Part shown: one piece after another, positions 1 to 64,000 of the stretch
Layout: every line of letters begins with the position of its first letter
Position numbering within the stretch: position 1 is the stretch's first letter
NCBI RefSeq assembly: GCF_014699005.1
Contig: NZ_JACWZY010000003.1
Location: 186,001-250,000, forward strand
Direction of reading: 5' to 3'
Length of the DNA stretch: 64,000 nt
From: Spirosoma profusum
GTDB taxonomy: Bacteria > Bacteroidota > Bacteroidia > Cytophagales > Spirosomataceae
Program-made: the position numbers and the translations under genes
The notes under the pieces: generated by a model
What the model saw: the letters and a program-made list of their open reading frames with translations, nothing else
Database searches by the model: none
Told to the model about the DNA's origin: nothing

Positions 1-50
1 GGTTTACGCCCACGCTCACGTATATCAACGATTTTCTAAACCGGGTTTTA

Positions 51-1004
51 TCAATTCGGCACTAGCTGGCCCTGAGCATCCTCAATGTGCAGTCGGTTCA
101 AATCAAGTCCATCCAATACCAGTACGCCCTGTATAGATGACTGTTGCTTTGGGTCCTGTTTCCACGACCAGAACAACTTTCCGGCGGGTGTATATTCCAG
201 TATCTGCGTTCCACTATCCCCGTGACCAGGGCCGTGTCCCTGCCAATTGGCCACTACCCAGTTGCCATTCTTGAGAATTTGAAAACCGGCAAAAAAATCA
301 GGGTGTACTACGGGAGGCCCACTGACGCTATCCACAAAAGCGCCTTTCTGATCAAATCGCTGAAAATTTGCCGAATAACCGCCACTCACCAGCGTATGGC
401 CGTTGCCTAATCGTTGCGCCTGCCAGGCGTGTTGAGCCTTGGTCTGTTTGGTGAGCTGAGCCTGCCACACGATAGAGCCGTCGGGTTTCCCTTCAAAAAC
501 CCGGTCGTTGGACGTAATTAGGAAGTTCCCAGTTGCGGTTTCCCGGATCAGGCGAACATAATTGAAGTCTGGATAATTGATGGTTCGCTGTACGTTCTGA
601 TTCTGGTCTAACTCAAGTAATACGATGCCTTTTTTGCCCTGCCAGTTCAGGCCAGCCAATATCGTGTTGCCGTTACGTAAACGACGGGCGACAATGGTTC
701 CATCGAACGTAGCAACTTCGGTAACTTTAGCTCCTGTTTTAATATCCCGCTCTTCATAACCCTTACCCGTACCGATCATTACTCGACCGTGCCCAACCAG
801 TTGCAAATCGCGACCAGCCGGAACTGATACGTAATAGTTTCGTTCAGGGTGAGCCAGATCGATGTAATTCAATTTAGAAAGTCCCTCATCACGTAGCAGC
901 ATCTGCCGGGATGGATAACTGCCCGAGGAGGGCTGCGAGATACCCGCTAGTGAAATCAGCAAAAACAGGACTGAAATCAAACTGACGCTACGTGTTTTTG
1001 TCAT
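51..1004 (-). CDS. secreted beta-propeller (PQQ-like) protein
   Basis: The 317-residue product begins with a signal peptide (MTKTRSVSLISVLFLLISL, cleavage near SQPSS). The body has repeated blades of the type NGNTILAG, TGNFLITS, NGHTLVSG and NGNWVVAN, each followed by a D/E-x-x-G turn, which is the pattern of PQQ-like or arylsulfotransferase-type beta-propellers. No catalytic motif was recognised. It is the last gene of the minus-strand pectin PUL, separated from the GH43 gene by 256 bp holding a palindromic repeat. It probably acts in the periplasm or at the cell surface, perhaps binding a sugar, but that role is inferred from position only. Confidence 0.75.
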   Translation of the reverse strand: MTKTRSVSLISVLFLLISLAGISQPSSGSYPSRQMLLRDEGLSKLNYIDLAHPERNYYVSVPAGRDLQLVGHGRVMIGTGKGYEERDIKTGAKVTEVATFDGTIVARRLRNGNTILAGLNWQGKKGIVLLELDQNQNVQRTINYPDFNYVRLIRETATGNFLITSNDRVFEGKPDGSIVWQAQLTKQTKAQHAWQAQRLGNGHTLVSGGYSANFQRFDQKGAFVDSVSGPPVVHPDFFAGFQILKNGNWVVANWQGHGPGHGDSGTQILEYTPAGKLFWSWKQDPKQQSSIQGVLVLDGLDLNRLHIEDAQGQLVPN

Positions 1005-1040
1005 GGGTGAAAACTCATGTTTATCTCTGTGCCGTTTTTT

Positions 1041-1146
1041 CGAGAGATTTTTGTCATGCTGAGGAACGAAGCATCTTAAGGATTCAAAACCAGTGAGTGA
1101 TGGTACATCAAGATGCTTCGTTCCTCAGCATGACAGAAATCTCTCG
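1041..1146. repeat. large inverted repeat (dispersed palindromic element, class A)
   Basis: Two 37-bp arms (1041-1077 and 1110-1146) are inverted copies with one mismatch, separated by 32 bp. The core contains GTCATGCTGAGGAACGAAGC. A degenerate half copy lies at 4091-4130. Location in an intergenic gap and recurrence suggest a REP/MITE-like dispersed element; the RNA would form a long hairpin that could stabilise or end the upstream transcript. Confidence 0.85.
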
Positions 1147-1260
1147 AAAGTTTAAACAGGCTTCTTGAAAAGACTACCTCGTGAAGATTTATACTACTTT
1201 CTTTTCAATAACCCTTCTACTTCCTCGATCAACCTAATAAACAGATCAAAGGACGTAGCA

Positions 1261-2946
1261 TTACGGATTTACACCCTGCACAGGCTCTATCCGGAACCAG
1301 TCGAAATCGGCATAACCAGAGTCGTTGATTTGCGTGGTACGTGTACAGAAAATGCCCAGTTTCGCGCCAATCCAACGGCCCACTTCGGCCTGAAACGGTT
1401 CACCAGTGTTGGTAAAGCGTTGACCATCCAGGCTGTAGCTAAACTGACATTTTGCTTCGTCAACCACTTCTACACGAAGGTAAACGGGGCTGCCTGCATT
1501 CACTTTAGTGATAACGGTTTCAACTTCCGGCTTTCCATCGGATGCTTTTTTGCAAACGCCGTAGAGTAGGCTGATACCATCTTTCCCGCTTTTTAGAACG
1601 AGATTGGCATAACTCTGCCCCATAATGATCAGTCCAGTACGTTCGTTTTCCAGTCTCTGATTTGGCTTAAACGTCAGCTTCGTAGTAGCCATAAACCGCT
1701 CGGCCGGGAATTTCTGAAGCAACAGATTCGGTACGTCCCAGTTGTTTTTGGCCTCGTCGGGGACTTTATAGGAATAGAGTCGCAGAAAGCCCTGTTTGCT
1801 CATGGTGTGCCAGATGCCTTTGGGGTTGGCCTGCCATTGCCATTGTAAACCCAACGTAGTGCCATTGAACTCATCCGATTCGGGTGGAGTATTGATCGGA
1901 TAGGTTTTCCCAACGGCTGGTTTTTTGTGCGTCAGTACGGGTTCTCCTTTTCCGTCACCGTCGGCATCGATGCCGATCACAGGCCAGTCATTTACCCATT
2001 TCATCGGTTGAAGGTGCACCACACGCCCGTAAGCTTCCTTATCCTGAAAATGCAGAAACCAATCTTCAGACTTCCCATTAATTGGCGACGTATTAACCCA
2101 AGCGCCCTGGTGTGGGCCATTGATAGCACTTTTTCCCTGATCCATCACGACTTTACGTTCATAAGGCCCGTAGATATTCTTCGAACGTAGCACCAACTGC
2201 CAGCCTGTTGGCACACCACCCGCCGGAGCGAAAATGTAGTAATAGCCGTTACGTTTGTAAAACTTAGGCCCTTCAATAGTGGGGTCGGTTTCGTGGCCGT
2301 CGTAAACAATGACCCCCTCGTCGATCACTTTATTACCTTCCGAATTCAGCTTTTTAACGGTAATCACGCTTTTGATACCGGCCCGACTGCCCGCCCAGCC
2401 GTGCACTAGATAAACTTGTCCATTATCGTCCCAGAGCGGGCAGGGGTCAATCAATCCCTTACCGCCTTCCACCAGTACAGGCTCCGACCACGGGCCAGCC
2501 GGATTTTTGGCTTTGGTGAGATAAATACCAAAATCGGGATCAGGGTAATAGATGTAAAATTCGTTGTTGTGGTAACGTATCGCCGGAGCCCAAACGCCAT
2601 TGCCATGTTGTGTTTTCTCGAAATGCTCAAACGGCGGTTGTCGCTTTAAGGCATGGCCAATGAGTTTCCAGTTCACCAAATCTTTCGAATGCAGAATAGG
2701 CAATCCCGGAATGGCGTCGAAACTGGACGCAACCAGATAAAAATCGTCGCCCGCGCGACAGGCATCGGGGTCGGAATAGTCGGCGTTCAGAACCGGGTTT
2801 TTATACGTACCGTTTCCCAGATCCGGCACCCATACTTTCGATACGTAGGATGTAGCGGGCAACGTAGCGGTTTTTGGTTTGGCAGTTTGCGCAACAGCCG
2901 AAAATGTTGATAGACAGAATGGTATGAAAAAGACTAATGATTTCAT
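1261..2946 (-). CDS. secreted glycoside hydrolase family 43 (arabinosidase/xylosidase)
   Basis: The 561-residue enzyme is predicted to remove arabinose or xylose side chains from pectin or hemicellulose in the periplasm. The start at 2946 (MKSLVFFIPF, a signal peptide) is chosen because the in-frame ATG at 3000 lies inside an inverted repeat. GH43 five-bladed propeller motifs are visible: NADYSDPD near residues 54-61 holds the general base Asp, IDPCPLWDD holds the pKa-modulating Asp, and EGPKFY holds the general acid Glu. The C-terminal 200 residues form a beta-sandwich accessory domain (FNGTTLGLQWQW, ...FDWFRIEP) typical of long GH43 enzymes. It follows the pectin methylesterase in the same PUL. 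Exact substrate is not determined by sequence. Confidence 0.9.
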   Translation of the reverse strand: MKSLVFFIPFCLSTFSAVAQTAKPKTATLPATSYVSKVWVPDLGNGTYKNPVLNADYSDPDACRAGDDFYLVASSFDAIPGLPILHSKDLVNWKLIGHALKRQPPFEHFEKTQHGNGVWAPAIRYHNNEFYIYYPDPDFGIYLTKAKNPAGPWSEPVLVEGGKGLIDPCPLWDDNGQVYLVHGWAGSRAGIKSVITVKKLNSEGNKVIDEGVIVYDGHETDPTIEGPKFYKRNGYYYIFAPAGGVPTGWQLVLRSKNIYGPYERKVVMDQGKSAINGPHQGAWVNTSPINGKSEDWFLHFQDKEAYGRVVHLQPMKWVNDWPVIGIDADGDGKGEPVLTHKKPAVGKTYPINTPPESDEFNGTTLGLQWQWQANPKGIWHTMSKQGFLRLYSYKVPDEAKNNWDVPNLLLQKFPAERFMATTKLTFKPNQRLENERTGLIIMGQSYANLVLKSGKDGISLLYGVCKKASDGKPEVETVITKVNAGSPVYLRVEVVDEAKCQFSYSLDGQRFTNTGEPFQAEVGRWIGAKLGIFCTRTTQINDSGYADFDWFRIEPVQGVNP

Positions 2947-2966
2947 TAGAAAAGATTTTTTACCCC

Positions 2967-3024
2967 TAAATCCCCTGAAGGGGACTTGGTTCGTGTTCAA
3001 ACAAAGTCCCCTTCAGGGGATTTA
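2967..3024. repeat. inverted repeat TAAATCCCCTGAAGGGGACT (class B)
   Basis: Perfect 21-bp arms at 2967-2987 and 3004-3024 flank a 16-bp loop; each arm is itself nearly palindromic (CCCCTGAAGGGG). A degenerate copy occurs at 4181-4247. It lies between the PME and GH43 genes and could act as a processing hairpin or is a dispersed element. Confidence 0.8.
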
Positions 3025-3046
3025 AGAGCTTATAGCGTTTATAGCC

Positions 3047-4045
3047 TCATTTCGATTTAGGATTCCAGGTCGATTGAGCGGAAAAGATGTTTTCCAATGT
3101 ATACGGCTTCACGTCCTTCGCCGAAAGTTGCTTCGACCAGCCGACCCGCTTCGACGTATCACCTCCAGCTCCGGTGCTACCGTATTCGGCATAGAGAACC
3201 GTTTTTTCGTTGTCGGTATTGCCCCAGTTATCCCAGCCGACGGGCAGAATATGACTGCCAATTTCACTACGTATAAAAACCGTTTTGGACTGCGGTCGCC
3301 ACGGACGGCCGAGATAGGCTTTCTTAACGGATGGATCAGCAATGAGTTTGCAGTCGAAGAAAACGAATCCGTATTGCTGATAGGCGGGCGTAGCGGCTGC
3401 GGTGATGAACGAATCTGATAGGTTTTTGATCGTGCACGATTGGAAAACTGCTATCGATTTCCCAAAAATAAAATCGGTTGTTCCCTCGACATAGCAGTTT
3501 TCATAATACTGTCGACTTCCTTCGGCGGCTGCGTAGAGCGTATCCTGATTGCCCAGCAACACACAGTTTTTGCAGACAAACCGATCGCCTTCCACATGCA
3601 GCGCCACCGCCTGGCCTACACGACCGGCGGTGTTACGTATCGTCAGGTTTTCCAGAATAATGTCCGGCGCATCGACCAAAACGACGTAGGACGTATACGT
3701 ACTGAATTTGCTGTTTCCAGTCCAGTCTTTGCCGCTGGGATACGTTTTCCCGGAATAATCATCGCCTGTAATGATTACACCTTCCTTGCTTTCACCGATG
3801 ATGTGAATGTTGGGTTTCCAGGATGGAATGACAAGTTTTTCGGCATACGTACCATTTTTGATAAACAACGTAACGCGCACCTGCATGTGGTCGCGGAAGC
3901 TGTTGACGGCCTCCTGAATGGTTTTGTAATTGCCGCTACCGTCCTGCGCCACAGTAAACGTAACTGAGGACGTAGCAGACAGCGTCTGGCCGCAAGCGAT
4001 ACGTGTACAAGCTACTAAGCAAAAAAGCAAAAGCAGTTTTTTCAT
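3047..4045 (-). CDS. secreted pectin methylesterase (CE8)
   Basis: The 332-residue protein starts with a signal peptide (MKKLLLLFCLVACTRIACG). It has the right-handed beta-helix signature of CE8 pectinesterases: GSGNYKTIQEAV near the N-terminus, GQAVAL, then GNQDTLYA and GTTDFIFG with the two catalytic Asp residues and preceding Gln, and YLGRPWRP with the active-site Arg. The enzyme removes methyl groups from homogalacturonan, giving polygalacturonate for the GH28 enzyme encoded two genes upstream in the transcript. Normal family length; no defects seen. Confidence 0.95.
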   Translation of the reverse strand: MKKLLLLFCLVACTRIACGQTLSATSSVTFTVAQDGSGNYKTIQEAVNSFRDHMQVRVTLFIKNGTYAEKLVIPSWKPNIHIIGESKEGVIITGDDYSGKTYPSGKDWTGNSKFSTYTSYVVLVDAPDIILENLTIRNTAGRVGQAVALHVEGDRFVCKNCVLLGNQDTLYAAAEGSRQYYENCYVEGTTDFIFGKSIAVFQSCTIKNLSDSFITAAATPAYQQYGFVFFDCKLIADPSVKKAYLGRPWRPQSKTVFIRSEIGSHILPVGWDNWGNTDNEKTVLYAEYGSTGAGGDTSKRVGWSKQLSAKDVKPYTLENIFSAQSTWNPKSK

Positions 4046-4090
4046 TTAAGGGAAAATAGGAAATCCAATAGGTTTGAACTGTTAAAAATC

Positions 4091-4130
4091 TCTGAGCGAT
4101 TTTGTCATGCTGACGCAGGAAGCATCTTAA
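4091..4130. repeat. degenerate half copy of class A palindrome
   Basis: The segment matches one arm of the inverted repeat at 1041-1146 (TTTGTCATGCTGACGCAGGA against TTTGTCATGCTGAGGAACGA, then AGCATCTTAA) with small differences. No second arm is present nearby. Confidence 0.6.
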
Positions 4131-4180
4131 ACTTTCCTTACTCACTTGTTGAAATACGTTAGAAACTGTCTGGAAAATCC

Positions 4181-4247
4181 CTAAATCCCCTAAAGGACGG
4201 TCGGCCGCTGCCGGACTTTGTTAGCGTGCGGGCTAAGTCCCCTTTAA
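4181..4247. repeat. degenerate class B repeat carrying an inserted GC-rich module
   Basis: The left arm CTAAATCCCCTAAAGG (4181-4196) and right arm TAAGTCCCCTTTAA (4234-4247) match the repeat at 2967-3024. The left copy is interrupted at 4197-4212 by ACGGTCGGCCGCTGCC; removing these 16 bp gives CCCCTAAAGGGGACTTTG, almost the intact repeat sequence at 2972-2987. Confidence 0.6.
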
Positions 4248-4312
4248 GAGTTTTTAAACGAAACTGAAACGCTTCTTTTTGAGGCTTAGCCCTGAAAGTT
4301 TAAACCAGTTTC

Positions 4313-5077
4313 TTATTTCGCACTTTCTGGCCTAACAATGCGATCAGCCAGATCCAGCTTTAGCGACTTAATGTTTGCTAGCACGATTTCGGCTATCCGA
4401 CGGGCGCCCAGTTCGCTGAAATGCGTATCGTCTTCTTTGCCCTGCGGATGGTTGGGATGCTCGTCAGGAGCCAGATGAAGGAATAAAAACTTCGACGGTT
4501 CTACGCCAAGTTGCTGCAAAAGTTGCTGGCTTTGTGTGTCTAAATCAATCAAGGGAGTAGTCTGTTCTTTGGCTACGGTACGTACCAATTCCGAATAAAC
4601 CGTGTGCGTGCCTTCAATTTTTCCGGCGTCATCGAATTTCCTGCGGGCAACCGGGGTAATAAGTACAGGAACCGCTTTTTTAGCGCGACTTTCGGTAATA
4701 AAACGTATCAGATTTGCTTGAAAATCGGCTTCGTTGGTGTAGCTTTTTTTTGTTGACACTTCGTCGTTATGACCGAATTGAATAAAAACGTAGTCGCCTT
4801 CATGCAGGTTGCCGACCACTGATTGCCAGCGTTTTTCCTCGATAAACGTACGGGTGCTACGTCCATTCTGAGCGCGATTGTCGACCGTTACGCTTTCGTC
4901 GAAAAAATAGGCAAATGGCATTCCCCAACCCGTTTCGGGATACGACTTTACCTGCTTGATCGACATGGTTGAGTCACCAATTAAATAGACCGTAATCTTG
5001 CCAGGTAACGTAGCAAATCCCGAAAACACCAGCAGACTAATCAGCAGGAACGTAGTACGAAAACGGGTAGAGTTCAT
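4313..5077 (-). CDS. rhamnogalacturonan acetylesterase-like SGNH hydrolase (CE12)
   Basis: The 254-residue secreted protein carries SGNH hydrolase blocks in order: YLIGDSTMS (nucleophile Ser36), GWGMPF and NRAQNGRSTRTFI, QFGHNDE (Asn of block III), and DDTHFSELGA with the catalytic Asp and His. This set is characteristic of CE12 rhamnogalacturonan acetylesterases, which remove acetyl groups from the RG-I backbone. The GH28 stop codon lies 1 bp upstream of its ATG, so the two are probably translationally coupled. Confidence 0.9.
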   Translation of the reverse strand: MNSTRFRTTFLLISLLVFSGFATLPGKITVYLIGDSTMSIKQVKSYPETGWGMPFAYFFDESVTVDNRAQNGRSTRTFIEEKRWQSVVGNLHEGDYVFIQFGHNDEVSTKKSYTNEADFQANLIRFITESRAKKAVPVLITPVARRKFDDAGKIEGTHTVYSELVRTVAKEQTTPLIDLDTQSQQLLQQLGVEPSKFLFLHLAPDEHPNHPQGKEDDTHFSELGARRIAEIVLANIKSLKLDLADRIVRPESAK

Positions 5078-5078
5078 C

Positions 5079-6725
5079 TTATTTAGCGGATGATAACATC
5101 AGATTTTTTTCCAGCGCCCCTTTGCCGAATTCGGCTTTGTTCTGCGCTTTTGTTACGTCGGTATTCGTTACCTGAATACCCTGGCTCCGTTCGCCATTGA
5201 TCGAAAACAGGAGACTGGCCTGCGGATTGTATTGAATGGCGTCGAAGGTCAGTTTGCTGCTGTTATCGACCAGAATAACGGGCTTGGTGTCGTGCGTAAT
5301 AAACTGCGCTTTCCGGATTTCAATGCCCTGCGCATCAATCAGTTCAACGCCTTTGTCAGTCTTCAGGGTCAGGTTCGCCATTCGAATATTCTGGATTGGC
5401 ATTTCAGGAAGACCGCGCACAAAAACGCCTTTTTTTGCTCCGTTGCAGACGATATTTTCGAACTGCATATTCCGGAAAACAGGCGTGCCTTCGTTCACGA
5501 CTGGCTTCATATCGCGCTCGCCGTCGGTGGCGAACTTGACAAAATAATACATGTCGAAGAAGATGGCTTCCTGTGCAATGTCTTTCATGAAAATATCCTT
5601 CGCGTAGATATGCTCGACCACCCCGCCCCGGCCACGTACCGACTTGAAACGTAGCCCTTTATCGGTACCCATGAACGTGCAGTTGTAAACGAAAATGTTA
5701 CGTGCCCCACCACTCATTTCGCTGCCGACCACAAACCCGCCGTGCCCGTTATAGACTGTGTTGTTACGTATCACGCCATTTTCGGTAGGCATTCCGCGTT
5801 TGCGGCCTTCTTCGTCTTTACCCGATTTAATACAAATGGCGTCGTCGCCCACGTCGAGCGTGCATCCTTCTATCAGGAAGTTTTTGCAGGATTCAATGTC
5901 CATGCCGTCGCCGTTGTGCGCGTATTCGGGATTTTTGGTTGTTACGTTCCGAATCGTCAAATCCTGGCACATCAGCGGATGCAGACACCAGGCCGGTGAA
6001 TTCTGGAACGTAACACCCTCCAGCAAGACCTTTTTGCAGCTCGTCAGCACCAGCAGATTTGGCCGCAGGAAATCTTTCATGTCGGCAAAATCTTCGGGCT
6101 TTTTGCCATTGGCCAGCAACATGCTCTTGTTTTCGGTACTGGCCCGTTTGAATTGCTCGCTCGGGTACCAGGTTTTGCCATCATCTTTCAAAACGCCACC
6201 CGACGCCACTTTTTCTTTCCACGCACCTTCGGTCAACTGGCTCTTATGAACCGCCCGCCAGATATCGCCATTGCCATCGATAATTCCCTGACCTGTAATC
6301 GCTACGTTCTCCAGATTGATACCCGAAATCGGCGACTGATTCCGGGCCGCTTTTTTGCCTTCATACGTTCCTTCGACCAGCGCATATTGGCTTTTATCTG
6401 TCGTAAAAAGCAATGTAGCAGCTTTTTTCAGGTGCAGATTAACGTTACTTTTCAGCTCGACAGGGCCGGTAATCCATATCCCCGCCGGAACCAGCACAAC
6501 ACCACCGCCATTCTGATTACACGTAGCAATGGCGGCATTGATGGCCTTCGTGTTCAACGTAACACCATCGGGTTTAGCACCATATGCCAGAATGGAAATG
6601 GTATCTTTGCGGAAGGTTGGCTGGGTTATTTTCGGCAGGTTTGTCCAGCTATACATCTGGGCTGAAACAGCCAATGGAGCTAGTCCTAAGAGTAATGCGT
6701 TGAGTAATTGATGGCTTTTTCGCAT
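5079..6725 (-). CDS. secreted polygalacturonase (GH28)
   Basis: The 548-residue product has a signal peptide (MRKSHQLLNALLLGLAPLAV) and a right-handed beta-helix. GH28 motifs are present: NGDGMD (variant of NTDG), VGDDAICIKSG with the paired Asp residues, GHGGFVVGSEMSGG with the conserved GHG, and GLRFKSVRGRGG containing the R-x-K subsite. It hydrolyses de-esterified homogalacturonan or rhamnogalacturonan in the periplasm or at the surface. It is the first enzyme gene after susD, across a 219-bp gap filled with an inverted repeat, and is followed directly by the CE12 gene. Confidence 0.95.
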   Translation of the reverse strand: MRKSHQLLNALLLGLAPLAVSAQMYSWTNLPKITQPTFRKDTISILAYGAKPDGVTLNTKAINAAIATCNQNGGGVVLVPAGIWITGPVELKSNVNLHLKKAATLLFTTDKSQYALVEGTYEGKKAARNQSPISGINLENVAITGQGIIDGNGDIWRAVHKSQLTEGAWKEKVASGGVLKDDGKTWYPSEQFKRASTENKSMLLANGKKPEDFADMKDFLRPNLLVLTSCKKVLLEGVTFQNSPAWCLHPLMCQDLTIRNVTTKNPEYAHNGDGMDIESCKNFLIEGCTLDVGDDAICIKSGKDEEGRKRGMPTENGVIRNNTVYNGHGGFVVGSEMSGGARNIFVYNCTFMGTDKGLRFKSVRGRGGVVEHIYAKDIFMKDIAQEAIFFDMYYFVKFATDGERDMKPVVNEGTPVFRNMQFENIVCNGAKKGVFVRGLPEMPIQNIRMANLTLKTDKGVELIDAQGIEIRKAQFITHDTKPVILVDNSSKLTFDAIQYNPQASLLFSINGERSQGIQVTNTDVTKAQNKAEFGKGALEKNLMLSSAK

Positions 6726-6756
6726 AAGATTTTATAGAAACGTAGATCGTCTTTTT

Positions 6757-6912
6757 CGTCGCGTAGCGACCTAATGTTTATAGTTATTAAGCACCTGCTC
6801 ATCTATTTTCCGTCGCGTAGCGACCAAACAATATAATTCTGGTTTGGTCGCTACGCGACGGAAAGCTTTTCTTAAAATTCTTCTTCTATAAACATTAGGT
6901 CACTACGTGACG
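6757..6912. repeat. nested inverted repeats built on GTCGCGTAGCGAC (class C)
   Basis: An outer pair (6757-6782 and 6887-6912, a few mismatches) encloses an inner near-perfect pair (6808-6829 and 6842-6863). Both contain CGTCGCGTAGCGACC or its complement. The element fills the gap between susD and the GH28 gene and would fold into a double hairpin, plausibly reducing read-through from susCD into the enzyme genes. Confidence 0.8.
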
Positions 6913-6944
6913 AACCCAAATCCTTACGAATCTGGGTTCTTTTC

Positions 6945-8591
6945 CTATTGATACCCCTGGTTCTGCGAGAACTCTGTTTTGTTCGTCACGGCGTCCAGTT
7001 GCGTTTGCGGGATGGGCCGTAGTACGTGGTGATCCTGCAAATTCACAGCGTTATCGGGCGCGTAAGCTTTGATACGTTCCACCAATTTGCCGGTACGTTT
7101 CAAATCGAACCAGCGAATCTGTTCGCCAGCCAGTTCACGGGCGCGTTCGTCCAGAATGAAGTCGAGCGTTACCTGAGTTGATGTGATCTGCATGGCCGCT
7201 GATTTACCCGGTTTGGCAGCGCGCGTACGTAGCACGTTGACGTAATCGGCCGCAGCTTGTAGATTACCCAGTTTCATTTGTGCCTCAGCTGCAATCAGAT
7301 ACACTTCCGCCAGACGTATCACAAATACGTCGCGGGCACTTTGTGCTTCGTTCAGGTTCGCTCGCGTAGGATCCATGAACTTCGACAGGGTAGGGTAGCG
7401 CAGATTGTCTTTCGTCGTTCCGTTGGCGTTGTAAATTTTGCTACGGTCAAACGTCTGATACTTGCGCGTGGCCTCGAATGCGTCGGGGATTTCTTTTCGG
7501 GTACAATACACCGCCGTATCACCGATATTCATCCCCGCCGGACGCGACGTTGAATTAGCCAGCCAGACTTCCATAAAGGAGCCTTCGTACCGAGCGTCGT
7601 TATCGCTGTAGAGATCAAGCAGAAAACGGGTTGGCATGTAGCGGTTGAACGGACGCCCGTTCACAATATCACGTACCAAACCGGGCCGGTCGTCGTATTT
7701 CATCAGAAACAACAGGTGACCGTTGTTACTGCCCCGGCTGTGGCCGTATGGATTGAACGTAGTGTTTACGAGGTCGTTGATCGCCAGGTTTGCTGCATAA
7801 TCCACTACGTAGATGGCCTCTTTGGTTTTCAGATTGCTCATTTTCCAGAGGTCGGCGTAGTTGGCTTCCAGCTTATACGTATTGCTGGTGATCACGGCCT
7901 GCGCCATTTCGAGGGCTTCTTTGTTCATGTTCCGTGTCAGATACATGCGCGCCAGAAACGCCTGAGCCGCCCCTTTCGTTACTTTGCCGTATTGCGCCTG
8001 TGTAACGGGCAGATTGGCAACAGCATACTTCAAATCTTCAAAAATCTGATTGTAAAACGTTTCGACGGGCGTACGATTGGCAGTCGAAACAATGCCGTTC
8101 GTTTCCTGCGTCGTGAAATGCACACCACCCCAGGTTTCAACAATATGCCAGTAATAAAAGGCCCGCAAAAACCGAAGTTCGCCCTCGCGAATCGGACGTA
8201 GTGCAGCCGACAAGCCTGCTTTATCGATTCGCGCGATACCCCCATTACAGAGGTTAATAGCGGCATAAAACTCACGCCACTCACTCGTGAGCGCTGCATT
8301 ACTGCCCTGTAGGTTCAGGTATTGAGTCAGATCGCGGTAGACTTCTCCTGATCCGCTCGTCCAGATGTCGGTGCCGGTTTCGGATATGTTATAGGCTTCC
8401 TCCTTGCCATACCACCACCGCTGATACGTATAGGCCGCATTGACCAGCGTTTCGAAACCCTCGGGCGTAGAGTAAACGGTTTCGGCCGTTAAGCCGCTAG
8501 GGTTGTATTCTTCCAGTACGTCCTTACAAGATGTAAACGTGAGCAGGAAGAAGGCCAATAACCCCGTTTTATTGATCAAAAATGATTTCAT
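6945..8591 (-). CDS. SusD/RagB-like outer-membrane glycan-binding lipoprotein
   Basis: The 548-residue protein has a lipoprotein signal ending in FTSCKDVLEEYNPSG and the SusD fold signature: VYSTPEGFETLVNAAY, a TPR-like segment GELRFLRAFYYWHIVETWGGV, and the C-terminal block ERARELAGEQIRWFDLKRTGK followed by HHVLRPIPQTQLD. It caps the SusC channel and delivers oligosaccharides to it. It lies 20 bp after susC; the pair is expected to import pectin oligomers given the downstream enzymes. Confidence 0.95.
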   Translation of the reverse strand: MKSFLINKTGLLAFFLLTFTSCKDVLEEYNPSGLTAETVYSTPEGFETLVNAAYTYQRWWYGKEEAYNISETGTDIWTSGSGEVYRDLTQYLNLQGSNAALTSEWREFYAAINLCNGGIARIDKAGLSAALRPIREGELRFLRAFYYWHIVETWGGVHFTTQETNGIVSTANRTPVETFYNQIFEDLKYAVANLPVTQAQYGKVTKGAAQAFLARMYLTRNMNKEALEMAQAVITSNTYKLEANYADLWKMSNLKTKEAIYVVDYAANLAINDLVNTTFNPYGHSRGSNNGHLLFLMKYDDRPGLVRDIVNGRPFNRYMPTRFLLDLYSDNDARYEGSFMEVWLANSTSRPAGMNIGDTAVYCTRKEIPDAFEATRKYQTFDRSKIYNANGTTKDNLRYPTLSKFMDPTRANLNEAQSARDVFVIRLAEVYLIAAEAQMKLGNLQAAADYVNVLRTRAAKPGKSAAMQITSTQVTLDFILDERARELAGEQIRWFDLKRTGKLVERIKAYAPDNAVNLQDHHVLRPIPQTQLDAVTNKTEFSQNQGYQ

Positions 8592-8611
8592 GTTCAGTAC
8601 TGAATTAAGGG

Positions 8612-11600
8612 TTATAGATTGACGTTCAGGCCAAAAACGTACAGTTTGGTCATCGGGAAATTCTCAGAGCCACCGCGCTCTGGGTCGTAGTTCAGTTTGG
8701 TGAACGTGAACAGGTTTTTACCCGTTACGTACAGCCGAACGCCCCGAATTACTTTCGACCGCAGGAACGTAGCGGGTACGTTATACGCCAGCGTGATGTT
8801 TCGAATTCGGGCGAACGTACCATCAACATAACCAAGCGTCGAGAGGTATTTCAGACCGCCGTTTTTGTTCGGGCGGGGATATGCGTTGGTTGGATTTTCG
8901 GGCGTCCAGTAGTCAAGACCTGCCGTGCTGTTACCAACACCCTGCGAGTCGAAACGGGCCGAACGGTCGGAGTTGATCATCTGACCGACGCGGGCGTACA
9001 GGAATACGTTCAAATCGAAGCCTTTGAATTTGACGTTGTTATCAAAACCACCGCTCCATTTTGGCCGTGGATTTCCGAGAATGATTCGGTCGTTAACAGC
9101 ATCTATCTTACCGTCGCCGTTCTGGTCTCTCACCCTGATTTCACCGGGTAATTGCGTTGGCGAAACAGCCTTGGCTGCCTCAGCCTCAGACGTTTGCCAG
9201 ATGCCCAGCTTCTCGTAATCGTAGAAGATGTTGATGGGTTGGCCGATAAACCAGCCGTTACCAATGTCGTTGCCACCCGTTACCAGTTCCGTAATTTCTT
9301 CCTTGTTTTTGGTGAACGTTACGTTGCTGGTCCAGGTCAGGTTCGATGTGCGGATGTTGGTGCTTCCCAGCGTGACTTCAAAGCCCCGATTGCGCGTTTT
9401 TCCGATGTTCTGCTTAACCGTCGTTACGCCTGTTGTTGGCGGCAAACCACGATCCAGCAGCAGGTCCATCGTGCGGGTGTCGTAATAATCAATCGACGTA
9501 TTGAGCCGCCCGTTGAACAGGCCAAAATCTACCCCGAAGTTCGTTGTGCTCGATAATTCCCAACCTAATGCTGCGTTTCCTACGTTGCGTGAGAAGGTAT
9601 AGGCCGGAGCCGGTACTTCGTCGTAACCAAAGGCCAGGCGTGTTAACGTAGTTTGTGTCGCATACGGCCCTGAGGGGTCGTTTCCGGCAATACCGTAGCT
9701 CGCCCGGACTTTCAGATCGCTCAAGCCTTTTATTCCCTGCATGAATTTCTCTTCGATGATCCGCCACGCGAAGGCTGCCGATGGGAAAAACGTCCATTTA
9801 TTGCCGGTTGCCAGTTTCGACGAACCATCTTCACGAGCGGTCAGCGTGAGCAGATAACGGTCGCGGAAAGCGTAGTTTAAGCGGGCCGCGTATGAAATCA
9901 GGTTGTTCTGCGAATAGTCCGAGTTGATTTTGATTTCCTCGGTAGCGCTACCCAGCGAGTAGAACAACTGCGACGGTAGCAGCTGATTCACACCCGAAGC
10001 CGTTACGTTATCGGACTTGTTACCAATGTAGCTGGCAATTCCGGTAAGCGTAAATGCATGCTGGCCAAGCGTCCGCTGATACGTTACTACGTTCTCCCAG
10101 TTCAGACTGGTGCTGTTGCTGGCGTTGTAGGTTGCCAGTGATTTACCCGTCAGTGAACGATCAATGGATTTTGGCGACGCATACGAACCGTTACGTAGCG
10201 AAGCCAGGTTGACACCCACCGTGCTACGTATCGTCAGGCCTTTTATTGGCGTCAGTTCGAGGTATCCGTTTGTCAGAATCCGGGTTGTCAGAATGGAATT
10301 ATTGAACACGTTCGGCTGCTCGTCCGACAGTGGGTTGGACGTCTGACCATCCAGCATGAAGTAGTTGAAGTTGCCATTTGCATCATACAGCGAACCCAGC
10401 GGACTGATTTTGTTGGCCTGGTTCAGCGGATCGCGACGAACGCTCTGATTGTAGTACGTTAGCTGGCTCAAGAGGCCAACTTTCATCCAGTCGTTGATGG
10501 TGTAATCGACATTCAGACGGCCTGTATAACGCTTCAGTTCATCCAGTTTCAAAACTCCTTTTTCGTTAAAATAATCGACCGATACGTAGGACTTCAGTCG
10601 ATCAGAACCGGCGCGAATGCCAATCTGATAATCCTGTTGCAGGCCATTGTGAATCAGCTCGTTCTGATAATCTGTCCAGATATTTTTTTGCAGCGCATCG
10701 TATTCTGCTACGTTCGTGAAAATGGCAGCGTCATCGGCGGGGCTTTTCCAGATACCAGCCGCCCGCCAGGCTTCCCGTTTCAGATCGCGGAACCCATTAA
10801 TATCCATCGCTTTCGGATACATGGTCACCTGCGAAATCCCCGAGTAGGCATTGAACGAAATATCCGGTTTGCCCGATTTTCCTTTTTTGGTCGTAATCAG
10901 AATAACGCCGTTGGCACCCCGCGACCCGTAAATCGCAATCGACGACGCATCTTTCAATACGTCCATCGTTTCGATGTCGTTGGCGTTGATGTCTTCGAGG
11001 TTGCCGTATTGAATTCCATCGACTATGATCAGTGGCGCGTTATTACCGCCAATCGATCGGTTTCCCCGAATACGGATGCTAACGCCAGCACCGGCCTGAC
11101 CACTGTTCCGGGTAATGTCGGCACCGGCAATTTTACCCTGTGCGGCTTCCAGTACGTTGGCGGTTGGCACTTCCTTCAATTGTTCGCTTTTAAGCTGAAC
11201 TACCGAACCCGTCAAATCTTTTTTCCGAACAGCACCGTAGCCAATGACCACAACTTCATCAAGCGAACTCACGTCAGGAGCCATCGTTACGTTGATCGCT
11301 GACTGATTGCCAACCACTACGTCCTGACTTTGGTAACCGACAAACGAAAACGTCAACGTAGCACCGCTTCCGTCGGGTACCGATATTCTGTATTGACCAT
11401 TCGCATCGGTTGTCGAACCACGCGTCGTGCCTTTCACAACGACACTTACGCCCGGCAGCCCCGCATTTTTCTCATCCTTTACCGTTCCCGACACCACACG
11501 GTCAGCCGCTTCGACGGTTGGGTCAACGACCTGTGTGCGAGGCTCTGTGTAGGTTTCCAGAATGATTTGCCCTCCAACCAGCCGATATGACAGCTTCATT

Positions 11601-11935
11601 GGTTTCAGTAACTCGTCTAGCGCTTCATTCAGGCGTTTTTCGGAGAAATTGATGGTTACGGGCCGTTCTACGTTCACCGCTTTCGAGCTGTAGACGAACC
11701 GGGCTGCGGTCTGTTGCTCAATTTGTGACAAAACGCTACGTAGTCGTTGCCCATCGACTTTGAGGGTAACGGGTCGACTCATCAATTCCTGGCCGAGGCC
11801 GTCGAAAGCCATCGTCAAACTTGCACAGGCGATGAGCAGAAACAGTTGAACAGCCGAAATTTTCATAATCCACAGAAGGGTTTTAACCTGCCTACCTGGA
11901 GAGTTACCTATACGTACAGGTTCTCTTTTTTTCAT
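8612..11935 (-). CDS. SusC/RagA TonB-dependent transporter with STN signalling domain
   Basis: From the ATG at 11935 (MKKREPVRIG) the product has about 1107 residues; ATGs at 11977 and 11866 (MKISAVQ, hydrophobic core) are alternatives. Domains in order: signal segment, STN domain (TLKVDGQRLRSVLSQIEQQ), CarboxypepD_reg/DUF4480 domain (SGTVKDEKNAGLPGVSVVVK), TonB plug (DEVVVIGYGAVRKKDLTGSV, LIIVDGIQYG, IYGSRGANGVILITTKKG) and a 22-strand barrel ending LYVFGLNVNL. The STN domain normally touches a FecR anti-sigma factor, and a FecR gene lies immediately upstream, so this receptor probably both imports pectin fragments and signals their presence. Confidence 0.93.
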   Translation of the reverse strand: MKKREPVRIGNSPGRQVKTLLWIMKISAVQLFLLIACASLTMAFDGLGQELMSRPVTLKVDGQRLRSVLSQIEQQTAARFVYSSKAVNVERPVTINFSEKRLNEALDELLKPMKLSYRLVGGQIILETYTEPRTQVVDPTVEAADRVVSGTVKDEKNAGLPGVSVVVKGTTRGSTTDANGQYRISVPDGSGATLTFSFVGYQSQDVVVGNQSAINVTMAPDVSSLDEVVVIGYGAVRKKDLTGSVVQLKSEQLKEVPTANVLEAAQGKIAGADITRNSGQAGAGVSIRIRGNRSIGGNNAPLIIVDGIQYGNLEDINANDIETMDVLKDASSIAIYGSRGANGVILITTKKGKSGKPDISFNAYSGISQVTMYPKAMDINGFRDLKREAWRAAGIWKSPADDAAIFTNVAEYDALQKNIWTDYQNELIHNGLQQDYQIGIRAGSDRLKSYVSVDYFNEKGVLKLDELKRYTGRLNVDYTINDWMKVGLLSQLTYYNQSVRRDPLNQANKISPLGSLYDANGNFNYFMLDGQTSNPLSDEQPNVFNNSILTTRILTNGYLELTPIKGLTIRSTVGVNLASLRNGSYASPKSIDRSLTGKSLATYNASNSTSLNWENVVTYQRTLGQHAFTLTGIASYIGNKSDNVTASGVNQLLPSQLFYSLGSATEEIKINSDYSQNNLISYAARLNYAFRDRYLLTLTAREDGSSKLATGNKWTFFPSAAFAWRIIEEKFMQGIKGLSDLKVRASYGIAGNDPSGPYATQTTLTRLAFGYDEVPAPAYTFSRNVGNAALGWELSSTTNFGVDFGLFNGRLNTSIDYYDTRTMDLLLDRGLPPTTGVTTVKQNIGKTRNRGFEVTLGSTNIRTSNLTWTSNVTFTKNKEEITELVTGGNDIGNGWFIGQPINIFYDYEKLGIWQTSEAEAAKAVSPTQLPGEIRVRDQNGDGKIDAVNDRIILGNPRPKWSGGFDNNVKFKGFDLNVFLYARVGQMINSDRSARFDSQGVGNSTAGLDYWTPENPTNAYPRPNKNGGLKYLSTLGYVDGTFARIRNITLAYNVPATFLRSKVIRGVRLYVTGKNLFTFTKLNYDPERGGSENFPMTKLYVFGLNVNL

Positions 11936-12028
11936 ACTTTTAAGGGTTTTTGTTAAATGGACATTTGACAAAATCATCCCTTTGTTCGGGGCAAGATTCG
12001 CGGTCTACCCGAATTGGGATTCATGGAG

Positions 12029-12065
12029 CGCTGGTTTGTGTTGAAAGCACGACCAGCGTTTTTTT
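12029..12065 (+). terminator. hairpin with T-run in the fecR-susC gap
   Basis: CGCTGGT (12029-12035) pairs with ACCAGCG (12052-12058) and is followed by seven T on the plus strand. As written it is a plus-strand terminator, although the flanking genes run on the minus strand; it may block antisense transcription or act as a stem in the susC leader. Another stem-loop lies at the same place in the second PUL (29762-29786). Confidence 0.4.
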
Positions 12066-12128
12066 ACGTACCGGGGAATGGAAATTTTTAGGTCATAGTT
12101 TAGGTTTAAGTGGCTGTTTGTGAAAGAC

Positions 12129-13175
12129 TTAATCGCCACATCCTTTTCCAGAGACCAGAATGGTGGTTCCCTGAACTTCGTAGGTTGATTTCAAGGCGGC
12201 ACAAATGATGTCGAGTTGCGTGTAAAGCGGCTGATTGGTAAGGTCGGCTGTGAGCGGGCAGTTATTCTGACTCTCGCTCTCTACTTCGATGTTGATTCCG
12301 TAAGCCTGTTCCAGTCGCGTTAATACGTCGACTAACGGCGTATCGTCGAACTCGAAAGACACGGACTTTTTTTCGGCTTCAGGCGTTTTGATGACCTGTG
12401 GTGCTTCGACCAGTCCCGTTACGAAATGCTGCTGTTCTTCGAAGAACGTAGCGGCCTGATTCGGGCTCAACACCACTCCATTCGATGTTGTCTTTTCCTC
12501 CGCGCCCTCTTCATAAATGGCCACTCGGCCCGTTACAACTTCTACCCGCACCTGCTTCGTATTTTGCTGATTACGAACAAAAAAGCTGGTCCCTAATACT
12601 TTGGTCACTACGTTACCGGCGTATACATAGAAGGGGCGCGAGGGCATTCGTGCTACGTCGAAAAAGGCATCACCCGTGAGGAAAACGGTACGTTTGTCGG
12701 CTGCGAAATGCTTCGGATAACGTAGTGAACTATGCGCGTCCAGTTTAACCGTGCTTCCATCTTCTAGTTGGACCGCTACCGAATTTGCTGATTCGTTTGT
12801 TTTTTCAATCCAGCCCTCCTGAGTAAACGGAGCAGGTATCGACTTGGCCAGCGACGGAAGTAACGTAGCATCGGGCCGTTGTGCGAAATACCACCAACCA
12901 ACCAGAACCAGCGAAGCCGCTACGCCAACCCAGCGAAACAGAACGGTACGTAGTGGAATAATCCGGGTCGATTCGTCTTCTTCAGCCGTATCCATTTTAT
13001 CCTGAATCCGATTCCAGAGACGGTCCTCCAACTCGTCCATATCGAGTTGCTGCCCCGTTTCGCCGGACTCGGTTTCCAGTAAGCCATACCAATGCTCAAC
13101 AAATGCCTTTTCTTCCGGCGTACAATCTCCACGAAGGTATTTTTGTAGAAGCTCTTTGAATGACTTTCGACTCAT
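12129..13175 (-). CDS. FecR-type anti-sigma factor
   Basis: The start at 13175 (MSRKSFKELLQKYL) is preferred over the in-frame ATG at 13214. The 348-residue protein has an N-terminal cytoplasmic anti-sigma domain (about residues 1-90), one transmembrane helix (RWVGVAASLVLVGWWYF), the periplasmic FecR domain (VQLEDGSTVKLDAHSSLRYP, FLTGDAFFDVA, RPFYVYAGNVVTKVLGTSF) and a C-terminal DUF4974/STN-like domain (FDDTPLVDVLTRLEQAYGI). It should hold the sigma factor encoded upstream until the STN domain of the adjacent SusC signals. Its stop is 194 bp before susC. Confidence 0.93.
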   Translation of the reverse strand: MSRKSFKELLQKYLRGDCTPEEKAFVEHWYGLLETESGETGQQLDMDELEDRLWNRIQDKMDTAEEDESTRIIPLRTVLFRWVGVAASLVLVGWWYFAQRPDATLLPSLAKSIPAPFTQEGWIEKTNESANSVAVQLEDGSTVKLDAHSSLRYPKHFAADKRTVFLTGDAFFDVARMPSRPFYVYAGNVVTKVLGTSFFVRNQQNTKQVRVEVVTGRVAIYEEGAEEKTTSNGVVLSPNQAATFFEEQQHFVTGLVEAPQVIKTPEAEKKSVSFEFDDTPLVDVLTRLEQAYGINIEVESESQNNCPLTADLTNQPLYTQLDIICAALKSTYEVQGTTILVSGKGCGD

Positions 13176-13353
13176 GGTCTGGTAGCAAAGGTTTATACTA
13201 CCTAAGTCAAACAACTCGTCCGGAACCGCAAATGATTTTATTAATTAGAAGAAAATTACAATAAAACGGATAAGTACAACTTGATATTATTCGAATAATC
13301 CTAAAAGGTGTAAGTTGTAGATAATTGACAGAATAATCACTTGATTTAAGACT

Positions 13354-13462
13354 ATTGCTTTCGCGTGGGGCTTCGACAGGCTCAGCCTGACAGTCCACAT
13401 AAATTTGTTGATTCATGCTGGACTGTCAGGCTGAGCCTGTCGAAGCCCCACGCGAAAGCAAT
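13354..13462. repeat. perfect 44-bp inverted repeat (dispersed palindrome, class D)
   Basis: Arms 13354-13397 and 13419-13462 are exact inverted copies around a 21-bp loop. The arm contains CTTCGACAGGCTCAGCCTGA. A partial copy of the same sequence is at 35404-35428. It lies between the sigma factor and FecR genes, just after the sigma stop codon, so its hairpin could uncouple expression of the two genes. Confidence 0.9.
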
Positions 13463-13475
13463 ATGTTCACGTATT

Positions 13476-14054
13476 CTAAACAGTAATAAGCAAAAGAAGA
13501 CTCGGCAAAAGATAGCTGCGTAGGTAGGTACGTAGCGTTTTAACAGCGTGACTAAGATGGTATTCGACGGTACGTTCCGGTACGTTCAAATTTGATGATA
13601 TCTGCTTGACGGATTGGCACTCCAGCCGATTCAGTTTAAAAATTTCGCGGGTTTTTTCGGGAAGATCATTCAATTGTTTTTCAACGACAGCCATTAGCTC
13701 ATCCAGTTCCATCTGCTCGTCAGTACTTGAGGAAGCTTCAGGCAAATGGGCGTAAGCGTATTCGGTATATTTCTCGTGAATCAGCGTTGATTTAATATGG
13801 TTGATGATGGCGTACCGAATAGCGGTAAACAGATACGCATCAAGCCGTTCAATACGCAGTTCGTTACGTCGCTCCCATAGTTTTAAGAATAATTCCTGGA
13901 GTAGCTCTTCAACCGCATCCTGCGATTCTATTTTACGACGGGCTGTGGCATATAACTTCTTCCAATAGCGCAGATAAATCTCCCGAAAAGCAGCTTCATC
14001 GCCTGTCCGAAGTCGGATGAGCAGTATTTCGTCAGGTAGCGATTTAAGATTCAT
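13476..14054 (-). CDS. ECF (FecI-like) RNA polymerase sigma factor
   Basis: The 192-residue protein has sigma region 2 (DEAAFREIYLRYWKKLYATA, AVEELLQELFLKLWERR, LDAYLFTAIRYAIINHI) and region 4 (LNDLPEKTREIFKLNRLE, SVKQISSNLNVPERTVEYHL). It is the first gene of the pectin PUL and is followed by its likely FecR partner. Unusually it ends in a strongly hydrophobic tail (YLLPSLLLLITV), as does the second ECF sigma factor in this window. It should direct transcription of susC-susD and the enzymes once released by FecR. Confidence 0.93.
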   Translation of the reverse strand: MNLKSLPDEILLIRLRTGDEAAFREIYLRYWKKLYATARRKIESQDAVEELLQELFLKLWERRNELRIERLDAYLFTAIRYAIINHIKSTLIHEKYTEYAYAHLPEASSSTDEQMELDELMAVVEKQLNDLPEKTREIFKLNRLECQSVKQISSNLNVPERTVEYHLSHAVKTLRTYLRSYLLPSLLLLITV

Positions 14055-14501
14055 AACTATATGGGATCGCAGCTAATAATTTTTGAATTATTCCCAGAAT
14101 ACATTTTACGGATGAAAATTCACGCTAAGACTAACCGTCTATTAATTTCTATAGATTACTTTATTTTATCAAGCAAAAGTTGTCTATTTTTTATGCAATC
14201 GTTACCGGGAACGTTGCTAGTAGCCTGATTGAATCTGCTTCAACCCATTTATATACATGATTTCTTAACATAGATTTTAATCCTGGACGTATCGTCCTAG
14301 GAAAAATTTTGTATTTTACCGATACGTGGACTGTATTCGCACACGTAATAATTTGTCGGGCGTGATCATATAGCTGACTTACTAGTTAGCTCGGCGGTTT
14401 TCTCAAATCACTTTGCTTCTTACTAATACTACCGGAAAGTAAAATGAGCCGACAGCAAGCTGGTTATCAGCTAGATTTGATAAAACTAAAATTCCGCCTT
14501 T
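14055..14501. promoter_or_regulatory. divergent intergenic region (447 bp)
   Basis: This AT-rich gap separates the minus-strand sigma factor gene from the plus-strand surface protein gene, so both promoters must lie here. No clear Bacteroidota TTTG/TAnnTTTG pair, operator or RNA gene was recognised. Confidence 0.5.
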
Positions 14502-16457
14502 ATGAAAGCACATCTGCTGTTTCTCTTGCTATTAACCAGTAGTTCGTTGTTGGCTCAGACTAATTATGTGGTGCGTGGCCCAAATTCGACTACCCCTGGT
14601 ATGAACAATACCATTTTAGGTCCCAATGCGGGGAATTTGACACTGACGGGCCTGAACAATACGTTTATGGGATATATTGCTGGTCAAAACAATACATCTG
14701 GCAGTAGTAATGTATTTGTGGGAAGCAGTGCAGGACTAGCTAACACAGTCGGGACCGACAATACATTTTTGGGAACCTCTACGGGTAGAACTAATTCAGC
14801 AGGAACCGTTAATACATTTATAGGCAGTATTGCGGGGAGCAACAATACTACAGGAAATGGGAATACGTTCGTTGGTGCTTATGCAGGCGTAGCTAGTACT
14901 ACAGCCGCAAATAACACGTTTATAGGTGCTTTTGCTGGTCAAAAGAATACGTCAGGAGCATCTAATGTTTTTATGGGAGCCAATGCAGGTGTTAATAATA
15001 CAACGGGTTTCCAAAATACGTTTATAGGTACTAGTGCAGGGTTAAATAGCACCTCAGCGGTTAATAATACGTTTATAGGATCTTTAGCAGGTCATAATAA
15101 TACCGTAGGAAGTACGAATGTATTTATAGGTACTTTGGCAGGGTTCAGTAGCACAACAGCTAACAATAATATATTTGTAGGGGCTTTTGTCGGTCAAAAT
15201 AATACATCAGGTACTTCTAATGTACTTATGGGGACCCTTGCCGGATCTTCTAATACAACAGGGACCGACAATGCATTTTTCGGAACCTCCAGTGGTAAAG
15301 CCAACACAACAGGGAACGTAAATACGTTTATAGGCAGTATTGCGGGGACCAATAATACCACAGGTAGTGCCAATACGTTTATTGGCTCGTATGCAGGAGC
15401 CGCTAATACTACAGCCCTAAATAATACATTTATAGGATCTTTTGCAGGGCAAAACAACACGGTAGGTTCTCAGAACACGCTTATAGGTACTAATGCAGGT
15501 TTAAGCAGTACTTCAGCTATCGGCAGTACATTTATTGGGTCTTTTGCTGGCCAGAATAACACAACAGGGGGCGAAAACACGTTAATTGGAAACTCTGCGG
15601 GCTTTAAAAATACAACAGGTTTTTTCAATGAATTTATTGGCTCTTCATCGGGCCTGAATAATACAACAGGTTTCAGTAACATATTCATTGGGGCTCAGGC
15701 AGGGTATAATAATAGCAACGGAGGAGGCAATATCTTTATGGGATTTCATTCAGGTCTTAATAGTGTTAGTGGGTATAGTAATATCTTCTTAGGGGAAGGT
15801 GCAGGTGAGACGAACACGACAGGCAGTGGCAATCTAATGCTGGGTGCAAGCAGCAAACCGGCCAGCGGCACGCTTCAAAATGCAGTAGCCATCGGCACTA
15901 ATTCCAAAGTAGCACTCAGCAATGCTATCGTTTTAGGCGACCCTACTAATACCAGCATCGCAGTAGGCATCGGTACTGACTCTCCCCAATTTCCTCTCGA
16001 TGTACGCGGAATCATCAACTTACGGAACAATGGAACGCTCAAATTCAGTCACCTGATAAATCCCTTACTGCGTAACGGATACACCGACCAGTTTTTAACC
16101 GTCAACGAAAACGGGGAGACGGTGCTGGCTAAACATCGTTTGCACATCAACGACGTAAATCAGTGGAGCGATAAGGTATTCTCCTCAACGTATCAGTTAA
16201 AGCCGCTGGCTCAGGTAGAACAGCATATCCAGCAACACGGTCATTTACCTAACGTACCTTCAGCAGAGCAGGTCGCGAAAGAGGGTATCGATCTGGTTAA
16301 GCTGAATGCTACGTTGCTGGAAAAGATTGAAGAGTTGACTTTGTATAGCATTCAATTGGCTAAGGACAACCAGAAGTTGCAGGAAAAAGACCAGCAACGT
16401 CAGCAGGAATTTAACGAATTAAAACAACTCGTTAAGCAACTCCTGGATAAGAAATAA
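14502..16457 (+). CDS. repeat-built secreted surface protein with adhesin-like beta-roll and C-terminal coiled coil
   Basis: The 651-residue protein has a signal peptide (MKAHLLFLLLLTSSSLLAQ), then about 24 tandem 17-residue units of consensus G-x-x-N-T-F-I-G-x-x-A-G-x-N-N-T-T (residues 33-440), resembling the trimeric-autotransporter head repeats of YadA/Hia type. After GIGTDSPQFPLDVRG comes a module common at the end of Bacteroidota surface and tail-fibre-like proteins (VNQWSDKVFSSTYQLKPL, VEQHIQQHGHLPNVPSAEQV, LLEKIEELTLY) and a final coiled coil rich in Q, E and K. It probably forms a trimeric fibre at the surface; trimerisation is inferred. Low-complexity repeats make this gene prone to length change. 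Confidence 0.85.
   Translation: MKAHLLFLLLLTSSSLLAQTNYVVRGPNSTTPGMNNTILGPNAGNLTLTGLNNTFMGYIAGQNNTSGSSNVFVGSSAGLANTVGTDNTFLGTSTGRTNSAGTVNTFIGSIAGSNNTTGNGNTFVGAYAGVASTTAANNTFIGAFAGQKNTSGASNVFMGANAGVNNTTGFQNTFIGTSAGLNSTSAVNNTFIGSLAGHNNTVGSTNVFIGTLAGFSSTTANNNIFVGAFVGQNNTSGTSNVLMGTLAGSSNTTGTDNAFFGTSSGKANTTGNVNTFIGSIAGTNNTTGSANTFIGSYAGAANTTALNNTFIGSFAGQNNTVGSQNTLIGTNAGLSSTSAIGSTFIGSFAGQNNTTGGENTLIGNSAGFKNTTGFFNEFIGSSSGLNNTTGFSNIFIGAQAGYNNSNGGGNIFMGFHSGLNSVSGYSNIFLGEGAGETNTTGSGNLMLGASSKPASGTLQNAVAIGTNSKVALSNAIVLGDPTNTSIAVGIGTDSPQFPLDVRGIINLRNNGTLKFSHLINPLLRNGYTDQFLTVNENGETVLAKHRLHINDVNQWSDKVFSSTYQLKPLAQVEQHIQQHGHLPNVPSAEQVAKEGIDLVKLNATLLEKIEELTLYSIQLAKDNQKLQEKDQQRQQEFNELKQLVKQLLDKK
14598..15821 (+). 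repeat. 51-bp tandem coding repeats, about 24 units
   Basis: Each 17-codon unit keeps N-x-F-x-G at fixed spacing and N-N-T-T at its end. A higher-order period of ten units (510 bp) is visible: units 4-7 (GTDNTFLG, GTVNTFIGSIAG, GNGNTFVGAYAG, AANNTFIGAFAGQ) recur as units 14-17 (GTDNAFFG, GNVNTFIGSIAG, GSANTFIGSYAG, ALNNTFIGSFAGQ). Confidence 0.9.
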
Positions 16458-16499
16458 CCTTAGCTTTTATGGTTGAGGTACTTTCCCAGACAAAACTAA

Positions 16500-16531
16500 A
16501 AACGCCAGCCTTTATCAGGAAGCTGGCGTTT
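16500..16531. terminator. bidirectional terminator between convergent genes
   Basis: AAACGCCAGC (16500-16509) and GCTGGCGTTT (16522-16531) form a 10-bp stem with A-rich sequence before it and T-rich sequence after it. It lies between the stop codons of the surface-protein gene and the SDR gene on the opposite strand. Confidence 0.8.
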
Positions 16532-16579
16532 ACTTTTCTATTTCAATAAGTGTAATTTATGAGATTACTATTTTCTATC

Positions 16580-17524
16580 TCAGACTGAGTGATTCTTTAG
16601 CCAACTCAGTGCCTGCTGAATAGCTTCCAACGAACTATATCGGGGTTGATAATCCAGTAATCGACGGGCTTTTTCGATACTGCCATTTGGGCTATGAGCT
16701 ATATGATCCCAGGTTAAATGGGCGTCCTGTGCTGATACTTGTTGCCGAAACTCCTCCCAGGGCACAAACCGTAATTTAGCTGGTTGTCCATACCAGGTTG
16801 CCAGCGATTCGGCATAGCCGCGTAGGGTCAATGCTTTAGCTGATACAATATGGAAACATTCGCCTACGGCCTGCTCTCGATGAGTCAGCGCCTGCATAAA
16901 TCCCAGCGCCACGTCGTCGGCATGCACATGATGTAAGGTTTCCATGCCCAAGTTGGGCAAAAGCACTTCCTGACCTTGTTCGAGCTGTGCAAACACAGCG
17001 GGATTGAGATTTCCGGCTGGATTAATGGGTAGCCATCCTGGGCCCACAATATGACCAGGATGGAGCACAGTTGTAGGCAAACTTCGCTGGTCAATTTCGC
17101 GTAACAGAAAATCTTCAATAGCCGCTTTCTGAATGCCATAGTCGCCAAAAGGGTGGCGGGGTTGGGTTTCGTCGGTTGGTACTTCGACACTGTGTCCGTG
17201 TACCCACATGGTTCCGCAATGCAGGAAATGATCCAGACGACCTTGTAAGGCACTCACCAGCTGACGGGCACTGTCGATTTGGAAACAGATCAGATCAATA
17301 ACTACTTGTGGATTCAAATCAGCGATGGCCTGACCAAACTTGCCCTGCTGTTCAAGCTGGCTACGATCTAACGAAACTAGTTGTACTTGTTTCCAGGCTT
17401 CGTTTGGATGATAAGGATTTCTTTGTTGACGGCAAACACAAGTGACCTGATGGCCAGCTTCTACCAAACGGGGCACCAGATATGTACCGATATGTCCGGT
17501 ACCACCAATAACGACTACACGCAT
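16580..17524 (-). CDS. NAD(P)-dependent epimerase/dehydratase (extended SDR)
   Basis: The 314-residue protein starts with the Rossmann motif MRVVVIGGTGHIGTYL (GxxGxxG) and has the SDR-extended features DLICFQIDSARQLVSAL and YGIQKAAIEDFLL (Y-x-x-x-K active site). Sequence after HPGHIVGPGW resembles NAD-dependent epimerases of sugar nucleotides and isoflavone-reductase-like members. The substrate is not readable. It is a single gene, convergent with the surface protein and divergent from the permease gene. Confidence 0.85.
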   Translation of the reverse strand: MRVVVIGGTGHIGTYLVPRLVEAGHQVTCVCRQQRNPYHPNEAWKQVQLVSLDRSQLEQQGKFGQAIADLNPQVVIDLICFQIDSARQLVSALQGRLDHFLHCGTMWVHGHSVEVPTDETQPRHPFGDYGIQKAAIEDFLLREIDQRSLPTTVLHPGHIVGPGWLPINPAGNLNPAVFAQLEQGQEVLLPNLGMETLHHVHADDVALGFMQALTHREQAVGECFHIVSAKALTLRGYAESLATWYGQPAKLRFVPWEEFRQQVSAQDAHLTWDHIAHSPNGSIEKARRLLDYQPRYSSLEAIQQALSWLKNHSV

Positions 17525-17785
17525 AAGGAAAAGATTAGTATCTGCTTATGAGAGACGTAGCAGATGCGTTTACAGGAAAATTAATCAATCCTATCCAGTA
17601 TGCTACTTCGCAACTTGTCCCTCAGTGGACAACCAATGTCCGCAAATGGACACTTTCGCTGGATAATATTCTGGAATAACTTCATCCACAGTCGATTCAG
17701 GCTTGTTTGCCAAGTTGGTAACAGATTTGTACTTAAAAATAGAGACAAATACTTTCCGCTACGATCACGCTTCCCTGGGCAGTCT

Positions 17786-20470
17786 ATGAGAGCTCCTGAC
17801 AAAGAACCGAACCATGAGCATGCTCCGCGTTGGGCCCGTTGGTTGCTGACTCGCCTGCACCCCGACGATACGTTGGAGGAGGTTTCTGGTGATTTGGATG
17901 AGTTGTATACGTACTGGTACGCACGATCTGGCCGGACGCAGGCGACGCTACGTTACCTGCTCTACGTAGTATCTGTACTGCCGCCGTTTGTGCGACGACG
18001 ACAACAAAGAGAAGACTATTATAAACAACATTTAATCCTGAACGCTGATATGTTACGCAATTATGTCAAAATCGCATTACGCAATATAGTCAGACAAAGA
18101 GGCCTGACTTTTATTAATATTCTGGGCCTTTCGATTGGGCTTTTCTGTTTTGTCTTTTTTCTGTTATATGCCTTAAGCGAATTCAGCTTTGACCGTTTTC
18201 ATACCAATGCTGATCGTATTTATCGTGTATACCAATGGGACAATTGGACGAACACCGGAGAAACCGCTCATCCCATGCCGCTTGGCCCGGCTATGAAACA
18301 GGATTTGCCGGGGGTGAAGCAGTACGTTCGTATACGCGATGCTTGGCGGGAAAGCTTTACTAAAGCCGGAGATAAAGTTACTCAGGCAAAAATTTCCTTT
18401 GCCGACCCGCAATTCTTTTCCGTCTTCTCATTTACCTTCAAAAAAGGCAGTGCAGCATCCGCGTTAAACGATTTGTACAACGTAGTGCTGACAGAAGAAA
18501 CAGCGGTAAGGCTCTGGGGCAAAACAGACGTAGTAGGTAAAATTATTGAAGTAAAAGTTCAGGATAAGTACGAGCCATTTGTGGTATCGGCGATTATTGA
18601 AAATATACCTTCCAACTCAAGCATTACATTCCAGATGCTTGGCAATTTCAATTTTTTGACCACCGTTACGTCCGATGGTAAAGGCCAGGTAAATGATTGG
18701 CGTTATTCATCCAGTCAAACGTATGTACAACTGGACCATACTAATTCACTGAATGCTGTAAAAAAACGACTCGATAACTTTTATCGAAAGTATAATGCTG
18801 ATACGGAAGCGGAAACAAGAAAAAAGGGCTGGAAAGGTGCCGGGCTGTCTAGAGCGTATGGCTTGCAACCACTTCTGGCAATGCATATGGATACTCAGCT
18901 AAAGGGCGCTCAGGTGGCTGCTACTGATCCTGAACTCGTCTGGATTCTGCTGAGCATAGCCACTGGTATTCTGCTGATTTCCTGTATCAATTTTACTACA
19001 TTGGCCATTGGCCGTTCGGTTCACCGCGCAAAAGAAGTTGGTGTACGCAAAGTAATGGGCGGAAACAAACGGTCGCTCGTAGTTCAGTTTATAGCGGAGG
19101 CACTGCTGCTTACTATTCTTTCTGCCAGTTTAGGTTTACTGCTTTTACAAATCTTTCTGCCTTATTTTCAACAGATTTCAGAACGAGAGCTTCGCGTTTC
19201 ATTTGTCCAGTTTCCTGAATTAAGCTGGTTGCTGGTCGGCTTAATTCTTATTGTTGGTCTATTAGCTGGTAGTTATCCCGCATGGATACTTTCTGGCTTT
19301 AAAGCTGTCGATGCGTTGAAGACAAAGGTAAAACTGAGCGGCTCAACGATTTTTACAAAATCACTGGTTACAGTTCAATTTGTCTTATCCGCCGGATTCA
19401 TTATTGCTACGCTCATCATCCTTCAGCAATTGAATTATATAAAGTCGAAGAATCCGGGTTTTAAAAGCGAGAATATCATTGTTGTCAATGCCGACGGAAC
19501 CTGGCCAAAGGAAATCTATCCGTTTTTTAAACAGCAGATAGCTGCCCATCCCGGAATTATTGGGGTGACTGGTTCGGATCAGAATTTAGGCGGACTGTCG
19601 CATAGCAATACCGAAGTGGAAGTGAATGGGCAGCCTAAAAAAATAAATGAATTGTTTGTAGAACGGGATTATCTACAGGTTATGGGCATGCAATTGAAGG
19701 CTGGCAGAGATTTCAATCCGGCTATTACTTCCGACAGGGAAAATGCCGTCATCATTAATGAAGCCATGATGAAAGAGTTTGGCTGGACACTTAACAATGT
19801 CATTGGCCAACAGATAAAGGGCTATAGAAAAGATTTCAATCCTGTCGTTATTGGCGTTGTGAAGGATTTCAATTATCAGTCATTCAAGATGAAAATTGAG
19901 CCGCAACTATTTCACCAACTAGCGGATTACCGTCCCTATAAATATTTTGTGCGCATAGCGCCTGGCGATCCCTCCCAAGTGCTGGCCACTTTACAGGCTT
20001 CCTGGAAAGAAGTTGTACCGGATTTTCCGTTCAGATACAGCTTTTTGAACGAAGATTTGAACCGTACCTACAAATCAGAAGCCCGATGGAGCAACATTGT
20101 GGGATGGGCCGGCGGTATTTCTATTTTTCTGGCTTGCCTTGGATTATTGGGACTTTCTGCACTAGCCGTGGCCAATCGTACCAAAGAAATCGGCATTCGA
20201 AAAGTCCTGGGAGCGTCGTCTACAACCATTTTCGGGTTATTGTCCAAAGATTTCGTGAAACTTGTGCTGGTGGCTGTCCTGATTGCGTCTCCACTAGCCT
20301 GGTGGGTTATGAATAAGTGGCTCCAGGATTTCGCTTTCCGAATCGACATCGAGTGGTGGGTATTTGCCCTGGCTGGTTTGCTAACCATCGGGATATCGAT
20401 TTTCACGATTGCCACACAGGCAGTTAAAGCCGCATTGACCAACCCGGTTAAATCACTACGTAGCGAATAA
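17786..20470 (+). CDS. MacB/FtsX-type ABC transporter permease with N-terminal prefix domain
   Basis: The start at 17786 (MRAPDKEPNHEHAPRW) is preferred: the open frame extends back to 17600 but that part lacks protein-like character. Residues 1-90 form the permease prefix domain (ARWLLTRLHPDDTLEEVSGD, ELYTYWYARSG) seen in Bacteroidota permeases. Then come MLRNYVKIALRNIVRQRG, a MacB periplasmic core and two FtsX domains (EVGVRKVMGGNKRSLVVQF and EIGIRKVLGASSTTIFGL), each with transmembrane helices. No ATPase gene is adjacent, which is usual for this class. It may export peptides or lipoproteins or take part in envelope stress responses; the substrate is unknown. Confidence 0.88.
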   Translation: MRAPDKEPNHEHAPRWARWLLTRLHPDDTLEEVSGDLDELYTYWYARSGRTQATLRYLLYVVSVLPPFVRRRQQREDYYKQHLILNADMLRNYVKIALRNIVRQRGLTFINILGLSIGLFCFVFFLLYALSEFSFDRFHTNADRIYRVYQWDNWTNTGETAHPMPLGPAMKQDLPGVKQYVRIRDAWRESFTKAGDKVTQAKISFADPQFFSVFSFTFKKGSAASALNDLYNVVLTEETAVRLWGKTDVVGKIIEVKVQDKYEPFVVSAIIENIPSNSSITFQMLGNFNFLTTVTSDGKGQVNDWRYSSSQTYVQLDHTNSLNAVKKRLDNFYRKYNADTEAETRKKGWKGAGLSRAYGLQPLLAMHMDTQLKGAQVAATDPELVWILLSIATGILLISCINFTTLAIGRSVHRAKEVGVRKVMGGNKRSLVVQFIAEALLLTILSASLGLLLLQIFLPYFQQISERELRVSFVQFPELSWLLVGLILIVGLLAGSYPAWILSGFKAVDALKTKVKLSGSTIFTKSLVTVQFVLSAGFIIATLIILQQLNYIKSKNPGFKSENIIVVNADGTWPKEIYPFFKQQIAAHPGIIGVTGSDQNLGGLSHSNTEVEVNGQPKKINELFVERDYLQVMGMQLKAGRDFNPAITSDRENAVIINEAMMKEFGWTLNNVIGQQIKGYRKDFNPVVIGVVKDFNYQSFKMKIEPQLFHQLADYRPYKYFVRIAPGDPSQVLATLQASWKEVVPDFPFRYSFLNEDLNRTYKSEARWSNIVGWAGGISIFLACLGLLGLSALAVANRTKEIGIRKVLGASSTTIFGLLSKDFVKLVLVAVLIASPLAWWVMNKWLQDFAFRIDIEWWVFALAGLLTIGISIFTIATQAVKAALTNPVKSLRSE

Positions 20471-20488
20471 TGCCACTCCAAATTCCCC

Positions 20489-20516
20489 GTAGAGACAAGG
20501 CATCCCTTGTCTCTAC
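20489..20516. terminator. perfect 12-bp stem hairpin between convergent genes
   Basis: GTAGAGACAAGG (20489-20500) and CCTTGTCTCTAC (20505-20516) enclose a 4-nt loop CATC. It lies between the stop codons of the permease (plus) and the CE15 esterase (minus). There is no long T-run, so it may be a dispersed palindrome used as a transcript end. Confidence 0.65.
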
Positions 20517-20542
20517 CAATGCCTATCTACGCCCCTTGTTCA

Positions 20543-22093
20543 TCACTTGTTGGTACGTTCGTATTTCAGCATCTTGTTAGCCCAGGGAATAAAATACTGG
20601 AAATTAGGTGCATCCGTATGGCCGCCATTATGCTGTCTCCAGGCCAGTTCACCGTCCATCAGGCCGGTCAATACAGGGGGCATTTGTTCGGAATTATAAT
20701 CGTTGCTCACGCCTAAATCTTTCGCTCCCAGCAATTTAAATACCGGCCCGGCGGCAACTGTAGCCTTATAACTTCCGGTTTGATCGAGCCATTTAGCATC
20801 ACCTTTTTCGGGTATGCCATAACTAACGAACGTTGGTCGTGGCGCACAAAGGGCTATTAATTCGTGCGAGTCAATTGGAAGATCGCAACCCGTTTTTCGG
20901 CCGAATGACGATTCTTCGGTTGCGTATTTCAAATAGTTACCGGCCATCCAATGATACTCTCCGCTGCCGGCAAGGCTTTCGACGGCTTCTCCGAATACCC
21001 GGCGCTGTAACGTAGTACCGCCCTTACCCGATGAACCGATTAATCCTAGACCAAAACGCTGATCGAACGCCATCGTGACCAGTGCCGCTTTTCCATATCG
21101 CGAAACACCTTCAATACCCACCTGTTTGGCGTTTACCTGCGGTTCGGTTTCCAGATAATCCAATGCTCGTGAGGCTCCCCACGCCCAGGCTCTCAACGAT
21201 CCCCAGTCTTCGGGTTTACGCGGCTGGCCTTTGTTTACCAAGCCAATGATACCTCGTGTCAGACCGGCACCGTTATCAGCCTGAATACTACCTGTTTCCA
21301 GCGTGCAATAACCCCAACCCGCTGCCAGCAACTGTTCGGTTGGCGGTGAATCGCCGTTTGGCGCGGGAGCAAAGAAATTAGGACCGGGTAATCGTGTAAT
21401 GGGCGCATAAGCTGGGTACTTATCAAAAATGGCCTTCATCTCCGGATTTTGCCTGATCATCATTTCCTTGAACGTAGCATTGATTTTCTCCATGTCGGCG
21501 AGCGAAGGCTGTGCCGGGGCTGGCAACGTAGGAGGCAGAAATCCAAACATCATCAATACCGGCACCGGTCCTTTTACGTTCTGCGGAAGCACCAGCACCA
21601 TATTGATATTGACGTTTATGAGCGGGTATTCGCTGTTATCGACCCGACCGATCAGATGTTTCGCCACTACCGGAATTCGGCCCACCATTTCGTTATCAGT
21701 CACTTTGGTGATCCAGGTCACCTTCGGTACGTTCTTTGGAACCCGGCCATACATCTCCCGTTCAAAATCTTCTATAATTTCAGGACGACGTACCTGCCAC
21801 CACTGTTCGGTTGTGGTTACTTTTTTTCCATTCCTGGTTGTTAGTACGTCCGGCAATTGCGGACAAGGTTCGGCCTGAGACTCATCATAATTGGCATGGT
21901 TGGGCGCTGATTCATTACCACTTGGGCCTGGTCTTAACTTTTTGATACCCAGTTGCTGCATCATATTCGCCTGATCTTCAGCAGCCGTAAACGTTTTCAG
22001 TCGAGGATATTTACTACTGTCGATAGCAACCTGCTGGGCTACTGCTACGTAGTGAAAGCATATCAACAGTACAAATGCCAGGTATTTTTTCAT
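20543..22093 (-). CDS. CE15-like glucuronoyl esterase (alpha/beta hydrolase)
   Basis: The 516-residue secreted protein (signal MKKYLAFVLLICFHYVAVAQ) carries the CE15 nucleophile elbow GIEGVSRYGKAAL (G-x-S-R-x-G-K), then the typical GSSGKGGTTLQRRVFGE and SGEYHWMAGNYLKYA segments and a C-terminal His in NGGHTDAPN. CE15 enzymes cleave ester bonds between 4-O-methyl-glucuronic acid of xylan (or uronic acids of other glycans) and lignin or methanol. It is the last gene of the second PUL, 24 bp after the acetylesterase gene. Some members act on pectic methyl esters, so the natural ester is uncertain. Confidence 0.85.
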   Translation of the reverse strand: MKKYLAFVLLICFHYVAVAQQVAIDSSKYPRLKTFTAAEDQANMMQQLGIKKLRPGPSGNESAPNHANYDESQAEPCPQLPDVLTTRNGKKVTTTEQWWQVRRPEIIEDFEREMYGRVPKNVPKVTWITKVTDNEMVGRIPVVAKHLIGRVDNSEYPLINVNINMVLVLPQNVKGPVPVLMMFGFLPPTLPAPAQPSLADMEKINATFKEMMIRQNPEMKAIFDKYPAYAPITRLPGPNFFAPAPNGDSPPTEQLLAAGWGYCTLETGSIQADNGAGLTRGIIGLVNKGQPRKPEDWGSLRAWAWGASRALDYLETEPQVNAKQVGIEGVSRYGKAALVTMAFDQRFGLGLIGSSGKGGTTLQRRVFGEAVESLAGSGEYHWMAGNYLKYATEESSFGRKTGCDLPIDSHELIALCAPRPTFVSYGIPEKGDAKWLDQTGSYKATVAAGPVFKLLGAKDLGVSNDYNSEQMPPVLTGLMDGELAWRQHNGGHTDAPNFQYFIPWANKMLKYERTNK

Positions 22094-22117
22094 GATAGTT
22101 GGGGAGTAGGCTAAGGT

Positions 22118-24094
22118 TTATTGGTCGGTTCGGAAAGGGGAAGCAGGTAAACCTTCTTTATTGTACAAATTTGGATTGACTGGATTATCGGCCCAGGCGT
22201 AGCGCACGTATTGCGGATTCGATACGTCATCGCTCCAAACCACTACGTTGTTTCCTTCGATTTTAGCTTTCGCCCACACGAATTTTTTATCGGCACCCGC
22301 AATGGCAAATTCACCCAACTCTTCGCCATCGTTGGCCACCAGACCACTGCCTGTACTCGTAAAGTTGATGACAATTTTGTTGCCTTCAACGGCGGCCGAT
22401 TGATATAATGGCCCCGACGAAACAAGGGTTTCCTTGTAAGCCGTTTTCAAAGCAGCCAAAGCCAGCCGTTCACCCACATCTTTCTTATTGTCAGGATGAA
22501 TATCATTCCATTCGCCCAGGTCAATGGCGACGGTCATAGCCGTATTGGGTACAGACAGCGCTTTGAGCTGCGCTTCACGTAACATAGCCCAGTTACTTTC
22601 TGTGGGCTGATAGTTGTAATCCATGAAACCCGGAAGCTGGACGTACAGAAACGGTAATGGCCCCTGTTTCCAAAGGCGTCGCCAGTCGTTGATTAGTGCG
22701 GGCTGCAACGTAGCATATTCCTGAGGTTTGCCAGCGTTGGTTTCACCCTGATACCAGCAAAACCCTTTGATCGCATAGTTTATTTCTGGGGCAACCATCG
22801 CATTGAACAACGCCGTTGGCTGATTTTGCGCATTGATACCTCCGGCTGAATTGCCTCCCGCTGAATTGCCTCCCGCAATCGGCCGATACGTAGTACCAAC
22901 TTTATAGTACCACGTTCCTTTCAGATCGACGGTATCTGCACCAGCGAAAATGCAGTAGGGTTTGTCGGGTACGAAGCCTCCTTTGCTGGCGTTGTTGGTG
23001 ACACGTATCACAAATACGTTCTTTCCAGCTTTCAATACGTCTGCTGCTACGTTGTATCGGCGTTGGGGATACATATACGTAGTGCGCCCGACTGATTTAC
23101 CATTGATATAAAGCTCATCAGCATCGACGATACGTCCCAGAAAAACCCGGGCAGGCTTGCCCGTCATCGAAGCGGGAATTTCAACCTCTTTTCGATACCA
23201 CACAACACCGTTCAGATCTTTCACGCCCTGATCTTCCCAATAACCCGGTACGTTGATTGGCCGCCAGCCTTTCGGGACATACGCTACGTCGAACCATTTT
23301 GTGGAGCCTGCCATACCCAAATCAACCGGTGGCGCTGGCCGGGTTGACGTAGCAGTCTGTCGTCGGGTGAGACTATTGATATACGTAGTGTCTTTATTTT
23401 TCTCGATGGTCGCTTTCAGGGCGTCAAACTCTTTCAACCCTTCTTCACTCGTCCAGGCTTCGATGGGCGTACCACCCACACTGGCGTTTATGATGCCAAC
23501 GGGAATTTTATATTTCTCATGAATTTTCTTCGCGAAGAAATACGCCACTGCCGAAAATGGCCGAACGTCTTCGCCAACAGCCGCTTTCCATTGCCCGCTC
23601 GGAAGATCGTTTTGTGGGCCCTGCAGATTAGTCAGGGTAGGGATCCAGAACTGTCGGATTTGCGGGTAATTAGCCTCCCGAATGTCCTTGGCATACGTAA
23701 CGTCATGAATATTCAGTTGGTGAACCATATTGCTTTGCCCACTGCAAAACCAGACATCACCAATCAGAATATCCTTCACAGTAAGCTGCGTACTTCCGAT
23801 AATTTCCATCGTGAACGGGCCTCCTGCCGACATGGCGGGCAAACCAAGCTGCCATTTCCCCCTGGTTTCCGTTACCGTTCTGTAGTTCTTATTGTTAAAT
23901 CGTACGGTGATACGTTCGCCAGGAGTTGCCCATCCCCAAATTTTGAGTGGTACGTCCCGTTGCAGCACCATACCATCGCTGATCAATTTGGGCAGACGAA
24001 GCTGTGCCTGTGCTACGTTGGCTGTTAGCAGGAGCAGACAGACGTAGCACAACCTCGCTACGTATAGGGCGCTGAGATCAATTGACAAAATCAA
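22118..24094 (-). CDS. sialate O-acetylesterase-family carbohydrate acetylesterase
   Basis: The 658-residue secreted protein has the SASA/SGNH signature DVWFCSGQSNMVHQL (nucleophile Ser121), GGTPIEAWTS, KGFCWYQGETNAG and DIHPDNKKDVGERLA (Asp/His). A jelly-roll domain is inserted between blocks (GYWEDQGVKDLNGVVWYRKE, KPARVFLGRIVDADELYING), as in Bacteroidota members that de-acetylate xylan or pectin rather than sialic acid. It sits between susD (229-bp gap with a hairpin) and the CE15 gene. The family name should not be taken as evidence of sialic acid metabolism. Confidence 0.88.
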   Translation of the reverse strand: MILSIDLSALYVARLCYVCLLLLTANVAQAQLRLPKLISDGMVLQRDVPLKIWGWATPGERITVRFNNKNYRTVTETRGKWQLGLPAMSAGGPFTMEIIGSTQLTVKDILIGDVWFCSGQSNMVHQLNIHDVTYAKDIREANYPQIRQFWIPTLTNLQGPQNDLPSGQWKAAVGEDVRPFSAVAYFFAKKIHEKYKIPVGIINASVGGTPIEAWTSEEGLKEFDALKATIEKNKDTTYINSLTRRQTATSTRPAPPVDLGMAGSTKWFDVAYVPKGWRPINVPGYWEDQGVKDLNGVVWYRKEVEIPASMTGKPARVFLGRIVDADELYINGKSVGRTTYMYPQRRYNVAADVLKAGKNVFVIRVTNNASKGGFVPDKPYCIFAGADTVDLKGTWYYKVGTTYRPIAGGNSAGGNSAGGINAQNQPTALFNAMVAPEINYAIKGFCWYQGETNAGKPQEYATLQPALINDWRRLWKQGPLPFLYVQLPGFMDYNYQPTESNWAMLREAQLKALSVPNTAMTVAIDLGEWNDIHPDNKKDVGERLALAALKTAYKETLVSSGPLYQSAAVEGNKIVINFTSTGSGLVANDGEELGEFAIAGADKKFVWAKAKIEGNNVVVWSDDVSNPQYVRYAWADNPVNPNLYNKEGLPASPFRTDQ

Positions 24095-24224
24095 TGTTTT
24101 TGATTCTTCTGTAAAAAACTGGAAAGTCTCTCACCTATAAGCGTCAATTGCTTGAATCATACCATCGGGATTATAGGTCAGATCGGGCACTTTCATATTT
24201 CGTAGATGTGTCTTTCCAGAAATA

Positions 24225-24267
24225 GCGATTTGTGTAAGTGTTCGATACGCTCACTTACACAAATCGC
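24225..24267. other. 16-bp stem hairpin between susD and acetylesterase genes
   Basis: GCGATTTGTGTAAGTG (24225-24240) and its exact complement (24252-24267) flank an 11-nt loop. It lies in the 228-bp gap downstream of the second susD. There is no T-run on the minus strand, so an mRNA-processing or partial-attenuation role is more likely than full termination. Confidence 0.6.
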
Positions 24268-24322
24268 ATCAATTTAGCTGTCTACTAGAAAATCAAAAAC
24301 TCCTGCTACTACGTTCACTCCA

Positions 24323-26137
24323 TTAATAACCCGGATTTTGCGGAAACTTAGGACCTTCGACAACCCGATCGATTTGGGTCTGCGGAATGGGACGCAGCAT
24401 GTGAAAATCCTGAATATATTGGGCCGCTTCCGGATTCCAGGCTTTCACGCGACGTACCAGCGAACGGGTACGTACCAGATCATGCCACCGCTGCCATTCG
24501 CCGAACAGTTCACGGGTTCGCTCGTCCAGAATAAAGTCTACCGTTACGTCGGCGGCTGCAATGGTCATGGCGGTGGCTGCTGCCGTATTCTGAGCGGCTG
24601 TATTGGTTTTTCGATAAGCTGCCCGCTGACGTACTACGTTGAGCAAAGCCGCAGCTTTTGTCGCATCGCCCGCTTTCAGGTACGCTTCCGCGCCCGTCAG
24701 ATACACATCCGCAAAACGGTACAAGACACAGGGACGCGTCGATGGGTCGTTGAAGTTCGCGCCCCGGCTTGGGTCCATGAATTTCTTCAGGGATGGAAAA
24801 ATCCCATTATCCCATAAACTGGGCGGTACAACAAGCCCTTTAAACGGTCTTGTACCGATGAATTGCGGTGCACCTTCCACTTCAAAGTCGGGCATCCAGA
24901 CGGCGGTATCGGCGCCGACAACGGTTGTATAACCGATACCCCGTTTATTATTGGCAGCCGTAGCCGTGTTGGTAACGGACGTATTGGAAATATAAACTGT
25001 ATAGAACGAGTTACTAAATCGGGAATCGACAGTGCGGTTCGTAAACGCCTGATCCAGAAAATAATTTTTCCCAGCGTTTGCCCCCGAAGGCCACTTGTAG
25101 CTATTTGGCCGCATACGAACGTAAGGACGTCCATATTGCGAATCCCGAATCATCAGAGAAGTGCCGCTGTTCACGTAGGCTCCCGCAGCGCTTTTGAACG
25201 AGTTGATGCCGCTGTTGTTGGGGTAATTCCAGGTTGTAAACCAGGGCGTCAGGTTATTTGCCGCACCACCACTTTCGCCAGAACCTACCTTATAGTAACC
25301 ATATTTAGGATCCAGCACGTGATCGCTGACAAACATGGTTTCTTTACCATAATCGTTGGCTGGAACGAACGCATCCCCAAAGTCCTGCCATAGATCAAGA
25401 CCATACGACGATTTATTGGCGATGATATCGGCACAAATGGTGGCTGCCTGCGTAAAATCAGCGGCTGTATTATTTAACCATCCACGAGTTAAATAGGCCT
25501 TAGCCAGCAACAGTTGGGCTACAGGTTTGGTAGCGGCTTTTCCCAGAAACGGCGCAGTCGGCTGATTCGGCAAATCAGTAGCTGATTCGGTCAAATCCTT
25601 AATAATCTGCTCGTAAACCTGAGCTACTGGCTGGCGGGAAGCGGCCTGTGAAGGCACCGTAATAAACTCCGTATTGAGCGGTACGTCGCCCCAGGTCTGC
25701 ACCAGATAAAAGTACCAGAATGCCCGCAGAAACTTCGCCTGTGCCAGATATTGTTTGCGCGTTGTTTCAGGTAAATCAATCGTTTGTCCGTATTTCAGCA
25801 CGCCATTTAACGTATTGATATCCTGAAAAGCGATGCCCCACGCCGAACCAAAATTGCTCCCGTTCAGGCCGTTATACGTATATGCTGGTCCTCCTCCGCT
25901 ACTGACCCCCTGTAAAAAATCGTCGGTACCCGCCTGCATTTCTACCGTGAACCCTTCGGTGCCCCACTGCCCCCGGATGTCGTTATAGACACCGGCGATT
26001 CCACCTAATACGCCAGACGGACTGTTGAAATAGGCAGGAACAATCTGTGATTGCGGGTTCTCTTCTAATATTTTTTCGCAGCCCGTGCTGAGTAACGCTG
26101 TGAGACTCAGTATGGCCAGAACTTTTATGGTTTTCAT
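24323..26137 (-). CDS. SusD/RagB-like outer-membrane lipoprotein (second PUL)
   Basis: The 604-residue product has a lipobox (ALLSTGCEKILEENPQS), a SusD N-terminal region (YFNSPSGVLGGIAGVYNDIR), a TPR-like segment (KQYLAQAKFLRAFWYFYLVQ) and the conserved end (DERTRELFGEWQRWHDLVRT, HMLRPIPQTQIDRV). It pairs with the SusC encoded 14 bp upstream. It is longer than the first SusD by an insertion around residues 270-400 (YYKVGSGESGG through RGIGYTTVVG), which may shape a different ligand site. Confidence 0.95.
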   Translation of the reverse strand: MKTIKVLAILSLTALLSTGCEKILEENPQSQIVPAYFNSPSGVLGGIAGVYNDIRGQWGTEGFTVEMQAGTDDFLQGVSSGGGPAYTYNGLNGSNFGSAWGIAFQDINTLNGVLKYGQTIDLPETTRKQYLAQAKFLRAFWYFYLVQTWGDVPLNTEFITVPSQAASRQPVAQVYEQIIKDLTESATDLPNQPTAPFLGKAATKPVAQLLLAKAYLTRGWLNNTAADFTQAATICADIIANKSSYGLDLWQDFGDAFVPANDYGKETMFVSDHVLDPKYGYYKVGSGESGGAANNLTPWFTTWNYPNNSGINSFKSAAGAYVNSGTSLMIRDSQYGRPYVRMRPNSYKWPSGANAGKNYFLDQAFTNRTVDSRFSNSFYTVYISNTSVTNTATAANNKRGIGYTTVVGADTAVWMPDFEVEGAPQFIGTRPFKGLVVPPSLWDNGIFPSLKKFMDPSRGANFNDPSTRPCVLYRFADVYLTGAEAYLKAGDATKAAALLNVVRQRAAYRKTNTAAQNTAAATAMTIAAADVTVDFILDERTRELFGEWQRWHDLVRTRSLVRRVKAWNPEAAQYIQDFHMLRPIPQTQIDRVVEGPKFPQNPGY

Positions 26138-26151
26138 CGTCGTATCAAAGG

Positions 26152-29100
26152 TTAGAATTTAAGATTTACCCCAAGCGTGAATTGACGTACGGGTGGATTG
26201 TTCAGGTTCACGGCGATCTGACGCTCTGGGGTTCCGCGTTCGCTGGCAAACTGCGGGTTCAGAGTCGACGTACCACTGGCATAACTATTTCCTTCTGGAT
26301 CGACAGCTAAATTCTGGCTAACCAGTGGCGAATAAATGATGAACGGATTGGTTGCGTTGACATAAATCCGGGCGGAATTTATACCGATTTTTCTGATCAA
26401 CTGACTGGAAAAGGTGTAGCCCAAGTTGATGCTTCTACACTTGATGAACGAACCATCATAATACCCCAATGTTGACCCAAAATTGGCGACCGCCCCACCT
26501 GCATCAGGAGCCGGGTATGCATTGGTCGGATTCGCTTCAGTCCAGTAATCGACTTTCACCTGGTTAACTCGGCCCTGATTGAAGAACGCGAAACCGCCTG
26601 AGCCGGTAGAGTTACCCGTCAGGTAAGGCACGATTACTTTCATACCTATACGAGCATACGTAACAATCGATAAATCAAAGTTTTTGAAACTGAAGCGGTT
26701 GGTAAAGCCGCCCTCCCAGGCGGGCTGGAAGTTGCCAAGAATCTGCCGGTCGGAGGCATCAATTTTGCCGTCTCCGTTTACGTCTTCCACTCGGATCTGT
26801 CCGGCGAACTGAACCGGTGACGTTTGTTTGGCCAACGTACCGTTTTCTTTGTCCGCTGTTTGCCAGATACCAATTTTCTTGTAATCATAAATTACTGAGA
26901 GTGGCTGCCCAACAAACCAGCCAGCCCCTATATTGGATTGCTCAGCTGGGGTAGTGAGCTGTGTAATTTTCTCACGGTTAAAGAAATACGTAACATCAGC
27001 GCTCCAGTTAAATCCTGTCGGATTTCTCAAAACCTCAAACGTCAGCGCTGTTTCCAAACCTTTTCCTTCGGTTCTTCCCAGGTTTTTCAAAGTCGAACCA
27101 GCTCCGTTGCTCGGCGGTAACGGCACCGACAAAAGGATATCCTTCGTTTTCTGGTGATAATAATCTACCGAACCACTAATCCGGTTATTCAGGAATCCGA
27201 AGTCAACCCCGATATCGATTTGAGATGTAGATTGCCAACCCAGACCCGTAGCTGGTAAACTGGTAACGGTATACGCCAGTTGCTGTCCGGCAGTACCAGT
27301 TCCGAAATTGTAATAGCCAGCCGAAAGCGCGCCCAACGTAGCATAGGCCCCTACGTTCCTGTTCCCGGATATACCCCAACTGCCCCGTACTTTCAGGTTT
27401 GAAATAAAAGGAACTTCTTTCATAAAACTTTCTTCTATTACGTTCCAGCCTGCGCCAATTGCCGGGTAGTTAAAATACTGATTACCTGGCGATAACGTAG
27501 AAGAACCATCTCGCCGTAGGGTCAACGTCAACAGATAACGGTCGTTGTAACTATAGTTTACCCGACCCATGTACGAAAGCAGGCCAAGTTCAGAAAACGA
27601 GTTGCCGAAGTCTGAATTCGCGACGGGTGTTCCGGACGCCAGCGAAAAATTCGACGTTTTGATGTAATCAGCTGGAACACCTGTTATCGTAAATCGGCTG
27701 CCCAATGAATGGTTTTGGGTAACCTCATACAGGCCTGTAACACCGATTTTATGCTTTCCAAACGTTTTGTCGTAATACAGTAAGTGCTGCAAATTGACAT
27801 CCCAGTATTCGGTATTGCTGATTTCGGCAGTCGATGAAGACTGCACCGTGGCTGTGTTAAAATAAGTGAGTGGGCCGCCGTAACCGTTGTAGTTTGACTG
27901 GCTAAAATTTAAACCCGCATTGAACCGATAGCGTAGGCCGGGGAGAATACTCAACTCAGCATAGAGGCTATTAAAGGTACGTAGTGACCGTGTGCGGCCT
28001 AAGTACGAATCCTTTTTGGTGTTGATCGTCAACGGGCTGACTATAGCCGCATCAATAGAGCCCTCCGCCGGGAACAGATTTACCGAACCATCTGCATTAT
28101 ACGGTGAAGCCAACGGCGTTAAACGTACCAAACCACCCGGAATACCACCACCACCTGGCGTATTTTGATACGTTAACGTATTGAGGGTATTTAAGCCTAC
28201 TTTGATACGTTTGCCAATTCGCTGATCAATGGTCGCCCGTATATTGATTCGGCTAAAATCCTGACTGGGAATAATACCGGTCTCATTAAAGTAACCCAGC
28301 CCCAATGAATATTGTGTATTTTCAACTCCACCCGTCATGCTGAGCTGATGGTTGGTCATGAAGCCGGGTTTGTATATCAAATTTTGCCAATCGGTCGAAA
28401 CGCCGGCCGCTAACGCATCTTTCTCTTTTTGGGTGAGCGGATAACCAGTGGTACCGGGGGCCGTACGGTTATATTTTGCCGCATCATCTTTAAACTGGGC
28501 ATACTCCTGACCATTCATTACGTTGTATTTGCCCATGATGGAGGTAATGCCATGATATCCATCATAGCTGAATACCGGTTTGCCCACTTTCCCACGTTTC
28601 GTGGTGATCAGAATAACCCCACCGGCCCCTCGCGACCCATAGATCGCCGTTGCTGAAGCATCTTTCAGAATTTCCAGATTAACAATGTCGTCTGGATTTA
28701 TATCATTGAGCCCGCCATAAGGTATCCCATCGACCACAACCAATGGGCCATCCAATCCATCACTGCCGTTGGAACTGGTTGTCAGCGTTCTGTTCCCTCG
28801 GATTCGAATCTGCCCCTGCGAACCGGGCGTAGTACCATTGCTGACGATAGATACCCCAGCTGCGCGCCCTTTTAATTGGTTTACCAAGTTAGGCGAGGGC
28901 ACTTCTCTCAGGATAGCTTCGCTAACCGAAGCTACTGCCCCGGTAACATCCCGTTTGCGTTGCGTACCGTAACCAACTACTACTACTTCACTGAGTGTTT
29001 TGTCATCGGCAGCCAACGTAACATTGATAACCGATTGATTTCCCACGGTTACTTCCTGTGTAGCATATCCGATAAAGGAGAACACGAGTACCGTACTAGC

Positions 29101-29658
29101 TTCATCGGGAATAGCGAGTCTGTAATTCCCGTTTCCGTCGGTAGTTGTACCGCGTGTCGTAGTTTTTATTTGAATATTTACTCCCGGTAAACCTTCGCCG
29201 TTTTCACCCGTAACTCGGCCTGATAGTTGTCTATCTACAGCCGTCTCGATGTTGATTTCAGTAGAAGCATTTTGCAGAAGCTGCGGTGCCGGAGCGACAG
29301 TTCTTTTTATCACAATTTGCTGACCCACAACCTCATAAATTAAATCTAGTGGAGTCAGAATGCGATCCAGTACCTGCGAAAGCTGTTCATTCTTCGCCTG
29401 ATAATTAATTTTTCGCTTCGATTGAATAATTTCCCGGCTGAACAGAAACTGGACGTTGGCCTGTTTTTCAATTCGCCGAATCGTCACTTCAACATCTTCA
29501 TTTTGGGCTGAGATAGTAACTCGTCGACTCAGAAGTTCCTGCGCCACGCCATCCGAGGCAAAGCCAACGTGGGTTAGAACAAGGGCTAGCAAAATTTGCA
29601 GGCTTGAGATTTTCATAATCCTGATCCAAACATTGCGATTGATGAAAAGGTAATGCAT
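26152..29658 (-). CDS. SusC/RagA TonB-dependent transporter with STN domain (second PUL)
   Basis: From the ATG at 29658 (MHYLFINRNVWIRIMKISS) the protein has about 1168 residues; ATGs at 29718 and 29616 are alternatives. Domain order: signal segment (MKISSLQILLALVLTHVGFA), STN domain (VTISAQNEDVEVTIRRIEKQ), CarboxypepD_reg domain (LSGRVTGENGEGLPGVNIQI), plug (SEVVVVGYGTQRKRDVTGAV, LVVVDGIPYG, IYGSRGAGGVILITTKRG) and barrel ending TLGVNLKF. With the FecR and sigma genes upstream it forms a second transenvelope signalling system. Substrate is probably an esterified xylan or pectin fragment, judged from the neighbouring esterases only. Confidence 0.93.
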   Translation of the reverse strand: MHYLFINRNVWIRIMKISSLQILLALVLTHVGFASDGVAQELLSRRVTISAQNEDVEVTIRRIEKQANVQFLFSREIIQSKRKINYQAKNEQLSQVLDRILTPLDLIYEVVGQQIVIKRTVAPAPQLLQNASTEINIETAVDRQLSGRVTGENGEGLPGVNIQIKTTTRGTTTDGNGNYRLAIPDEASTVLVFSFIGYATQEVTVGNQSVINVTLAADDKTLSEVVVVGYGTQRKRDVTGAVASVSEAILREVPSPNLVNQLKGRAAGVSIVSNGTTPGSQGQIRIRGNRTLTTSSNGSDGLDGPLVVVDGIPYGGLNDINPDDIVNLEILKDASATAIYGSRGAGGVILITTKRGKVGKPVFSYDGYHGITSIMGKYNVMNGQEYAQFKDDAAKYNRTAPGTTGYPLTQKEKDALAAGVSTDWQNLIYKPGFMTNHQLSMTGGVENTQYSLGLGYFNETGIIPSQDFSRINIRATIDQRIGKRIKVGLNTLNTLTYQNTPGGGGIPGGLVRLTPLASPYNADGSVNLFPAEGSIDAAIVSPLTINTKKDSYLGRTRSLRTFNSLYAELSILPGLRYRFNAGLNFSQSNYNGYGGPLTYFNTATVQSSSTAEISNTEYWDVNLQHLLYYDKTFGKHKIGVTGLYEVTQNHSLGSRFTITGVPADYIKTSNFSLASGTPVANSDFGNSFSELGLLSYMGRVNYSYNDRYLLTLTLRRDGSSTLSPGNQYFNYPAIGAGWNVIEESFMKEVPFISNLKVRGSWGISGNRNVGAYATLGALSAGYYNFGTGTAGQQLAYTVTSLPATGLGWQSTSQIDIGVDFGFLNNRISGSVDYYHQKTKDILLSVPLPPSNGAGSTLKNLGRTEGKGLETALTFEVLRNPTGFNWSADVTYFFNREKITQLTTPAEQSNIGAGWFVGQPLSVIYDYKKIGIWQTADKENGTLAKQTSPVQFAGQIRVEDVNGDGKIDASDRQILGNFQPAWEGGFTNRFSFKNFDLSIVTYARIGMKVIVPYLTGNSTGSGGFAFFNQGRVNQVKVDYWTEANPTNAYPAPDAGGAVANFGSTLGYYDGSFIKCRSINLGYTFSSQLIRKIGINSARIYVNATNPFIIYSPLVSQNLAVDPEGNSYASGTSTLNPQFASERGTPERQIAVNLNNPPVRQFTLGVNLKF

Positions 29659-29761
29659 ACATTTATGCGTTTTTGTTGTTTTGGAAGAAATGACAAAAAA
29701 CAGCCCCCTTCTCATCAATAGAGATGTAATGTGTGTAGCTAATACGTTAAGGGGCTTCCAG

Positions 29762-29786
29762 GCGATAGTGTTGGTAGCACTATCGC
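29762..29786. other. hairpin in the fecR-susC gap of the second PUL
   Basis: GCGATAGTG (29762-29770) pairs with CACTATCGC (29778-29786) around a 7-nt loop. It lies 64 bp after the FecR stop in a 191-bp gap, at the same place as the stem-loop in the first PUL. Attenuation or processing between regulator and transporter genes is a reasonable but untested role. Confidence 0.5.
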
Positions 29787-29849
29787 TTTTCTGTTAACAG
29801 GAGGTCGTTTTTGGGCATAGGTAGTAGTTTGGGTTAAGAGAAACGAAAA

Positions 29850-30917
29850 TTAATTACAACCGTGACTTTGTATAATCAGCTGGTTGTCAACGATTTCGTA
29901 CGTAGCTTCAATAGTCAGACAGATAAGCCGAATTTTTTCCAGGAACGGTACGTCGTTGAGTTGTCCGGTAAAGGTGCAGTTGGTAAGCATATTCCGATCA
30001 TATTGAATCGGCATATGATAGCTGGACTCCAGTTGGGCAAATACGTCAGGAATGGGTGTAAACTCGAAGCTAAACTGCTGATTAATAATGGCTGACGAAC
30101 TTTCTTTCGATGGAACGATGTCGTGTTTAACAACCTTTTCCGTCCTGGTTTCCAGATTGAGTTGTTCGTTTTTTACGAGTAGAACTGATTGATCAGGCGC
30201 GTCGACTGGGGTAACCGAAACTTTACCGGTTTTTACCTTCACAAAAGAGGAGGTTTCTTTAGCGAAGGAACGTACCTGGAAGCTGGTTCCCAGCACTTTA
30301 GTAGTCAAACTGTTGGTGTAAACCAGGAACGGTTTAGCTGGATTTTTGGTCACTTCAAAAAAACCTTCTCCCTGCAAATACACTTCCCGAAGCTTATGGT
30401 TATCCTGTTTATGGAAACGTAGCTGGCTACCCGTCGATAGCAAAACAGACGAATTATCTGGTAGCAGCACCACCAAAGACTGCCCCGTTACGTTCTTTAC
30501 AATTTTCCATTCCTGCTCTTTTAGCTGAGGAGTGTTACGTTCAGTTATGGATACGTACTGGCCGGAATCCGATTGACTGGATTGCCACCAAATAACAATC
30601 CCGATTACTGCGGCAGCGGCAGCCCAACGCCCCCACTGCCATAACTGCCTTACGAACGTAGTGGGCGGGGAAAGCTGAGCCAATATTTCGTCTTTATTGT
30701 CTTTTATCTGCTGATCTGAGAGCTCAATTCGCTGTCCCTGAATCACTAACAACGTAGCAACGGCCTGTTCGTAGAGATCCCTTTTTTCGGGATATTGAGC
30801 CAGCCATTGCTGCCAATAGACTTGATCTTCAGGACGCCGTTCCCAAACCCACGCCCGAAAAGCGTCGTTTTCTAAGAAGTCGTCAACCGTCGAAAATTGT
30901 TCGGGGGGCGGATACAT
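29850..30917 (-). CDS. FecR-type anti-sigma factor (second PUL)
   Basis: The 355-residue protein has an N-terminal sigma-binding region (residues 1-90, FRAWVWERRPEDQVYWQQWL), one transmembrane helix (WGRWAAAAAVIGIVIWW), a periplasmic FecR domain (VVLLPDNSSVLLSTGSQLRF, LQGEGFFEVTKNPAKPFLVY, TKVLGTSFQVRSF) and a C-terminal DUF4974 domain (FEFTPIPDVFAQLESSYHMP). It is encoded 56 bp after the sigma gene and just before its SusC. Confidence 0.93.
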   Translation of the reverse strand: MYPPPEQFSTVDDFLENDAFRAWVWERRPEDQVYWQQWLAQYPEKRDLYEQAVATLLVIQGQRIELSDQQIKDNKDEILAQLSPPTTFVRQLWQWGRWAAAAAVIGIVIWWQSSQSDSGQYVSITERNTPQLKEQEWKIVKNVTGQSLVVLLPDNSSVLLSTGSQLRFHKQDNHKLREVYLQGEGFFEVTKNPAKPFLVYTNSLTTKVLGTSFQVRSFAKETSSFVKVKTGKVSVTPVDAPDQSVLLVKNEQLNLETRTEKVVKHDIVPSKESSSAIINQQFSFEFTPIPDVFAQLESSYHMPIQYDRNMLTNCTFTGQLNDVPFLEKIRLICLTIEATYEIVDNQLIIQSHGCN

Positions 30918-30973
30918 TGTACTTTTCTACTATTTTATTGATAGTATGAAGTATTATTCCGTTTATACCCTTC

Positions 30974-31570
30974 TTAAAGGAAATTTTTTTGGAAAAAAAT
31001 GCAAATCGCTAGTAATGTGTGTACTAGCCAACGCGTCCGAAGCTTATTGAGTGCTTTCTGAAGAAAATTTGATACTGACTGGCGGTTTACGTTCATTACT
31101 TCGGCAATCTCCGGTATGGATAGATTCTCGTAGTAACGGAGGTATAAAGCTTCCCGCTCACGGGCCGGCAACGTAGCTAATTGATCCTGAATCATTTTCG
31201 TCATACTAACCAACGATTCCTGACGAATCAGCAAAGTTTCTGAGTCAATATCCGCCCCAACGGATGTATCCCAGTCTAATTCGTTACGTATCAGTCTTTT
31301 CTGCGTGCGCAAATATTGCAGGATGTGGTGACGTATTGATTTTAGTAAGTAATGCTTGATGGACTCCGTTTCATTGATCTGTAATCGATTTTGCCAGAGC
31401 TGTAAAAACAATTCCTGAATACAGTCCTCAACCACCGCTTCTTCCACCATAAACTTTAGTCCATAGTGTTTCAGCGCGCCATAATAGCGTTCAACCAGTA
31501 AGCCTAATGCCTGTTTATCACCCGCGCGATAGGCTTGCCATAGCGCCTGGTCCTGTGGTTGAAAAGTCAT
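30974..31570 (-). CDS. ECF (FecI-like) sigma factor (second PUL)
   Basis: The 198-residue protein has sigma region 2 (GDKQALGLLVERYYGALKHY, VEDCIQELFLQLWQNR, HYLLKSIRHHILQYLR) and region 4 (LATLPAREREALYLRYYENL, IPEIAEVMNVNRQSVSNFLQ). It starts the second PUL. It ends in a hydrophobic tail (WLVHTLLAICIFFQKNFL) like the first sigma factor, which is unusual for a soluble sigma and might tether it near the membrane FecR protein. Confidence 0.93.
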   Translation of the reverse strand: MTFQPQDQALWQAYRAGDKQALGLLVERYYGALKHYGLKFMVEEAVVEDCIQELFLQLWQNRLQINETESIKHYLLKSIRHHILQYLRTQKRLIRNELDWDTSVGADIDSETLLIRQESLVSMTKMIQDQLATLPAREREALYLRYYENLSIPEIAEVMNVNRQSVSNFLQKALNKLRTRWLVHTLLAICIFFQKNFL

Positions 31571-31854
31571 CGAATACGTATATGACGTATGCTTACAAAA
31601 ATGAAAAATTATAGAATTTTCCCGAATTATGCAATAATCACTTAAATGTGCGATGAGTTAGCTGAGTAGAGACGTAGTGATTCGAGTTACGTCCTATTCG
31701 CTCATACGTAGTGATAAGGTACGGGGATTATTAGTGTAAAAATGACACTCATTTTTGAAACACCAATATTTTACACAATATTTTTTAAGCCTGAATCAGC
31801 TACTATTTTGTCTAAAAAACTTGAATGGATAAGCCAGTGAACGTAGCAATCCGA

Positions 31855-32541
31855 TCAGGTAGGAATAAAATTTAGAAAGGAGTCGGTTTCCTGCTTGTAT
31901 TTGGCCAGGTCGACCTGATAATAGTAAGCCCCACGTCTCGAAAACCCTTTCTGCTTCTCGTCTAATTTGATGAGCAAATTTGTTGAGAGGATTTTCCGGC
32001 TGAAATTCCGCTTATCGAAGTTCGTGTTGTAGATAGCGTCATAAAGCTTCTTCAGTTGCGGAATGGTAAACTTATCAGGTAACAGCTCGAAACCAATAGG
32101 GTGTTGAGCGGCTTTATAACGTAATCGTTTAATCGCCAGGTCAACCATATCGCCGTGGTCGAAGAGCAAAATTGGTAAGTCGTAAATAGAAAACCAGCGC
32201 GCCTGAAACGTCTCCGAAATCTTGGATTCATAATCCGCCACTTTCACCAAGGAGAAATAAGCGACGGAGATGGTGCGAACAATTGGATCGCGGTGAGGTT
32301 CACCAAAAGCGTATAATTGCTCCAGATATACATCAGTAAGCCCGGTTAGTTCAAACAGAATGCGGGCAGCCGCCTGTTCAAGGCCCTCATTGGGTTGTAG
32401 CCATCCCCCCATCAGCGACCAGGTTTGCTCTTCGACGCCCCGTTTAACCAATAACACTTTTAAGCTTTCGCCGTCGAAGCCGAAAATGATGGAATCAAGG
32501 GCCAATAAGTAAGGATGTTGCTGCTTGTATTGATCTAACAT
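31855..32541 (-). CDS. Nudix-fold transcriptional regulator, AraR/NrtR-like
   Basis: The 228-residue protein has an N-terminal Nudix domain and a C-terminal winged helix (FTIPQLKKLYDAIYNTNFDK, KRNFSRKILSTNLLIKL, GFSRRGAYYYQVD), the layout of NrtR and of the Bacteroides arabinose regulator AraR. The Nudix box GWLQPNEGLEQAAARILFEL lacks the E after R and one of the paired E residues that bind metal, so hydrolase activity is unlikely and ligand sensing is more plausible. It lies 284 bp upstream of the second PUL on the same strand, and may repress arabinose or xylose genes there or in the GH43-containing PUL; the target is inferred. Confidence 0.8.
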   Translation of the reverse strand: MLDQYKQQHPYLLALDSIIFGFDGESLKVLLVKRGVEEQTWSLMGGWLQPNEGLEQAAARILFELTGLTDVYLEQLYAFGEPHRDPIVRTISVAYFSLVKVADYESKISETFQARWFSIYDLPILLFDHGDMVDLAIKRLRYKAAQHPIGFELLPDKFTIPQLKKLYDAIYNTNFDKRNFSRKILSTNLLIKLDEKQKGFSRRGAYYYQVDLAKYKQETDSFLNFIPT

Positions 32542-32689
32542 TATTGATTCTCCGGCCAGAATTTATTTCTGAGCGAAAGTAGACTATAAGTCACGTAGTT
32601 CGGTATACTTAATGAGCAGATTCAATGGATGTTCGCCCAATAAACAAGGTGAAACGTATTACCCTGTACCTGCTTACGGATCAATAAAG

Positions 32690-32720
32690 CAAAAAAAAAG
32701 CTCCCACTTACTGAGAGCTT
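32690..32720 (-). terminator. strong intrinsic terminator for a small minus-strand gene
   Basis: On the minus strand AAGCTCTCA pairs with TGGGAGCTT (9-bp stem, one G-U pair, 5-nt loop) and is followed at once by about nine T. It lies 21 bp after the stop codon of the 37-codon frame at 32742-32855. Confidence 0.85.
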
Positions 32721-32741
32721 ACCGCCTGTGGATCAGGTCGC

Positions 32742-32855
32742 TTAGCGAGTCCGCATCCGATAGATTGTCCGACCACGAAGGCCAACTACTGGGCCACCTA
32801 CTTCAATAATGCGGGGCCGGGCTGGGCGGTTGATGTGCAAAAAATTCGTTTTCAT
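32742..32855 (-). CDS. possible 37-residue basic small protein
   Basis: The frame reads MKTNFLHINRPARPRIIEV then GGPVVGLRGRTIYRMRTR. It is rich in arginine, has no membrane segment and matches no family known to me. The reason to list it is the intrinsic terminator 21 bp after its stop codon on the same strand, in a gap of 570 bp otherwise without a gene. The frame stays open to 32930 but the ATG at 32855 fits best. Its coding status is not proven; it could also be a small regulatory RNA ending at that terminator. Confidence 0.45.
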   Translation of the reverse strand: MKTNFLHINRPARPRIIEVGGPVVGLRGRTIYRMRTR

Positions 32856-33085
32856 TAGCAGTTGTTGTTTGTGATTGATGGCACAAAGATGAGCGTTTAC
32901 TTGCCAGGCAAACAATCGAAACCTTACCAAGCGTCAATTTTGAGGGGTAAATCACCAAAAATTGGCGATAAGTGGTATTCCCGTTTTGTAGAGCAATACG
33001 ATAAATTAACTATTGTATGCTACGTATCACTCGCCGATTTGTAAAATATTTCCAATAACGCTTGCATAACTATTTTTTCTCTAGT

Positions 33086-33104
33086 TACTTTGAATTTCAA
33101 AGTA
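33086..33104. promoter_or_regulatory. 19-bp palindromic operator, site 1
   Basis: TACTTTGAATTTCAAAGTA is a perfect palindrome about a central T, ending 7 bp before the ATG of the membrane-protein gene. Its core CTTTGAA-N-TTCAAAG recurs at 34069-34083 and 35507-35521. The likely binder is the winged-helix regulator encoded at 33729-34031. Confidence 0.8.
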
Positions 33105-33111
33105 CTTTTGA

Positions 33112-33732
33112 ATGAGAGAAGAGAAGGATTATACGCGGGATATAGCTCAGATACGTTCCATCATGGAGCGTTCTTCCAAATTTCTGTCGCTGGCTGGGTG
33201 GGCTGGTATCATGGCAGGGCTGTATGCATTAATGGGAGCTTATACTGCCTATAGGGTTTTTGATTTTAATCCTGATAAACTAGTATATGAGAGTTCTGAA
33301 AATTTAGCTTCCAACCTATCGAAAGTCATTCTATTAGCCGTTGTCATATTAGTTCTTGCGTTAGGAACCGCTATTTTTCTTTCTCATAAAAAAGCGACCA
33401 AACGGGGAGAAAACCTCTGGAATGCCCTTGTTAGGCGGCTGCTCGTCCATATGGCGGTTCCATTAGTTGTAGGGGGGCTTCTAGTTCTTATTTTAATCGA
33501 CAAAGGATTGATTGGCTTAATGGCTCCGCTTACCTTGCTGTTTTACGGTTTATCCTTATATAATGCCAGTCAGTTTACTTATGAAGAAGTTAAAAGTTTA
33601 GGGCTCATTCAAGTAGGGTTAGGTTTGTTTAGCGCTTACTACGTTGAGTATGGAGTAGTGTGCTGGGCTTTAGGTTTTGGTGTACTCCACATCATATACG
33701 GTATTTACATGCATTACAGGTACGAACGGTGA
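33112..33732 (+). CDS. integral membrane protein coupled to winged-helix regulator
   Basis: The 206-residue protein has a short charged N-terminus (MREEKDYTRDIAQIRSIMER) and about six hydrophobic helices (FLSLAGWAGIMAGLYALMGA, VILLAVVILVLALGTAIFL, MAVPLVVGGLLVLILI and three more). No enzymatic motif is seen. Its TGA stop overlaps the GTG start of the next gene by four bases, indicating translational coupling with the HTH regulator, and a palindromic operator lies just upstream. Membrane proteins of this form commonly precede such regulators in Bacteroidota; the function is unknown. Confidence 0.8.
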   Translation: MREEKDYTRDIAQIRSIMERSSKFLSLAGWAGIMAGLYALMGAYTAYRVFDFNPDKLVYESSENLASNLSKVILLAVVILVLALGTAIFLSHKKATKRGENLWNALVRRLLVHMAVPLVVGGLLVLILIDKGLIGLMAPLTLLFYGLSLYNASQFTYEEVKSLGLIQVGLGLFSAYYVEYGVVCWALGFGVLHIIYGIYMHYRYER

Positions 33733-34031
33733 AAATATCGATCAATGGTTTACAGAAGGCATTCGAGAGCAGAATCAAGCTTGGAATTATGGCGGCTCTG
33801 GCTATTAATAAGTCGCTTGATTTCAATTCGTTGAAGGATTTTCTTGATGTAACCGATGGCAATCTGGCAAGCCACCTGAAAGCGCTGGAGAAAGAGGAGT
33901 TCATTCAGGTAGAAAAATCATTCGTCAGCGGAAAATCGAATACGAATTATGCCGCTACCGAACTTGGTCGGAAAGCCTTCAATGACCATTTAAATGCCCT
34001 GGAGAAATTGATCAAAGGAATTGCTGAGTAG
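33729..34031 (+). CDS. winged-helix (HTH_34/MarR-like) transcriptional regulator
   Basis: The 100-residue protein starts at a GTG (VKISINGLQKAF) that overlaps the preceding stop codon; no ATG is available before the conserved core. It matches the HTH_34 winged-helix family: FESRIKLGIMAALAINKSLD, FNSLKDFLDVTDGNLASHLK, ALEKEEFIQVEKSFVSGKSN and TNYAATELGRKAFNDHLNAL. As a dimer it should bind a palindrome, and three near-identical palindromes lie before genes in this cluster, so autoregulation and control of the DUF4153-like and serine hydrolase genes are likely. Confidence 0.85.
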   Translation: MKISINGLQKAFESRIKLGIMAALAINKSLDFNSLKDFLDVTDGNLASHLKALEKEEFIQVEKSFVSGKSNTNYAATELGRKAFNDHLNALEKLIKGIAE

Positions 34032-34068
34032 AGGTCGTGAAACGTAATGGCTGTTTTTTACGCTTACA

Positions 34069-34083
34069 CTTTGAAATTCAAAG
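34069..34083. promoter_or_regulatory. palindromic operator, site 2
   Basis: CTTTGAAATTCAAAG (perfect 7+1+7 palindrome) within ACACTTTGAAATTCAAAGCA, 31 bp before the start of the DUF4153-like gene. Shares 14 of 15 core bases with site 1 and all with site 3. Confidence 0.8.
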
Positions 34084-34114
34084 CACTTAATAAGAATTTT
34101 TAACACATACACTC

Positions 34115-35359
34115 ATGAAAGACGAAATAATTACATCCTTAGATGATCCCGGGCAACTCGAAAAGCTGTACCGAACGAACAAAGTGCCTTTTAAGCGAGC
34201 ATTCACCGCGCTTTATCCAGAGCTTGAGGGCAACGTACTGGCTGATTTCTGGAATGCACGACTGAGTTACGAAAGTGATGAACTTAGCTGGGGCACACGC
34301 CAGGAATTGGTAGTTGTAATCGCTATTTCGCTTGTGGCGGGCCTTATTGCCAAATTGCCAGCGTTTTTGTCTATTGATCAGGAATTCTTCTTTTCCAGAA
34401 ATGTTGGATTTATCGTTTTCCCGATGCTATCGGCCTACTTCGCTTGGAAAAATAACGTATCAGTACGTAGCATCGCTATTCTCGTTGGCTCAACGCTGAT
34501 TGGTTTACTTTTTATCAATTTCATGCCCAACGATAAGAAAAGTGATACGTTAATTTTATCGTGCATTCATGTAGTCTTAGTTCTCTGGTCGGTATTAGGC
34601 TTTGCTTTCGTTGGCGAGACCAGAAATACGGATGAGAAGCGACTTAGCTATTTAAAGTATAACGGTGATCTTATCGTCATAACCGGGCTCATTCTGATAG
34701 CAGGCGGCATCATGACCGGTATAACTATTGGACTTTTCAAACTGATTGGCTTTGAAATTGAGAAGTTTTATTTCGAGAACGTAGTGGTTTTGGGGCTTCC
34801 TGCCGCACCCATTGTTGGCACTTATCTCATCCAGACCAATCCGCAGTTAGTCGGTAAAGTCTCACCGGTGATCGCCAAACTGTTCAGCCCGCTGGTCTTG
34901 GTGATGCTGGTCATTTATCTCGTCGCCATCGTTTATTCCGGGAAAGACCCTTATAACGACCGGGATTTTCTGCTGATATTCAATGCATTGTTAATTGGAG
35001 TTATGGCTATCATTTTCTTTTCCGTAGCCGAAACATCCAAAACAACGCAAAGCCTACCGGAGGTCTGGATTCTTTTCCTACTATCGGCAGTAACTGTGCT
35101 TGTTAATGGCATTGCCCTGTCGGCCATCCTGTTCCGAATTTCTGAGTGGGGAATTACACCCAACAGAGCTGCCGTTCTGGGTGGAAATGTTTTAATTTTA
35201 ATCAATCTGTTGCTGGTAACGGCGCAACTTTTTAAGGTTGTTTCCAGAAAAGCCAGACTAACCGAAGTTGGCGAAACCATTACGTTCTACCTGCCCATTT
35301 ACGCGTTATGGGCAATTGTCGTGACCTTTCTATTTCCTTTTCTGTTTGGATTCAGATAA
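34115..35359 (+). CDS. polytopic membrane protein, probably DUF4153 family
   Basis: The 414-residue protein has a soluble N-terminus (about 65 residues, LYRTNKVPFKRAFTALYPEL) followed by about ten hydrophobic helices such as LVVVIAISLVAGLIAKLPAF, SIAILVGSTLIGLLFI and LILIAGGIMTGITIGLFKL. The pattern and length agree with DUF4153 proteins often linked to HTH_34 regulators, but I assign the family from memory. It has operator site 2 in its leader and probably belongs to the same regulon as its neighbours. Confidence 0.7.
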   Translation: MKDEIITSLDDPGQLEKLYRTNKVPFKRAFTALYPELEGNVLADFWNARLSYESDELSWGTRQELVVVIAISLVAGLIAKLPAFLSIDQEFFFSRNVGFIVFPMLSAYFAWKNNVSVRSIAILVGSTLIGLLFINFMPNDKKSDTLILSCIHVVLVLWSVLGFAFVGETRNTDEKRLSYLKYNGDLIVITGLILIAGGIMTGITIGLFKLIGFEIEKFYFENVVVLGLPAAPIVGTYLIQTNPQLVGKVSPVIAKLFSPLVLVMLVIYLVAIVYSGKDPYNDRDFLLIFNALLIGVMAIIFFSVAETSKTTQSLPEVWILFLLSAVTVLVNGIALSAILFRISEWGITPNRAAVLGGNVLILINLLLVTAQLFKVVSRKARLTEVGETITFYLPIYALWAIVVTFLFPFLFGFR

Positions 35360-35392
35360 CCGGAGATACTATTTCATAGCTTAAAATCAACG

Positions 35393-35443
35393 TATTGCTG
35401 ACGTGTCAGGCTGAACCTGTCGAAGCCTTTAGCATCAGCAATA
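35393..35443. repeat. partial copy of class D palindrome
   Basis: TGTCAGGCTGAACCTGTCGA (35404-35423, then AGCC) matches one arm of the inverted repeat at 13354-13462 with one difference. It is bounded by short inverted ends TATTGCTGA (35393-35401) and TCAGCAATA (35435-35443). Confidence 0.6.
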
Positions 35444-35506
35444 CCATACTCTGCTTCGCCATTTACGCATAAATCTCGTTAATCAACTCACTTTTTTGCC
35501 TATTCA

Positions 35507-35521
35507 CTTTGAAATTCAAAG
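35507..35521. promoter_or_regulatory. palindromic operator, site 3
   Basis: CTTTGAAATTCAAAG, identical to site 2, ends 9 bp before the ATG of the serine hydrolase gene. Flanking CA before and G-C after the core are also shared with site 2. Confidence 0.8.
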
Positions 35522-35530
35522 CCATTTTCC

Positions 35531-36889
35531 ATGACAATGAAAATTAATCTATTATTCGCTACTCTTCTGACACTGGCGCTGTCTGTTTCTGCGTACGCAC
35601 AGACAATTGATAAAGCCAAACTCGACCAGTTTTTCGATCGACTCGCCGAAAAAAATAAAGCGATGGGGAGTCTGGTCATTGCTAAAGACGGCAACGTTCT
35701 ATATAGCCGCTCCATCGGTTACAGCCAGATCAACGGAACCGAAAAGAAACCGTTAACCGCAGCCAGCAGATACCGGATCGGTTCGATCACAAAAATGTTC
35801 ACCGCTGCAATGATACTTCAGCTCGTTGAAGAAGGAAAACTGAAACTGACCGACCCGCTCGACAAATTTCTGCCGCAGGTGCCGAACGCCCAGAAAATTA
35901 CTATCGTGCAAATACTGGCGCATCGCAGTGGTATCCCTAACATAAAACGCGATCGGAATGCTCAGCGAAACGTGAATACGATGCCAATGACGAAAGATGA
36001 ACACCTCGCCCTTATCGTTAAAGCCACGCCCGATTTCGAGCCAGACACCAGGTTTTCTTACAGCAACTCTGGCTATTTCCTGTTGGGGCTTATCATTGAA
36101 AAGGTAACCGGCAAATCCTACGAGGCTGCCCTCCAGGAAAAAATCACTACAAAAATAGGGCTTAGGGATACGTACACCGCAACCGGAAACATTGATATAA
36201 ACAAGAACGAAAGTCTAACCTATTTTATACTCCCCGGTAGCGACTGGAAACAGGTAGCTGAAACCCACCCCAGCATCCTCTTCGGCTCGGGTGCGATTGT
36301 TTCGACACCAGCCGACCTGACCAAATTCATCCAGGCGCTGTTCGATGGGAAGATTGTGTCAAGGGAGAGTCTTGATCAGATAAAAACGATGCGAGATGGC
36401 GAGGGGTTAGGCATGGTGACCTTCCCGTTCGTTGGCAAGACTTTCTATGGGCACACGGGCGGGGCTGATAACTATGGAGCGTGGGTGGCTTACCTGCCGG
36501 AAGAAAAATTGGCTGTCGCTTACACGACAAACGCGAAGGTCTACCCGGTAAAGGATATTATGAGCGGTGTTGTCGACATTTATTACAACAAACCGTTTCA
36601 GATTCCCACCTTCGAATCGGTCGCCGTCAGCCCGGATGTTCTGGATCATTACGTCGGCACTTATTCAATTCCTGGAACACCCGCGAAATTTGTGATCACC
36701 CGCGACAAGGAAACACTTTACGCGATGCCGCCCGGGCAATCTGCCGTCCCGCTCGAAGCAACGGCACAGGGTACATTCAAAATCGATAATGGCACAGCGG
36801 GCGGCATCGTTATTGAGTTCGATGTTGCTAAAAACCAGATGACTATCAAACGTAACGGTGGAGAGCGAGTTTTCACGAAGGAAAATTAA
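35531..36889 (+). CDS. secreted serine hydrolase (beta-lactamase/DD-peptidase family)
   Basis: The 452-residue protein (alternative ATG at 35537) has a signal peptide (MKINLLFATLLTLALSVSAY). Class C beta-lactamase-type motifs are visible: SITK (Ser85-Lys88), YSNSGYF as the Y-x-N motif, and YGHTGGADNYG as the H/K-T-G motif. After about residue 350 comes a small beta-barrel domain (DHYVGTYSIPGTPAKFVITR) found in Bacteroidota members. It likely acts on peptides or esters in the periplasm; antibiotic hydrolysis cannot be assumed. Operator site 3 places it under the HTH regulator upstream. Confidence 0.88.
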   Translation: MTMKINLLFATLLTLALSVSAYAQTIDKAKLDQFFDRLAEKNKAMGSLVIAKDGNVLYSRSIGYSQINGTEKKPLTAASRYRIGSITKMFTAAMILQLVEEGKLKLTDPLDKFLPQVPNAQKITIVQILAHRSGIPNIKRDRNAQRNVNTMPMTKDEHLALIVKATPDFEPDTRFSYSNSGYFLLGLIIEKVTGKSYEAALQEKITTKIGLRDTYTATGNIDINKNESLTYFILPGSDWKQVAETHPSILFGSGAIVSTPADLTKFIQALFDGKIVSRESLDQIKTMRDGEGLGMVTFPFVGKTFYGHTGGADNYGAWVAYLPEEKLAVAYTTNAKVYPVKDIMSGVVDIYYNKPFQIPTFESVAVSPDVLDHYVGTYSIPGTPAKFVITRDKETLYAMPPGQSAVPLEATAQGTFKIDNGTAGGIVIEFDVAKNQMTIKRNGGERVFTKEN

Positions 36890-36912
36890 CCATCCTAAAC
36901 TCATAAATCATC

Positions 36913-37446
36913 ATGAAAAACAGTATTCGCATTGCAGTCGAAACAGGACTGTTTCTGCTTATTCCCTTGATTTTGACACTTCTTGCCATCTGGCATTGGA
37001 AACCGGGCGTTTTTGTGTTGGGTTTTATCTTGTTAGTCGGTGGTGCCAGTCTAACGTATCAACTGATAGCAAAACAGCAATTGACCAATAAATCGTATCG
37101 ATTCGCCGGCGGAATGGCACTTGCGGCCGTGTTTGCGCTTGTTTGGATGAATGTTGCTGTCGGAGGCATTCTTGGAGACGATTCTGCCAACATGATGTAT
37201 TTCGGGGTGCTGCTCGTCGGATTAGTCGGTACCATTATCGCACGTTTAGAGCCACAGGGAATGTCACGCGCGTTGTTAGCGACAGCGTTCGCTATAGTGC
37301 TGGTTCCTGTAATTGCGTTACGTATCGGGACACCTGCTTTTGCCAACGGCGTGGTGGCGGTGTTTGGCCTCCATGCATTCTTCGCCCTATTGTTTGTCGG
37401 ATCGGCGTTGTTGTTTCGACACGTAGCACGCACGAACGTAAAATAA
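36913..37446 (+). CDS. small polytopic membrane protein, unknown family
   Basis: The 177-residue protein has about five or six hydrophobic helices (GLFLLIPLILTLLAIWHW, GVFVLGFILLVGGASLTYQL, FAGGMALAAVFALVWMNVAV, MMYFGVLLVGLVGTIIARL, AFAIVLVPVIALRIG, FFALLFVGSALLF). No catalytic motif is seen. It lies 23 bp after the serine hydrolase gene and is probably cotranscribed with it, and ends before a hairpin at 37477-37514. Confidence 0.75.
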   Translation: MKNSIRIAVETGLFLLIPLILTLLAIWHWKPGVFVLGFILLVGGASLTYQLIAKQQLTNKSYRFAGGMALAAVFALVWMNVAVGGILGDDSANMMYFGVLLVGLVGTIIARLEPQGMSRALLATAFAIVLVPVIALRIGTPAFANGVVAVFGLHAFFALLFVGSALLFRHVARTNVK

Positions 37447-37476
37447 TGCTGATTCACCGCTGTTTAGCTGTAAAAA

Positions 37477-37514
37477 GCTGACGCGGGGCCCAACGGGTCG
37501 GGCCTCGCGTCAGC
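37477..37514. terminator. hairpin between convergent reading directions
   Basis: GCTGACGCG (37477-37485) and CGCGTCAGC (37506-37514) form a stem extended internally by GGGCC pairs. It lies 31 bp after the membrane-protein gene and 4 bp beyond the end of the DUF2911 fragment on the opposite strand. Confidence 0.65.
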
Positions 37515-37517
37515 GAC

Positions 37518-37743
37518 TCACTTTACATGAAAGTCAACTTTGGCGTTGGCCCAATTCAGCGTTACCGTGCCATTGTTCGCAGTGGAGAAGGTCATCCGCT
37601 CGAAAAATTTGTCCGACTTTTTGACCGGTACGTTCACCCGCAATACGTCTTCATCCTGTTTATAGCTGAAGGCTCCCCACTTAATCGTTTTGTTGATGAC
37701 GATAGTCCACTCGTTTTCATTCGGAATGGTAACCTGTCCGCTA
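37518..37743 (-). pseudogene. C-terminal fragment of a DUF2911 protein
   Basis: The minus-strand frame reads IPNENEWTIVINKTIKWGAF, SYKQDEDVLRVNVPVKKSDK and TVTLNWANAKVDFHVK-stop, which is the end of DUF2911 proteins common in Bacteroidota. No N-terminal half exists: upstream of about 37750 the frame runs into a stop and, on the plus strand, a different open segment (AAIYVANRLACKGKLSNDAG, stop at 37885) begins. The junction suggests a deletion that joined two gene remnants. The plus-strand remnant was not recognised. Confidence 0.7.
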
Positions 37744-38092
37744 CGAAGTGAATGGTCAACAGGCAGCTATTTATGTGGCCAATCGATTAGCCTGCAAAGG
37801 GAAATTGTCGAATGATGCCGGGTGGGTAGCGGGGCTGCGTTATGGGTTTATCGGTACAGGAGCTGTTCAATTTGCCCGCTTCTGAGGTCCTGATTCGACC
37901 AGAACAGTCGTTTTTTGACCGCTTTCATACCAAAAGGCTGTCTAAACAACGTATTGTAGGCTTTCCACTGCTACGTTAATCTTACTACGTTTTTCATGAT
38001 AGTATGTTACACGCCGGACCAACGTAACGCTGGTGTAGATGTATTATCACGGCACTATAATTTATTTGCAACATATATAACAAAAGTATAAT

Positions 38093-38122
38093 ATAGGCGG
38101 TTAATTGCCTTTGACCGCCTAT
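38093..38122. promoter_or_regulatory. inverted repeat covering the umuD start codon
   Basis: ATAGGCGGT (38093-38101) and ACCGCCTAT (38114-38122) are exact inverted copies with a 12-bp spacer; the right arm contains the first bases of the umuD ATG at 38121. It could be a repressor operator or an RNA hairpin hiding the start codon. An AT-rich stretch upstream (38060-38092) could hold the promoter. Confidence 0.6.
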
Positions 38123-38591
38123 GATCGACTCGCTTGACCCTATTCCTGCTGAAAATATCTTCCGACTCGACCCAAAACGTCGGCAGGCGATTCCTTATTT
38201 CAGTGCTCAGGTACAAGCGGGTTTCCCCTCTCCGGCCGACAACATTATTGAAACCAGTCTGAACCTGCAGGATCTATGCGTAGCCCATCCTGACTGTACC
38301 TACTTTGTGAAAGCCACGGGCGAAAGCATGTTGGGAGACTATATTTTTCCCGGCTCGATTCTGGTTGTCGATTCTGCCATCCCTATAGAAATGGGTAACG
38401 TAGTGGTTTGCTGGCTAAACGGCGATTGCTGCGTTAAACGCTTTCTGCGTGTGGGCAAGATGATTATTCTCGAACCCAGCAACGAGAACTATTCACCCAT
38501 CTACGTCCACAAAGACCGTGATACGTTCCGAGTGCTGGGTGTTGTTACGTATGTCGTTTCTAAACCGCCCCGATATGTACGCCCTGATTGA
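38121..38591 (+). CDS. umuD: UmuD-like S24 autoprotease, subunit of error-prone polymerase V
   Basis: The 156-residue protein has the LexA/UmuD peptidase fold: a cleavage site QVQAGFPSPAD (Ala33-Gly34), nucleophile Ser69 in TGESMLGDYI, and Lys106 in GDCCVKRFL. There is no DNA-binding domain, which separates it from LexA. RecA-stimulated self-cleavage should activate it to bind UmuC. It overlaps umuC by 17 bp. An inverted repeat over its start codon is the likely control site. Confidence 0.93.
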   Translation: MIDSLDPIPAENIFRLDPKRRQAIPYFSAQVQAGFPSPADNIIETSLNLQDLCVAHPDCTYFVKATGESMLGDYIFPGSILVVDSAIPIEMGNVVVCWLNGDCCVKRFLRVGKMIILEPSNENYSPIYVHKDRDTFRVLGVVTYVVSKPPRYVRPD

Positions 38592-39855
38592 TGCTAATTG
38601 TTTTTACTGCTCCGTCGAGCGTAGCTTTAACCCTGCTCTGGAAGGCAAGCCGGTCATTGTCTTATCGAACCGGGATGGTTGCGTAGTAGCACGTAGCAAC
38701 GAAGCGAAGGACTTGGGTATCAATATGGGGCAGCCATTCTTTCAGTTGGCGGAATTACGAAAACAGCATGACATCGCCGTTTTTTCTTCGAATTATGCGC
38801 TCTACGGAGATACTTCGGCGCGGTTGATGAGCCTATTGACGCACTTTGCCGAGGATGTAGAGGTCTATAGCATTGATGAAGCGTTTCTTCTAGTAGAAGG
38901 CTTTGAGTGTCTATACCCTTCCTATCAGGATTTGGGCGAAATCATTCGCGCCAAGATTGACCAGTGGCTCCGTATTCCGGTCAGTATTGGATTTGGCCCC
39001 ACCAAAACCTTGGCGAAAATTGCTAACCGGCTCGCAAAGAAAACGCCAGAACATAACGGTGTATGTGTACTGGATACGCCGGAAAAAATCGATGAATCGC
39101 TGAAGAATTTTCCAGTGAATGAAATTTGGGGCGTAGGGCGTCAGTCGGCCAGGAAGCTTGAATGCTTCGACATCAAGACGGCCGACCAACTACGTAAGGT
39201 GCCCATTGATTGGATACGTCAGATGATGACTGTCAATGGTGTGCGGCTGGTTTATGAGTTGCAGGGGCACCCCTGTAAGCTTCTGGAGGTGGGCCAAAAG
39301 CCTAAAAAGTCGTTCTGTACCGAACCCGGTTTTCATCGGGTAACTACTGACCTGGCTATGATTGAGGATGCACTGACCGCCCACCTGAGCCGGGTTTGTG
39401 AAAAGTTGCGCCGACAAAACTCTCTGGCAGGCTGCCTGACAGTCTACCTGAAGACGAACCGATATAGAAAAACAGCCACTGGACTACCAGACAAACAACA
39501 TAATCCTTCCCGAACCATTGTGCTCCCTCACCCGACCAACAATGTACTCGATATGATTCACTATGCAGTAGGCGCACTCAATGAAATCTACGCGCCTGAT
39601 TATCATTATCAGAAAGTAGGCATTATGCTGACGGATTTGGTTTCGGCCGACTACCGGGAGACTAATCTTTTCACAGCTGGCCTTGATGAAAAACGGCTAA
39701 AGCTATCAAACGCAGTCGACAAACTTAATCAGCGTTTTGGATCGAATAAACTTCGGTTAGCTTCTCAGCAACACAACCCCGAATGGCCGATGCAGTTTCA
39801 ATATCTATCAAAACGATGTACAACCCGGTGGAGCGAGATATTAGAAGCGAAATAA
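38575..39855 (+). CDS. umuC: UmuC-like Y-family translesion DNA polymerase
   Basis: The start at 38575 (MYALIDANCFYCSVERSFNP) is chosen because the Y-family catalytic core begins there; the frame opens earlier at 38518 inside umuD. The 426-residue protein has DANCFYCSVER (metal-binding Asp), YSIDEAFL (catalytic Asp-Glu), PVSIGFGPTKTLAKIANRLA, a helix-hairpin-helix near VNEIWGVGRQSARKL and a C-terminal little-finger domain. It should insert bases opposite damaged DNA with UmuD'. It may be mobile, since umuDC pairs often sit in accessory DNA, and IS remnants follow it. Confidence 0.95.
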   Translation: MYALIDANCFYCSVERSFNPALEGKPVIVLSNRDGCVVARSNEAKDLGINMGQPFFQLAELRKQHDIAVFSSNYALYGDTSARLMSLLTHFAEDVEVYSIDEAFLLVEGFECLYPSYQDLGEIIRAKIDQWLRIPVSIGFGPTKTLAKIANRLAKKTPEHNGVCVLDTPEKIDESLKNFPVNEIWGVGRQSARKLECFDIKTADQLRKVPIDWIRQMMTVNGVRLVYELQGHPCKLLEVGQKPKKSFCTEPGFHRVTTDLAMIEDALTAHLSRVCEKLRRQNSLAGCLTVYLKTNRYRKTATGLPDKQHNPSRTIVLPHPTNNVLDMIHYAVGALNEIYAPDYHYQKVGIMLTDLVSADYRETNLFTAGLDEKRLKLSNAVDKLNQRFGSNKLRLASQQHNPEWPMQFQYLSKRCTTRWSEILEAK

Positions 39856-40119
39856 AAGAGTCGCAACCTACTACGTAGTAGTTCAAAGAACGTTTTAACA
39901 GCTGATTGTTCTATCTAACCAACTTAAACGGGGCAACAAAAGAATATTTTATAAAAAAAATAGAGCACACAATTGCTTAAAAATTGAGCTAAACCGAAAC
40001 ACTACGTTTGAGACGAGTACTATAGAATTTCAGAACTATAACAATGAAGCTGTTTAAACTTTAAGGAAAATCCCCAAAGCTGTGTGAGTTTTGCGGTGTG
40101 AACTTTCATTAAACACAAC
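39856..40119. other. AT-rich intergenic stretch
   Basis: No gene is seen. It contains the perfect 14-bp palindrome CTACTACGTAGTAG (39868-39881) shortly after umuC and a sequence (GAAGCTGTTTAAACTTTAAG near 40046) that may be the left end of the IS5-type element that follows. Confidence 0.4.
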
Positions 40120-40127
40120 AATGGGGC

Positions 40128-40143
40128 GGGGCCGCCCGCGCGG
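40128..40143. repeat. 16-bp GC-rich module, copy 1
   Basis: GGGGCCGCCCGCGCGG near the 5' end of the dead IS5 transposase. It differs by one base from copies 2 and 3. Confidence 0.75.
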
Positions 40144-40325
40144 TTATGGACAAAGCTATGATTGAAGCGTGGACTTGAGACAACAGTCCCTTTGGCCGAG
40201 GTGGTGGAATGCATTTTTCACCGACTCAAAACAGGTTGTCAGTGGCGTGAATTACTTACCAAACAATTCTTTAGTGATTAGGTCCTGAATTGGAATTCGG
40301 TCTTTTACTACTATAATAAATGGAC

Positions 40326-40341
40326 GGGGCCGCCCGTGCGG
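40326..40341. repeat. 16-bp GC-rich module, copy 2
   Basis: GGGGCCGCCCGTGCGG lies between codons for NKW and KADGW. Deleting exactly 16 bp gives AAATGGACTAAGGCCGAT, encoding KWTKAD in one frame. Confidence 0.85.
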
Positions 40342-40589
40342 TAAGGCCGATGGCTGGAAACGTGTCTGGATCAATATTTTGCGTAAAAACCTCAAGTACC
40401 TGGATTTGTCAAGCATCGAATTTGATGGTAGCCATACGCCTGCCAAGAATGGCGGAGATGCGGTGGGCTATCAAGGCCGAAAGGCCTGCAACACAACAGA
40501 TGCGTTATTTTTGTCAGATAATCAGGGTGTTATGCTTGCTATGTCTACCCCTCAAGAAGGCCAGCACCATGACTTATTCCAGATTCAGC

Positions 40590-40605
40590 GGGGCCGCCCG
40601 TGCGG
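40590..40605. repeat. 16-bp GC-rich module, copy 3
   Basis: GGGGCCGCCCGTGCGG, identical to copy 2. Deleting it joins CAGATTCAGC to TATTCTTAGAG and restores the transposase frame FQIQLFLE, apart from one TAA further on. Confidence 0.85.
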
Positions 40606-40733
40606 TATTCTTAGAGTAACTATGTAGTTTACTCAAAGCGGCTGATAGTACTCTGAAAAGGCTGTTTCTGAACGCCGATTCGGGCTTTGACTCGGCTGAC
40701 TTTTTAGTGGATACCGACTTCGGCGACCCTTGA

Positions 40734-41003
40734 CGCAGTAAGCACGCCGATTGGGACCACAACTTGCTCGGATAATAGCTAAGATGATCTTGACAGCCCA
40801 GGTGCCGTTCTGACCGGCTTTAAACCACGGTCGGCCATTGTGCCGGGCCGACGGAGTGTCTGTTTCTGAAGGCAATTTTTTAGCGCTGGCTGACGGTAAA
40901 AAGGGTACCTTGAAAAAGCATGAAGCAACCGGTCGGTTATTTGGCCAGCCTTGCTTACTTTTAACCAATCAGCGGATCATTAAACAGGTAGTACCGCATC
41001 AAA
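40734..41003. other. unassigned remnant DNA between IS5 pseudogene and AraC gene
   Basis: No convincing gene. A plus-strand open segment (ALADGKKGTLKKHEATGRLF) runs into the AraC gene in another frame, and nothing resembling the right end of the IS5 element was found, so this is probably deletion-scarred sequence. Confidence 0.4.
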
Positions 41004-42002
41004 ATGCTCACCAAAAACATTGTCCTTGTTTTGAGCTGTTTGGGAATCGCCCAGGCCCTTCTTCTCAGTATTTATCTGTTTTCGTTACGCGACAAAAAAG
41101 CCAATCTATTCTTGGCGTTGATGCTGCTGGGACTGATCCTGCGAATTTCCCATTCGGTCGTTACCAATTATATCAGGCCAGAACCCTGGATACGCATTCT
41201 GGGCATTTCCGGACTTTTGCTCATTGGGCCTTTCCTTTGGTTTTACGGCAAAGCGCTTTTCGAAAAAAAGGGGGTGACTACCAGCGAGTATGGGCAACTA
41301 ATCCCATTTGGTTTAGTGGTTTTGTTGTGTCGGCTGCTGCCCAACGGCGCTGATTTTGTATCTTATGCTATAGCTTCGTTGGTATTTCTGCATTTGGCCG
41401 TCTACCTGATCGTTTGCTGGATGTATCTCCTAAAAAGCCTACCTGGCGCCAGGCTTTTGCCCTGGTATCGGACGATTGTCATCGGCGTTTCGGTTATATG
41501 GTTTGTGTATGTGGGCATCTTTATCGGTTTGATTCCTTTGTATATACTCGGCGCAGTTATTTTTTCATTGCTGATCTACCTGTTCTCGTTTCTGTTATTA
41601 AAACGACATGTTTTTGCTTTAGAAAAATATGGTACCTCTTCGCTGGATCAGGTTGCCTCAACGCAATTGCTTCAACAGATTGAAAAGCTGTTCGAAACAA
41701 AGGAAATTTACCTGGATCCTACGATTTCGGTAAACGGGGTAGCCCAACTACTGTCAACCAGTCCTCGTCAGCTATCGCAGGTTATCAACGAGCAGGCGCA
41801 AATGAATTTTTCTGGATTTGTCAATCAGTACCGGATCGCCAAAGCCAAAATCCTACTGGCCGATCCGGCCTACTTCCAGGAAAAGATCCAGACCATCGCC
41901 TACGACTGTGGCTTTGGCAATGTCACTTCGTTCAATCTGGCCTTTAAAGCCCAAACCCGATTGACTCCCTCTCAATACCGCAGGCAAGGCAACTTCGCCT
42001 GA
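41004..42002 (+). CDS. AraC-family regulator with N-terminal membrane domain
   Basis: The 332-residue protein has six or seven hydrophobic helices in its first 200 residues (NIVLVLSCLGIAQALLLSIY, LFLALMLLGLILRISHSVV, YLIVCWMYLLKSL, IYLFSFLLLK) and a C-terminal AraC double HTH (VNGVAQLLSTSPRQLSQVIN, IQTIAYDCGFGNVTSFNLAF, TRLTPSQYRRQG). Such membrane-anchored AraC proteins in Bacteroidota are thought to sense envelope signals and control nearby genes, here plausibly the serine hydrolase gene that follows. Base use differs from the PULs: no ACGT occurs in 41041-42120. Confidence 0.9.
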   Translation: MLTKNIVLVLSCLGIAQALLLSIYLFSLRDKKANLFLALMLLGLILRISHSVVTNYIRPEPWIRILGISGLLLIGPFLWFYGKALFEKKGVTTSEYGQLIPFGLVVLLCRLLPNGADFVSYAIASLVFLHLAVYLIVCWMYLLKSLPGARLLPWYRTIVIGVSVIWFVYVGIFIGLIPLYILGAVIFSLLIYLFSFLLLKRHVFALEKYGTSSLDQVASTQLLQQIEKLFETKEIYLDPTISVNGVAQLLSTSPRQLSQVINEQAQMNFSGFVNQYRIAKAKILLADPAYFQEKIQTIAYDCGFGNVTSFNLAFKAQTRLTPSQYRRQGNFA

Positions 42003-42258
42003 TTGACCCGAAAAGCGCCTGCTTGGTGAAGTTTTTCGTTTTAAGAATCGTGTTTGTTAAAGAATTCGGCTCCTAGTCGCCTTATCCTTGCCTAAACATG
42101 GCGATGGTCAATCGATCCCACGGTTAGCAACCGCTGATCAACGAGTGATCAAAAGGGGCCTGACTATGAAACGCAGGTAAGAGCTTGACCGTAACCTCCC
42201 ATAAGGTATAATGCATTCAGGTACAGCGCCAAGTCAACGCATCTAAAATCAACCGATC
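42003..42258. other. intergenic leader before serine hydrolase gene
   Basis: 256 bp without a gene, presumably holding the promoter of the downstream hydrolase. No clear hairpin, operator or promoter pair was identified. Confidence 0.4.
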
Positions 42259-43755
42259 ATGAACGTAAAAAAACTGCTCCTGTCAATCGTCGTTCTCTTC
42301 ATGGCCGATCATCTTTCGGCTCAGAACCGAATTGATGAGCTCGAACGATTAGTGAGCTTTTGTCAGCAGAACGATATGTTCAACGGCAATCTTCTGGTTG
42401 CCGAAAATGGCCAAATCATCTACCATAAATCCATTGGGTTTGCCGATTTTGAGACCCAAAGACCTTTGACTAGCCATACGCCCTTTTGCGTAGGTTCGAT
42501 TGCCAAACAATTTACTGCGATGGGCATCATGATTCTGGAGCAACGGGGGCAGCTCCAGTATTCCGATACGGTCGGAGCCCTATTCCCCCAACTACCGCCC
42601 TACCTGCATGGGATAACCATAAAAAACTTGTTACAACACACCTCAGGCCTTAAACGTACCCATTATCAAGAACATGACGGGCTAGTCAATGAAGAGGTTT
42701 ATCAAAACCTACGTAACAGCGTGGGCGATCAGTTGCTGTTTGCTCCCGGCACCAACTTAAGCTACAGCAATACGGCCTATATTTTGCTTGCCCTGCTTAT
42801 TGAAAGAGTATCGGGTAAAACCTACGAAGCCTTTCTTCAGGAAAACGTATGGCATCCCCTGGGCATGACCCAGACGTTTGTGATGAGCAAAGCCCATCAG
42901 GGGCGAGCCGATATTGCTGTTGGCTACGACGGCTTTGGTCATAAAGCAGACTTTAACGTGCTCACGTATGGCACCAATGGGGTGTATTCGACGACCCAGG
43001 ATTTATTCAAATGGTCACAATCCATGTCAACTGATCAACTCATTCCCCTGTCGTCAAAGAAAGTGGCTTATCAAGCCGCCCAATCTCCTTCCGGAAAAGT
43101 ATTAGACTTAAAAATGCGGGAAAGTACGTTTAGCTATGGCTTCGGCCAATACATTTACCGGGACCAGTTCGAGGGGATACTGGGTCATTCAGGGGCTTAC
43201 GGGGGTTTTTACAATATCCACATGCGGGACATGAAGCATAATCGAGATGTAGTGGTTTTAACGAACAATGGCCGATTGCTGCCCATCTTTGACCTGGGCA
43301 CCAGTATTCACAATATTTTACGGGGCGAAGCGTATCGCCTGCCTAAGACCTCTATTGATCTGGTGATCCGGAAAAACTACTATCACAATATAGAAAAAGG
43401 CATCGCGTACTACCATCGGCTGAAAAAAGAAACGCCTGATCAGTATACGTTTAGCGACCAGTGGGAATTAAACCGGCTGGGCTATGCGTTGATGGCGGAC
43501 AAACGGCTGGCCGACGCCATCAATGTATTTAAACTGTTGGTCGCTGAATTTCCCCATTCACCGAATCCGTATGATAGCCTAGGGGAAGCCTATTACAGCA
43601 ATGGTCAGTATGAGCTGTCGCTAACGAGCTATCAGCGGGCATTGGCGATCAATGAACACTATGACGATGCCGACCATGCCAAAGCGATGATCAAAAAGAA
43701 TCAAGCGAAACTGGCGGCCACAAAGCCGAATAAGGGTAGTAAGGTCGAACGTTAG
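42259..43755 (+). CDS. secreted serine hydrolase with C-terminal TPR repeats
   Basis: The 498-residue protein has a signal peptide (MNVKKLLLSIVVLFMADHLS), the beta-lactamase-family motifs SIAK (Ser80-Lys83), YSNTAYI and LGHSGAYGG, and from about residue 380 a tetratricopeptide region (RLGYALMADKRLADAINVFK, NPYDSLGEAYYSNGQYELSL, SYQRALAINEHYDDA). The enzyme-plus-TPR layout is common among Bacteroidota esterase/DD-peptidase homologues and suggests a protein partner. It follows the AraC-type regulator, its probable controller. Confidence 0.88.
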   Translation: MNVKKLLLSIVVLFMADHLSAQNRIDELERLVSFCQQNDMFNGNLLVAENGQIIYHKSIGFADFETQRPLTSHTPFCVGSIAKQFTAMGIMILEQRGQLQYSDTVGALFPQLPPYLHGITIKNLLQHTSGLKRTHYQEHDGLVNEEVYQNLRNSVGDQLLFAPGTNLSYSNTAYILLALLIERVSGKTYEAFLQENVWHPLGMTQTFVMSKAHQGRADIAVGYDGFGHKADFNVLTYGTNGVYSTTQDLFKWSQSMSTDQLIPLSSKKVAYQAAQSPSGKVLDLKMRESTFSYGFGQYIYRDQFEGILGHSGAYGGFYNIHMRDMKHNRDVVVLTNNGRLLPIFDLGTSIHNILRGEAYRLPKTSIDLVIRKNYYHNIEKGIAYYHRLKKETPDQYTFSDQWELNRLGYALMADKRLADAINVFKLLVAEFPHSPNPYDSLGEAYYSNGQYELSLTSYQRALAINEHYDDADHAKAMIKKNQAKLAATKPNKGSKVER

Positions 43756-43837
43756 TAGTCGTTGTGAGAAGCTTAGACTAGGTAAAGAGTGGTTAGTATG
43801 CCATAAACTTATAGTGGCGTGTACTGCCTGTCCCTAG

Positions 43838-44061
43838 AAACGCCCCATCTGAGAAGCAGATACATGATAGTTATATCGTCTCAACTGGGAGCGTTAATGT
43901 GAGCCAGTTGTGTAGGCCACACTGCTTATGTACAAAAACTCCCAGCAGTCAGTAAAAGACGCCTTTCGCTTTCTTCAACACTCATTAACAAGCCATTAAC
44001 TAAAGTTCAATACAAAAACAACTAGATTTGTTAAAACCATTGGGCCATAAAAGAAATAGTG
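43838..44061. repeat. duplicated leader, copy 1 (upstream of propeller pseudogene)
   Basis: The segment shares scattered blocks with 45096-45372: GCAGATACATGA, TCGTCTCAA, GGAGCGTT, TGTGTAGGCC against TGTATAGGCA, and CAGCAGTCAGTAAAAG. Thus promoter region and gene were duplicated together. Confidence 0.7.
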
Positions 44062-45060
44062 ATGAGGTACGTACCCATATATGCATTAGGTTTGCTGCTT
44101 GCTTTGTACTCTTCCGGTAAAGCCCTGAACGAAACTGACCTGCCAACAGATACGATCAAGCCCAAAACCAAAGAACTAATCACGGCAACTGTACCTAACA
44201 GTATCACTCGTACCATCAAGCAAGATCGAAAGGGTAATATTTGGATAGCAACCTTTGGTGGTGTTTTTCGATACGATGGAAAATCATTTACCAATATCAC
44301 CAGTCAAGTGAGTAAGGCTCGTTTTTAGTCTGTATTAGAAGATAGAAAAGGGAATTTTTGGTTCTCCTCAATCGGTTCAGGGGTTTATTATTACGATGGG
44401 AAATCCTTTCAACAGTTTACAACCAAGGATGGCCTTGCCAGTGATCAGGTTACTGATATGTATGAAGATAAAGCCGGCAATATTTGGTTCGGCACTGATG
44501 GCACTGAAGGAGGAGCCAGCCGGTACGATGGGAAATCCTTTCGGAATTTTACCAGGAAAGATGGACTGACCAGTAATAATGTTCGTTCGATCATTGAAGA
44601 CAAAACCGGGAAATTATGGTTTGGCACCGAGGGCGAACTCTGTGTTTATGATGGAAAAACATTTACCACCTTTACGGATAAACATCTGACGAATGTTCGT
44701 TCGATCATCGAAGATAAGAAAGGGGCTATTTGGCTGGGTGGCAAAGAAGGCCTTTGGCGCTATGACGGCAGCACCTTTACCAATTTTACTCAGAATTTTG
44801 TGGGGTATGTCTACGAAGATACAAAAGGCAACATTTGGATAAGTTCACGTAAGGATACTGGCGTAAGTGAAAAGTTAAGTTGGTTACTCTCCCGTTATGA
44901 TGAAAGATCCTTGTCCACTACAAAGCCTACGGTAACCGAACTCAATCCAGAAGTAGGCATGCTTTTTGGGATTTCAGAAGCGACTGATGGCAGTATTTGG
45001 TTTGGCTCTGGTGGGGTGTATCGGTATGATGGAACTACCATTACCGACTTTAATCGGTAA
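44062..45060 (+). pseudogene. two-component-regulator-type propeller (Reg_prop) protein stopped by one nonsense codon
   Basis: The reading frame runs from ATG 44062 (MRYVPIYALGLLLALYSSG, a signal peptide) to TAA 45060 with a single in-frame TAG at 44326-44328. The blades continue unchanged after the stop (SVLEDRKGNFWFSSIGSGVY). The duplicate gene downstream has Gln at this position (RFQDVLEDRRGN), so CAG-to-TAG is the likely change. About eight repeats of the form GNIWF-x-GVYRYDGKSF are present. Without readthrough only an 88-residue stub is made. It lacks the C-terminal YceI domain of its neighbour. Confidence 0.85.
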
Positions 45061-45095
45061 ACAGGGTCAAAAGTAATGTGTATAGGTATTTCTTA

Positions 45096-45372
45096 GAACG
45101 CCCGAATTTTGACGCAGATACATGAAATCTATTTCGTCTCAAGTAGGAGCGTTTTTGCGAGACCGTTGTATAGGCAACATTTTTGTACAATATGCCCACC
45201 TGCTTGGAGGAAAAAATCCACAGCAGTCAGTAAAAGCAACTTTTACGTTTCGTTAACATTCTTTTACTATCCCTCCAACGCATCTCAGCACAAAGACTGG
45301 TAGGTTTACGGTCCGCCGTTGCGACCGTCCGCGGCTGCGGTTGACATTCGTTGGTATTAAAAAAGAAAAAGG
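45096..45372. repeat. duplicated leader, copy 2
   Basis: Counterpart of 43838-44061 before the intact propeller-YceI gene. It is interrupted near its end by 32 GC-rich bp (45308-45339) that the first copy lacks. Confidence 0.7.
45308..45339. repeat. tandem pair of 16-bp GC-rich modules
   Basis: ACGGTCCGCCGTTGCG (45308-45323) and ACCGTCCGCGGCTGCG (45324-45339) are 13/16 identical to each other. Removing both joins TAGGTTT to GTTGACATT, matching TAGATTTGTT in the duplicated leader of the upstream paralogue. Confidence 0.6.
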
Positions 45373-47004
45373 ATGAACTACTCCCGCGTATATGCATTGC
45401 TCTTAATGTCTGTTTTTCTCACTTCCTGTGGGGGACAAAACCAAACAAACGTACCAAAAGATAACATCAAGTCCGAAACTAAAGACATCGGGCCCAACAT
45501 AATGGTTCGCAATATAAAAAAAGGCACAAACGGCTCCATTTTGATTGCTGGCCCCAACAACGCATCATTTGGTGATGTTTTTCGATACGATGGAAAATCG
45601 TTTACTAATCTTACCAGTAAAATAGGTCAGCACAGATTCCAGGATGTCCTGGAAGATCGACGAGGAAATAGTTGGTTCGCTTCTACTGATTCAGGCGTTT
45701 ATTATTACAACGGGAAATCCATTCAACATTTCACTACCACGGAGGGTCTTGCCCATAATCAAGTTATGTCTGTTTATGAAGATAAAGCCGGCATTATTTG
45801 GTTCGGCACTGGCGGTGGAATAAGTCGTTACGATGGGAAATCTTTTCAAAATTTTACATCTCCGAACGCTCCGCTTTTTTATAAAGAAGGACATTGGAAT
45901 AATGAAATTAATACAATCATTGAAGATAAAACAGGGAAATTGTGGGTTGGCACAAGGGGCGACGCCTTTGTTTATGACGGGAAAAAATTTACCACTTTAA
46001 CCCATAAAGGCGAACCCTTTCTCGGCGTTTGGGGTATAATGCAAGATAGAAAAGGCAATATTTGGCTCAGCGGTTACAATGGCTTTAAAGGAGGCCGTCG
46101 ACCCGGTGGCCTCTATCGCTATGACGGCAGTACCTTTACTAAGGTATCGGAGAGAGGTGCTTATGCTATAATCGAAGATAAAAAAGGAAACATCTGGACT
46201 ACTGGACCGGTAAATCCTGCTAATTTGACGGTCCAGGCACTTTCCCGTTATGATGCAAAGTCCTTGTATAGTAAGGAGCCCATTGTAACCGAAATTATGT
46301 CAGGAAAGGCTTTCTATGGGATTTCGGAAGCTAACGACGGAAGTATTTGGTTTGGCGATGCGAATGGAGTGTATCGTTATGATGGAAAGACAATCACGGA
46401 CTTTTATAATAAAGAGGGCCAGAAAAAATATATCATAGATACGAAGCAAAGTGTTATAATATGGAAAGGTTCTATGCTACTTGGTGCATGGGAAGGTTCT
46501 AAGTTTCTTGGTGATGGTACCAGTACAGGGGACGTCGATCTATCAAAAGGAGAATTGTTGATCGAAAACCGTCATCTGGTGGGCGGTGCAGTTGAAGTCG
46601 ATATGAATACAATTGAAAATTTTGTTGATCAACGTTCACTCAATCAATTACCTCCATTTTTTGATGTCAAAAAATTCCCTGTTTCTACATTCGCCATTAC
46701 GAAGGTTGAAACAGGGAATGATGGAAATACAAAAGTTCCAAATGATGGAAGTATAAGAGTTAATGAAGGAAATATAAAAGTTACAGGGAATCTGACCATG
46801 GAAGGTATCACGAAGGCAGTTACTTTTCCAGCCAAAATGCAATTTAAGGACGGAATGGACGGAACTGTCGAGATGAATGGCATGCTGATCATTGATCGAA
46901 CAGAGTGGGGTATCGATTATGGATCAGAAAAGCACTTTTTTAAGTCTGGTGATGCAATTTTGGACGAGGTTAAACTCTTTATGAAAATCGTAGCAAAAAA
47001 ATAA
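45373..47004 (+). CDS. lipoprotein fusing Reg_prop propeller to a YceI domain
   Basis: The 543-residue product has a lipoprotein signal (LLLMSVFLTSCGGQNQTN), then about eight Reg_prop blades (GNSWFASTDSGVYYYNGKS, GIIWFGTGGGISRYDGKSF, GKLWVGTRGDAFVYDGKKF, GSIWFGDANGVYRYDGKTI), and from about residue 358 a YceI-like lipocalin domain (YIIDTKQSVIIWKGSMLLGA, GDVDLSKGELLIENRHLVGG, VTGNLTMEGITKAVTFPAKM, LIIDRTEWGIDYGS). YceI domains bind polyisoprenoid lipids. A propeller normally found in front of histidine kinases is here attached to a lipid-binding barrel with no kinase. Probable site is the outer or inner membrane, facing the periplasm or outside. It is a tandem paralogue of the pseudogene upstream. 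Confidence 0.88.
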   Translation: MNYSRVYALLLMSVFLTSCGGQNQTNVPKDNIKSETKDIGPNIMVRNIKKGTNGSILIAGPNNASFGDVFRYDGKSFTNLTSKIGQHRFQDVLEDRRGNSWFASTDSGVYYYNGKSIQHFTTTEGLAHNQVMSVYEDKAGIIWFGTGGGISRYDGKSFQNFTSPNAPLFYKEGHWNNEINTIIEDKTGKLWVGTRGDAFVYDGKKFTTLTHKGEPFLGVWGIMQDRKGNIWLSGYNGFKGGRRPGGLYRYDGSTFTKVSERGAYAIIEDKKGNIWTTGPVNPANLTVQALSRYDAKSLYSKEPIVTEIMSGKAFYGISEANDGSIWFGDANGVYRYDGKTITDFYNKEGQKKYIIDTKQSVIIWKGSMLLGAWEGSKFLGDGTSTGDVDLSKGELLIENRHLVGGAVEVDMNTIENFVDQRSLNQLPPFFDVKKFPVSTFAITKVETGNDGNTKVPNDGSIRVNEGNIKVTGNLTMEGITKAVTFPAKMQFKDGMDGTVEMNGMLIIDRTEWGIDYGSEKHFFKSGDAILDEVKLFMKIVAKK

Positions 47005-47210
47005 ATAGTTAGCGCTGATTAAAATTGCCAGCGAAAGGTAGCCACCACTTCGGTTTCTTGCAGGAACAGATACCGTCAGAGCAGCTAAACAAACAAGTGG
47101 ACGCTTATCGTAACGTACGAAGTTCACTAGCATACTCATAAAAATAGTAAACACATAGTTCTGAAATGTGCAAATTGCGAGTTCAAAAGTAGTCCGGTGA
47201 AGGTCTCATC

Positions 47211-47520
47211 TTGAGCAAAACCTTGGTCAACTTTGTGCTTTTCAAAAGCATGAGCCGCCTTGACGATCCGTATGACAATGCCTTCATAGAGTCTTATTGG
47301 TCGAGATTGAACAGAGCTGCCCGCGCTGCGTTGATTCTGCAGGGCATATTTGAGAATCTTGAGGACGCTCGTACCGAGTTATTTGAATACATCGAGTGCT
47401 ACTATAATCGCAAACGTAAGCACTCATCATTAGGCTACAAAAGCTCCAAACAGATTGAAAATGAGTATTTTCTAAATTTATCAAAAACTACACACTAAAC
47501 TGTCCCGCTAAATCGGACCA
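47211..47520 (+). mobile_element. 3' remnant of an IS3-family insertion sequence
   Basis: The frame 47211-47498 matches the end of an IS3 OrfB integrase (SMSRLDDPYDNAFIESYWSR, IFENLEDARTELFEYIECYY, NRKRKHSSLGYKSSKQIE), including the catalytic Glu region and the final KRKHSSLGYKSP-like motif. The first two-thirds are missing. The sequence ACTAAACTGTCCCGCTAAAT (47496-47515) is the usual right terminal inverted repeat. In the frame, RLN is followed by an extra RAARA that comes from AGAGCTGCCCGCGCTG (47313-47328), which resembles the GC-rich modules in the IS5 remnant. Confidence 0.88.
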
Positions 47521-47747
47521 CCCTACATAACTTGTTTCTTGTTAACTCCTCTCTAAAATAAGCCACAGGAGTTAATGGAATAGAGTATAAAAAACAGATG
47601 ATAATAAATAGAAGCTACATCAGTATGTGGTTCTGCTTATCGAGAATAATGTAAAGACTCAATCATCATTCTACAAATACTAAGTATGCTCTTATCTTAA
47701 TCTAGCCGATTTCGTACACCAAGCCGTACACAACAGTAAAACAAAAA

Positions 47748-47783
47748 AATCGCAATCTCTTGATTTACAAGTAATTGCGATTT
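47748..47783 (-). terminator. terminator of the former tRNA gene
   Basis: AAATCGCAAT (47748-47757) and ATTGCGATTT (47774-47783) form a 10-bp stem; on the minus strand it is followed by a T-rich run. It lies 7 bp beyond the 3' end of the tRNA fragment on the same strand, the usual place for a tRNA terminator. Confidence 0.75.
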
Positions 47784-47790
47784 AATGATG

Positions 47791-47810
47791 TGCCGAAGGC
47801 GAGACTCGAA
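47791..47810 (-). other. tRNA 3'-end fragment, putative att site
   Basis: On the minus strand TTCGAGTCTCGCCTTCGGCA reads as T-loop (TTCGAGT), 3' half of the T-stem (CTCGC), acceptor strand (CTTCGGC) and discriminator A of a tRNA, probably tRNA-Leu. The bases before it (GATAC) cannot pair with the T-stem, so the rest of the tRNA is absent. This is the duplicated 3' end left when an element integrates in a tRNA gene. Confidence 0.75.
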
Positions 47811-47830
47811 GTATCATATAAAAAAGCTAA

Positions 47831-47861
47831 AAACGCCCTGAAATGCAATTCCAGGGCGTTT
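47831..47861. terminator. bidirectional terminator after the repressor gene
   Basis: AAACGCCCTG (47831-47840) and CAGGGCGTTT (47852-47861) form a 10-bp stem, with A-run and T-run on either side. It lies 59 bp past the stop of the minus-strand repressor gene. Confidence 0.85.
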
Positions 47862-47919
47862 TTTAGTATAAAATCGATTGCCATTTTAGACAGTACGTTT
47901 GCCATTTTTTCGCCACTTT

Positions 47920-48627
47920 TTAACGTACTGGTTCCCAGACTTTTTCGGTGATCTTCCACATACAGATTATGTCTTCAGCGTGCAGTATGATATTACCAAA
48001 TAGCTGGTTGTCGGACCAAAGAGTTAAGGTTCCATTGGTATTTATTTCATTAGTTCTGATACGCTTCAGCACAAACCGATTACCTGCATACAGGACGGCA
48101 TATACCCCGCCTGATTCGTATTTTATATCATCCGGTTTTATAATTCTGCCTAGAACTACGGCTCTGCTGATGATGCCTGGCTCCATTGAGTCTCCTACGA
48201 CCTCAATGGCTAAATGCTCAGTTTTTAGGGCTGTTGTGGGTAGAAAGACCGGATACGTCTCGTCGATCCAAGTCGTAAAGGTTTCGTAAGTCAATACTGG
48301 TATGCCCGCTTGGGCTCGTGCGGATAGAAAGGGGACTTGTACGTAATACTCCTTGATGTTTGGCCGTACTGAAGCAATGTTTCCCGTTGCAAAAATTCCC
48401 GGCCCTGGTTCATCTAATTCCGTGCTGAAATTTTCTTGAATTAATTCATTAATAGACACACCTAACGCCCTGGCTACGCTAGGAAGTTGTGCGGTTGTAG
48501 GTCTCCCTCTTCCGGTTTCCCATTTTTGAACGGATTGATATCCAAGTCCGACAACAGCGGCTAACTGTCCCTGTGTCAGCCCTTTAGCCAGTCTTAAACT
48601 TTTTATCATCTCGGGTAGTGATGGCAT
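47920..48627 (-). CDS. phage CI/LexA-type repressor (HTH plus S24 peptidase)
   Basis: The start at 48627 (MPSLPEMIKSLRLAKGLTQG) is preferred over 48648. The 235-residue protein has an N-terminal HTH_3 domain (LTQGQLAAVVGLGYQSVQKW, RALGVSINELIQ) and a C-terminal S24 self-cleavage domain: cut site ARAQAGIPV (Ala107-Gly108), nucleophile Ser147 in VVGDSMEPGI and Lys188 in RFVLKRI. It should repress the rightward early operon and its own gene until DNA damage triggers cleavage. Three evenly spaced heptamers in the divergent promoter region are its likely operators. Confidence 0.92.
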   Translation of the reverse strand: MPSLPEMIKSLRLAKGLTQGQLAAVVGLGYQSVQKWETGRGRPTTAQLPSVARALGVSINELIQENFSTELDEPGPGIFATGNIASVRPNIKEYYVQVPFLSARAQAGIPVLTYETFTTWIDETYPVFLPTTALKTEHLAIEVVGDSMEPGIISRAVVLGRIIKPDDIKYESGGVYAVLYAGNRFVLKRIRTNEINTNGTLTLWSDNQLFGNIILHAEDIICMWKITEKVWEPVR

Positions 48628-48682
48628 GCAAAAAATATTTTGCGCCAAATAGTTGCATTGCTACTTTTTGGCGTATTACTTT

Positions 48683-48719
48683 GTACTACTTAAAAGTGTA
48701 CTACATAAATTAGTAGTAC
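48683..48719. promoter_or_regulatory. triple operator in the divergent control region
   Basis: The heptamer GTACTAC occurs at 48683-48689 and 48698-48704 and inverted (GTAGTAC) at 48713-48719, exactly 15 bp apart each time. The array lies between the repressor gene (minus) and the first early gene (plus), as expected for a lysogeny switch. Confidence 0.75.
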
Positions 48720-48784
48720 TAAGGTAGAGCAGAAAGGCATAACAACAAGTGCCTGAATTAGCAACGGTACAATCAAATTGACAA

Positions 48785-49081
48785 ATGGTCAGAAAAGCTT
48801 CTCAATCGGTTACAGCAAGCCAGGAATGGAAGAACCGAATGGCTATTGCTCGTAAGAGTTTGCCCAAGGGGATTGGGCAACAAAAGGTCTTAGACTGGAT
48901 AACAACTCAAAACCCTTCTATTGATCGATTAACCTTTTACACCCGCTGGCATAATGCCTGGCTGCAGAAAGCTGCTGATCCTGAGTTCACTCAACTCGTT
49001 GAACAGGCTGTCCAACACTTCAAGACCGAAGAAGTCAGTAAGAGAAATCGCCTACGTGGTCAGAAACTAGCAACTTCTTAA
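48785..49081 (+). CDS. small basic phage early protein, possible Cro/regulator position
   Basis: The 98-residue protein (MVRKASQSVTASQEWKNRMA) is rich in K and R with predicted helices (GIGQQKVLDWITTQNPSIDR, LTQLVEQAVQHF-like segment). No family was recognised. It is the first gene right of the operators and so is the gene the repressor controls most directly; a DNA-binding role is possible from that position only. Confidence 0.65.
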   Translation: MVRKASQSVTASQEWKNRMAIARKSLPKGIGQQKVLDWITTQNPSIDRLTFYTRWHNAWLQKAADPEFTQLVEQAVQHFKTEEVSKRNRLRGQKLATS

Positions 49082-49089
49082 ACATAGCT
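49077..49089 (+). promoter_or_regulatory. leader motif CTTAAACAT-AGC, copy 1
   Basis: CTTAAACATAGCT overlaps the end of the first early gene and ends 4 bp before the next ATG (49094). Two fuller copies occur at 49374 and 51352. Confidence 0.5.
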
Positions 49090-49093
49090 CTAT

Positions 49094-49363
49094 ATGGAAA
49101 TCATTGCCGATCAGGACGTTTTAACCGATGCTACCAGCCAGTTCATCAACGACATAAAGGCCACCAATCCCGAGGTCGCCAAAGCACTTGTAAAAGCCGT
49201 TACGGACCATCCCTCCTGGCGAAGTGTCCAGCTTTTTGGCTCACAGGTCAACCTGGGACACCTTGTCACCAGCTTTACACCCGGCGTGAAGGTGATCGGC
49301 CTAACGACCTACCGGGCAGTGGCGATGCTAGTCGTGACGATCACCATTGAGCTTGCCGAGTAA
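49094..49363 (+). CDS. phage early protein of unknown function
   Basis: The 89-residue acidic protein (MEIIADQDVLTDATSQFIND) has a hydrophobic C-terminal stretch (VIGLTTYRAVAMLVVTITIE). No family recognised. It lies 12 bp after the first early gene, in the same operon. Confidence 0.6.
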   Translation: MEIIADQDVLTDATSQFINDIKATNPEVAKALVKAVTDHPSWRSVQLFGSQVNLGHLVTSFTPGVKVIGLTTYRAVAMLVVTITIELAE

Positions 49364-49373
49364 CCAATTCAAT

Positions 49374-49387
49374 CTTAAACATATAGC
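49374..49387 (+). promoter_or_regulatory. leader motif CTTAAACATATAGC, copy 2
   Basis: This 14-mer ends 4 bp before the ATG at 49392. The identical 14-mer is at 51352-51365. Position immediately before a start codon suggests translation control or an unusual ribosome-entry leader. Confidence 0.55.
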
Positions 49388-49391
49388 AACC

Positions 49392-49856
49392 ATGAACGTA
49401 CCTCATTTTATCACCCTGCTGGCTGTACCACCGCCAAAATCACCCCTACCGGTTCCCAAAAATCAATACCGGTTATTCATTGTAACCCTCGAAGGTGAAG
49501 AGCTGACGTATCTGCAAAAACTGCTCGACGTCGATATTCAGAAGCGCCTGTTTGACTTCACCGATGCCGATTCTTCGCGGTTGTCGCTCGATCAATTGAT
49601 GTGGCTGGATTCCCTACTCCCTCAGCCCGAAGATGGCTTTGCCGCCGGAGCAAACGTAGCGATGAGTGCTGCGGAATTTCAGGATTTACTCGAGTTCACA
49701 GCCAGCCGTACGATGCTTCAACAGGAGGTTGATTACTGCCTGCTCGTCGATATTGACCGCGTTACGTTGCTGGGCGTTTTGCACCGATTATGCGCTCAGT
49801 TTTTCTCGCTCCCTCCCTTTCGCCCAACCTATATTAATTTCTTACCGCTCCCATGA
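49392..49856 (+). CDS. phage protein of unknown function
   Basis: The start at 49392 (MNVPHFITLLAVPPPK) follows the CTTAAACATATAGC leader; the frame opens earlier at 49347 within the previous gene. The 154-residue product has alternating helical segments (LTYLQKLLDVDIQKRLFDFT, LDQLMWLDSLLPQ) and no recognised motif. Its stop overlaps the next start as ATGA. Confidence 0.6.
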   Translation: MNVPHFITLLAVPPPKSPLPVPKNQYRLFIVTLEGEELTYLQKLLDVDIQKRLFDFTDADSSRLSLDQLMWLDSLLPQPEDGFAAGANVAMSAAEFQDLLEFTASRTMLQQEVDYCLLVDIDRVTLLGVLHRLCAQFFSLPPFRPTYINFLPLP

Positions 49857-49990
49857 TTCAGTCACTCGTGTCCACCAACATCGGGTTGCTCACCCTGACG
49901 GTCACGGCCCTGCTCCTGATTGGGAGCGGGGTACTGATCGGCATGTTTTTCACGCCACGCCCATCAACTAAAAATCCGATCAAATCATGA
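49853..49990 (+). CDS. 45-residue single-span membrane protein
   Basis: The frame begins at the ATGA overlap with the previous gene and ends at an ATGA overlap with the next one, which strongly supports translation although it is short. It reads MIQSLVSTNIGLLTLTVTA, LLLIGSGVLIGMFFTPRPS and a lysine-containing tail. One transmembrane helix spans about residues 11-33. No homologue recognised; phage holin or anchor roles would be guesses. Confidence 0.7.
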   Translation: MIQSLVSTNIGLLTLTVTALLLIGSGVLIGMFFTPRPSTKNPIKS

Positions 49991-50253
49991 ATACCCTCGA
50001 AGCCATCATCGAATGTTACCTGCTGGATACGTTAAACCAGCAACCTACGGAGGAATTGTTACTGGCTAAAGTCAAAGTGGCGAACTGGTACGAATTCGCG
50101 CAGAATCCTAAGAATGCTCAATCGGAAGCTGTTCCACCGGCCAAAGTGCTAAAGGACGTCCATTCAGCTATCGAGCAGATCTTAAGCAACCGGGCCAGTG
50201 GCCTGGATGGTATGACGCATGTAAAATCCCTCAGCCATGCCGTTCACCATTGA
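49987..50253 (+). CDS. phage protein of unknown function
   Basis: The 88-residue protein (MNTLEAIIECYLLDTLNQQP) is helical and slightly acidic. It overlaps its neighbours at both ends (ATGA upstream, 17 bp downstream), typical of compact phage operons. No family recognised. Confidence 0.6.
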   Translation: MNTLEAIIECYLLDTLNQQPTEELLLAKVKVANWYEFAQNPKNAQSEAVPPAKVLKDVHSAIEQILSNRASGLDGMTHVKSLSHAVHH

Positions 50254-50866
50254 AAAACGCTACGAGAAACGGCGGGGCTGTGGCTACCGGCAGAAAGGGG
50301 GCCTGTACTTCGTATCGGGTGCCGGTTCCCGCCCCTGCGGCAAGTTACCGATCGAGCTGACCGTGTGCCCCTGCTGCGGACAGGGCATTCAGTTCAGTCG
50401 CGGCTTCACCTGGGTAGGTGCTGCACTCATTCGTGAAGCGACTTGCAAAATTGGTGGGTGTCAGAGCAAGGGCGGCTGTTTCCCCTTCAATTCGTCGCTG
50501 ATCAAACGGTTCGGCCTGATGTGGGTGGGCGAAAAGTTCTATAAAACGCCCGAGTACTTCAATCAGGAAGCTGCGCTGCAGGGCATCTCCAAACGCCTGC
50601 CTTTCGTGCCGAAGGATTTCACTGTTGGCACCGACTGGGTACTGCTGGCGCACAGTAAAACACCCATCTATTCCGAAGAACACGGAATGGAACTGAAGCC
50701 TGGCATCTTTCGAGCCTTCTGTCCGGAACGTATTGAATACGTCGTCACCGGTAACGAAAGCGAGGCTGACTTACAGGCCAAGGCCGATCAGGGCATTACG
50801 CTCGTCGATGTGTACCGGGAAGAAGAAAACCCCGTACATGTGCAACTCAACCTATCTGATAATTAA
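50237..50866 (+). CDS. cysteine-rich phage protein with zinc-ribbon-like motif
   Basis: The 209-residue protein contains CPCCGQGIQFSRGF and later CKIGGCQSKGGC, so eight or more cysteines could bind zinc. The rest (LIKRFGLMWVGEKFYKTPEY, DVYREEENPVHVQLNL) is unassigned. Conserved proteins with this CPCCG start are seen in Bacteroidota phages and integrative elements, but I cannot name a function. Confidence 0.65.
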   Translation: MPFTIEKRYEKRRGCGYRQKGGLYFVSGAGSRPCGKLPIELTVCPCCGQGIQFSRGFTWVGAALIREATCKIGGCQSKGGCFPFNSSLIKRFGLMWVGEKFYKTPEYFNQEAALQGISKRLPFVPKDFTVGTDWVLLAHSKTPIYSEEHGMELKPGIFRAFCPERIEYVVTGNESEADLQAKADQGITLVDVYREEENPVHVQLNLSDN

Positions 50867-50869
50867 GCC

Positions 50870-51295
50870 ATGGCCACTCAGCAAACGATCAAGATTGGTG
50901 ACTGCTTTTACTCCCTTATGGATAAGAGAACCCAGTATTACCAACAACGGGAAGGGTTTGTCTTGCACATCACTGAGGGAGTTAACATTCTCTCTATCAA
51001 TGGTGAGGATGTCAACTACATCCGAAACATTATTGATTCCGGACGACAAGTAACTCCTCATCCCAAGGAATACTTTGAGACCATGCTTCAGCAGGTTCTG
51101 ATGATGTTGGGTATTTCCAGCCAATCCGATCAGCCAGCCTTAATAGATGACCTTCGGAAAGCGCTGATCCACGCCCGGGGTGTGATCAAGACCTGGCACA
51201 ATATGGATGATGACGACGAACGGGCCTGGTCGATTTACGAGAAAAACAGCCCGGAGATGCGGCCTATTAACGAGGCCATTTTGAAGGGGACCTAA
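50870..51295 (+). CDS. phage protein of unknown function
   Basis: The 141-residue protein (MATQQTIKIGDCFYSLMDKR) has a small beta-rich first half and a helical end (LRKALIHARGVIKTWHNMDD, DDERAWSIYEKNSPEM). The end resembles small DUFs with a conserved HNMDD-like stretch; not assigned. It closes the first block of the operon, before a hairpin. Confidence 0.6.
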   Translation: MATQQTIKIGDCFYSLMDKRTQYYQQREGFVLHITEGVNILSINGEDVNYIRNIIDSGRQVTPHPKEYFETMLQQVLMMLGISSQSDQPALIDDLRKALIHARGVIKTWHNMDDDDERAWSIYEKNSPEMRPINEAILKGT

Positions 51296-51315
51296 CCTAT
51301 AGATGATAAAGCAAA

Positions 51316-51343
51316 CAACCCGGCTTCGAAAGAGGCCGGGTTG
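51316..51343 (+). terminator. hairpin after the first operon block
   Basis: CAACCCGGC (51316-51324) and GCCGGGTTG (51335-51343) make a 9-bp GC-rich stem with a 10-nt loop; only a short T content follows, so termination may be partial. The CTTAAACATATAGC leader begins 8 bp later. Confidence 0.6.
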
Positions 51344-51351
51344 TCAAAAGT

Positions 51352-51365
51352 CTTAAACATATAGC
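51352..51365 (+). promoter_or_regulatory. leader motif CTTAAACATATAGC, copy 3
   Basis: Identical to copy 2 but 61 bp before the ATG of the CHC2 zinc-protein gene and just after a hairpin, a position fitting the start of a new transcript unit. Confidence 0.5.
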
Positions 51366-51426
51366 TGCCCATCGGGCATCGCGTGCAATCTACGAAGAAG
51401 CCCGCATACCCACATGATTCGACCTT

Positions 51427-51768
51427 ATGATTGATCCGAATTTTCTGGAAAGACTCCGTCAGCAGGTCGATATCGTCACCATCATCGGGGAATTGATCGA
51501 GTTGAAAAAGGCAGGGAGCAACCACCGGGGCTGCTGTCCCTTTCACAACGAGAAAACACCCTCGCTGAATGTAAACCCCAGGCGCCAGATCTATAAATGT
51601 TTTGGCTGCGGCAAGGCGGGTGACGTGTTTGGGTTTGTCATGGATTTAAAGCGAATGTCCTTTTCTGAAGCTGTCCAGTACGTGGCCGGCCGCTATAACG
51701 AAACCGTAATTTATGAACCCCGTACCGCCCGCCCCCGCAGCCGATTCGCCAACCTCGACCTTGGTTGA
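51427..51768 (+). CDS. stand-alone CHC2 zinc-binding primase domain
   Basis: The 113-residue protein equals the N-terminal zinc domain of DnaG primase: VDIVTIIGELIELKKAGSNH, then Cys37-x2-His40 (CPFHNEKTPSLNV), and Cys58-x2-Cys61 (YKCFGCGKAGDVFGFV). This domain recognises template trinucleotides. Its frame ends in a basic tail (PRTARPRSRFANLDLG) that overlaps the next gene by 56 bp in another frame. The TOPRIM and helicase parts are in that next gene, so primase is split in two polypeptides, or joined by frameshifting in the C-rich overlap. Confidence 0.9.
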   Translation: MIDPNFLERLRQQVDIVTIIGELIELKKAGSNHRGCCPFHNEKTPSLNVNPRRQIYKCFGCGKAGDVFGFVMDLKRMSFSEAVQYVAGRYNETVIYEPRTARPRSRFANLDLG

Positions 51769-54559
51769 TGAAAGCTTACTGGAGCTTTATGACATCAATA
51801 AGGCCGTCGCTAAAAAGTATCATGAGCATCTCAAACAACTGCTCACCGATGCGCAGCACCCGGTTACCCAGTACGTACGTTCCCGTCAGCTATCCGATGA
51901 GGACTGTACAACCTGGCAACTAGGCTATGCGCCCAATGAATGGAAATTTATTACCAAGCCCCTGGTGGATAATGGTGCATTTGTTCCAGCCGTTAACGCG
52001 GGTGTCTGCACCCAGACCGATAAGAGTAAATACGATTTTTTCCGCGATCGGCTGATGATTCCGCTGCGCGATCAGCAGCGGGGAATCGTGGGCTTCACGG
52101 GCCGGGCGATGGGCGCTGATCAGGAACCTAAATACCTCAATACCAAAGAGACCCCCATCTTTAAAAAAGGGGATCAGCTCTTTGGTATCGACAAAGGGTT
52201 CCGATCGATCAGCCGCTCCCGATCGGCTGTGTTGACCGAAGGCCATTTCGACGTCATTACGTTGCACCGCTTCGGCGTCGACACTGCCCTGGGCAAAGGA
52301 GGCACCGCCTTATCCGATAGCCAGGTTGATCAGCTCAAAAAACTGGTTGATTCGGTGACGCTGATCTACGATATCGATCCGGGTGGCGCGGGCCAGCTGG
52401 CCCTGCAGAAGGATTGTGAGAAACTGCTGCAGGCAGGCCTGCGGGTACTGATCTTTCAACTGCCAGTGCCCGAGGATGGTAGTAAGGTCGATGCGGACAG
52501 CTGGGCCAGAATTTTCATGGCTGAAGAGAAACCTGATCGCTTTGATCTGGCCAAACACATCCGCAAAGAAGCGGAAGACGGTCTGATCTGGCTGGGTACC
52601 CGCTGGCTGGCCACAACCGATCTACAGGAGCAGGTAATAGCCGAATCCAGCCTGGTGGATCTTCTGGTTGTCATTGATGACGATACGTGGCGGAAGAAGT
52701 ACACCAAAAAGCTGGCGGATCTGCTCGATTGCGAGGCCAAAGGGCTGACCCAGCAGGTCGATAAGATCCGCAAACAGAAGCAGAAAGAGGCCGAGGAGGA
52801 TGACGCCATGAGTGGCTCGGTCTGGTACTCCAAAGTGGACGGTACCATCATGGTTAAATCGGGCAAGGGTGGCTGGAACACCGTAGCGGATAATTTTCAC
52901 CTGTTCATCAAATACCAGACCGAAGATGAGAACGAAAACCTCAGCTGGGTGCTGGAGCTGCGGCCAACCAAGGAAGGCGATCCAATCTACCTCGAAGTCG
53001 ATCACGAAGATTTCTGCAGTGCCAGCCGCCTGAAAAAGGTGATCACCGGTAAACGCTATTCGCTGAAAATATCCGACGGGGAACTGAGTGAATTACAAAG
53101 CTATCTGTTCGCTAAAACCCAGTTTGCCAAGGCTACCAAGATCATACGCTATGGCTATCACATTCCTTCGGGCGTGTTCTTTTTCGCCAACGTAGCCATC
53201 AATGGCCAGCAGCTCACCCCCGATGAATTCGGGATGGTGCAGACTAAAAAAGACGACAAACCGCTGGTGCTGTCGATGCCGGTTCAGAATAAGCACAAAG
53301 CCCACCGGTTCACCCTAACGGATACCCAGCTGAGTAACAACGAGTTTTTTAAACTCTACGCCGAAGCCCACGGCTACGAGAACGCCCTGATTCCCTACGC
53401 CTGGAACCTGATGGCCCTGTTTCGCGACGTAGCCCTGCGTTACAAAAACTTTTCACCCATTCTGTTTCTCAAAGGGGGAGCGGGTACCGGTAAATCATCG
53501 ATGATTCGGGTATTGACGGCCGCGTACGGCAAAAAGCAGGAGGGTGTCAACCTCAAGTCCAAGAACACCGAAGCTGCCCTGGTGAAACTGATGTCGCAGG
53601 GGTCCAACTGCCCGATCTGGTTCGACGAGTATCACAACGAGATCACCTGCGAGGGCCTGTTTCAGGCGGCCTACGATAATGATGGCTATCACCGCTCCAA
53701 GGATAATACCAGCTCCGAAACGGATGCCATCGAGATTCATTCGGCCCTGGCCCTGACCAGCAACTACCTGCCAGAAAATCCGATCTTCTTTTCGCGCTGC
53801 GTCTTTGTGCCCATTATCAGTCAGGACAAATCCGACGCGCAGCGGGCTGCCTTTTATAAACTGGAGGAGTTGCAGGAAGCCGGGCTGGGCTGTTTGACGG
53901 TGGAGCTATTGCAATACCGTAGCCTGGTGGAGCAGCAGTACCCAGCGGCTTTTGATCTGCTGCATAAGCACATCAAGGAAGAGTTCGCTGGTGAGAAGTT
54001 ACCGGAACGTTTCTATGCCAACATGGCTCAGACGCTGGCGGTTGCCTTCATCCTGGCCAGCACCAAGAAGATCGCCATTACCCAGGCCGAAGGAACTATG
54101 GATATTCTCTCGGAGCTGGTCGAGGTCGGCGCTAACAACATCCGTCGGCAGCACCGGATCATGTCGGAGAAAACAGCCCTGTCGGAGTTTTTCGAAATCA
54201 TTCAGTCGCTCTATGAGCAGTATCAGGTTCACGAAGAGATCCACTTCGATTACCGCACCGTCGGCAATGAGATCCGGATACGGCTCTGGTTCCCCCAGCT
54301 CTACACCCTTTATGCTCAGCAGTACCGGCGCATTTACATGAAAGCCCCGGCCGATAAAGATACGTTGCAGAGTGAAATAGCGGCCTTTGAAGACATGCCT
54401 GACTGGGAATCGGTCAAGAAGCAGTTCCGGATGCGCAACGATGGCGAGAGCCGCTCCGATGCCGCCACCATTCCAAGGCCCGGTTGCTGTGATATGAACT
54501 ATATGAAGCTCAGCGAGCGGTTTGGCCTCACGCTGGAGCATCGAAAAGCAAGAAACTAG
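51713..54559 (+). CDS. phage primase-helicase (TOPRIM plus P-loop ATPase)
   Basis: The 948-residue protein begins with a linker and DnaG-like catalytic core: LYDINKAVAKKYHEHLKQLL, YDFFRDRLMIPLRDQQRGIV and PKYLNTKETPIFKKGDQLFG. The TOPRIM segment has LTEGHFDV near residue 176 and VTLIYDIDPGGAG near 220. The C-terminal half holds a helicase/ATPase with Walker A GGAGTGKSS (about 588-597) and Walker B CPIWFDEYHN (about 635-643). It should prime and unwind DNA at the element's origin, with the CHC2 protein supplying template recognition. An iteron-like array follows directly. The start ATG lies inside the CHC2 gene. Confidence 0.9.
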   Translation: MNPVPPAPAADSPTSTLVDESLLELYDINKAVAKKYHEHLKQLLTDAQHPVTQYVRSRQLSDEDCTTWQLGYAPNEWKFITKPLVDNGAFVPAVNAGVCTQTDKSKYDFFRDRLMIPLRDQQRGIVGFTGRAMGADQEPKYLNTKETPIFKKGDQLFGIDKGFRSISRSRSAVLTEGHFDVITLHRFGVDTALGKGGTALSDSQVDQLKKLVDSVTLIYDIDPGGAGQLALQKDCEKLLQAGLRVLIFQLPVPEDGSKVDADSWARIFMAEEKPDRFDLAKHIRKEAEDGLIWLGTRWLATTDLQEQVIAESSLVDLLVVIDDDTWRKKYTKKLADLLDCEAKGLTQQVDKIRKQKQKEAEEDDAMSGSVWYSKVDGTIMVKSGKGGWNTVADNFHLFIKYQTEDENENLSWVLELRPTKEGDPIYLEVDHEDFCSASRLKKVITGKRYSLKISDGELSELQSYLFAKTQFAKATKIIRYGYHIPSGVFFFANVAINGQQLTPDEFGMVQTKKDDKPLVLSMPVQNKHKAHRFTLTDTQLSNNEFFKLYAEAHGYENALIPYAWNLMALFRDVALRYKNFSPILFLKGGAGTGKSSMIRVLTAAYGKKQEGVNLKSKNTEAALVKLMSQGSNCPIWFDEYHNEITCEGLFQAAYDNDGYHRSKDNTSSETDAIEIHSALALTSNYLPENPIFFSRCVFVPIISQDKSDAQRAAFYKLEELQEAGLGCLTVELLQYRSLVEQQYPAAFDLLHKHIKEEFAGEKLPERFYANMAQTLAVAFILASTKKIAITQAEGTMDILSELVEVGANNIRRQHRIMSEKTALSEFFEIIQSLYEQYQVHEEIHFDYRTVGNEIRIRLWFPQLYTLYAQQYRRIYMKAPADKDTLQSEIAAFEDMPDWESVKKQFRMRNDGESRSDAATIPRPGCCDMNYMKLSERFGLTLEHRKARN

Positions 54560-54599
54560 CGGTTTTTCCCGATTTGAAAGCAAAAACGCTTCAAAATCG

Positions 54600-54783
54600 A
54601 CTACAATACTACAAAAAGGGATAACAACCTGATAATCAATAATAAGAGTGTAGTAATAATGTAGTAAAGCTGTAGTAATCGTGTAGTTCTGTAGTAATGT
54701 ATTTTTCGTACTACACCAATACTACACCTGTTTCGATGTAAGTGACTGTAAATCAGATTTTTAATAAGGTGTAGTAATGTAGT
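54600..54783. repeat. iteron-like array of GTAGT/ACTAC, putative replication origin
   Basis: Eleven copies of the pentamer lie in 184 bp: ACTAC at 54600, 54608, 54710 and 54721; GTAGT at 54650, 54661, 54672, 54683, 54691, 54771 and 54779. Neighbouring copies are spaced 8 or 11 bp. The longer form is TGTAGTAAT. The region is AT-rich, free of genes, and directly after the primase-helicase gene, as phage and plasmid origins often are. The same pentamer occurs in the repressor operators. Confidence 0.7.
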
Positions 54784-54837
54784 GCAATACAGACCCTCTT
54801 TTTCAGAGGAAAAAACACCGCAAAATCAATAAAAACG

Positions 54838-55116
54838 ATGAACGCAACTATGGTAGAGAAAGCGCCGGAAACGGTAAAACCAGCCTCAAAAACGGATCGG
54901 ATTGACCTGTTTCGCTGGCAGAAGTACATCGATGGTGATGGTCGGCTCTGGATCATCACCTGCCTGTTCGGTTTTGCGACCGATAAACGCTACGGAGCCA
55001 TGGTGGAGCTGCTGAATGTGGACACGGAGTCGACCATCGACGAGGCCCGTACCACAGTGGAGGACTGGATACGTACCGGCACGCTGAAACGTATTGATAC
55101 ACCCCTTTTGCTATGA
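54838..55116 (+). CDS. phage protein of unknown function after the array
   Basis: The 92-residue protein (MNATMVEKAPETVKPASKTD) has an aromatic middle part (LFRWQKYIDGDGRLWIITCL) and a helical end. It is the first gene after the iteron-like array. Its stop overlaps the next start as ATGA. Origin-binding would be a guess. Confidence 0.6.
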   Translation: MNATMVEKAPETVKPASKTDRIDLFRWQKYIDGDGRLWIITCLFGFATDKRYGAMVELLNVDTESTIDEARTTVEDWIRTGTLKRIDTPLLL

Positions 55117-55730
55117 GCACACATACAATAATCTGTAAAGTCCCGGGCTACAAACCCCGTCCACCTAAAATCATCCCCAACTCGATGAAATACATTGTCC
55201 TAAAAGGCAGCGAAACCTTCGAAAAGTTGCTTGCTATCAGAAAACGAATTGATCAGTCTGATGCCATTGCCCGGGAACTCGTTGCTGAATTTGGTGCTAC
55301 CGAGTATCTCGGTGGTGGCTCGGACTACGTAGCGGGCAACCTGCAGGGATTGCGACTCCAGCAAAAGCCGGAAGGCTGGAAACAGGTGTATGCCAATCGT
55401 CACCACAACTGTTTTTTTCCAAAATCGAATAAGCAGAACAAACCGCTGCTGGATCGGATAGCAGCTATTCCGAAGGTCAGTACCTCGGAGCTGAACAACT
55501 GCGTTGGTTTCAAACGGCAATGGGTAGGCTTGACCCGTCTGAACCGGATCGGGGCAAAGTGGGGCGATGACTTTATACTGGTCGAGATCAGCGAAGAGGC
55601 CACCTACCAACCTCTAGCTGATATGGAAGAGCTGACCATCACTGAATTCAAGCGGTTGGTGGCCATCCTTAAGGAGGGTGAAAAACAGGAAGCCCATGAC
55701 ACTGCAGCAGCAGATCTGGAGGTCGACTGA
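55113..55730 (+). CDS. phage protein of unknown function
   Basis: The 205-residue basic-to-neutral protein (MSTHTIICKVPGYKPRPPKI) contains a stretch HHNCFFPKSNKQNKPLLDRI and an acidic C-terminus (EGEKQEAHDTAAADLEVD). No family recognised. It overlaps both neighbours. Confidence 0.6.
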   Translation: MSTHTIICKVPGYKPRPPKIIPNSMKYIVLKGSETFEKLLAIRKRIDQSDAIARELVAEFGATEYLGGGSDYVAGNLQGLRLQQKPEGWKQVYANRHHNCFFPKSNKQNKPLLDRIAAIPKVSTSELNNCVGFKRQWVGLTRLNRIGAKWGDDFILVEISEEATYQPLADMEELTITEFKRLVAILKEGEKQEAHDTAAADLEVD

Positions 55731-55905
55731 TGCTGGCCTCGAACAGGATCGTCAGGCTTATAAAAAGGCCATCGAAGAAAACCGAATGCCTGCGATGATC
55801 CCAATCTGGGAATATACGCTGCAGCTGATCGAGATGCAGATTAACGTCCGAATGAAGTACAAACAGAGCCCTCAGGCTACTAATCAGGAAGAGTTACCAT
55901 TTTAA
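55696..55905 (+). CDS. small phage protein of unknown function
   Basis: The ATG at 55696 (MTLQQQIWRSTDAGLEQDRQ) inside the end of the previous gene gives 69 residues ending NQEELPF. The frame is open from 55678, but the residues before this Met look like an unused extension. No family recognised. Confidence 0.55.
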   Translation: MTLQQQIWRSTDAGLEQDRQAYKKAIEENRMPAMIPIWEYTLQLIEMQINVRMKYKQSPQATNQEELPF

Positions 55906-55916
55906 CCAATAGCAGA

Positions 55917-56210
55917 ATGACTGACGAACAGCTTAAAAGCATCCTTGGCGTTGAGGAAACCATGCAGATGCTGCAATTCCGGGAGTCGATTAAATCCCAG
56001 ATGACGCCTGAATTATGGGAACAGAATATGAATACACATAAAACCAGTATCAATATGCTTAGGGGACATAGGCCACATTTATCCCCAGTTGAAGCTGCTA
56101 CTGAAATAGTATTGGCGCTTGATGCGGATAAAAAACTAGATCCGGATGAGCGTGAAATGTGGAAAGCACTGGTCGTCGTAGCGGCTTTTGAAATGCAGGA
56201 ATTTGACTAA
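55917..56210 (+). CDS. small helical phage protein
   Basis: The 97-residue acidic protein (MTDEQLKSILGVEETMQMLQ) is almost wholly helical with many Glu and Met. No motif recognised; it follows the previous gene by 11 bp. Confidence 0.55.
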   Translation: MTDEQLKSILGVEETMQMLQFRESIKSQMTPELWEQNMNTHKTSINMLRGHRPHLSPVEAATEIVLALDADKKLDPDEREMWKALVVVAAFEMQEFD

Positions 56211-56233
56211 CAATCCTTTTAATCAATACAATT

Positions 56234-56830
56234 ATGCAGACTCTTTTTGAAGAAACCCATTCTACGTTGTCTGAGCTATATGGTGGGCTGAATATGCTGG
56301 ATACCAACCATAAGCAATACCTGAAAAGATTGGTTGAAACTGTTGGTACTAATCTCAGAAAAATAGGCGAATCGCCAGCTGAGACAGCACAAGCCGTCGA
56401 CACGACACCAACGGCTCCTCCTTTTCTGGAACGCATCGTGCTGCACAATATCGATTTCTGGGAAATCTATCCTTCCCAAATCGGTATCGTCATTGGGAAA
56501 GGCATAGATAGACCAGCGAAAAATGATTTTGAATTAGGAGCGGATACGTTTGAGCTAACTCTACGTAAAGTTGAGATCACGCTGTTTTGCCAATCGCAAT
56601 TGGATAGTATAATCGGCATTGGCCTTCGCACAGGAGTGAACCGGGAAGCGATTGAGGCCCATGCAATCAAGCTTTGGCAGAAGATTATGCTGGCTAAAAC
56701 AGAAGTATATATCCAGGCTACCTATAGCGACTATTTCGATTTCATCGGTAAAGTCAAAAAACAGATCGACGCCCGGTTTGCCACTGAAGTAGATGGCGTT
56801 CAGATTTTCGAGATCGTCGAAGCTGCTTAA
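56234..56830 (+). CDS. phage protein of unknown function
   Basis: The 198-residue protein (MQTLFEETHSTLSELYGGLN) has two helical halves joined by a T/P-rich linker (ETAQAVDTTPTAPPFLERIV). No family recognised. It lies 57 bp before the SSB gene and may be expressed with it. Confidence 0.55.
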   Translation: MQTLFEETHSTLSELYGGLNMLDTNHKQYLKRLVETVGTNLRKIGESPAETAQAVDTTPTAPPFLERIVLHNIDFWEIYPSQIGIVIGKGIDRPAKNDFELGADTFELTLRKVEITLFCQSQLDSIIGIGLRTGVNREAIEAHAIKLWQKIMLAKTEVYIQATYSDYFDFIGKVKKQIDARFATEVDGVQIFEIVEAA

Positions 56831-56887
56831 TTCTCTTACGTATCAACAACTCTTTTTATATCCCCTGGCGAGGTAAAACGTACTTGT

Positions 56888-57334
56888 ATGAGTGACAAAC
56901 TAGTGATTACCGGCACCTTCCTGGGGGCCATGGCCACCGAAACAGTTGGCCAGAATAACTTTCTGGTTCGCAAGTTCTATCTGGATGTTACAACTAATCC
57001 GGAATGGCCTAGTACGCCCGAATTTAAACTGAAGGGTGACAAAGTGAACCTGGTCGATAACCTGCAGAAAGGTCAGACGATCGAGGTATCGTTTAATATC
57101 GATGGGCGTAAGTATGACAATACGGATAAGGGAGGCCGGAAAGGTGTCATTACTGAATTAATCGCCTGGAAGATTCAAACGGTCAATAAACAGTCTGCGG
57201 TTGCTGCCACCCGGCCCGCTCCAGCCCCAGCACCTGCCGTTCCTCCTGTTCAAGCGCCCAGCCGACCAGCCCCTGCAGCGACGGCAACTGTACCTGCTGG
57301 CTTTGAGGGGGAGGATAACGATCTCCCTTTTTAA
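56888..57334 (+). CDS. DUF3127-type single-stranded DNA-binding protein
   Basis: The 148-residue protein has an OB-like fold (VITGTFLGAMATETVGQNNF, LRKFYLDV-type strand, IEVSFNIDGRKYDN) as in Bacteroidota DUF3127 proteins, a P/A-rich linker and the acidic end GEDNDLPF, the SSB tail that recruits replication partners. It should coat single-stranded DNA near the primase-helicase. The stop codon TAA is followed at once by the ATG of the LytTR gene. Confidence 0.85.
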   Translation: MSDKLVITGTFLGAMATETVGQNNFLVRKFYLDVTTNPEWPSTPEFKLKGDKVNLVDNLQKGQTIEVSFNIDGRKYDNTDKGGRKGVITELIAWKIQTVNKQSAVAATRPAPAPAPAVPPVQAPSRPAPAATATVPAGFEGEDNDLPF

Positions 57335-57679
57335 ATGACAACCCCAACCCACTCATCGGTTCGCATGATTCTGTACCGGCCGCGCCTGCAAGTCAAGTTG
57401 CAGGAGGTGCTCCGGGTTGAAGGCAACAACGTCTATTGCATCGTCCACTTCGTCGATGGTACGGCCCTGAAAATAGCCATCTGCCTGTCGGTAATGGCGC
57501 AGCGCCTACCGGAGCTGGTGCGGGTACACAAACAACACCTGGTGAATTTTTCCTACGTAGCCCGCATCTATAAGCGGAAAAATTCACTGGAGCTGACCAG
57601 CGGGGTGGTACTCCCGGTGGCCAGACGGCGAAAGTCCCAGATTCAGCAACAATTTAATCAGTTTGAACCCCATGCCTGA
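57335..57679 (+). CDS. LytTR-domain DNA-binding protein
   Basis: The 114-residue protein is almost entirely a LytTR domain: VLRVEGNNVYCIVHFVDGT, MAQRLPELVRVHKQHLVNFS, YVARIYKRKNSLELTSGVVL and PVARRRKSQIQ. It has no receiver domain, so it would bind direct repeats without phosphorylation. It starts on the base after the SSB stop codon, giving strict coupling. It may regulate a later phage promoter or a host gene. Confidence 0.85.
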   Translation: MTTPTHSSVRMILYRPRLQVKLQEVLRVEGNNVYCIVHFVDGTALKIAICLSVMAQRLPELVRVHKQHLVNFSYVARIYKRKNSLELTSGVVLPVARRRKSQIQQQFNQFEPHA

Positions 57680-57902
57680 ACCCTATATCACGGAATCAGC
57701 CCGCTGGAGCGTCCATTCGCTCATCATCCTGATCGCCCTGTTTTTTGTACTGACTACGCTCAAATCGACGGGCCTGATTGCCTGGTCATGGTGGTGGGTC
57801 TGCGCTCCCCTGTGGATGATTCCGTTATTGATTATTTGCCTCTACATCGCCCTGTTTCTGATCGCCTGGTGGAAGGTGAAGCAGGAAAACCGTAAAATTT
57901 AA
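57672..57902 (+). CDS. small membrane protein (two helices)
   Basis: From the ATG at 57672 the protein has 76 residues with two hydrophobic helices (SLIILIALFFVLTTLKSTGL and VCAPLWMIPLLIICLYIALF) and a basic tail WWKVKQENRKI. It overlaps the LytTR gene by 8 bp. A LytTR protein followed by a small membrane protein recalls regulator/inhibitor pairs, but this is only positional. Confidence 0.65.
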   Translation: MPEPYITESARWSVHSLIILIALFFVLTTLKSTGLIAWSWWWVCAPLWMIPLLIICLYIALFLIAWWKVKQENRKI

Positions 57903-57916
57903 CCTAGTTATTGATT

Positions 57917-58243
57917 ATGAGTCAGGATCAAATCACCGAAGAAAAACCGGAGATCGTACCGGTAGCCGCTGTCCGCTTAACCCGGGAAGAGATTCCCAAC
58001 CGGCAAAAACGTACCCATGAATACCATGAGCTGGGTACGCTCAACTTCGATCAGGGCAAAGTACGCTGCTTTGCGCACAAACGTACCGGTGGGCTGCTGT
58101 TCGTTATGCCGGACGGCACCGGCTACCTGGCCGATACGGCTACTCTGGGCAATCAGTGTTACAAATACTGGGTAAAAACCAGTCTGGAGCCCGAACCGGC
58201 TATACCGGCCGAGGAGACACCTGCGGTCGAATCAACCACCTAA
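57917..58243 (+). CDS. phage protein of unknown function
   Basis: From ATG 57917 the product has 108 residues (MSQDQITEEKPEIVPVAAVR) with a central Y-rich and G-rich sheet (LLFVMPDGTGYLADTATLGN) and an acidic tail ending VESTT. No family recognised. Confidence 0.55.
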   Translation: MSQDQITEEKPEIVPVAAVRLTREEIPNRQKRTHEYHELGTLNFDQGKVRCFAHKRTGGLLFVMPDGTGYLADTATLGNQCYKYWVKTSLEPEPAIPAEETPAVESTT

Positions 58244-58320
58244 CCTTAGTCAACTCCCCTACACATTCTGCATTCGCATTGGCCAGTGACGACTGGGTAG
58301 GGGATTTTACAGCCTTCACC

Positions 58321-58524
58321 ATGAAAAACCCAACCCTTTTAGCGCATTTCGCCCATAAAATAGGCGGTTTACCCACCCTGCTTTGGTGGCTGGCAGCCCT
58401 GCTCCTGCTGCTGATGTTGCTGGACCCCAGACCACCCCGGCGCTACCGCATGCACTGCATGGAGTGGCTGATGATCAACCTGGGCACCCTGTACACAACG
58501 ATCCGAAAACGTAAACGCATTTGA
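58321..58524 (+). CDS. small single-span membrane protein
   Basis: The ATG at 58321 gives 67 residues (MKNPTLLAHFAHKIGGLPTL), one hydrophobic helix (LLWWLAALLLLLMLLDP) and a basic tail (TTIRKRKRI). The frame opens at 58156 but that part matches no start region. It abuts the next gene. Confidence 0.55.
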   Translation: MKNPTLLAHFAHKIGGLPTLLWWLAALLLLLMLLDPRPPRRYRMHCMEWLMINLGTLYTTIRKRKRI

Positions 58525-58526
58525 AC

Positions 58527-59201
58527 ATGACCAAACAACGTGGCCTACTCTTCACCGAACCCATGGTGCTGGCCAACATCCATTGGAGAAAAACCCAAAC
58601 CCGGCGAATGATAAAGCCTCAGCCAGTTCTGAGGGATAATGGCAACTGGGACTATGCAAATCGGTCTTTAGGAAAGAAATTTTTTGTAGCCTCTAACGTA
58701 ACGTCTGGCAAGCTGGGTCAGAACCTGGTTCTCTTTAATCAGTGTCCCTACGGTCAGGCAGGTGATCAGCTCTATGGTCGGGAAACCTTGTATCGGAATA
58801 ATACTGGAGAATGGCGTTATAAGGCCGATGCCGAGCAAGTTAAGTTGGCAACGTATACGGCACCTATTCTGCTCAATGAGGATAAACGACTGATTCCTTC
58901 CATTCATATGCCGAAGGAAGCTGCCCGACTCTGGTTCGAAATCACGGCCATACGTGCTGAGCAGTTGCATGCTATCAGCGAAGCTGACGCCCTGGCAGAA
59001 GGTATCTATATCTTTTTCAAAAGAGGGTGCTATCAGATTCCCGTGCCAAGTGCTCCTGCCGGTTGGGTACGTACAAAAGACCCAATTGAAGCCTACGTCG
59101 TACTCTATAATCAGATCAACGGGATTACCATGGAGCAGAATCCCTGGAACTGGGTAGTCGAGTACAAATCCATCAAAAAGCCGAAGGAGGTGCTATCATG
59201 A
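58527..59201 (+). CDS. phage ASCH-like conserved protein
   Basis: From ATG 58527 the 224-residue protein has a well-known phage pattern: LLFTEPMVLANIHWRKTQTR, RMIKPQP, PYGQAGDQLYGRETL, SIHMPKEAARLWFEITAIRA, EQLHAISEADALAEGI and NPWNWVVEY. ASCH-like proteins of this type are common in phage accessory regions; they are thought to contact RNA or modified nucleotides, but this member's role is unproven. It overlaps the PAPS-reductase-family gene by 4 bp (ATGA). Confidence 0.85.
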   Translation: MTKQRGLLFTEPMVLANIHWRKTQTRRMIKPQPVLRDNGNWDYANRSLGKKFFVASNVTSGKLGQNLVLFNQCPYGQAGDQLYGRETLYRNNTGEWRYKADAEQVKLATYTAPILLNEDKRLIPSIHMPKEAARLWFEITAIRAEQLHAISEADALAEGIYIFFKRGCYQIPVPSAPAGWVRTKDPIEAYVVLYNQINGITMEQNPWNWVVEYKSIKKPKEVLS

Positions 59202-60439
59202 AAAAAGCAGAACAAGCTTTCCTGTTCGGTAATGGCAAAATGCCGATTACTGATGCCATTGGCCTCACCATTGCGAGTTTAAATGAATATGGTGGGCGGC
59301 ACAAACACTGGGCAATGGCCTGGTCGGGTGGCAAAGATTCAACTACCGTTTTAACTGTTGTGCTGCAACTATTGGCGGCTGGGTTGATCGCTCCTCCTGA
59401 AAGCCTGACGGTATGCTATGCAGACACCAGGATGGAGATTGTACCGCTCTGGTTATCGGCGCAGGCCATTATCAAAAAGCTCAGGAGTTTGGGTATTAAC
59501 GTTGTTGTGGCCGTTGCTCCGATGGATAAACGCTTCCTTGTCTATATGCTAGGCCGGGGTGTTCCTCCGCCCTCCAACACCTTCCGTTGGTGCACTGGCC
59601 ATATCAAGGTTGAGCCGATGGAAGCCGCCCTGTTGTCAATTTTTCAGAAAACAGGCGAGAAGATCTTAACTATCACCGGTGTACGTCAGGGGGAATCAGC
59701 CGTACGGGATGGTCGAATTTCACAGAGTTGCTCGAAAGATGGAGCCGAGTGTGGCCAAGGTTGGTATCAGACGGGACTTAAGAATGATATCACATCGACA
59801 TTAGCCCCAATTATCCACTGGCGACTGTGTCTGGTCTGGGACTGGCTCAAAGTATATGCTCCTTCGAAACGTACTGATCTGTTTGATGAGTACCCGGGCC
59901 TGAGCGGTGGCGGTTGGGATACGTCAATTCTAGCAGATGCCTACGGAGGTGAAGATGCTGAAGAAATTAACGCCCGTACCGGCTGTATGGGTTGTCCGTT
60001 AGCCTCAAAAGACCTTGCCTTAACGGCTGTTTGTAAAATGCCAAAGTGGTCTTACTTGGCTCCATTACTCAATCTGAAGCCACTCTATCGGGAAATGAAG
60101 ATGGCCAAATATCGGCTACGAAAGCCAGGTGGAGAAAAACGAAAAGATGGCACCCTATCAAAAAACCAGCAACGTATGGGGCCACTAACGATTGAAGCAC
60201 GTCGCCATTTCTTTCTGCAATTAACCCGCATTCAAAGCGAAGTCAATACAAAAGCCGATTTGGCCGGTATGCCCCGGGTGGACTTTCTAAATGATGATGA
60301 ATGTGCCAGAATACTACAGCTGCAAAAATTAAATACGTGGCCTGATGGATGGGATGGTACTGAACCTATAGCCAATGTTCTCCATCACCGAAAATACGCC
60401 GATGGAAGTGTCATGGAGAACCTATTTGCTGAATACTAA
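59198..60439 (+). CDS. DndC-like PAPS reductase/sulfurtransferase-family protein
   Basis: The 413-residue protein has an N-type ATP pyrophosphatase P-loop AWSGGKDSTTVL (residues 41-52), FRWCTGHIKVEPMEA, ITGVRQGESAVRDGR and an Fe-S-type motif TGCMGCPLASKDLAL. The C-terminal part (KWSYLAPLLNLKPLYREMKM, GPLTIEARRHFFLQLTRIQ) resembles DndC, the cysteine-desulfurase partner that adds sulfur to DNA backbones. No dndB, dndD or dndE homologue is visible, so DNA phosphorothioation is not established. Many phages carry such a gene alone. Confidence 0.85.
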   Translation: MKKAEQAFLFGNGKMPITDAIGLTIASLNEYGGRHKHWAMAWSGGKDSTTVLTVVLQLLAAGLIAPPESLTVCYADTRMEIVPLWLSAQAIIKKLRSLGINVVVAVAPMDKRFLVYMLGRGVPPPSNTFRWCTGHIKVEPMEAALLSIFQKTGEKILTITGVRQGESAVRDGRISQSCSKDGAECGQGWYQTGLKNDITSTLAPIIHWRLCLVWDWLKVYAPSKRTDLFDEYPGLSGGGWDTSILADAYGGEDAEEINARTGCMGCPLASKDLALTAVCKMPKWSYLAPLLNLKPLYREMKMAKYRLRKPGGEKRKDGTLSKNQQRMGPLTIEARRHFFLQLTRIQSEVNTKADLAGMPRVDFLNDDECARILQLQKLNTWPDGWDGTEPIANVLHHRKYADGSVMENLFAEY

Positions 60440-60449
60440 CCAAACTTTT

Positions 60450-60680
60450 ATGACACGTATCGAATGGGACCGTGCCCGGGTCGAGCAGTACGCCGATCGG
60501 AAAGGGATAACGCTTGAAGAGGCCCGGCAAAACCTACTGCTGCTTTATAAACGACACTGTGATCTGGATGCCCTCGATACTGAAGTCGATCCAGTCGTCG
60601 ACGAATCCTTCAAATCGTTTAACCGACCCAAAAATTCACAATTGCTGAATGGGTCTAACCCTAACGACTATGTTCTTTAA
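60450..60680 (+). CDS. small phage protein of unknown function
   Basis: The ATG at 60450 gives 76 residues (MTRIEWDRARVEQYADRKGI), a helical start (LEEARQNLLLLYKRHCDLDA) and a disordered end (NSQLLNGSNPNDYVL). The longer frame from 60375 overlaps the previous gene. No family recognised. Confidence 0.55.
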   Translation: MTRIEWDRARVEQYADRKGITLEEARQNLLLLYKRHCDLDALDTEVDPVVDESFKSFNRPKNSQLLNGSNPNDYVL

Positions 60681-61014
60681 ACTGACCATGGGGACTCGTA
60701 AGCCCCTCAATAAACTGGAGGAGCACCTGATTGCTCAGGCAAAAACGTTGTGCCAGGGCAAAGGCCCGATCTACATTAAGACGCTGGAGCATGTACGTAG
60801 TGCCTTGTACCGTGAACTGGAACTCTACACGTCCAACCATCATGGTGTACGGGCCAGTAGCGTATCGATCCAATACGTTGAGAATGGGCTGGAGAGTCAG
60901 ATCTGGATATTGCCAGGTGAATTGCCCGATAAGCCCACCGCTACGATCGCACTGACGGAAGCGGGTATCGATCATCAACAGGTTCAGGATTCACTAATCA
61001 TCCCTTTACGCTAA
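60670..61014 (+). CDS. phage protein of unknown function
   Basis: From ATG 60670 (MFFKLTMGTRKPLNKLEEHL) the protein has 114 residues; ATG 60688 is also possible. It contains EHLIAQAKTLCQGKGPIYIK and a beta-rich end. It overlaps the previous gene by 11 bp and the next by one (TAATG). Confidence 0.55.
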   Translation: MFFKLTMGTRKPLNKLEEHLIAQAKTLCQGKGPIYIKTLEHVRSALYRELELYTSNHHGVRASSVSIQYVENGLESQIWILPGELPDKPTATIALTEAGIDHQQVQDSLIIPLR

Positions 61015-61397
61015 TGAAAGCCAATATCTTCACCAGTAAAGGTAATCCACCAGTGTCACTGGAGATGATCACCCAGGCCGGTTTTGTAAAAGCCAATTTT
61101 CAGCAAAAGCAGCTACCCAAACGTCGGCCGGATTACCACGACAATTACTTCATTCAGTACTACTGGCATGCTTCGATATTCGATTTGCCAATTGAGCAGC
61201 AACTTGATCAACCCTGGATCGAGCACCGGATCTGGGCGGATAAGCTGAAGTATGATGACGTTACGGAAGGCCGCTATGGAGCACTCCGTTACTCGTTTCG
61301 GGGCCTCAATGACCTGCACCTGTTCATGCGAAATTTTGGCTATACCTATTCGATTGATGGGGCGGCTCAGCCAGAAGAAAATTCACTTATAAGTTAA
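61014..61397 (+). CDS. phage protein of unknown function
   Basis: The 127-residue protein (MKANIFTSKGNPPVSLEMIT) is rich in aromatic residues (YHDNYFIQYYWHASIFDLPI, YGALRYSFRGLNDLHLF). No family recognised. Confidence 0.55.
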   Translation: MKANIFTSKGNPPVSLEMITQAGFVKANFQQKQLPKRRPDYHDNYFIQYYWHASIFDLPIEQQLDQPWIEHRIWADKLKYDDVTEGRYGALRYSFRGLNDLHLFMRNFGYTYSIDGAAQPEENSLIS

Positions 61398-61415
61398 CTC
61401 TAGACAAACTGTATT

Positions 61416-61676
61416 ATGGAAAATATTGCATTGGTTCTAATGTTTTTCTTCACCAGCTGGATGGTTTGGATGGGATTTAATATCTCCTTCAAAAAGCAGG
61501 AAGAGACAAATATTCATCTGGGATTCATTCGCGAACAACAGGATGAGACTAATGAAAACCTATCGGCCATAAGCAAGCAAATTGATACACTCATCAAGGT
61601 ACAGACCGACTTGCTGGATCTGCTGCGGATGGAAGATGTGGCTACTGAAATCGAACGGAATACTGATCCTCACTAG
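61416..61676 (+). CDS. membrane-anchored coiled-coil protein
   Basis: The 86-residue protein has an N-terminal transmembrane helix (IALVLMFFFTSWMVWMGF) and then a coiled coil (KKQEETNIHLGFIREQQDET, NLSAISKQIDTLIKVQTDLL) with heptad hydrophobics. It may form a membrane-tethered oligomer. Spanin-like or superinfection roles are guesses. Confidence 0.65.
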   Translation: MENIALVLMFFFTSWMVWMGFNISFKKQEETNIHLGFIREQQDETNENLSAISKQIDTLIKVQTDLLDLLRMEDVATEIERNTDPH

Positions 61677-61678
61677 CC

Positions 61679-62182
61679 ATGCCGATTGACTACAGCAAAT
61701 ACCATCCAAAGTGGCATAAGATCAGTCGTTTCGTTCGGTTTATCCGTGCCCGAAATCGTTGTGAGCACTGCGGGGTAGCTAACTACGCCGTTGGCTACTG
61801 GGAGAAGGGAGAATGGCAACGGCTCGCTGGTAATCTGGAGGCTGACCAGTTTGGCTTTGGCGAGAAAACGTCCAGGGAAGCCCGTAAATACGTTCGCCAG
61901 TACAATAAACACTGCATCGTGGATTCTGATCAGCCCAAACTTAAGGTCGTTATTCTGACGGTCGCGCATCTGGATCACAACATTGATAACAATGAGCTGG
62001 AGAATCTGGCAGCACTTTGTCAGTCTTGCCACTTTCGCTTAGACCGTAAGGACAACGCCCAACGACGTCGCTATGGCCCCACTGGTCGATTTCACAAACA
62101 AATACGAATCAGCTATGAATCGTCCCTAACAGATAATAGTCATCACACAAAACAAATCACAACCCATGAAGGCGCTCATTAA
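61679..62182 (+). CDS. HNH-type endonuclease
   Basis: The 167-residue protein has zinc-binding CEHCGVANYAVGYWE and CQSCHFRLDRKDNA, and the HNH core LTVAHLDHNIDNNELENLAA with the catalytic His. This agrees with small phage HNH nucleases, used in DNA packaging or as homing enzymes. It is not flanked by visible terminase genes. Basic tail HKQIRISYESSL. Confidence 0.85.
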   Translation: MPIDYSKYHPKWHKISRFVRFIRARNRCEHCGVANYAVGYWEKGEWQRLAGNLEADQFGFGEKTSREARKYVRQYNKHCIVDSDQPKLKVVILTVAHLDHNIDNNELENLAALCQSCHFRLDRKDNAQRRRYGPTGRFHKQIRISYESSLTDNSHHTKQITTHEGAH

Positions 62183-62807
62183 CCACCTTATCAATAATAA
62201 TCTGGAGACGATTGTCAGTCGCTCATTGCGGAACTGCCACTGCCTGGGGCTTCATTCTTTAATGCTGCTGGAATCACCAGGGCAAACGATTCGCCTGTTT
62301 TATGCGGCAAAAGGCAATCTAATGTACCGGAATCACCCTCAATTCATCCATGAGGGGCTGACGATCGGCTTTCACCCACATCACTGTAATTTGACCTTAC
62401 ACGCTGTTTTGGGAACATTCTGGAACTGGACAGTCCGACAGCCACTGGCTTTCGATCAGGGGGAATACATCAAACTGCGTCAGTACCGCTATCACAGCCA
62501 GATTAAGGAGGGTAAACAGGGTTTTGAGCTGATTGACCCTGAATATCCGATGGTAACCCAATCCTTTCAACCGGTTGAGGCAGGGCAATGTCTCGAGTTA
62601 GGGCCTAAAATCTTGCACACCGTTGCGTGTAATCCCTTTGACGATACAGCCTGGCTGGTTTTTGAAGGCCGGGAAGATCCCACGTATGAATCATACTGCT
62701 TTAGCAATCAGGATCTGGAGCAAAACACGAATACCGATTTGTATCAGCGGATATCAGAATATGAGATAAAGCAAATATTAGCCAAAATTTTGCCACACTT
62801 AAGCTGA
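62166..62807 (+). CDS. cupin-like phage protein of unknown function
   Basis: The 213-residue protein overlaps the HNH gene by 17 bp. Sequence GFHPHHCNLTLHAVLGTFWN and GPKILHTVACNPFDDTAWLV place His residues at spacing like a cupin barrel. No family was named with certainty. Confidence 0.6.
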   Translation: MKALINHLINNNLETIVSRSLRNCHCLGLHSLMLLESPGQTIRLFYAAKGNLMYRNHPQFIHEGLTIGFHPHHCNLTLHAVLGTFWNWTVRQPLAFDQGEYIKLRQYRYHSQIKEGKQGFELIDPEYPMVTQSFQPVEAGQCLELGPKILHTVACNPFDDTAWLVFEGREDPTYESYCFSNQDLEQNTNTDLYQRISEYEIKQILAKILPHLS

Positions 62808-63289
62808 TGGAAACACTATTCCCCATTAACAAAGGAGCTTATTTCTCCCTAAACCGGGAATATCGCTTCGCCCTCTGGCGTATCTGGGATGAGTCGAAAC
62901 CCCTCCTTTTTTTCATCGGTTTAAATCCGTCGACGGCCGATGGTGAAACGGACGATCCAACGATACGTCGGTGCATTGGCTTCTGTAGGGATTTCGGGTA
63001 CGGTGGCTTTTATATCGGTAATCTATTTGCCTACCGTGCAACGGATCCGTTGACAATGAAACAGCAGACCGATCCGGTTGGCGTGACCAATAACTACTGG
63101 CTGGAAGAGCTACGTCACCGCTGTGAACGAGTGGTGTTTATCTGGGGCGTCCATGGTAGCCATCTGAAACGGGATCAGCAGGTAATAGCTGCTTTCCCTG
63201 ATGCGTATTGCCTGGGCAAAACATCCGGTGGCCATCCCCGCCATCCATTGTATTTACCCCGCCTGACGGGTTTACGAAAATTCAATTAA
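62807..63289 (+). CDS. DUF1643 family protein
   Basis: The 160-residue protein matches DUF1643: YFSLNREYRFALWRIWDESK, LFFIGLNPSTADGETDDPTI, RRCIGFCRDFGYGGFYIGNL, FAYRATDPLTMKQQTDPVGV and GKTSGGHPRHPLYLP. This family is common in phages and mobile DNA; its biochemical role is unknown. It overlaps the previous stop as TGATG. Confidence 0.9.
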   Translation: METLFPINKGAYFSLNREYRFALWRIWDESKPLLFFIGLNPSTADGETDDPTIRRCIGFCRDFGYGGFYIGNLFAYRATDPLTMKQQTDPVGVTNNYWLEELRHRCERVVFIWGVHGSHLKRDQQVIAAFPDAYCLGKTSGGHPRHPLYLPRLTGLRKFN

Positions 63290-63297
63290 TCAACCAG

Positions 63298-63897
63298 ATG
63301 GATACTACTGAAACCTTAACACTCAGAGAGGAGGCCCTTAAAAGCGAGTTTACAGCACTGCTGGAAAACTTCAGTGCTGTACTGCTGGACAAGCTCATGG
63401 CGAATGAACGTAAGTATGGGTTTGGTGAAGCCTGGAAAATACCCGACTGGGAAGAGGATCTCCAGCGTGATATGGTAGAGCATATCCAAAAGGGCGATCC
63501 CCGTGATACGGCTATTTACAGCCTGTTTGCCTGGTATCATGGCTGGCGAACTGCTCCAGAGTCAAAACGTGAATCGGGATTTGATAAACTTTTTAAGTGG
63601 GAGGATATGTCCCTATCAACCCTGATGGCTGTATTGGTAAAACATTTCGATTGTGACGATTTTGGAGTGGAGTTTTACTCCCGGCCAAGCGTAGCCTCCC
63701 GCATCTGGATTTTTATAAAATTCAAACTTCCTGAACGCTACAAAGGTAATCGAGAGCGCTATGTATCGGGGTCAACCCTTCCAATTGTCCAACGCCGGCT
63801 GATCGAGTATTTGGACAAAATCCAACTCAGCGAAGGACGTCTCGAACGTAAACGAATCGCTGAAACGAATCAAGACCAGGTGAAGACAGATAGCTGA
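63298..63897 (+). CDS. conserved phage protein with KGDPRDxAxY motif
   Basis: The ATG at 63298 (MDTTETLTLREEALKSEFTA) gives 199 residues; the longer frame from 63208 runs back into the DUF1643 gene. The first half has NERKYGFGEAWKIPDWEEDL, HIQKGDPRDTAIYSLFAWYH, a pattern seen in phage proteins and some nucleotide-pyrophosphohydrolase-like helical proteins. The second half (FGVEFYSRPSVASRIWIFIK) is unassigned. MazG-like activity is only a suggestion. Confidence 0.65.
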   Translation: MDTTETLTLREEALKSEFTALLENFSAVLLDKLMANERKYGFGEAWKIPDWEEDLQRDMVEHIQKGDPRDTAIYSLFAWYHGWRTAPESKRESGFDKLFKWEDMSLSTLMAVLVKHFDCDDFGVEFYSRPSVASRIWIFIKFKLPERYKGNRERYVSGSTLPIVQRRLIEYLDKIQLSEGRLERKRIAETNQDQVKTDS

Positions 63898-63930
63898 TCA
63901 ATCCAATTATTAAACCCAATAACTGACATC

Positions 63931-64000
63931 ATGAATAAAAAACAGGCTGAGCAGTTTAATAACATGCTCTCAACTCTAAAGAAAATCGCCAAAGATTACC
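63931..64000 (+). CDS. start of a further phage gene (cut by window end)
   Basis: An ATG at 63931 opens a frame MNKKQAEQFNNMLSTLKKIA that runs off the window. Lysine-rich helical start; nothing else can be said. Confidence 0.5.
   Translation, partial: MNKKQAEQFNNMLSTLKKIAKDY

Follow-up and report, generated by a model that had tools for sequence, protein, structure and literature searches.

How does a single transposase remnant come to carry the same GC-rich 16-mer three times? The remnant lies in the window, by which we mean the whole 64-kb stretch of DNA analysed here, taken from the 8.73-Mb genome of Spirosoma profusum (G000, the own genome below). The first-pass annotation had read the sequence as three copies of a module in a decayed IS5 transposase, and a pattern search of the window did recover GGGGCCGCCCGYGCGG as exact + strand matches at 40128, 40326 and 40590. 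The gene and its inserts are as follows.

40042..40703, + strand: decayed IS5-family transposase region with its upstream end, target of units 1-3, delimited by DNA match to relatives
40127..40142, + strand: unit 1, CGGGGCCGCCCGCGCG, 5′ of GT at the beginning of the IS5-family gene; 16-nt gap in L066 and L049
40325..40340, + strand: unit 2, CGGGGCCGCCCGTGCG, between TGGA and GTAA; clean 16-nt gap in six of seven relatives
40589..40604, + strand: unit 3, CGGGGCCGCCCGTGCG, 5′ of GT; clean 16-nt gap in four of six relatives

Ten relatives of the gene, whose matches to PF13340, PF01609 and NF033580 (the last below its curated cut-off) provide the IS5 assignment, were aligned to test the three units for empty alleles. 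At copy 2, six of the seven spanning relatives (L066, L048, L049, L050, L051 and L052) have a single clean 16-nt gap, and the gap of the seventh, L047, also amounts to 16 nt, split in two. At copy 3 the gap is single and clean in L047, L066, L048 and L049 and fragmented in L050 and L052. Copy 1 yielded a clean gap in only one of seven relatives, L049, the others being blurred by a 32-nt deletion close by in the window copy; a separate comparison with the window copy gave a clean gap in L066. A same-genome copy, 68% identical, likewise lacks 16 nt where copies 1 and 2 stand. The IS5-family transposase remnant is interrupted by three exact 16-bp inserts that its relatives do not have. The gene is older than the inserts, as had been proposed, since intact relatives lack the bases and show 16-nt gaps at the same places; such unit-free relatives rule out that the units are ancestral bases of the IS.

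The empty allele at copy 2 reads AAATGGA/GTAAAG and the occupied one AAATGGA[CGGGGCCGCCCGTGCG]GTAAGG (the slash marks the junction), which defines the unit as CGGGGCCGCCCGTGCG and the GT after it as host DNA. The window unit is CGGGGCCGCCCGYGCG at all three positions, each time 5′ of a host G, and a tandem triple in another genome (L079) has the identical register. The inserts seen in the first pass were real, but their register was off, the true unit starting one base further left. No target duplication accompanies the window units, as had also been noted.

In the window alone, three matches at up to three mismatches are no more than mildly unusual, being attained in 8 of 100 shuffles; the case rests on genome-wide counts and empty alleles and not on the count in 64 kb. 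A covariance-model search of the window against Rfam gave no match at gathering scores. With the reversed pattern as control, the exact 16-mer was found 17 times in the own genome (control 0) and in 44 of 99 relatives, with a maximum of 102 in one 4.6-Mb genome and a single control match across all 99. The wider family pattern, SGGNNCGCCSNYGCGG, gave 95 matches in the own genome versus 1. All 35 congeners exceed their own control (the lowest at 9 versus 1, 9 versus 2 and 11 versus 4), and among the 25 other members of the family, six genomes have no match, the maximum is 141 and G058 falls below its control. Outside the family, one of 38 genomes of the same order stands out (G076, 73 versus 9), and none does in a sample of 395 genomes from the phylum, where the highest count was 6 versus 1. 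A search for carriers of one 20-mer returned at least 117 stretches; names taken from 80 of them include, among the matches listed, Spirosoma, Larkinella, Runella, Rudanella, Emticicia and Dyadobacter. Several 20-mer matches in GC-rich actinobacteria and proteobacteria are probably due to chance, and some matches in very GC-rich genomes and four in viral contigs may be as well. The loose pattern SSSNNNNSSSNTGCGGT, taken as a whole, is not enriched (127 versus 118). In G047, GGGTCCGCCCCCGCGG occurs six times among the matches listed (e.g. C59, C91, C221, C231, C240 and C359) and may represent a further unit subfamily or a separate repeat.

Controls close to zero (0; 1 in 99 genomes; 1 versus 95) and a phylum sample at background exclude chance or GC content as the source. 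A sequencing adapter is an unlikely origin, given strong signals confined to one family, many depositors, and C/T and paired variants. The first-pass annotation had named beforehand two outcomes as refuting its reading, the same bases in intact relatives and 16-mers at chance frequency, and neither occurred: the relatives are unit-free, and the counts (17 versus 0 for the exact 16-mer, 95 versus 1 for the family pattern) lie far above chance.

Genome-wide counts and empty alleles also substantiate the suspected family of micro-insertions. It had been described as GC-rich, a trait that does not define it: the family is defined by length and covarying structure, not by a single sequence. Three related sites had been suggested in the window, of which 4197-4212 is a unit and 45308-45339 two units in tandem, while 47313-47328 does not score as one.

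4197..4212, + strand: unit ACGGTCGGCCGCTGCC, within the hairpin repeat CCCCTAAAGG/GGACTT; model score 19.2
45308..45323, + strand: unit ACGGTCCGCCGTTGCG, first of a tandem pair, intergenic; model score 23.0
45324..45339, + strand: unit ACCGTCCGCGGCTGCG, second of the tandem pair, then host GT; stem CCG/CGG

The 15-nt core of the unit at 45308..45323, with N as its 11th base, occurs 46 times in the own genome (control 0), and the CCGTCCGCGGCTGCGGT stretch of its neighbour has a second copy at C41. The hairpin repeat around 4197..4212 was compared by eye only with its unit-free counterpart CCCCTGAAGGGGACTT at 2967-3024. At 58115-58130 on the − strand, CCAGGTAGCCGGTGCC precedes GT with a weak unit score of 14.1. 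The window further contains perfect or near-perfect inverted repeats of 40-45 nt at 13353-13463 and 1038-1149, of the TCGACAGGCTCAGCCTGACA and TGCTTCGTTCCTCAGCATGACA types, both of which carry unit inserts elsewhere in the own genome; an apparently coding array of ~51-bp repeats at 14655-15745, with 15 copies in one family among those listed; and, at 44248-46356, two paralogous gene copies with internal repeats, ~1.3 kb apart and 77% alike over one 250-nt stretch.

Pairwise alignment of the fetched loci, with every insertion between well-matched flanks counted as an event, produced 463 distinct events, some of them double-counted in shifted registers and a few of those of 14-16 nt being ordinary repeats. 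Their number declines from 1 nt (202 events) before a spike at 16 nt (137), with 9 at 14 nt, 22 at 15 nt, none at 17 nt, one at 18 nt and two at 32 nt, the last being whole units in tandem; because loci were often fetched for carrying a unit or matching a unit-bearing IS, the spike shows a fixed length and not the share of units among insertions. Among the 137 events of 16 nt, 122 pass a structural score and 15 fail, leaving 109 unique events with the consensus NNGGNNNGCCNNNGCN and a tail that is mostly TGCG, AGCG or CGCG.

Covarying pairs in the 109 unique events were found by mutual information against shuffled columns. The Watson-Crick share is 92% for bases 1-12, 98% for 2-11 and 96% (105/109) for 7-16, percentages raised by the inclusion of these three pairs in the admission score; the other pairs did not belong to it, among them 1-5 at 94%. 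Loop base 6 and the first host base 3′ of the insert are Watson-Crick partners in 100 of 109 events (C6-G 90, T6-A 10), the rest being G6-A (5), T6-G (3) and A6-G (1); G6 goes with host A in 5/5 events and is thus not a Watson-Crick case. Weaker associations link base 13 to the preceding host base (A-A 31/54, G-T 29/41, T-T 11/12) and base 5 to the second host base after the insert (G-T 51/76, A-C 12/15, T-T 14/17). Since homologous sites are not independent, the covariation z-scores are upper limits. In another 318 sites, A follows T6 in 20/24 and G6 in 7/10, and G follows C6 in 277/283, a figure inflated by fetch patterns that required G. Compensatory changes keep the unit structure, namely the stem of bases 1-4 with 9-12, the pair 7-16, an invariant 8-15, and base 6 with host base 17. 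The free-strand folding energy of the units is unremarkable (DNA z-scores of -0.3 to -1.6), so that the fold may count only when the unit sits in a protein complex or is paired with its target.

Structured 16-mers, nearly constant in length and diverse in sequence, have been placed precisely on the 5′ side of a host G or A, with no duplication of the target. They also insert beside or inside older units, as in the L079 triple and in L090, where one unit lies within another, and separate copies of a gene have them at shared sites. Constant length, lack of duplication and preference for a G(T) target are what one would expect of footprints left by the excision of a larger element with an insertion site 5′ of GT; the many unit sequences with internal covariation and the 32-nt tandem insertions of whole units speak against such an origin, which we regard as very improbable.

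The reading that we favour, and consider probable by a modest measure, is that the 16-mers are SDR-like, ultra-small mobile hairpins whose loop helps choose the target and which are moved by a trans-acting enzyme. The unit would move in the form of a short hairpin, single-stranded RNA or ssDNA, whose loop would pair across the 3′ junction with the final two bases of the unit and the host base next to them; through this pairing, base 6 would help pick the target, C6 with G and T6 with A. A trans-acting enzyme would then join hairpin to target. Selection would remove inserts from functional genes, which would explain why units are found in insertion sequences, in genes of conjugative elements and in intergenic repeats; there they rank as a major cause of frameshifts. 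Mobility is supported by a copy number that varies from 0 to 141 per genome within one family, with controls near zero; it is deduced from compared sequences, not from insertions watched happening. We found no donor and no moving enzyme for the units. In G018, the one genome tested for replication-strand bias (58 sites, all positions tried as origin), the best asymmetry was 10, against a shuffle mean of 13.6 with 409 of 500 shuffles at or above the observed value; with strand random along this genome, insertion coupled to the lagging strand is not supported there. The random strand, the unremarkable free-strand folding and the combination of G6 with host A all count against the favoured reading.

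The SDR of Nostoc and its relatives are reportedly very small mobile repeats of 21-27 nt, restricted to one bacterial group, the cyanobacteria, and are said to have a common secondary structure, compensatory changes and nested insertions. The 16-nt units are like them in their compensatory changes, empty alleles and nested insertions, and differ in being 16 nt long, in belonging to Spirosomataceae, in matching a loop base to the junction host base and in heavily loading transposase genes. Cyanobacterial SDR would seem to be the nearest precedent. The SDR work is that of Elhai et al. 2008, cited in passages of PMC4390886 and PMC2884548.

Passages of PMC6006769 describe how, in IS200/IS605 elements, short internal bases pair with the bases of the cleavage and target junctions. 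The units show a comparable guide complementarity, with base 6 pairing with host base 17 in 100/109 and 7 with 16 in 105/109 events, but, set against those passages, their guide lies in the hairpin loop and not 5′ of the hairpin foot. They also differ in having 16 nt with neither coding capacity nor a transposase, and in lacking a lagging-strand orientation bias (G018, 58 sites). IS200 TnpA is an improbable driver: its own-genome copies have no unit at their ends and carry end hairpins of another kind. The IS200 TnpA gene at C38:44189-44462 of the own genome is itself broken by units.

REP and REPIN sequences are, according to PMC3116915, PMC6006769 and PMC3733652, short, palindromic, dispersed DNA that occurs as singlets and inverted pairs with a tag beside the hairpin; REPs are extragenic, at least 20 nt long, marked by a GTAG/GTGG tag and tied to RAYT (TnpA_REP). 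The units share the small size, palindromy, dispersal, singlets and inverted pairs, and a tag next to the hairpin. They could accordingly be REP-type sequences moved by a RAYT (Y1 HUH) transposase, as would be suggested by a hairpin next to a short conserved tag, by inverted pairs with a spacing of about 50-100 bp and by guide-like junction pairing (described in PMC6006769 for IS200/IS605 and REP recognition). Their 16-nt consensus NNGGNNNGCCNNNGCN, however, lacks the 5′ GTAG/GTGG tetranucleotide, and they are often intragenic, with 35 of 83 own sites touching transposase homology and 60 units on IS110 genes. Nor do they track RAYT: no match at E<=0.001 was obtained in the own genome or in G031, which has 125 pattern matches, RAYT matches occur in G039 and G055, which are unit-free, and of 30 RAYT loci 28 lack a unit and two have one. 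RAYT presence does not follow the units, and RAYT is not supported as the driver; the REP-type reading as a whole appears quite unlikely. Inverted unit pairs ~90-100 bp apart are seen in the own genome at C16:114370/114465, C36:13513/13605 and C18:110545/110641, within longer inverted repeats whose flanks are shared on one side of the unit, as in REPINs.

The GC clusters of yeast mitochondria are known, from PMC4478555, for a main cluster of 42 bp, AG target nucleotides and footprints with two AG sets, and, by the title of a reference therein, for tandem arrays. They resemble the units as short GC-rich mobile DNA and differ in being organellar and 42 bp long. In the open-access literature, we found neither a description of 16-bp hairpin inserts from Spirosoma or Bacteroidetes nor a loop-to-host-base junction rule for such repeats.

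The distribution of the units raises the further question of whether mobile DNA is hit by design. Transposase-like homology is touched by 35 of the 83 own sites (nine loci) and is present less than 500 nt away from another 3; the remaining 45 have none, as judged with a reference set of 38 transposase fragments picked by eye; many of the 45 are, by eye, short palindromic or repeated intergenic sequences. A Pfam scan of 161 of 166 open fragments beside these sites (five duplicates or near-duplicates dropped) found rve, IS110, DDE and Y1 families plus many housekeeping genes, the latter within ~420 nt of units; none of the own sites could be placed within a conserved, non-mobile gene by this coarse screen. 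Rejoining of open reading frames over 154 sites gained more than 30 aa in 15 (9.7%), versus 7.5% at random positions, a weak difference to which we give no weight. In G031, three contigs start with one stretch bearing an identical unit, which suggests that a hit IS has spread (its identity as an IS being our own reading). By eye, a unit in G076 (L031, C344:11052) lies directly before a CRISPR-repeat-like sequence (GTTCCCCGC...GGGGATGGAAAC).

Aligned to an intact congener copy (L215), the own IS110 gene at C4:184125-185305 has seven inserts, of which six measure 16 nt and one a net 15 nt; a second congener copy (L216), aligned from after the first site, is without the remaining six. The inserts are on both strands and of five different sequences, and the aligned columns show no other gap and 4.8% substitution over 1083 columns. 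Private changes in the own copy comprise 12 synonymous, 7 nonsynonymous and no stop, compared with 22 and 4 in L215 and 16 and 36 in L216, the last spoiled by a misaligned start. Seven inserts and no other indel imply that insertion is fast relative to neutral decay or that the gene tolerates the inserts. Across 14 IS110-bearing loci, some multi-copy or partly aligned and with a full open frame in only three references, there are 44 unit-size gaps, compared with 7 other indels that shift the frame and 4 that do not. Units are present at 19 of 46 IS110-matching loci, overlapping loci included. An IS110 locus in G011 has eleven units within 781 bp, and 11 are found in 8 kb of a Rudanella contig that bears exonuclease, Toprim and conjugation (YWFCY) genes. 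Different units occupy one IS110 position in different genomes at EHT/G (three stems), QYA/YRF (two) and APFE/YRS (two), and the KLA/CHAG site has four units, all TCGG-type with a GC target, the motif names being our own protein reading. Shared descent can explain some recurrent sites, but hardly those with different stems.

Tolerance would be explained if the units were skipped in expression, as micro-introns or by translational bypass, leaving the genes working. Translational bypass has a precedent in the byp elements of yeast mitochondria. The seven-unit IS110 copy, with no other lesion and 7 nonsynonymous against 12 synonymous private changes, and the existence of a unit-bearing IS in several copies would be in keeping with skipping. 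Units on both strands and breaks in all three codon phases (GAC/GTT, TGG A/GT, AA/G CTG) weigh against it, as does, within the limits of the coarse screen, the lack of own sites in conserved non-mobile genes; on account of the codon phases programmed bypass was rejected, and we consider skipping in any form highly improbable.

From a simple mobile element that inserts at random, one would expect less clustering than seven units in one 1.1-kb gene. Structured 16-mers might instead be written preferentially into mobile DNA, and inactivate it, by a system of the host or of an element, with an effect comparable to that of repeat-induced mutation in fungi. The IS110 gene with seven units, no other indel and 12 synonymous to 7 nonsynonymous private changes, the 44 to 7 ratio of unit-size gaps to other frameshifting indels, the two clusters of eleven and the recurrent sites at conserved IS110 motifs all fit such directed writing. 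Against it, 45 of the 83 own sites are without transposase homology, selection against hits in functional genes would yield a similar pattern, and no responsible system was found; on balance we think it unlikely. In its specific form, a Spirosomataceae machinery would write 16-mers into mobile DNA with base 6 matched to the host, and bases 13 and 5 matched more loosely, as a leading route of IS death; we hold this to be doubtful, if a little less so. The host match would then mean either that the unit picks its target by pairing or that it is partly copied from the target. Targeting of mobile DNA is possible, not proved.

The spread of very small palindromic repeats (REP, SDR, GC clusters) is a long-standing question, to which the Spirosomataceae units bring the advantages of a unit of only 16 nt, plentiful base-exact empty alleles and a rule of covariation between loop base and target base. 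That rule is clean and testable, and offers a way to look for the enzyme. The units appear to rank among the smallest mobile DNA known. If the inserts do target mobile DNA, they would constitute a new form of genome defence, and, were the writer reading true, a bacterial counterpart of repeat-induced mutation, in which conserved IS110 positions have been struck repeatedly by different units. A precise 16-nt writer with targets chosen by base pairing would be of interest to genome engineers.
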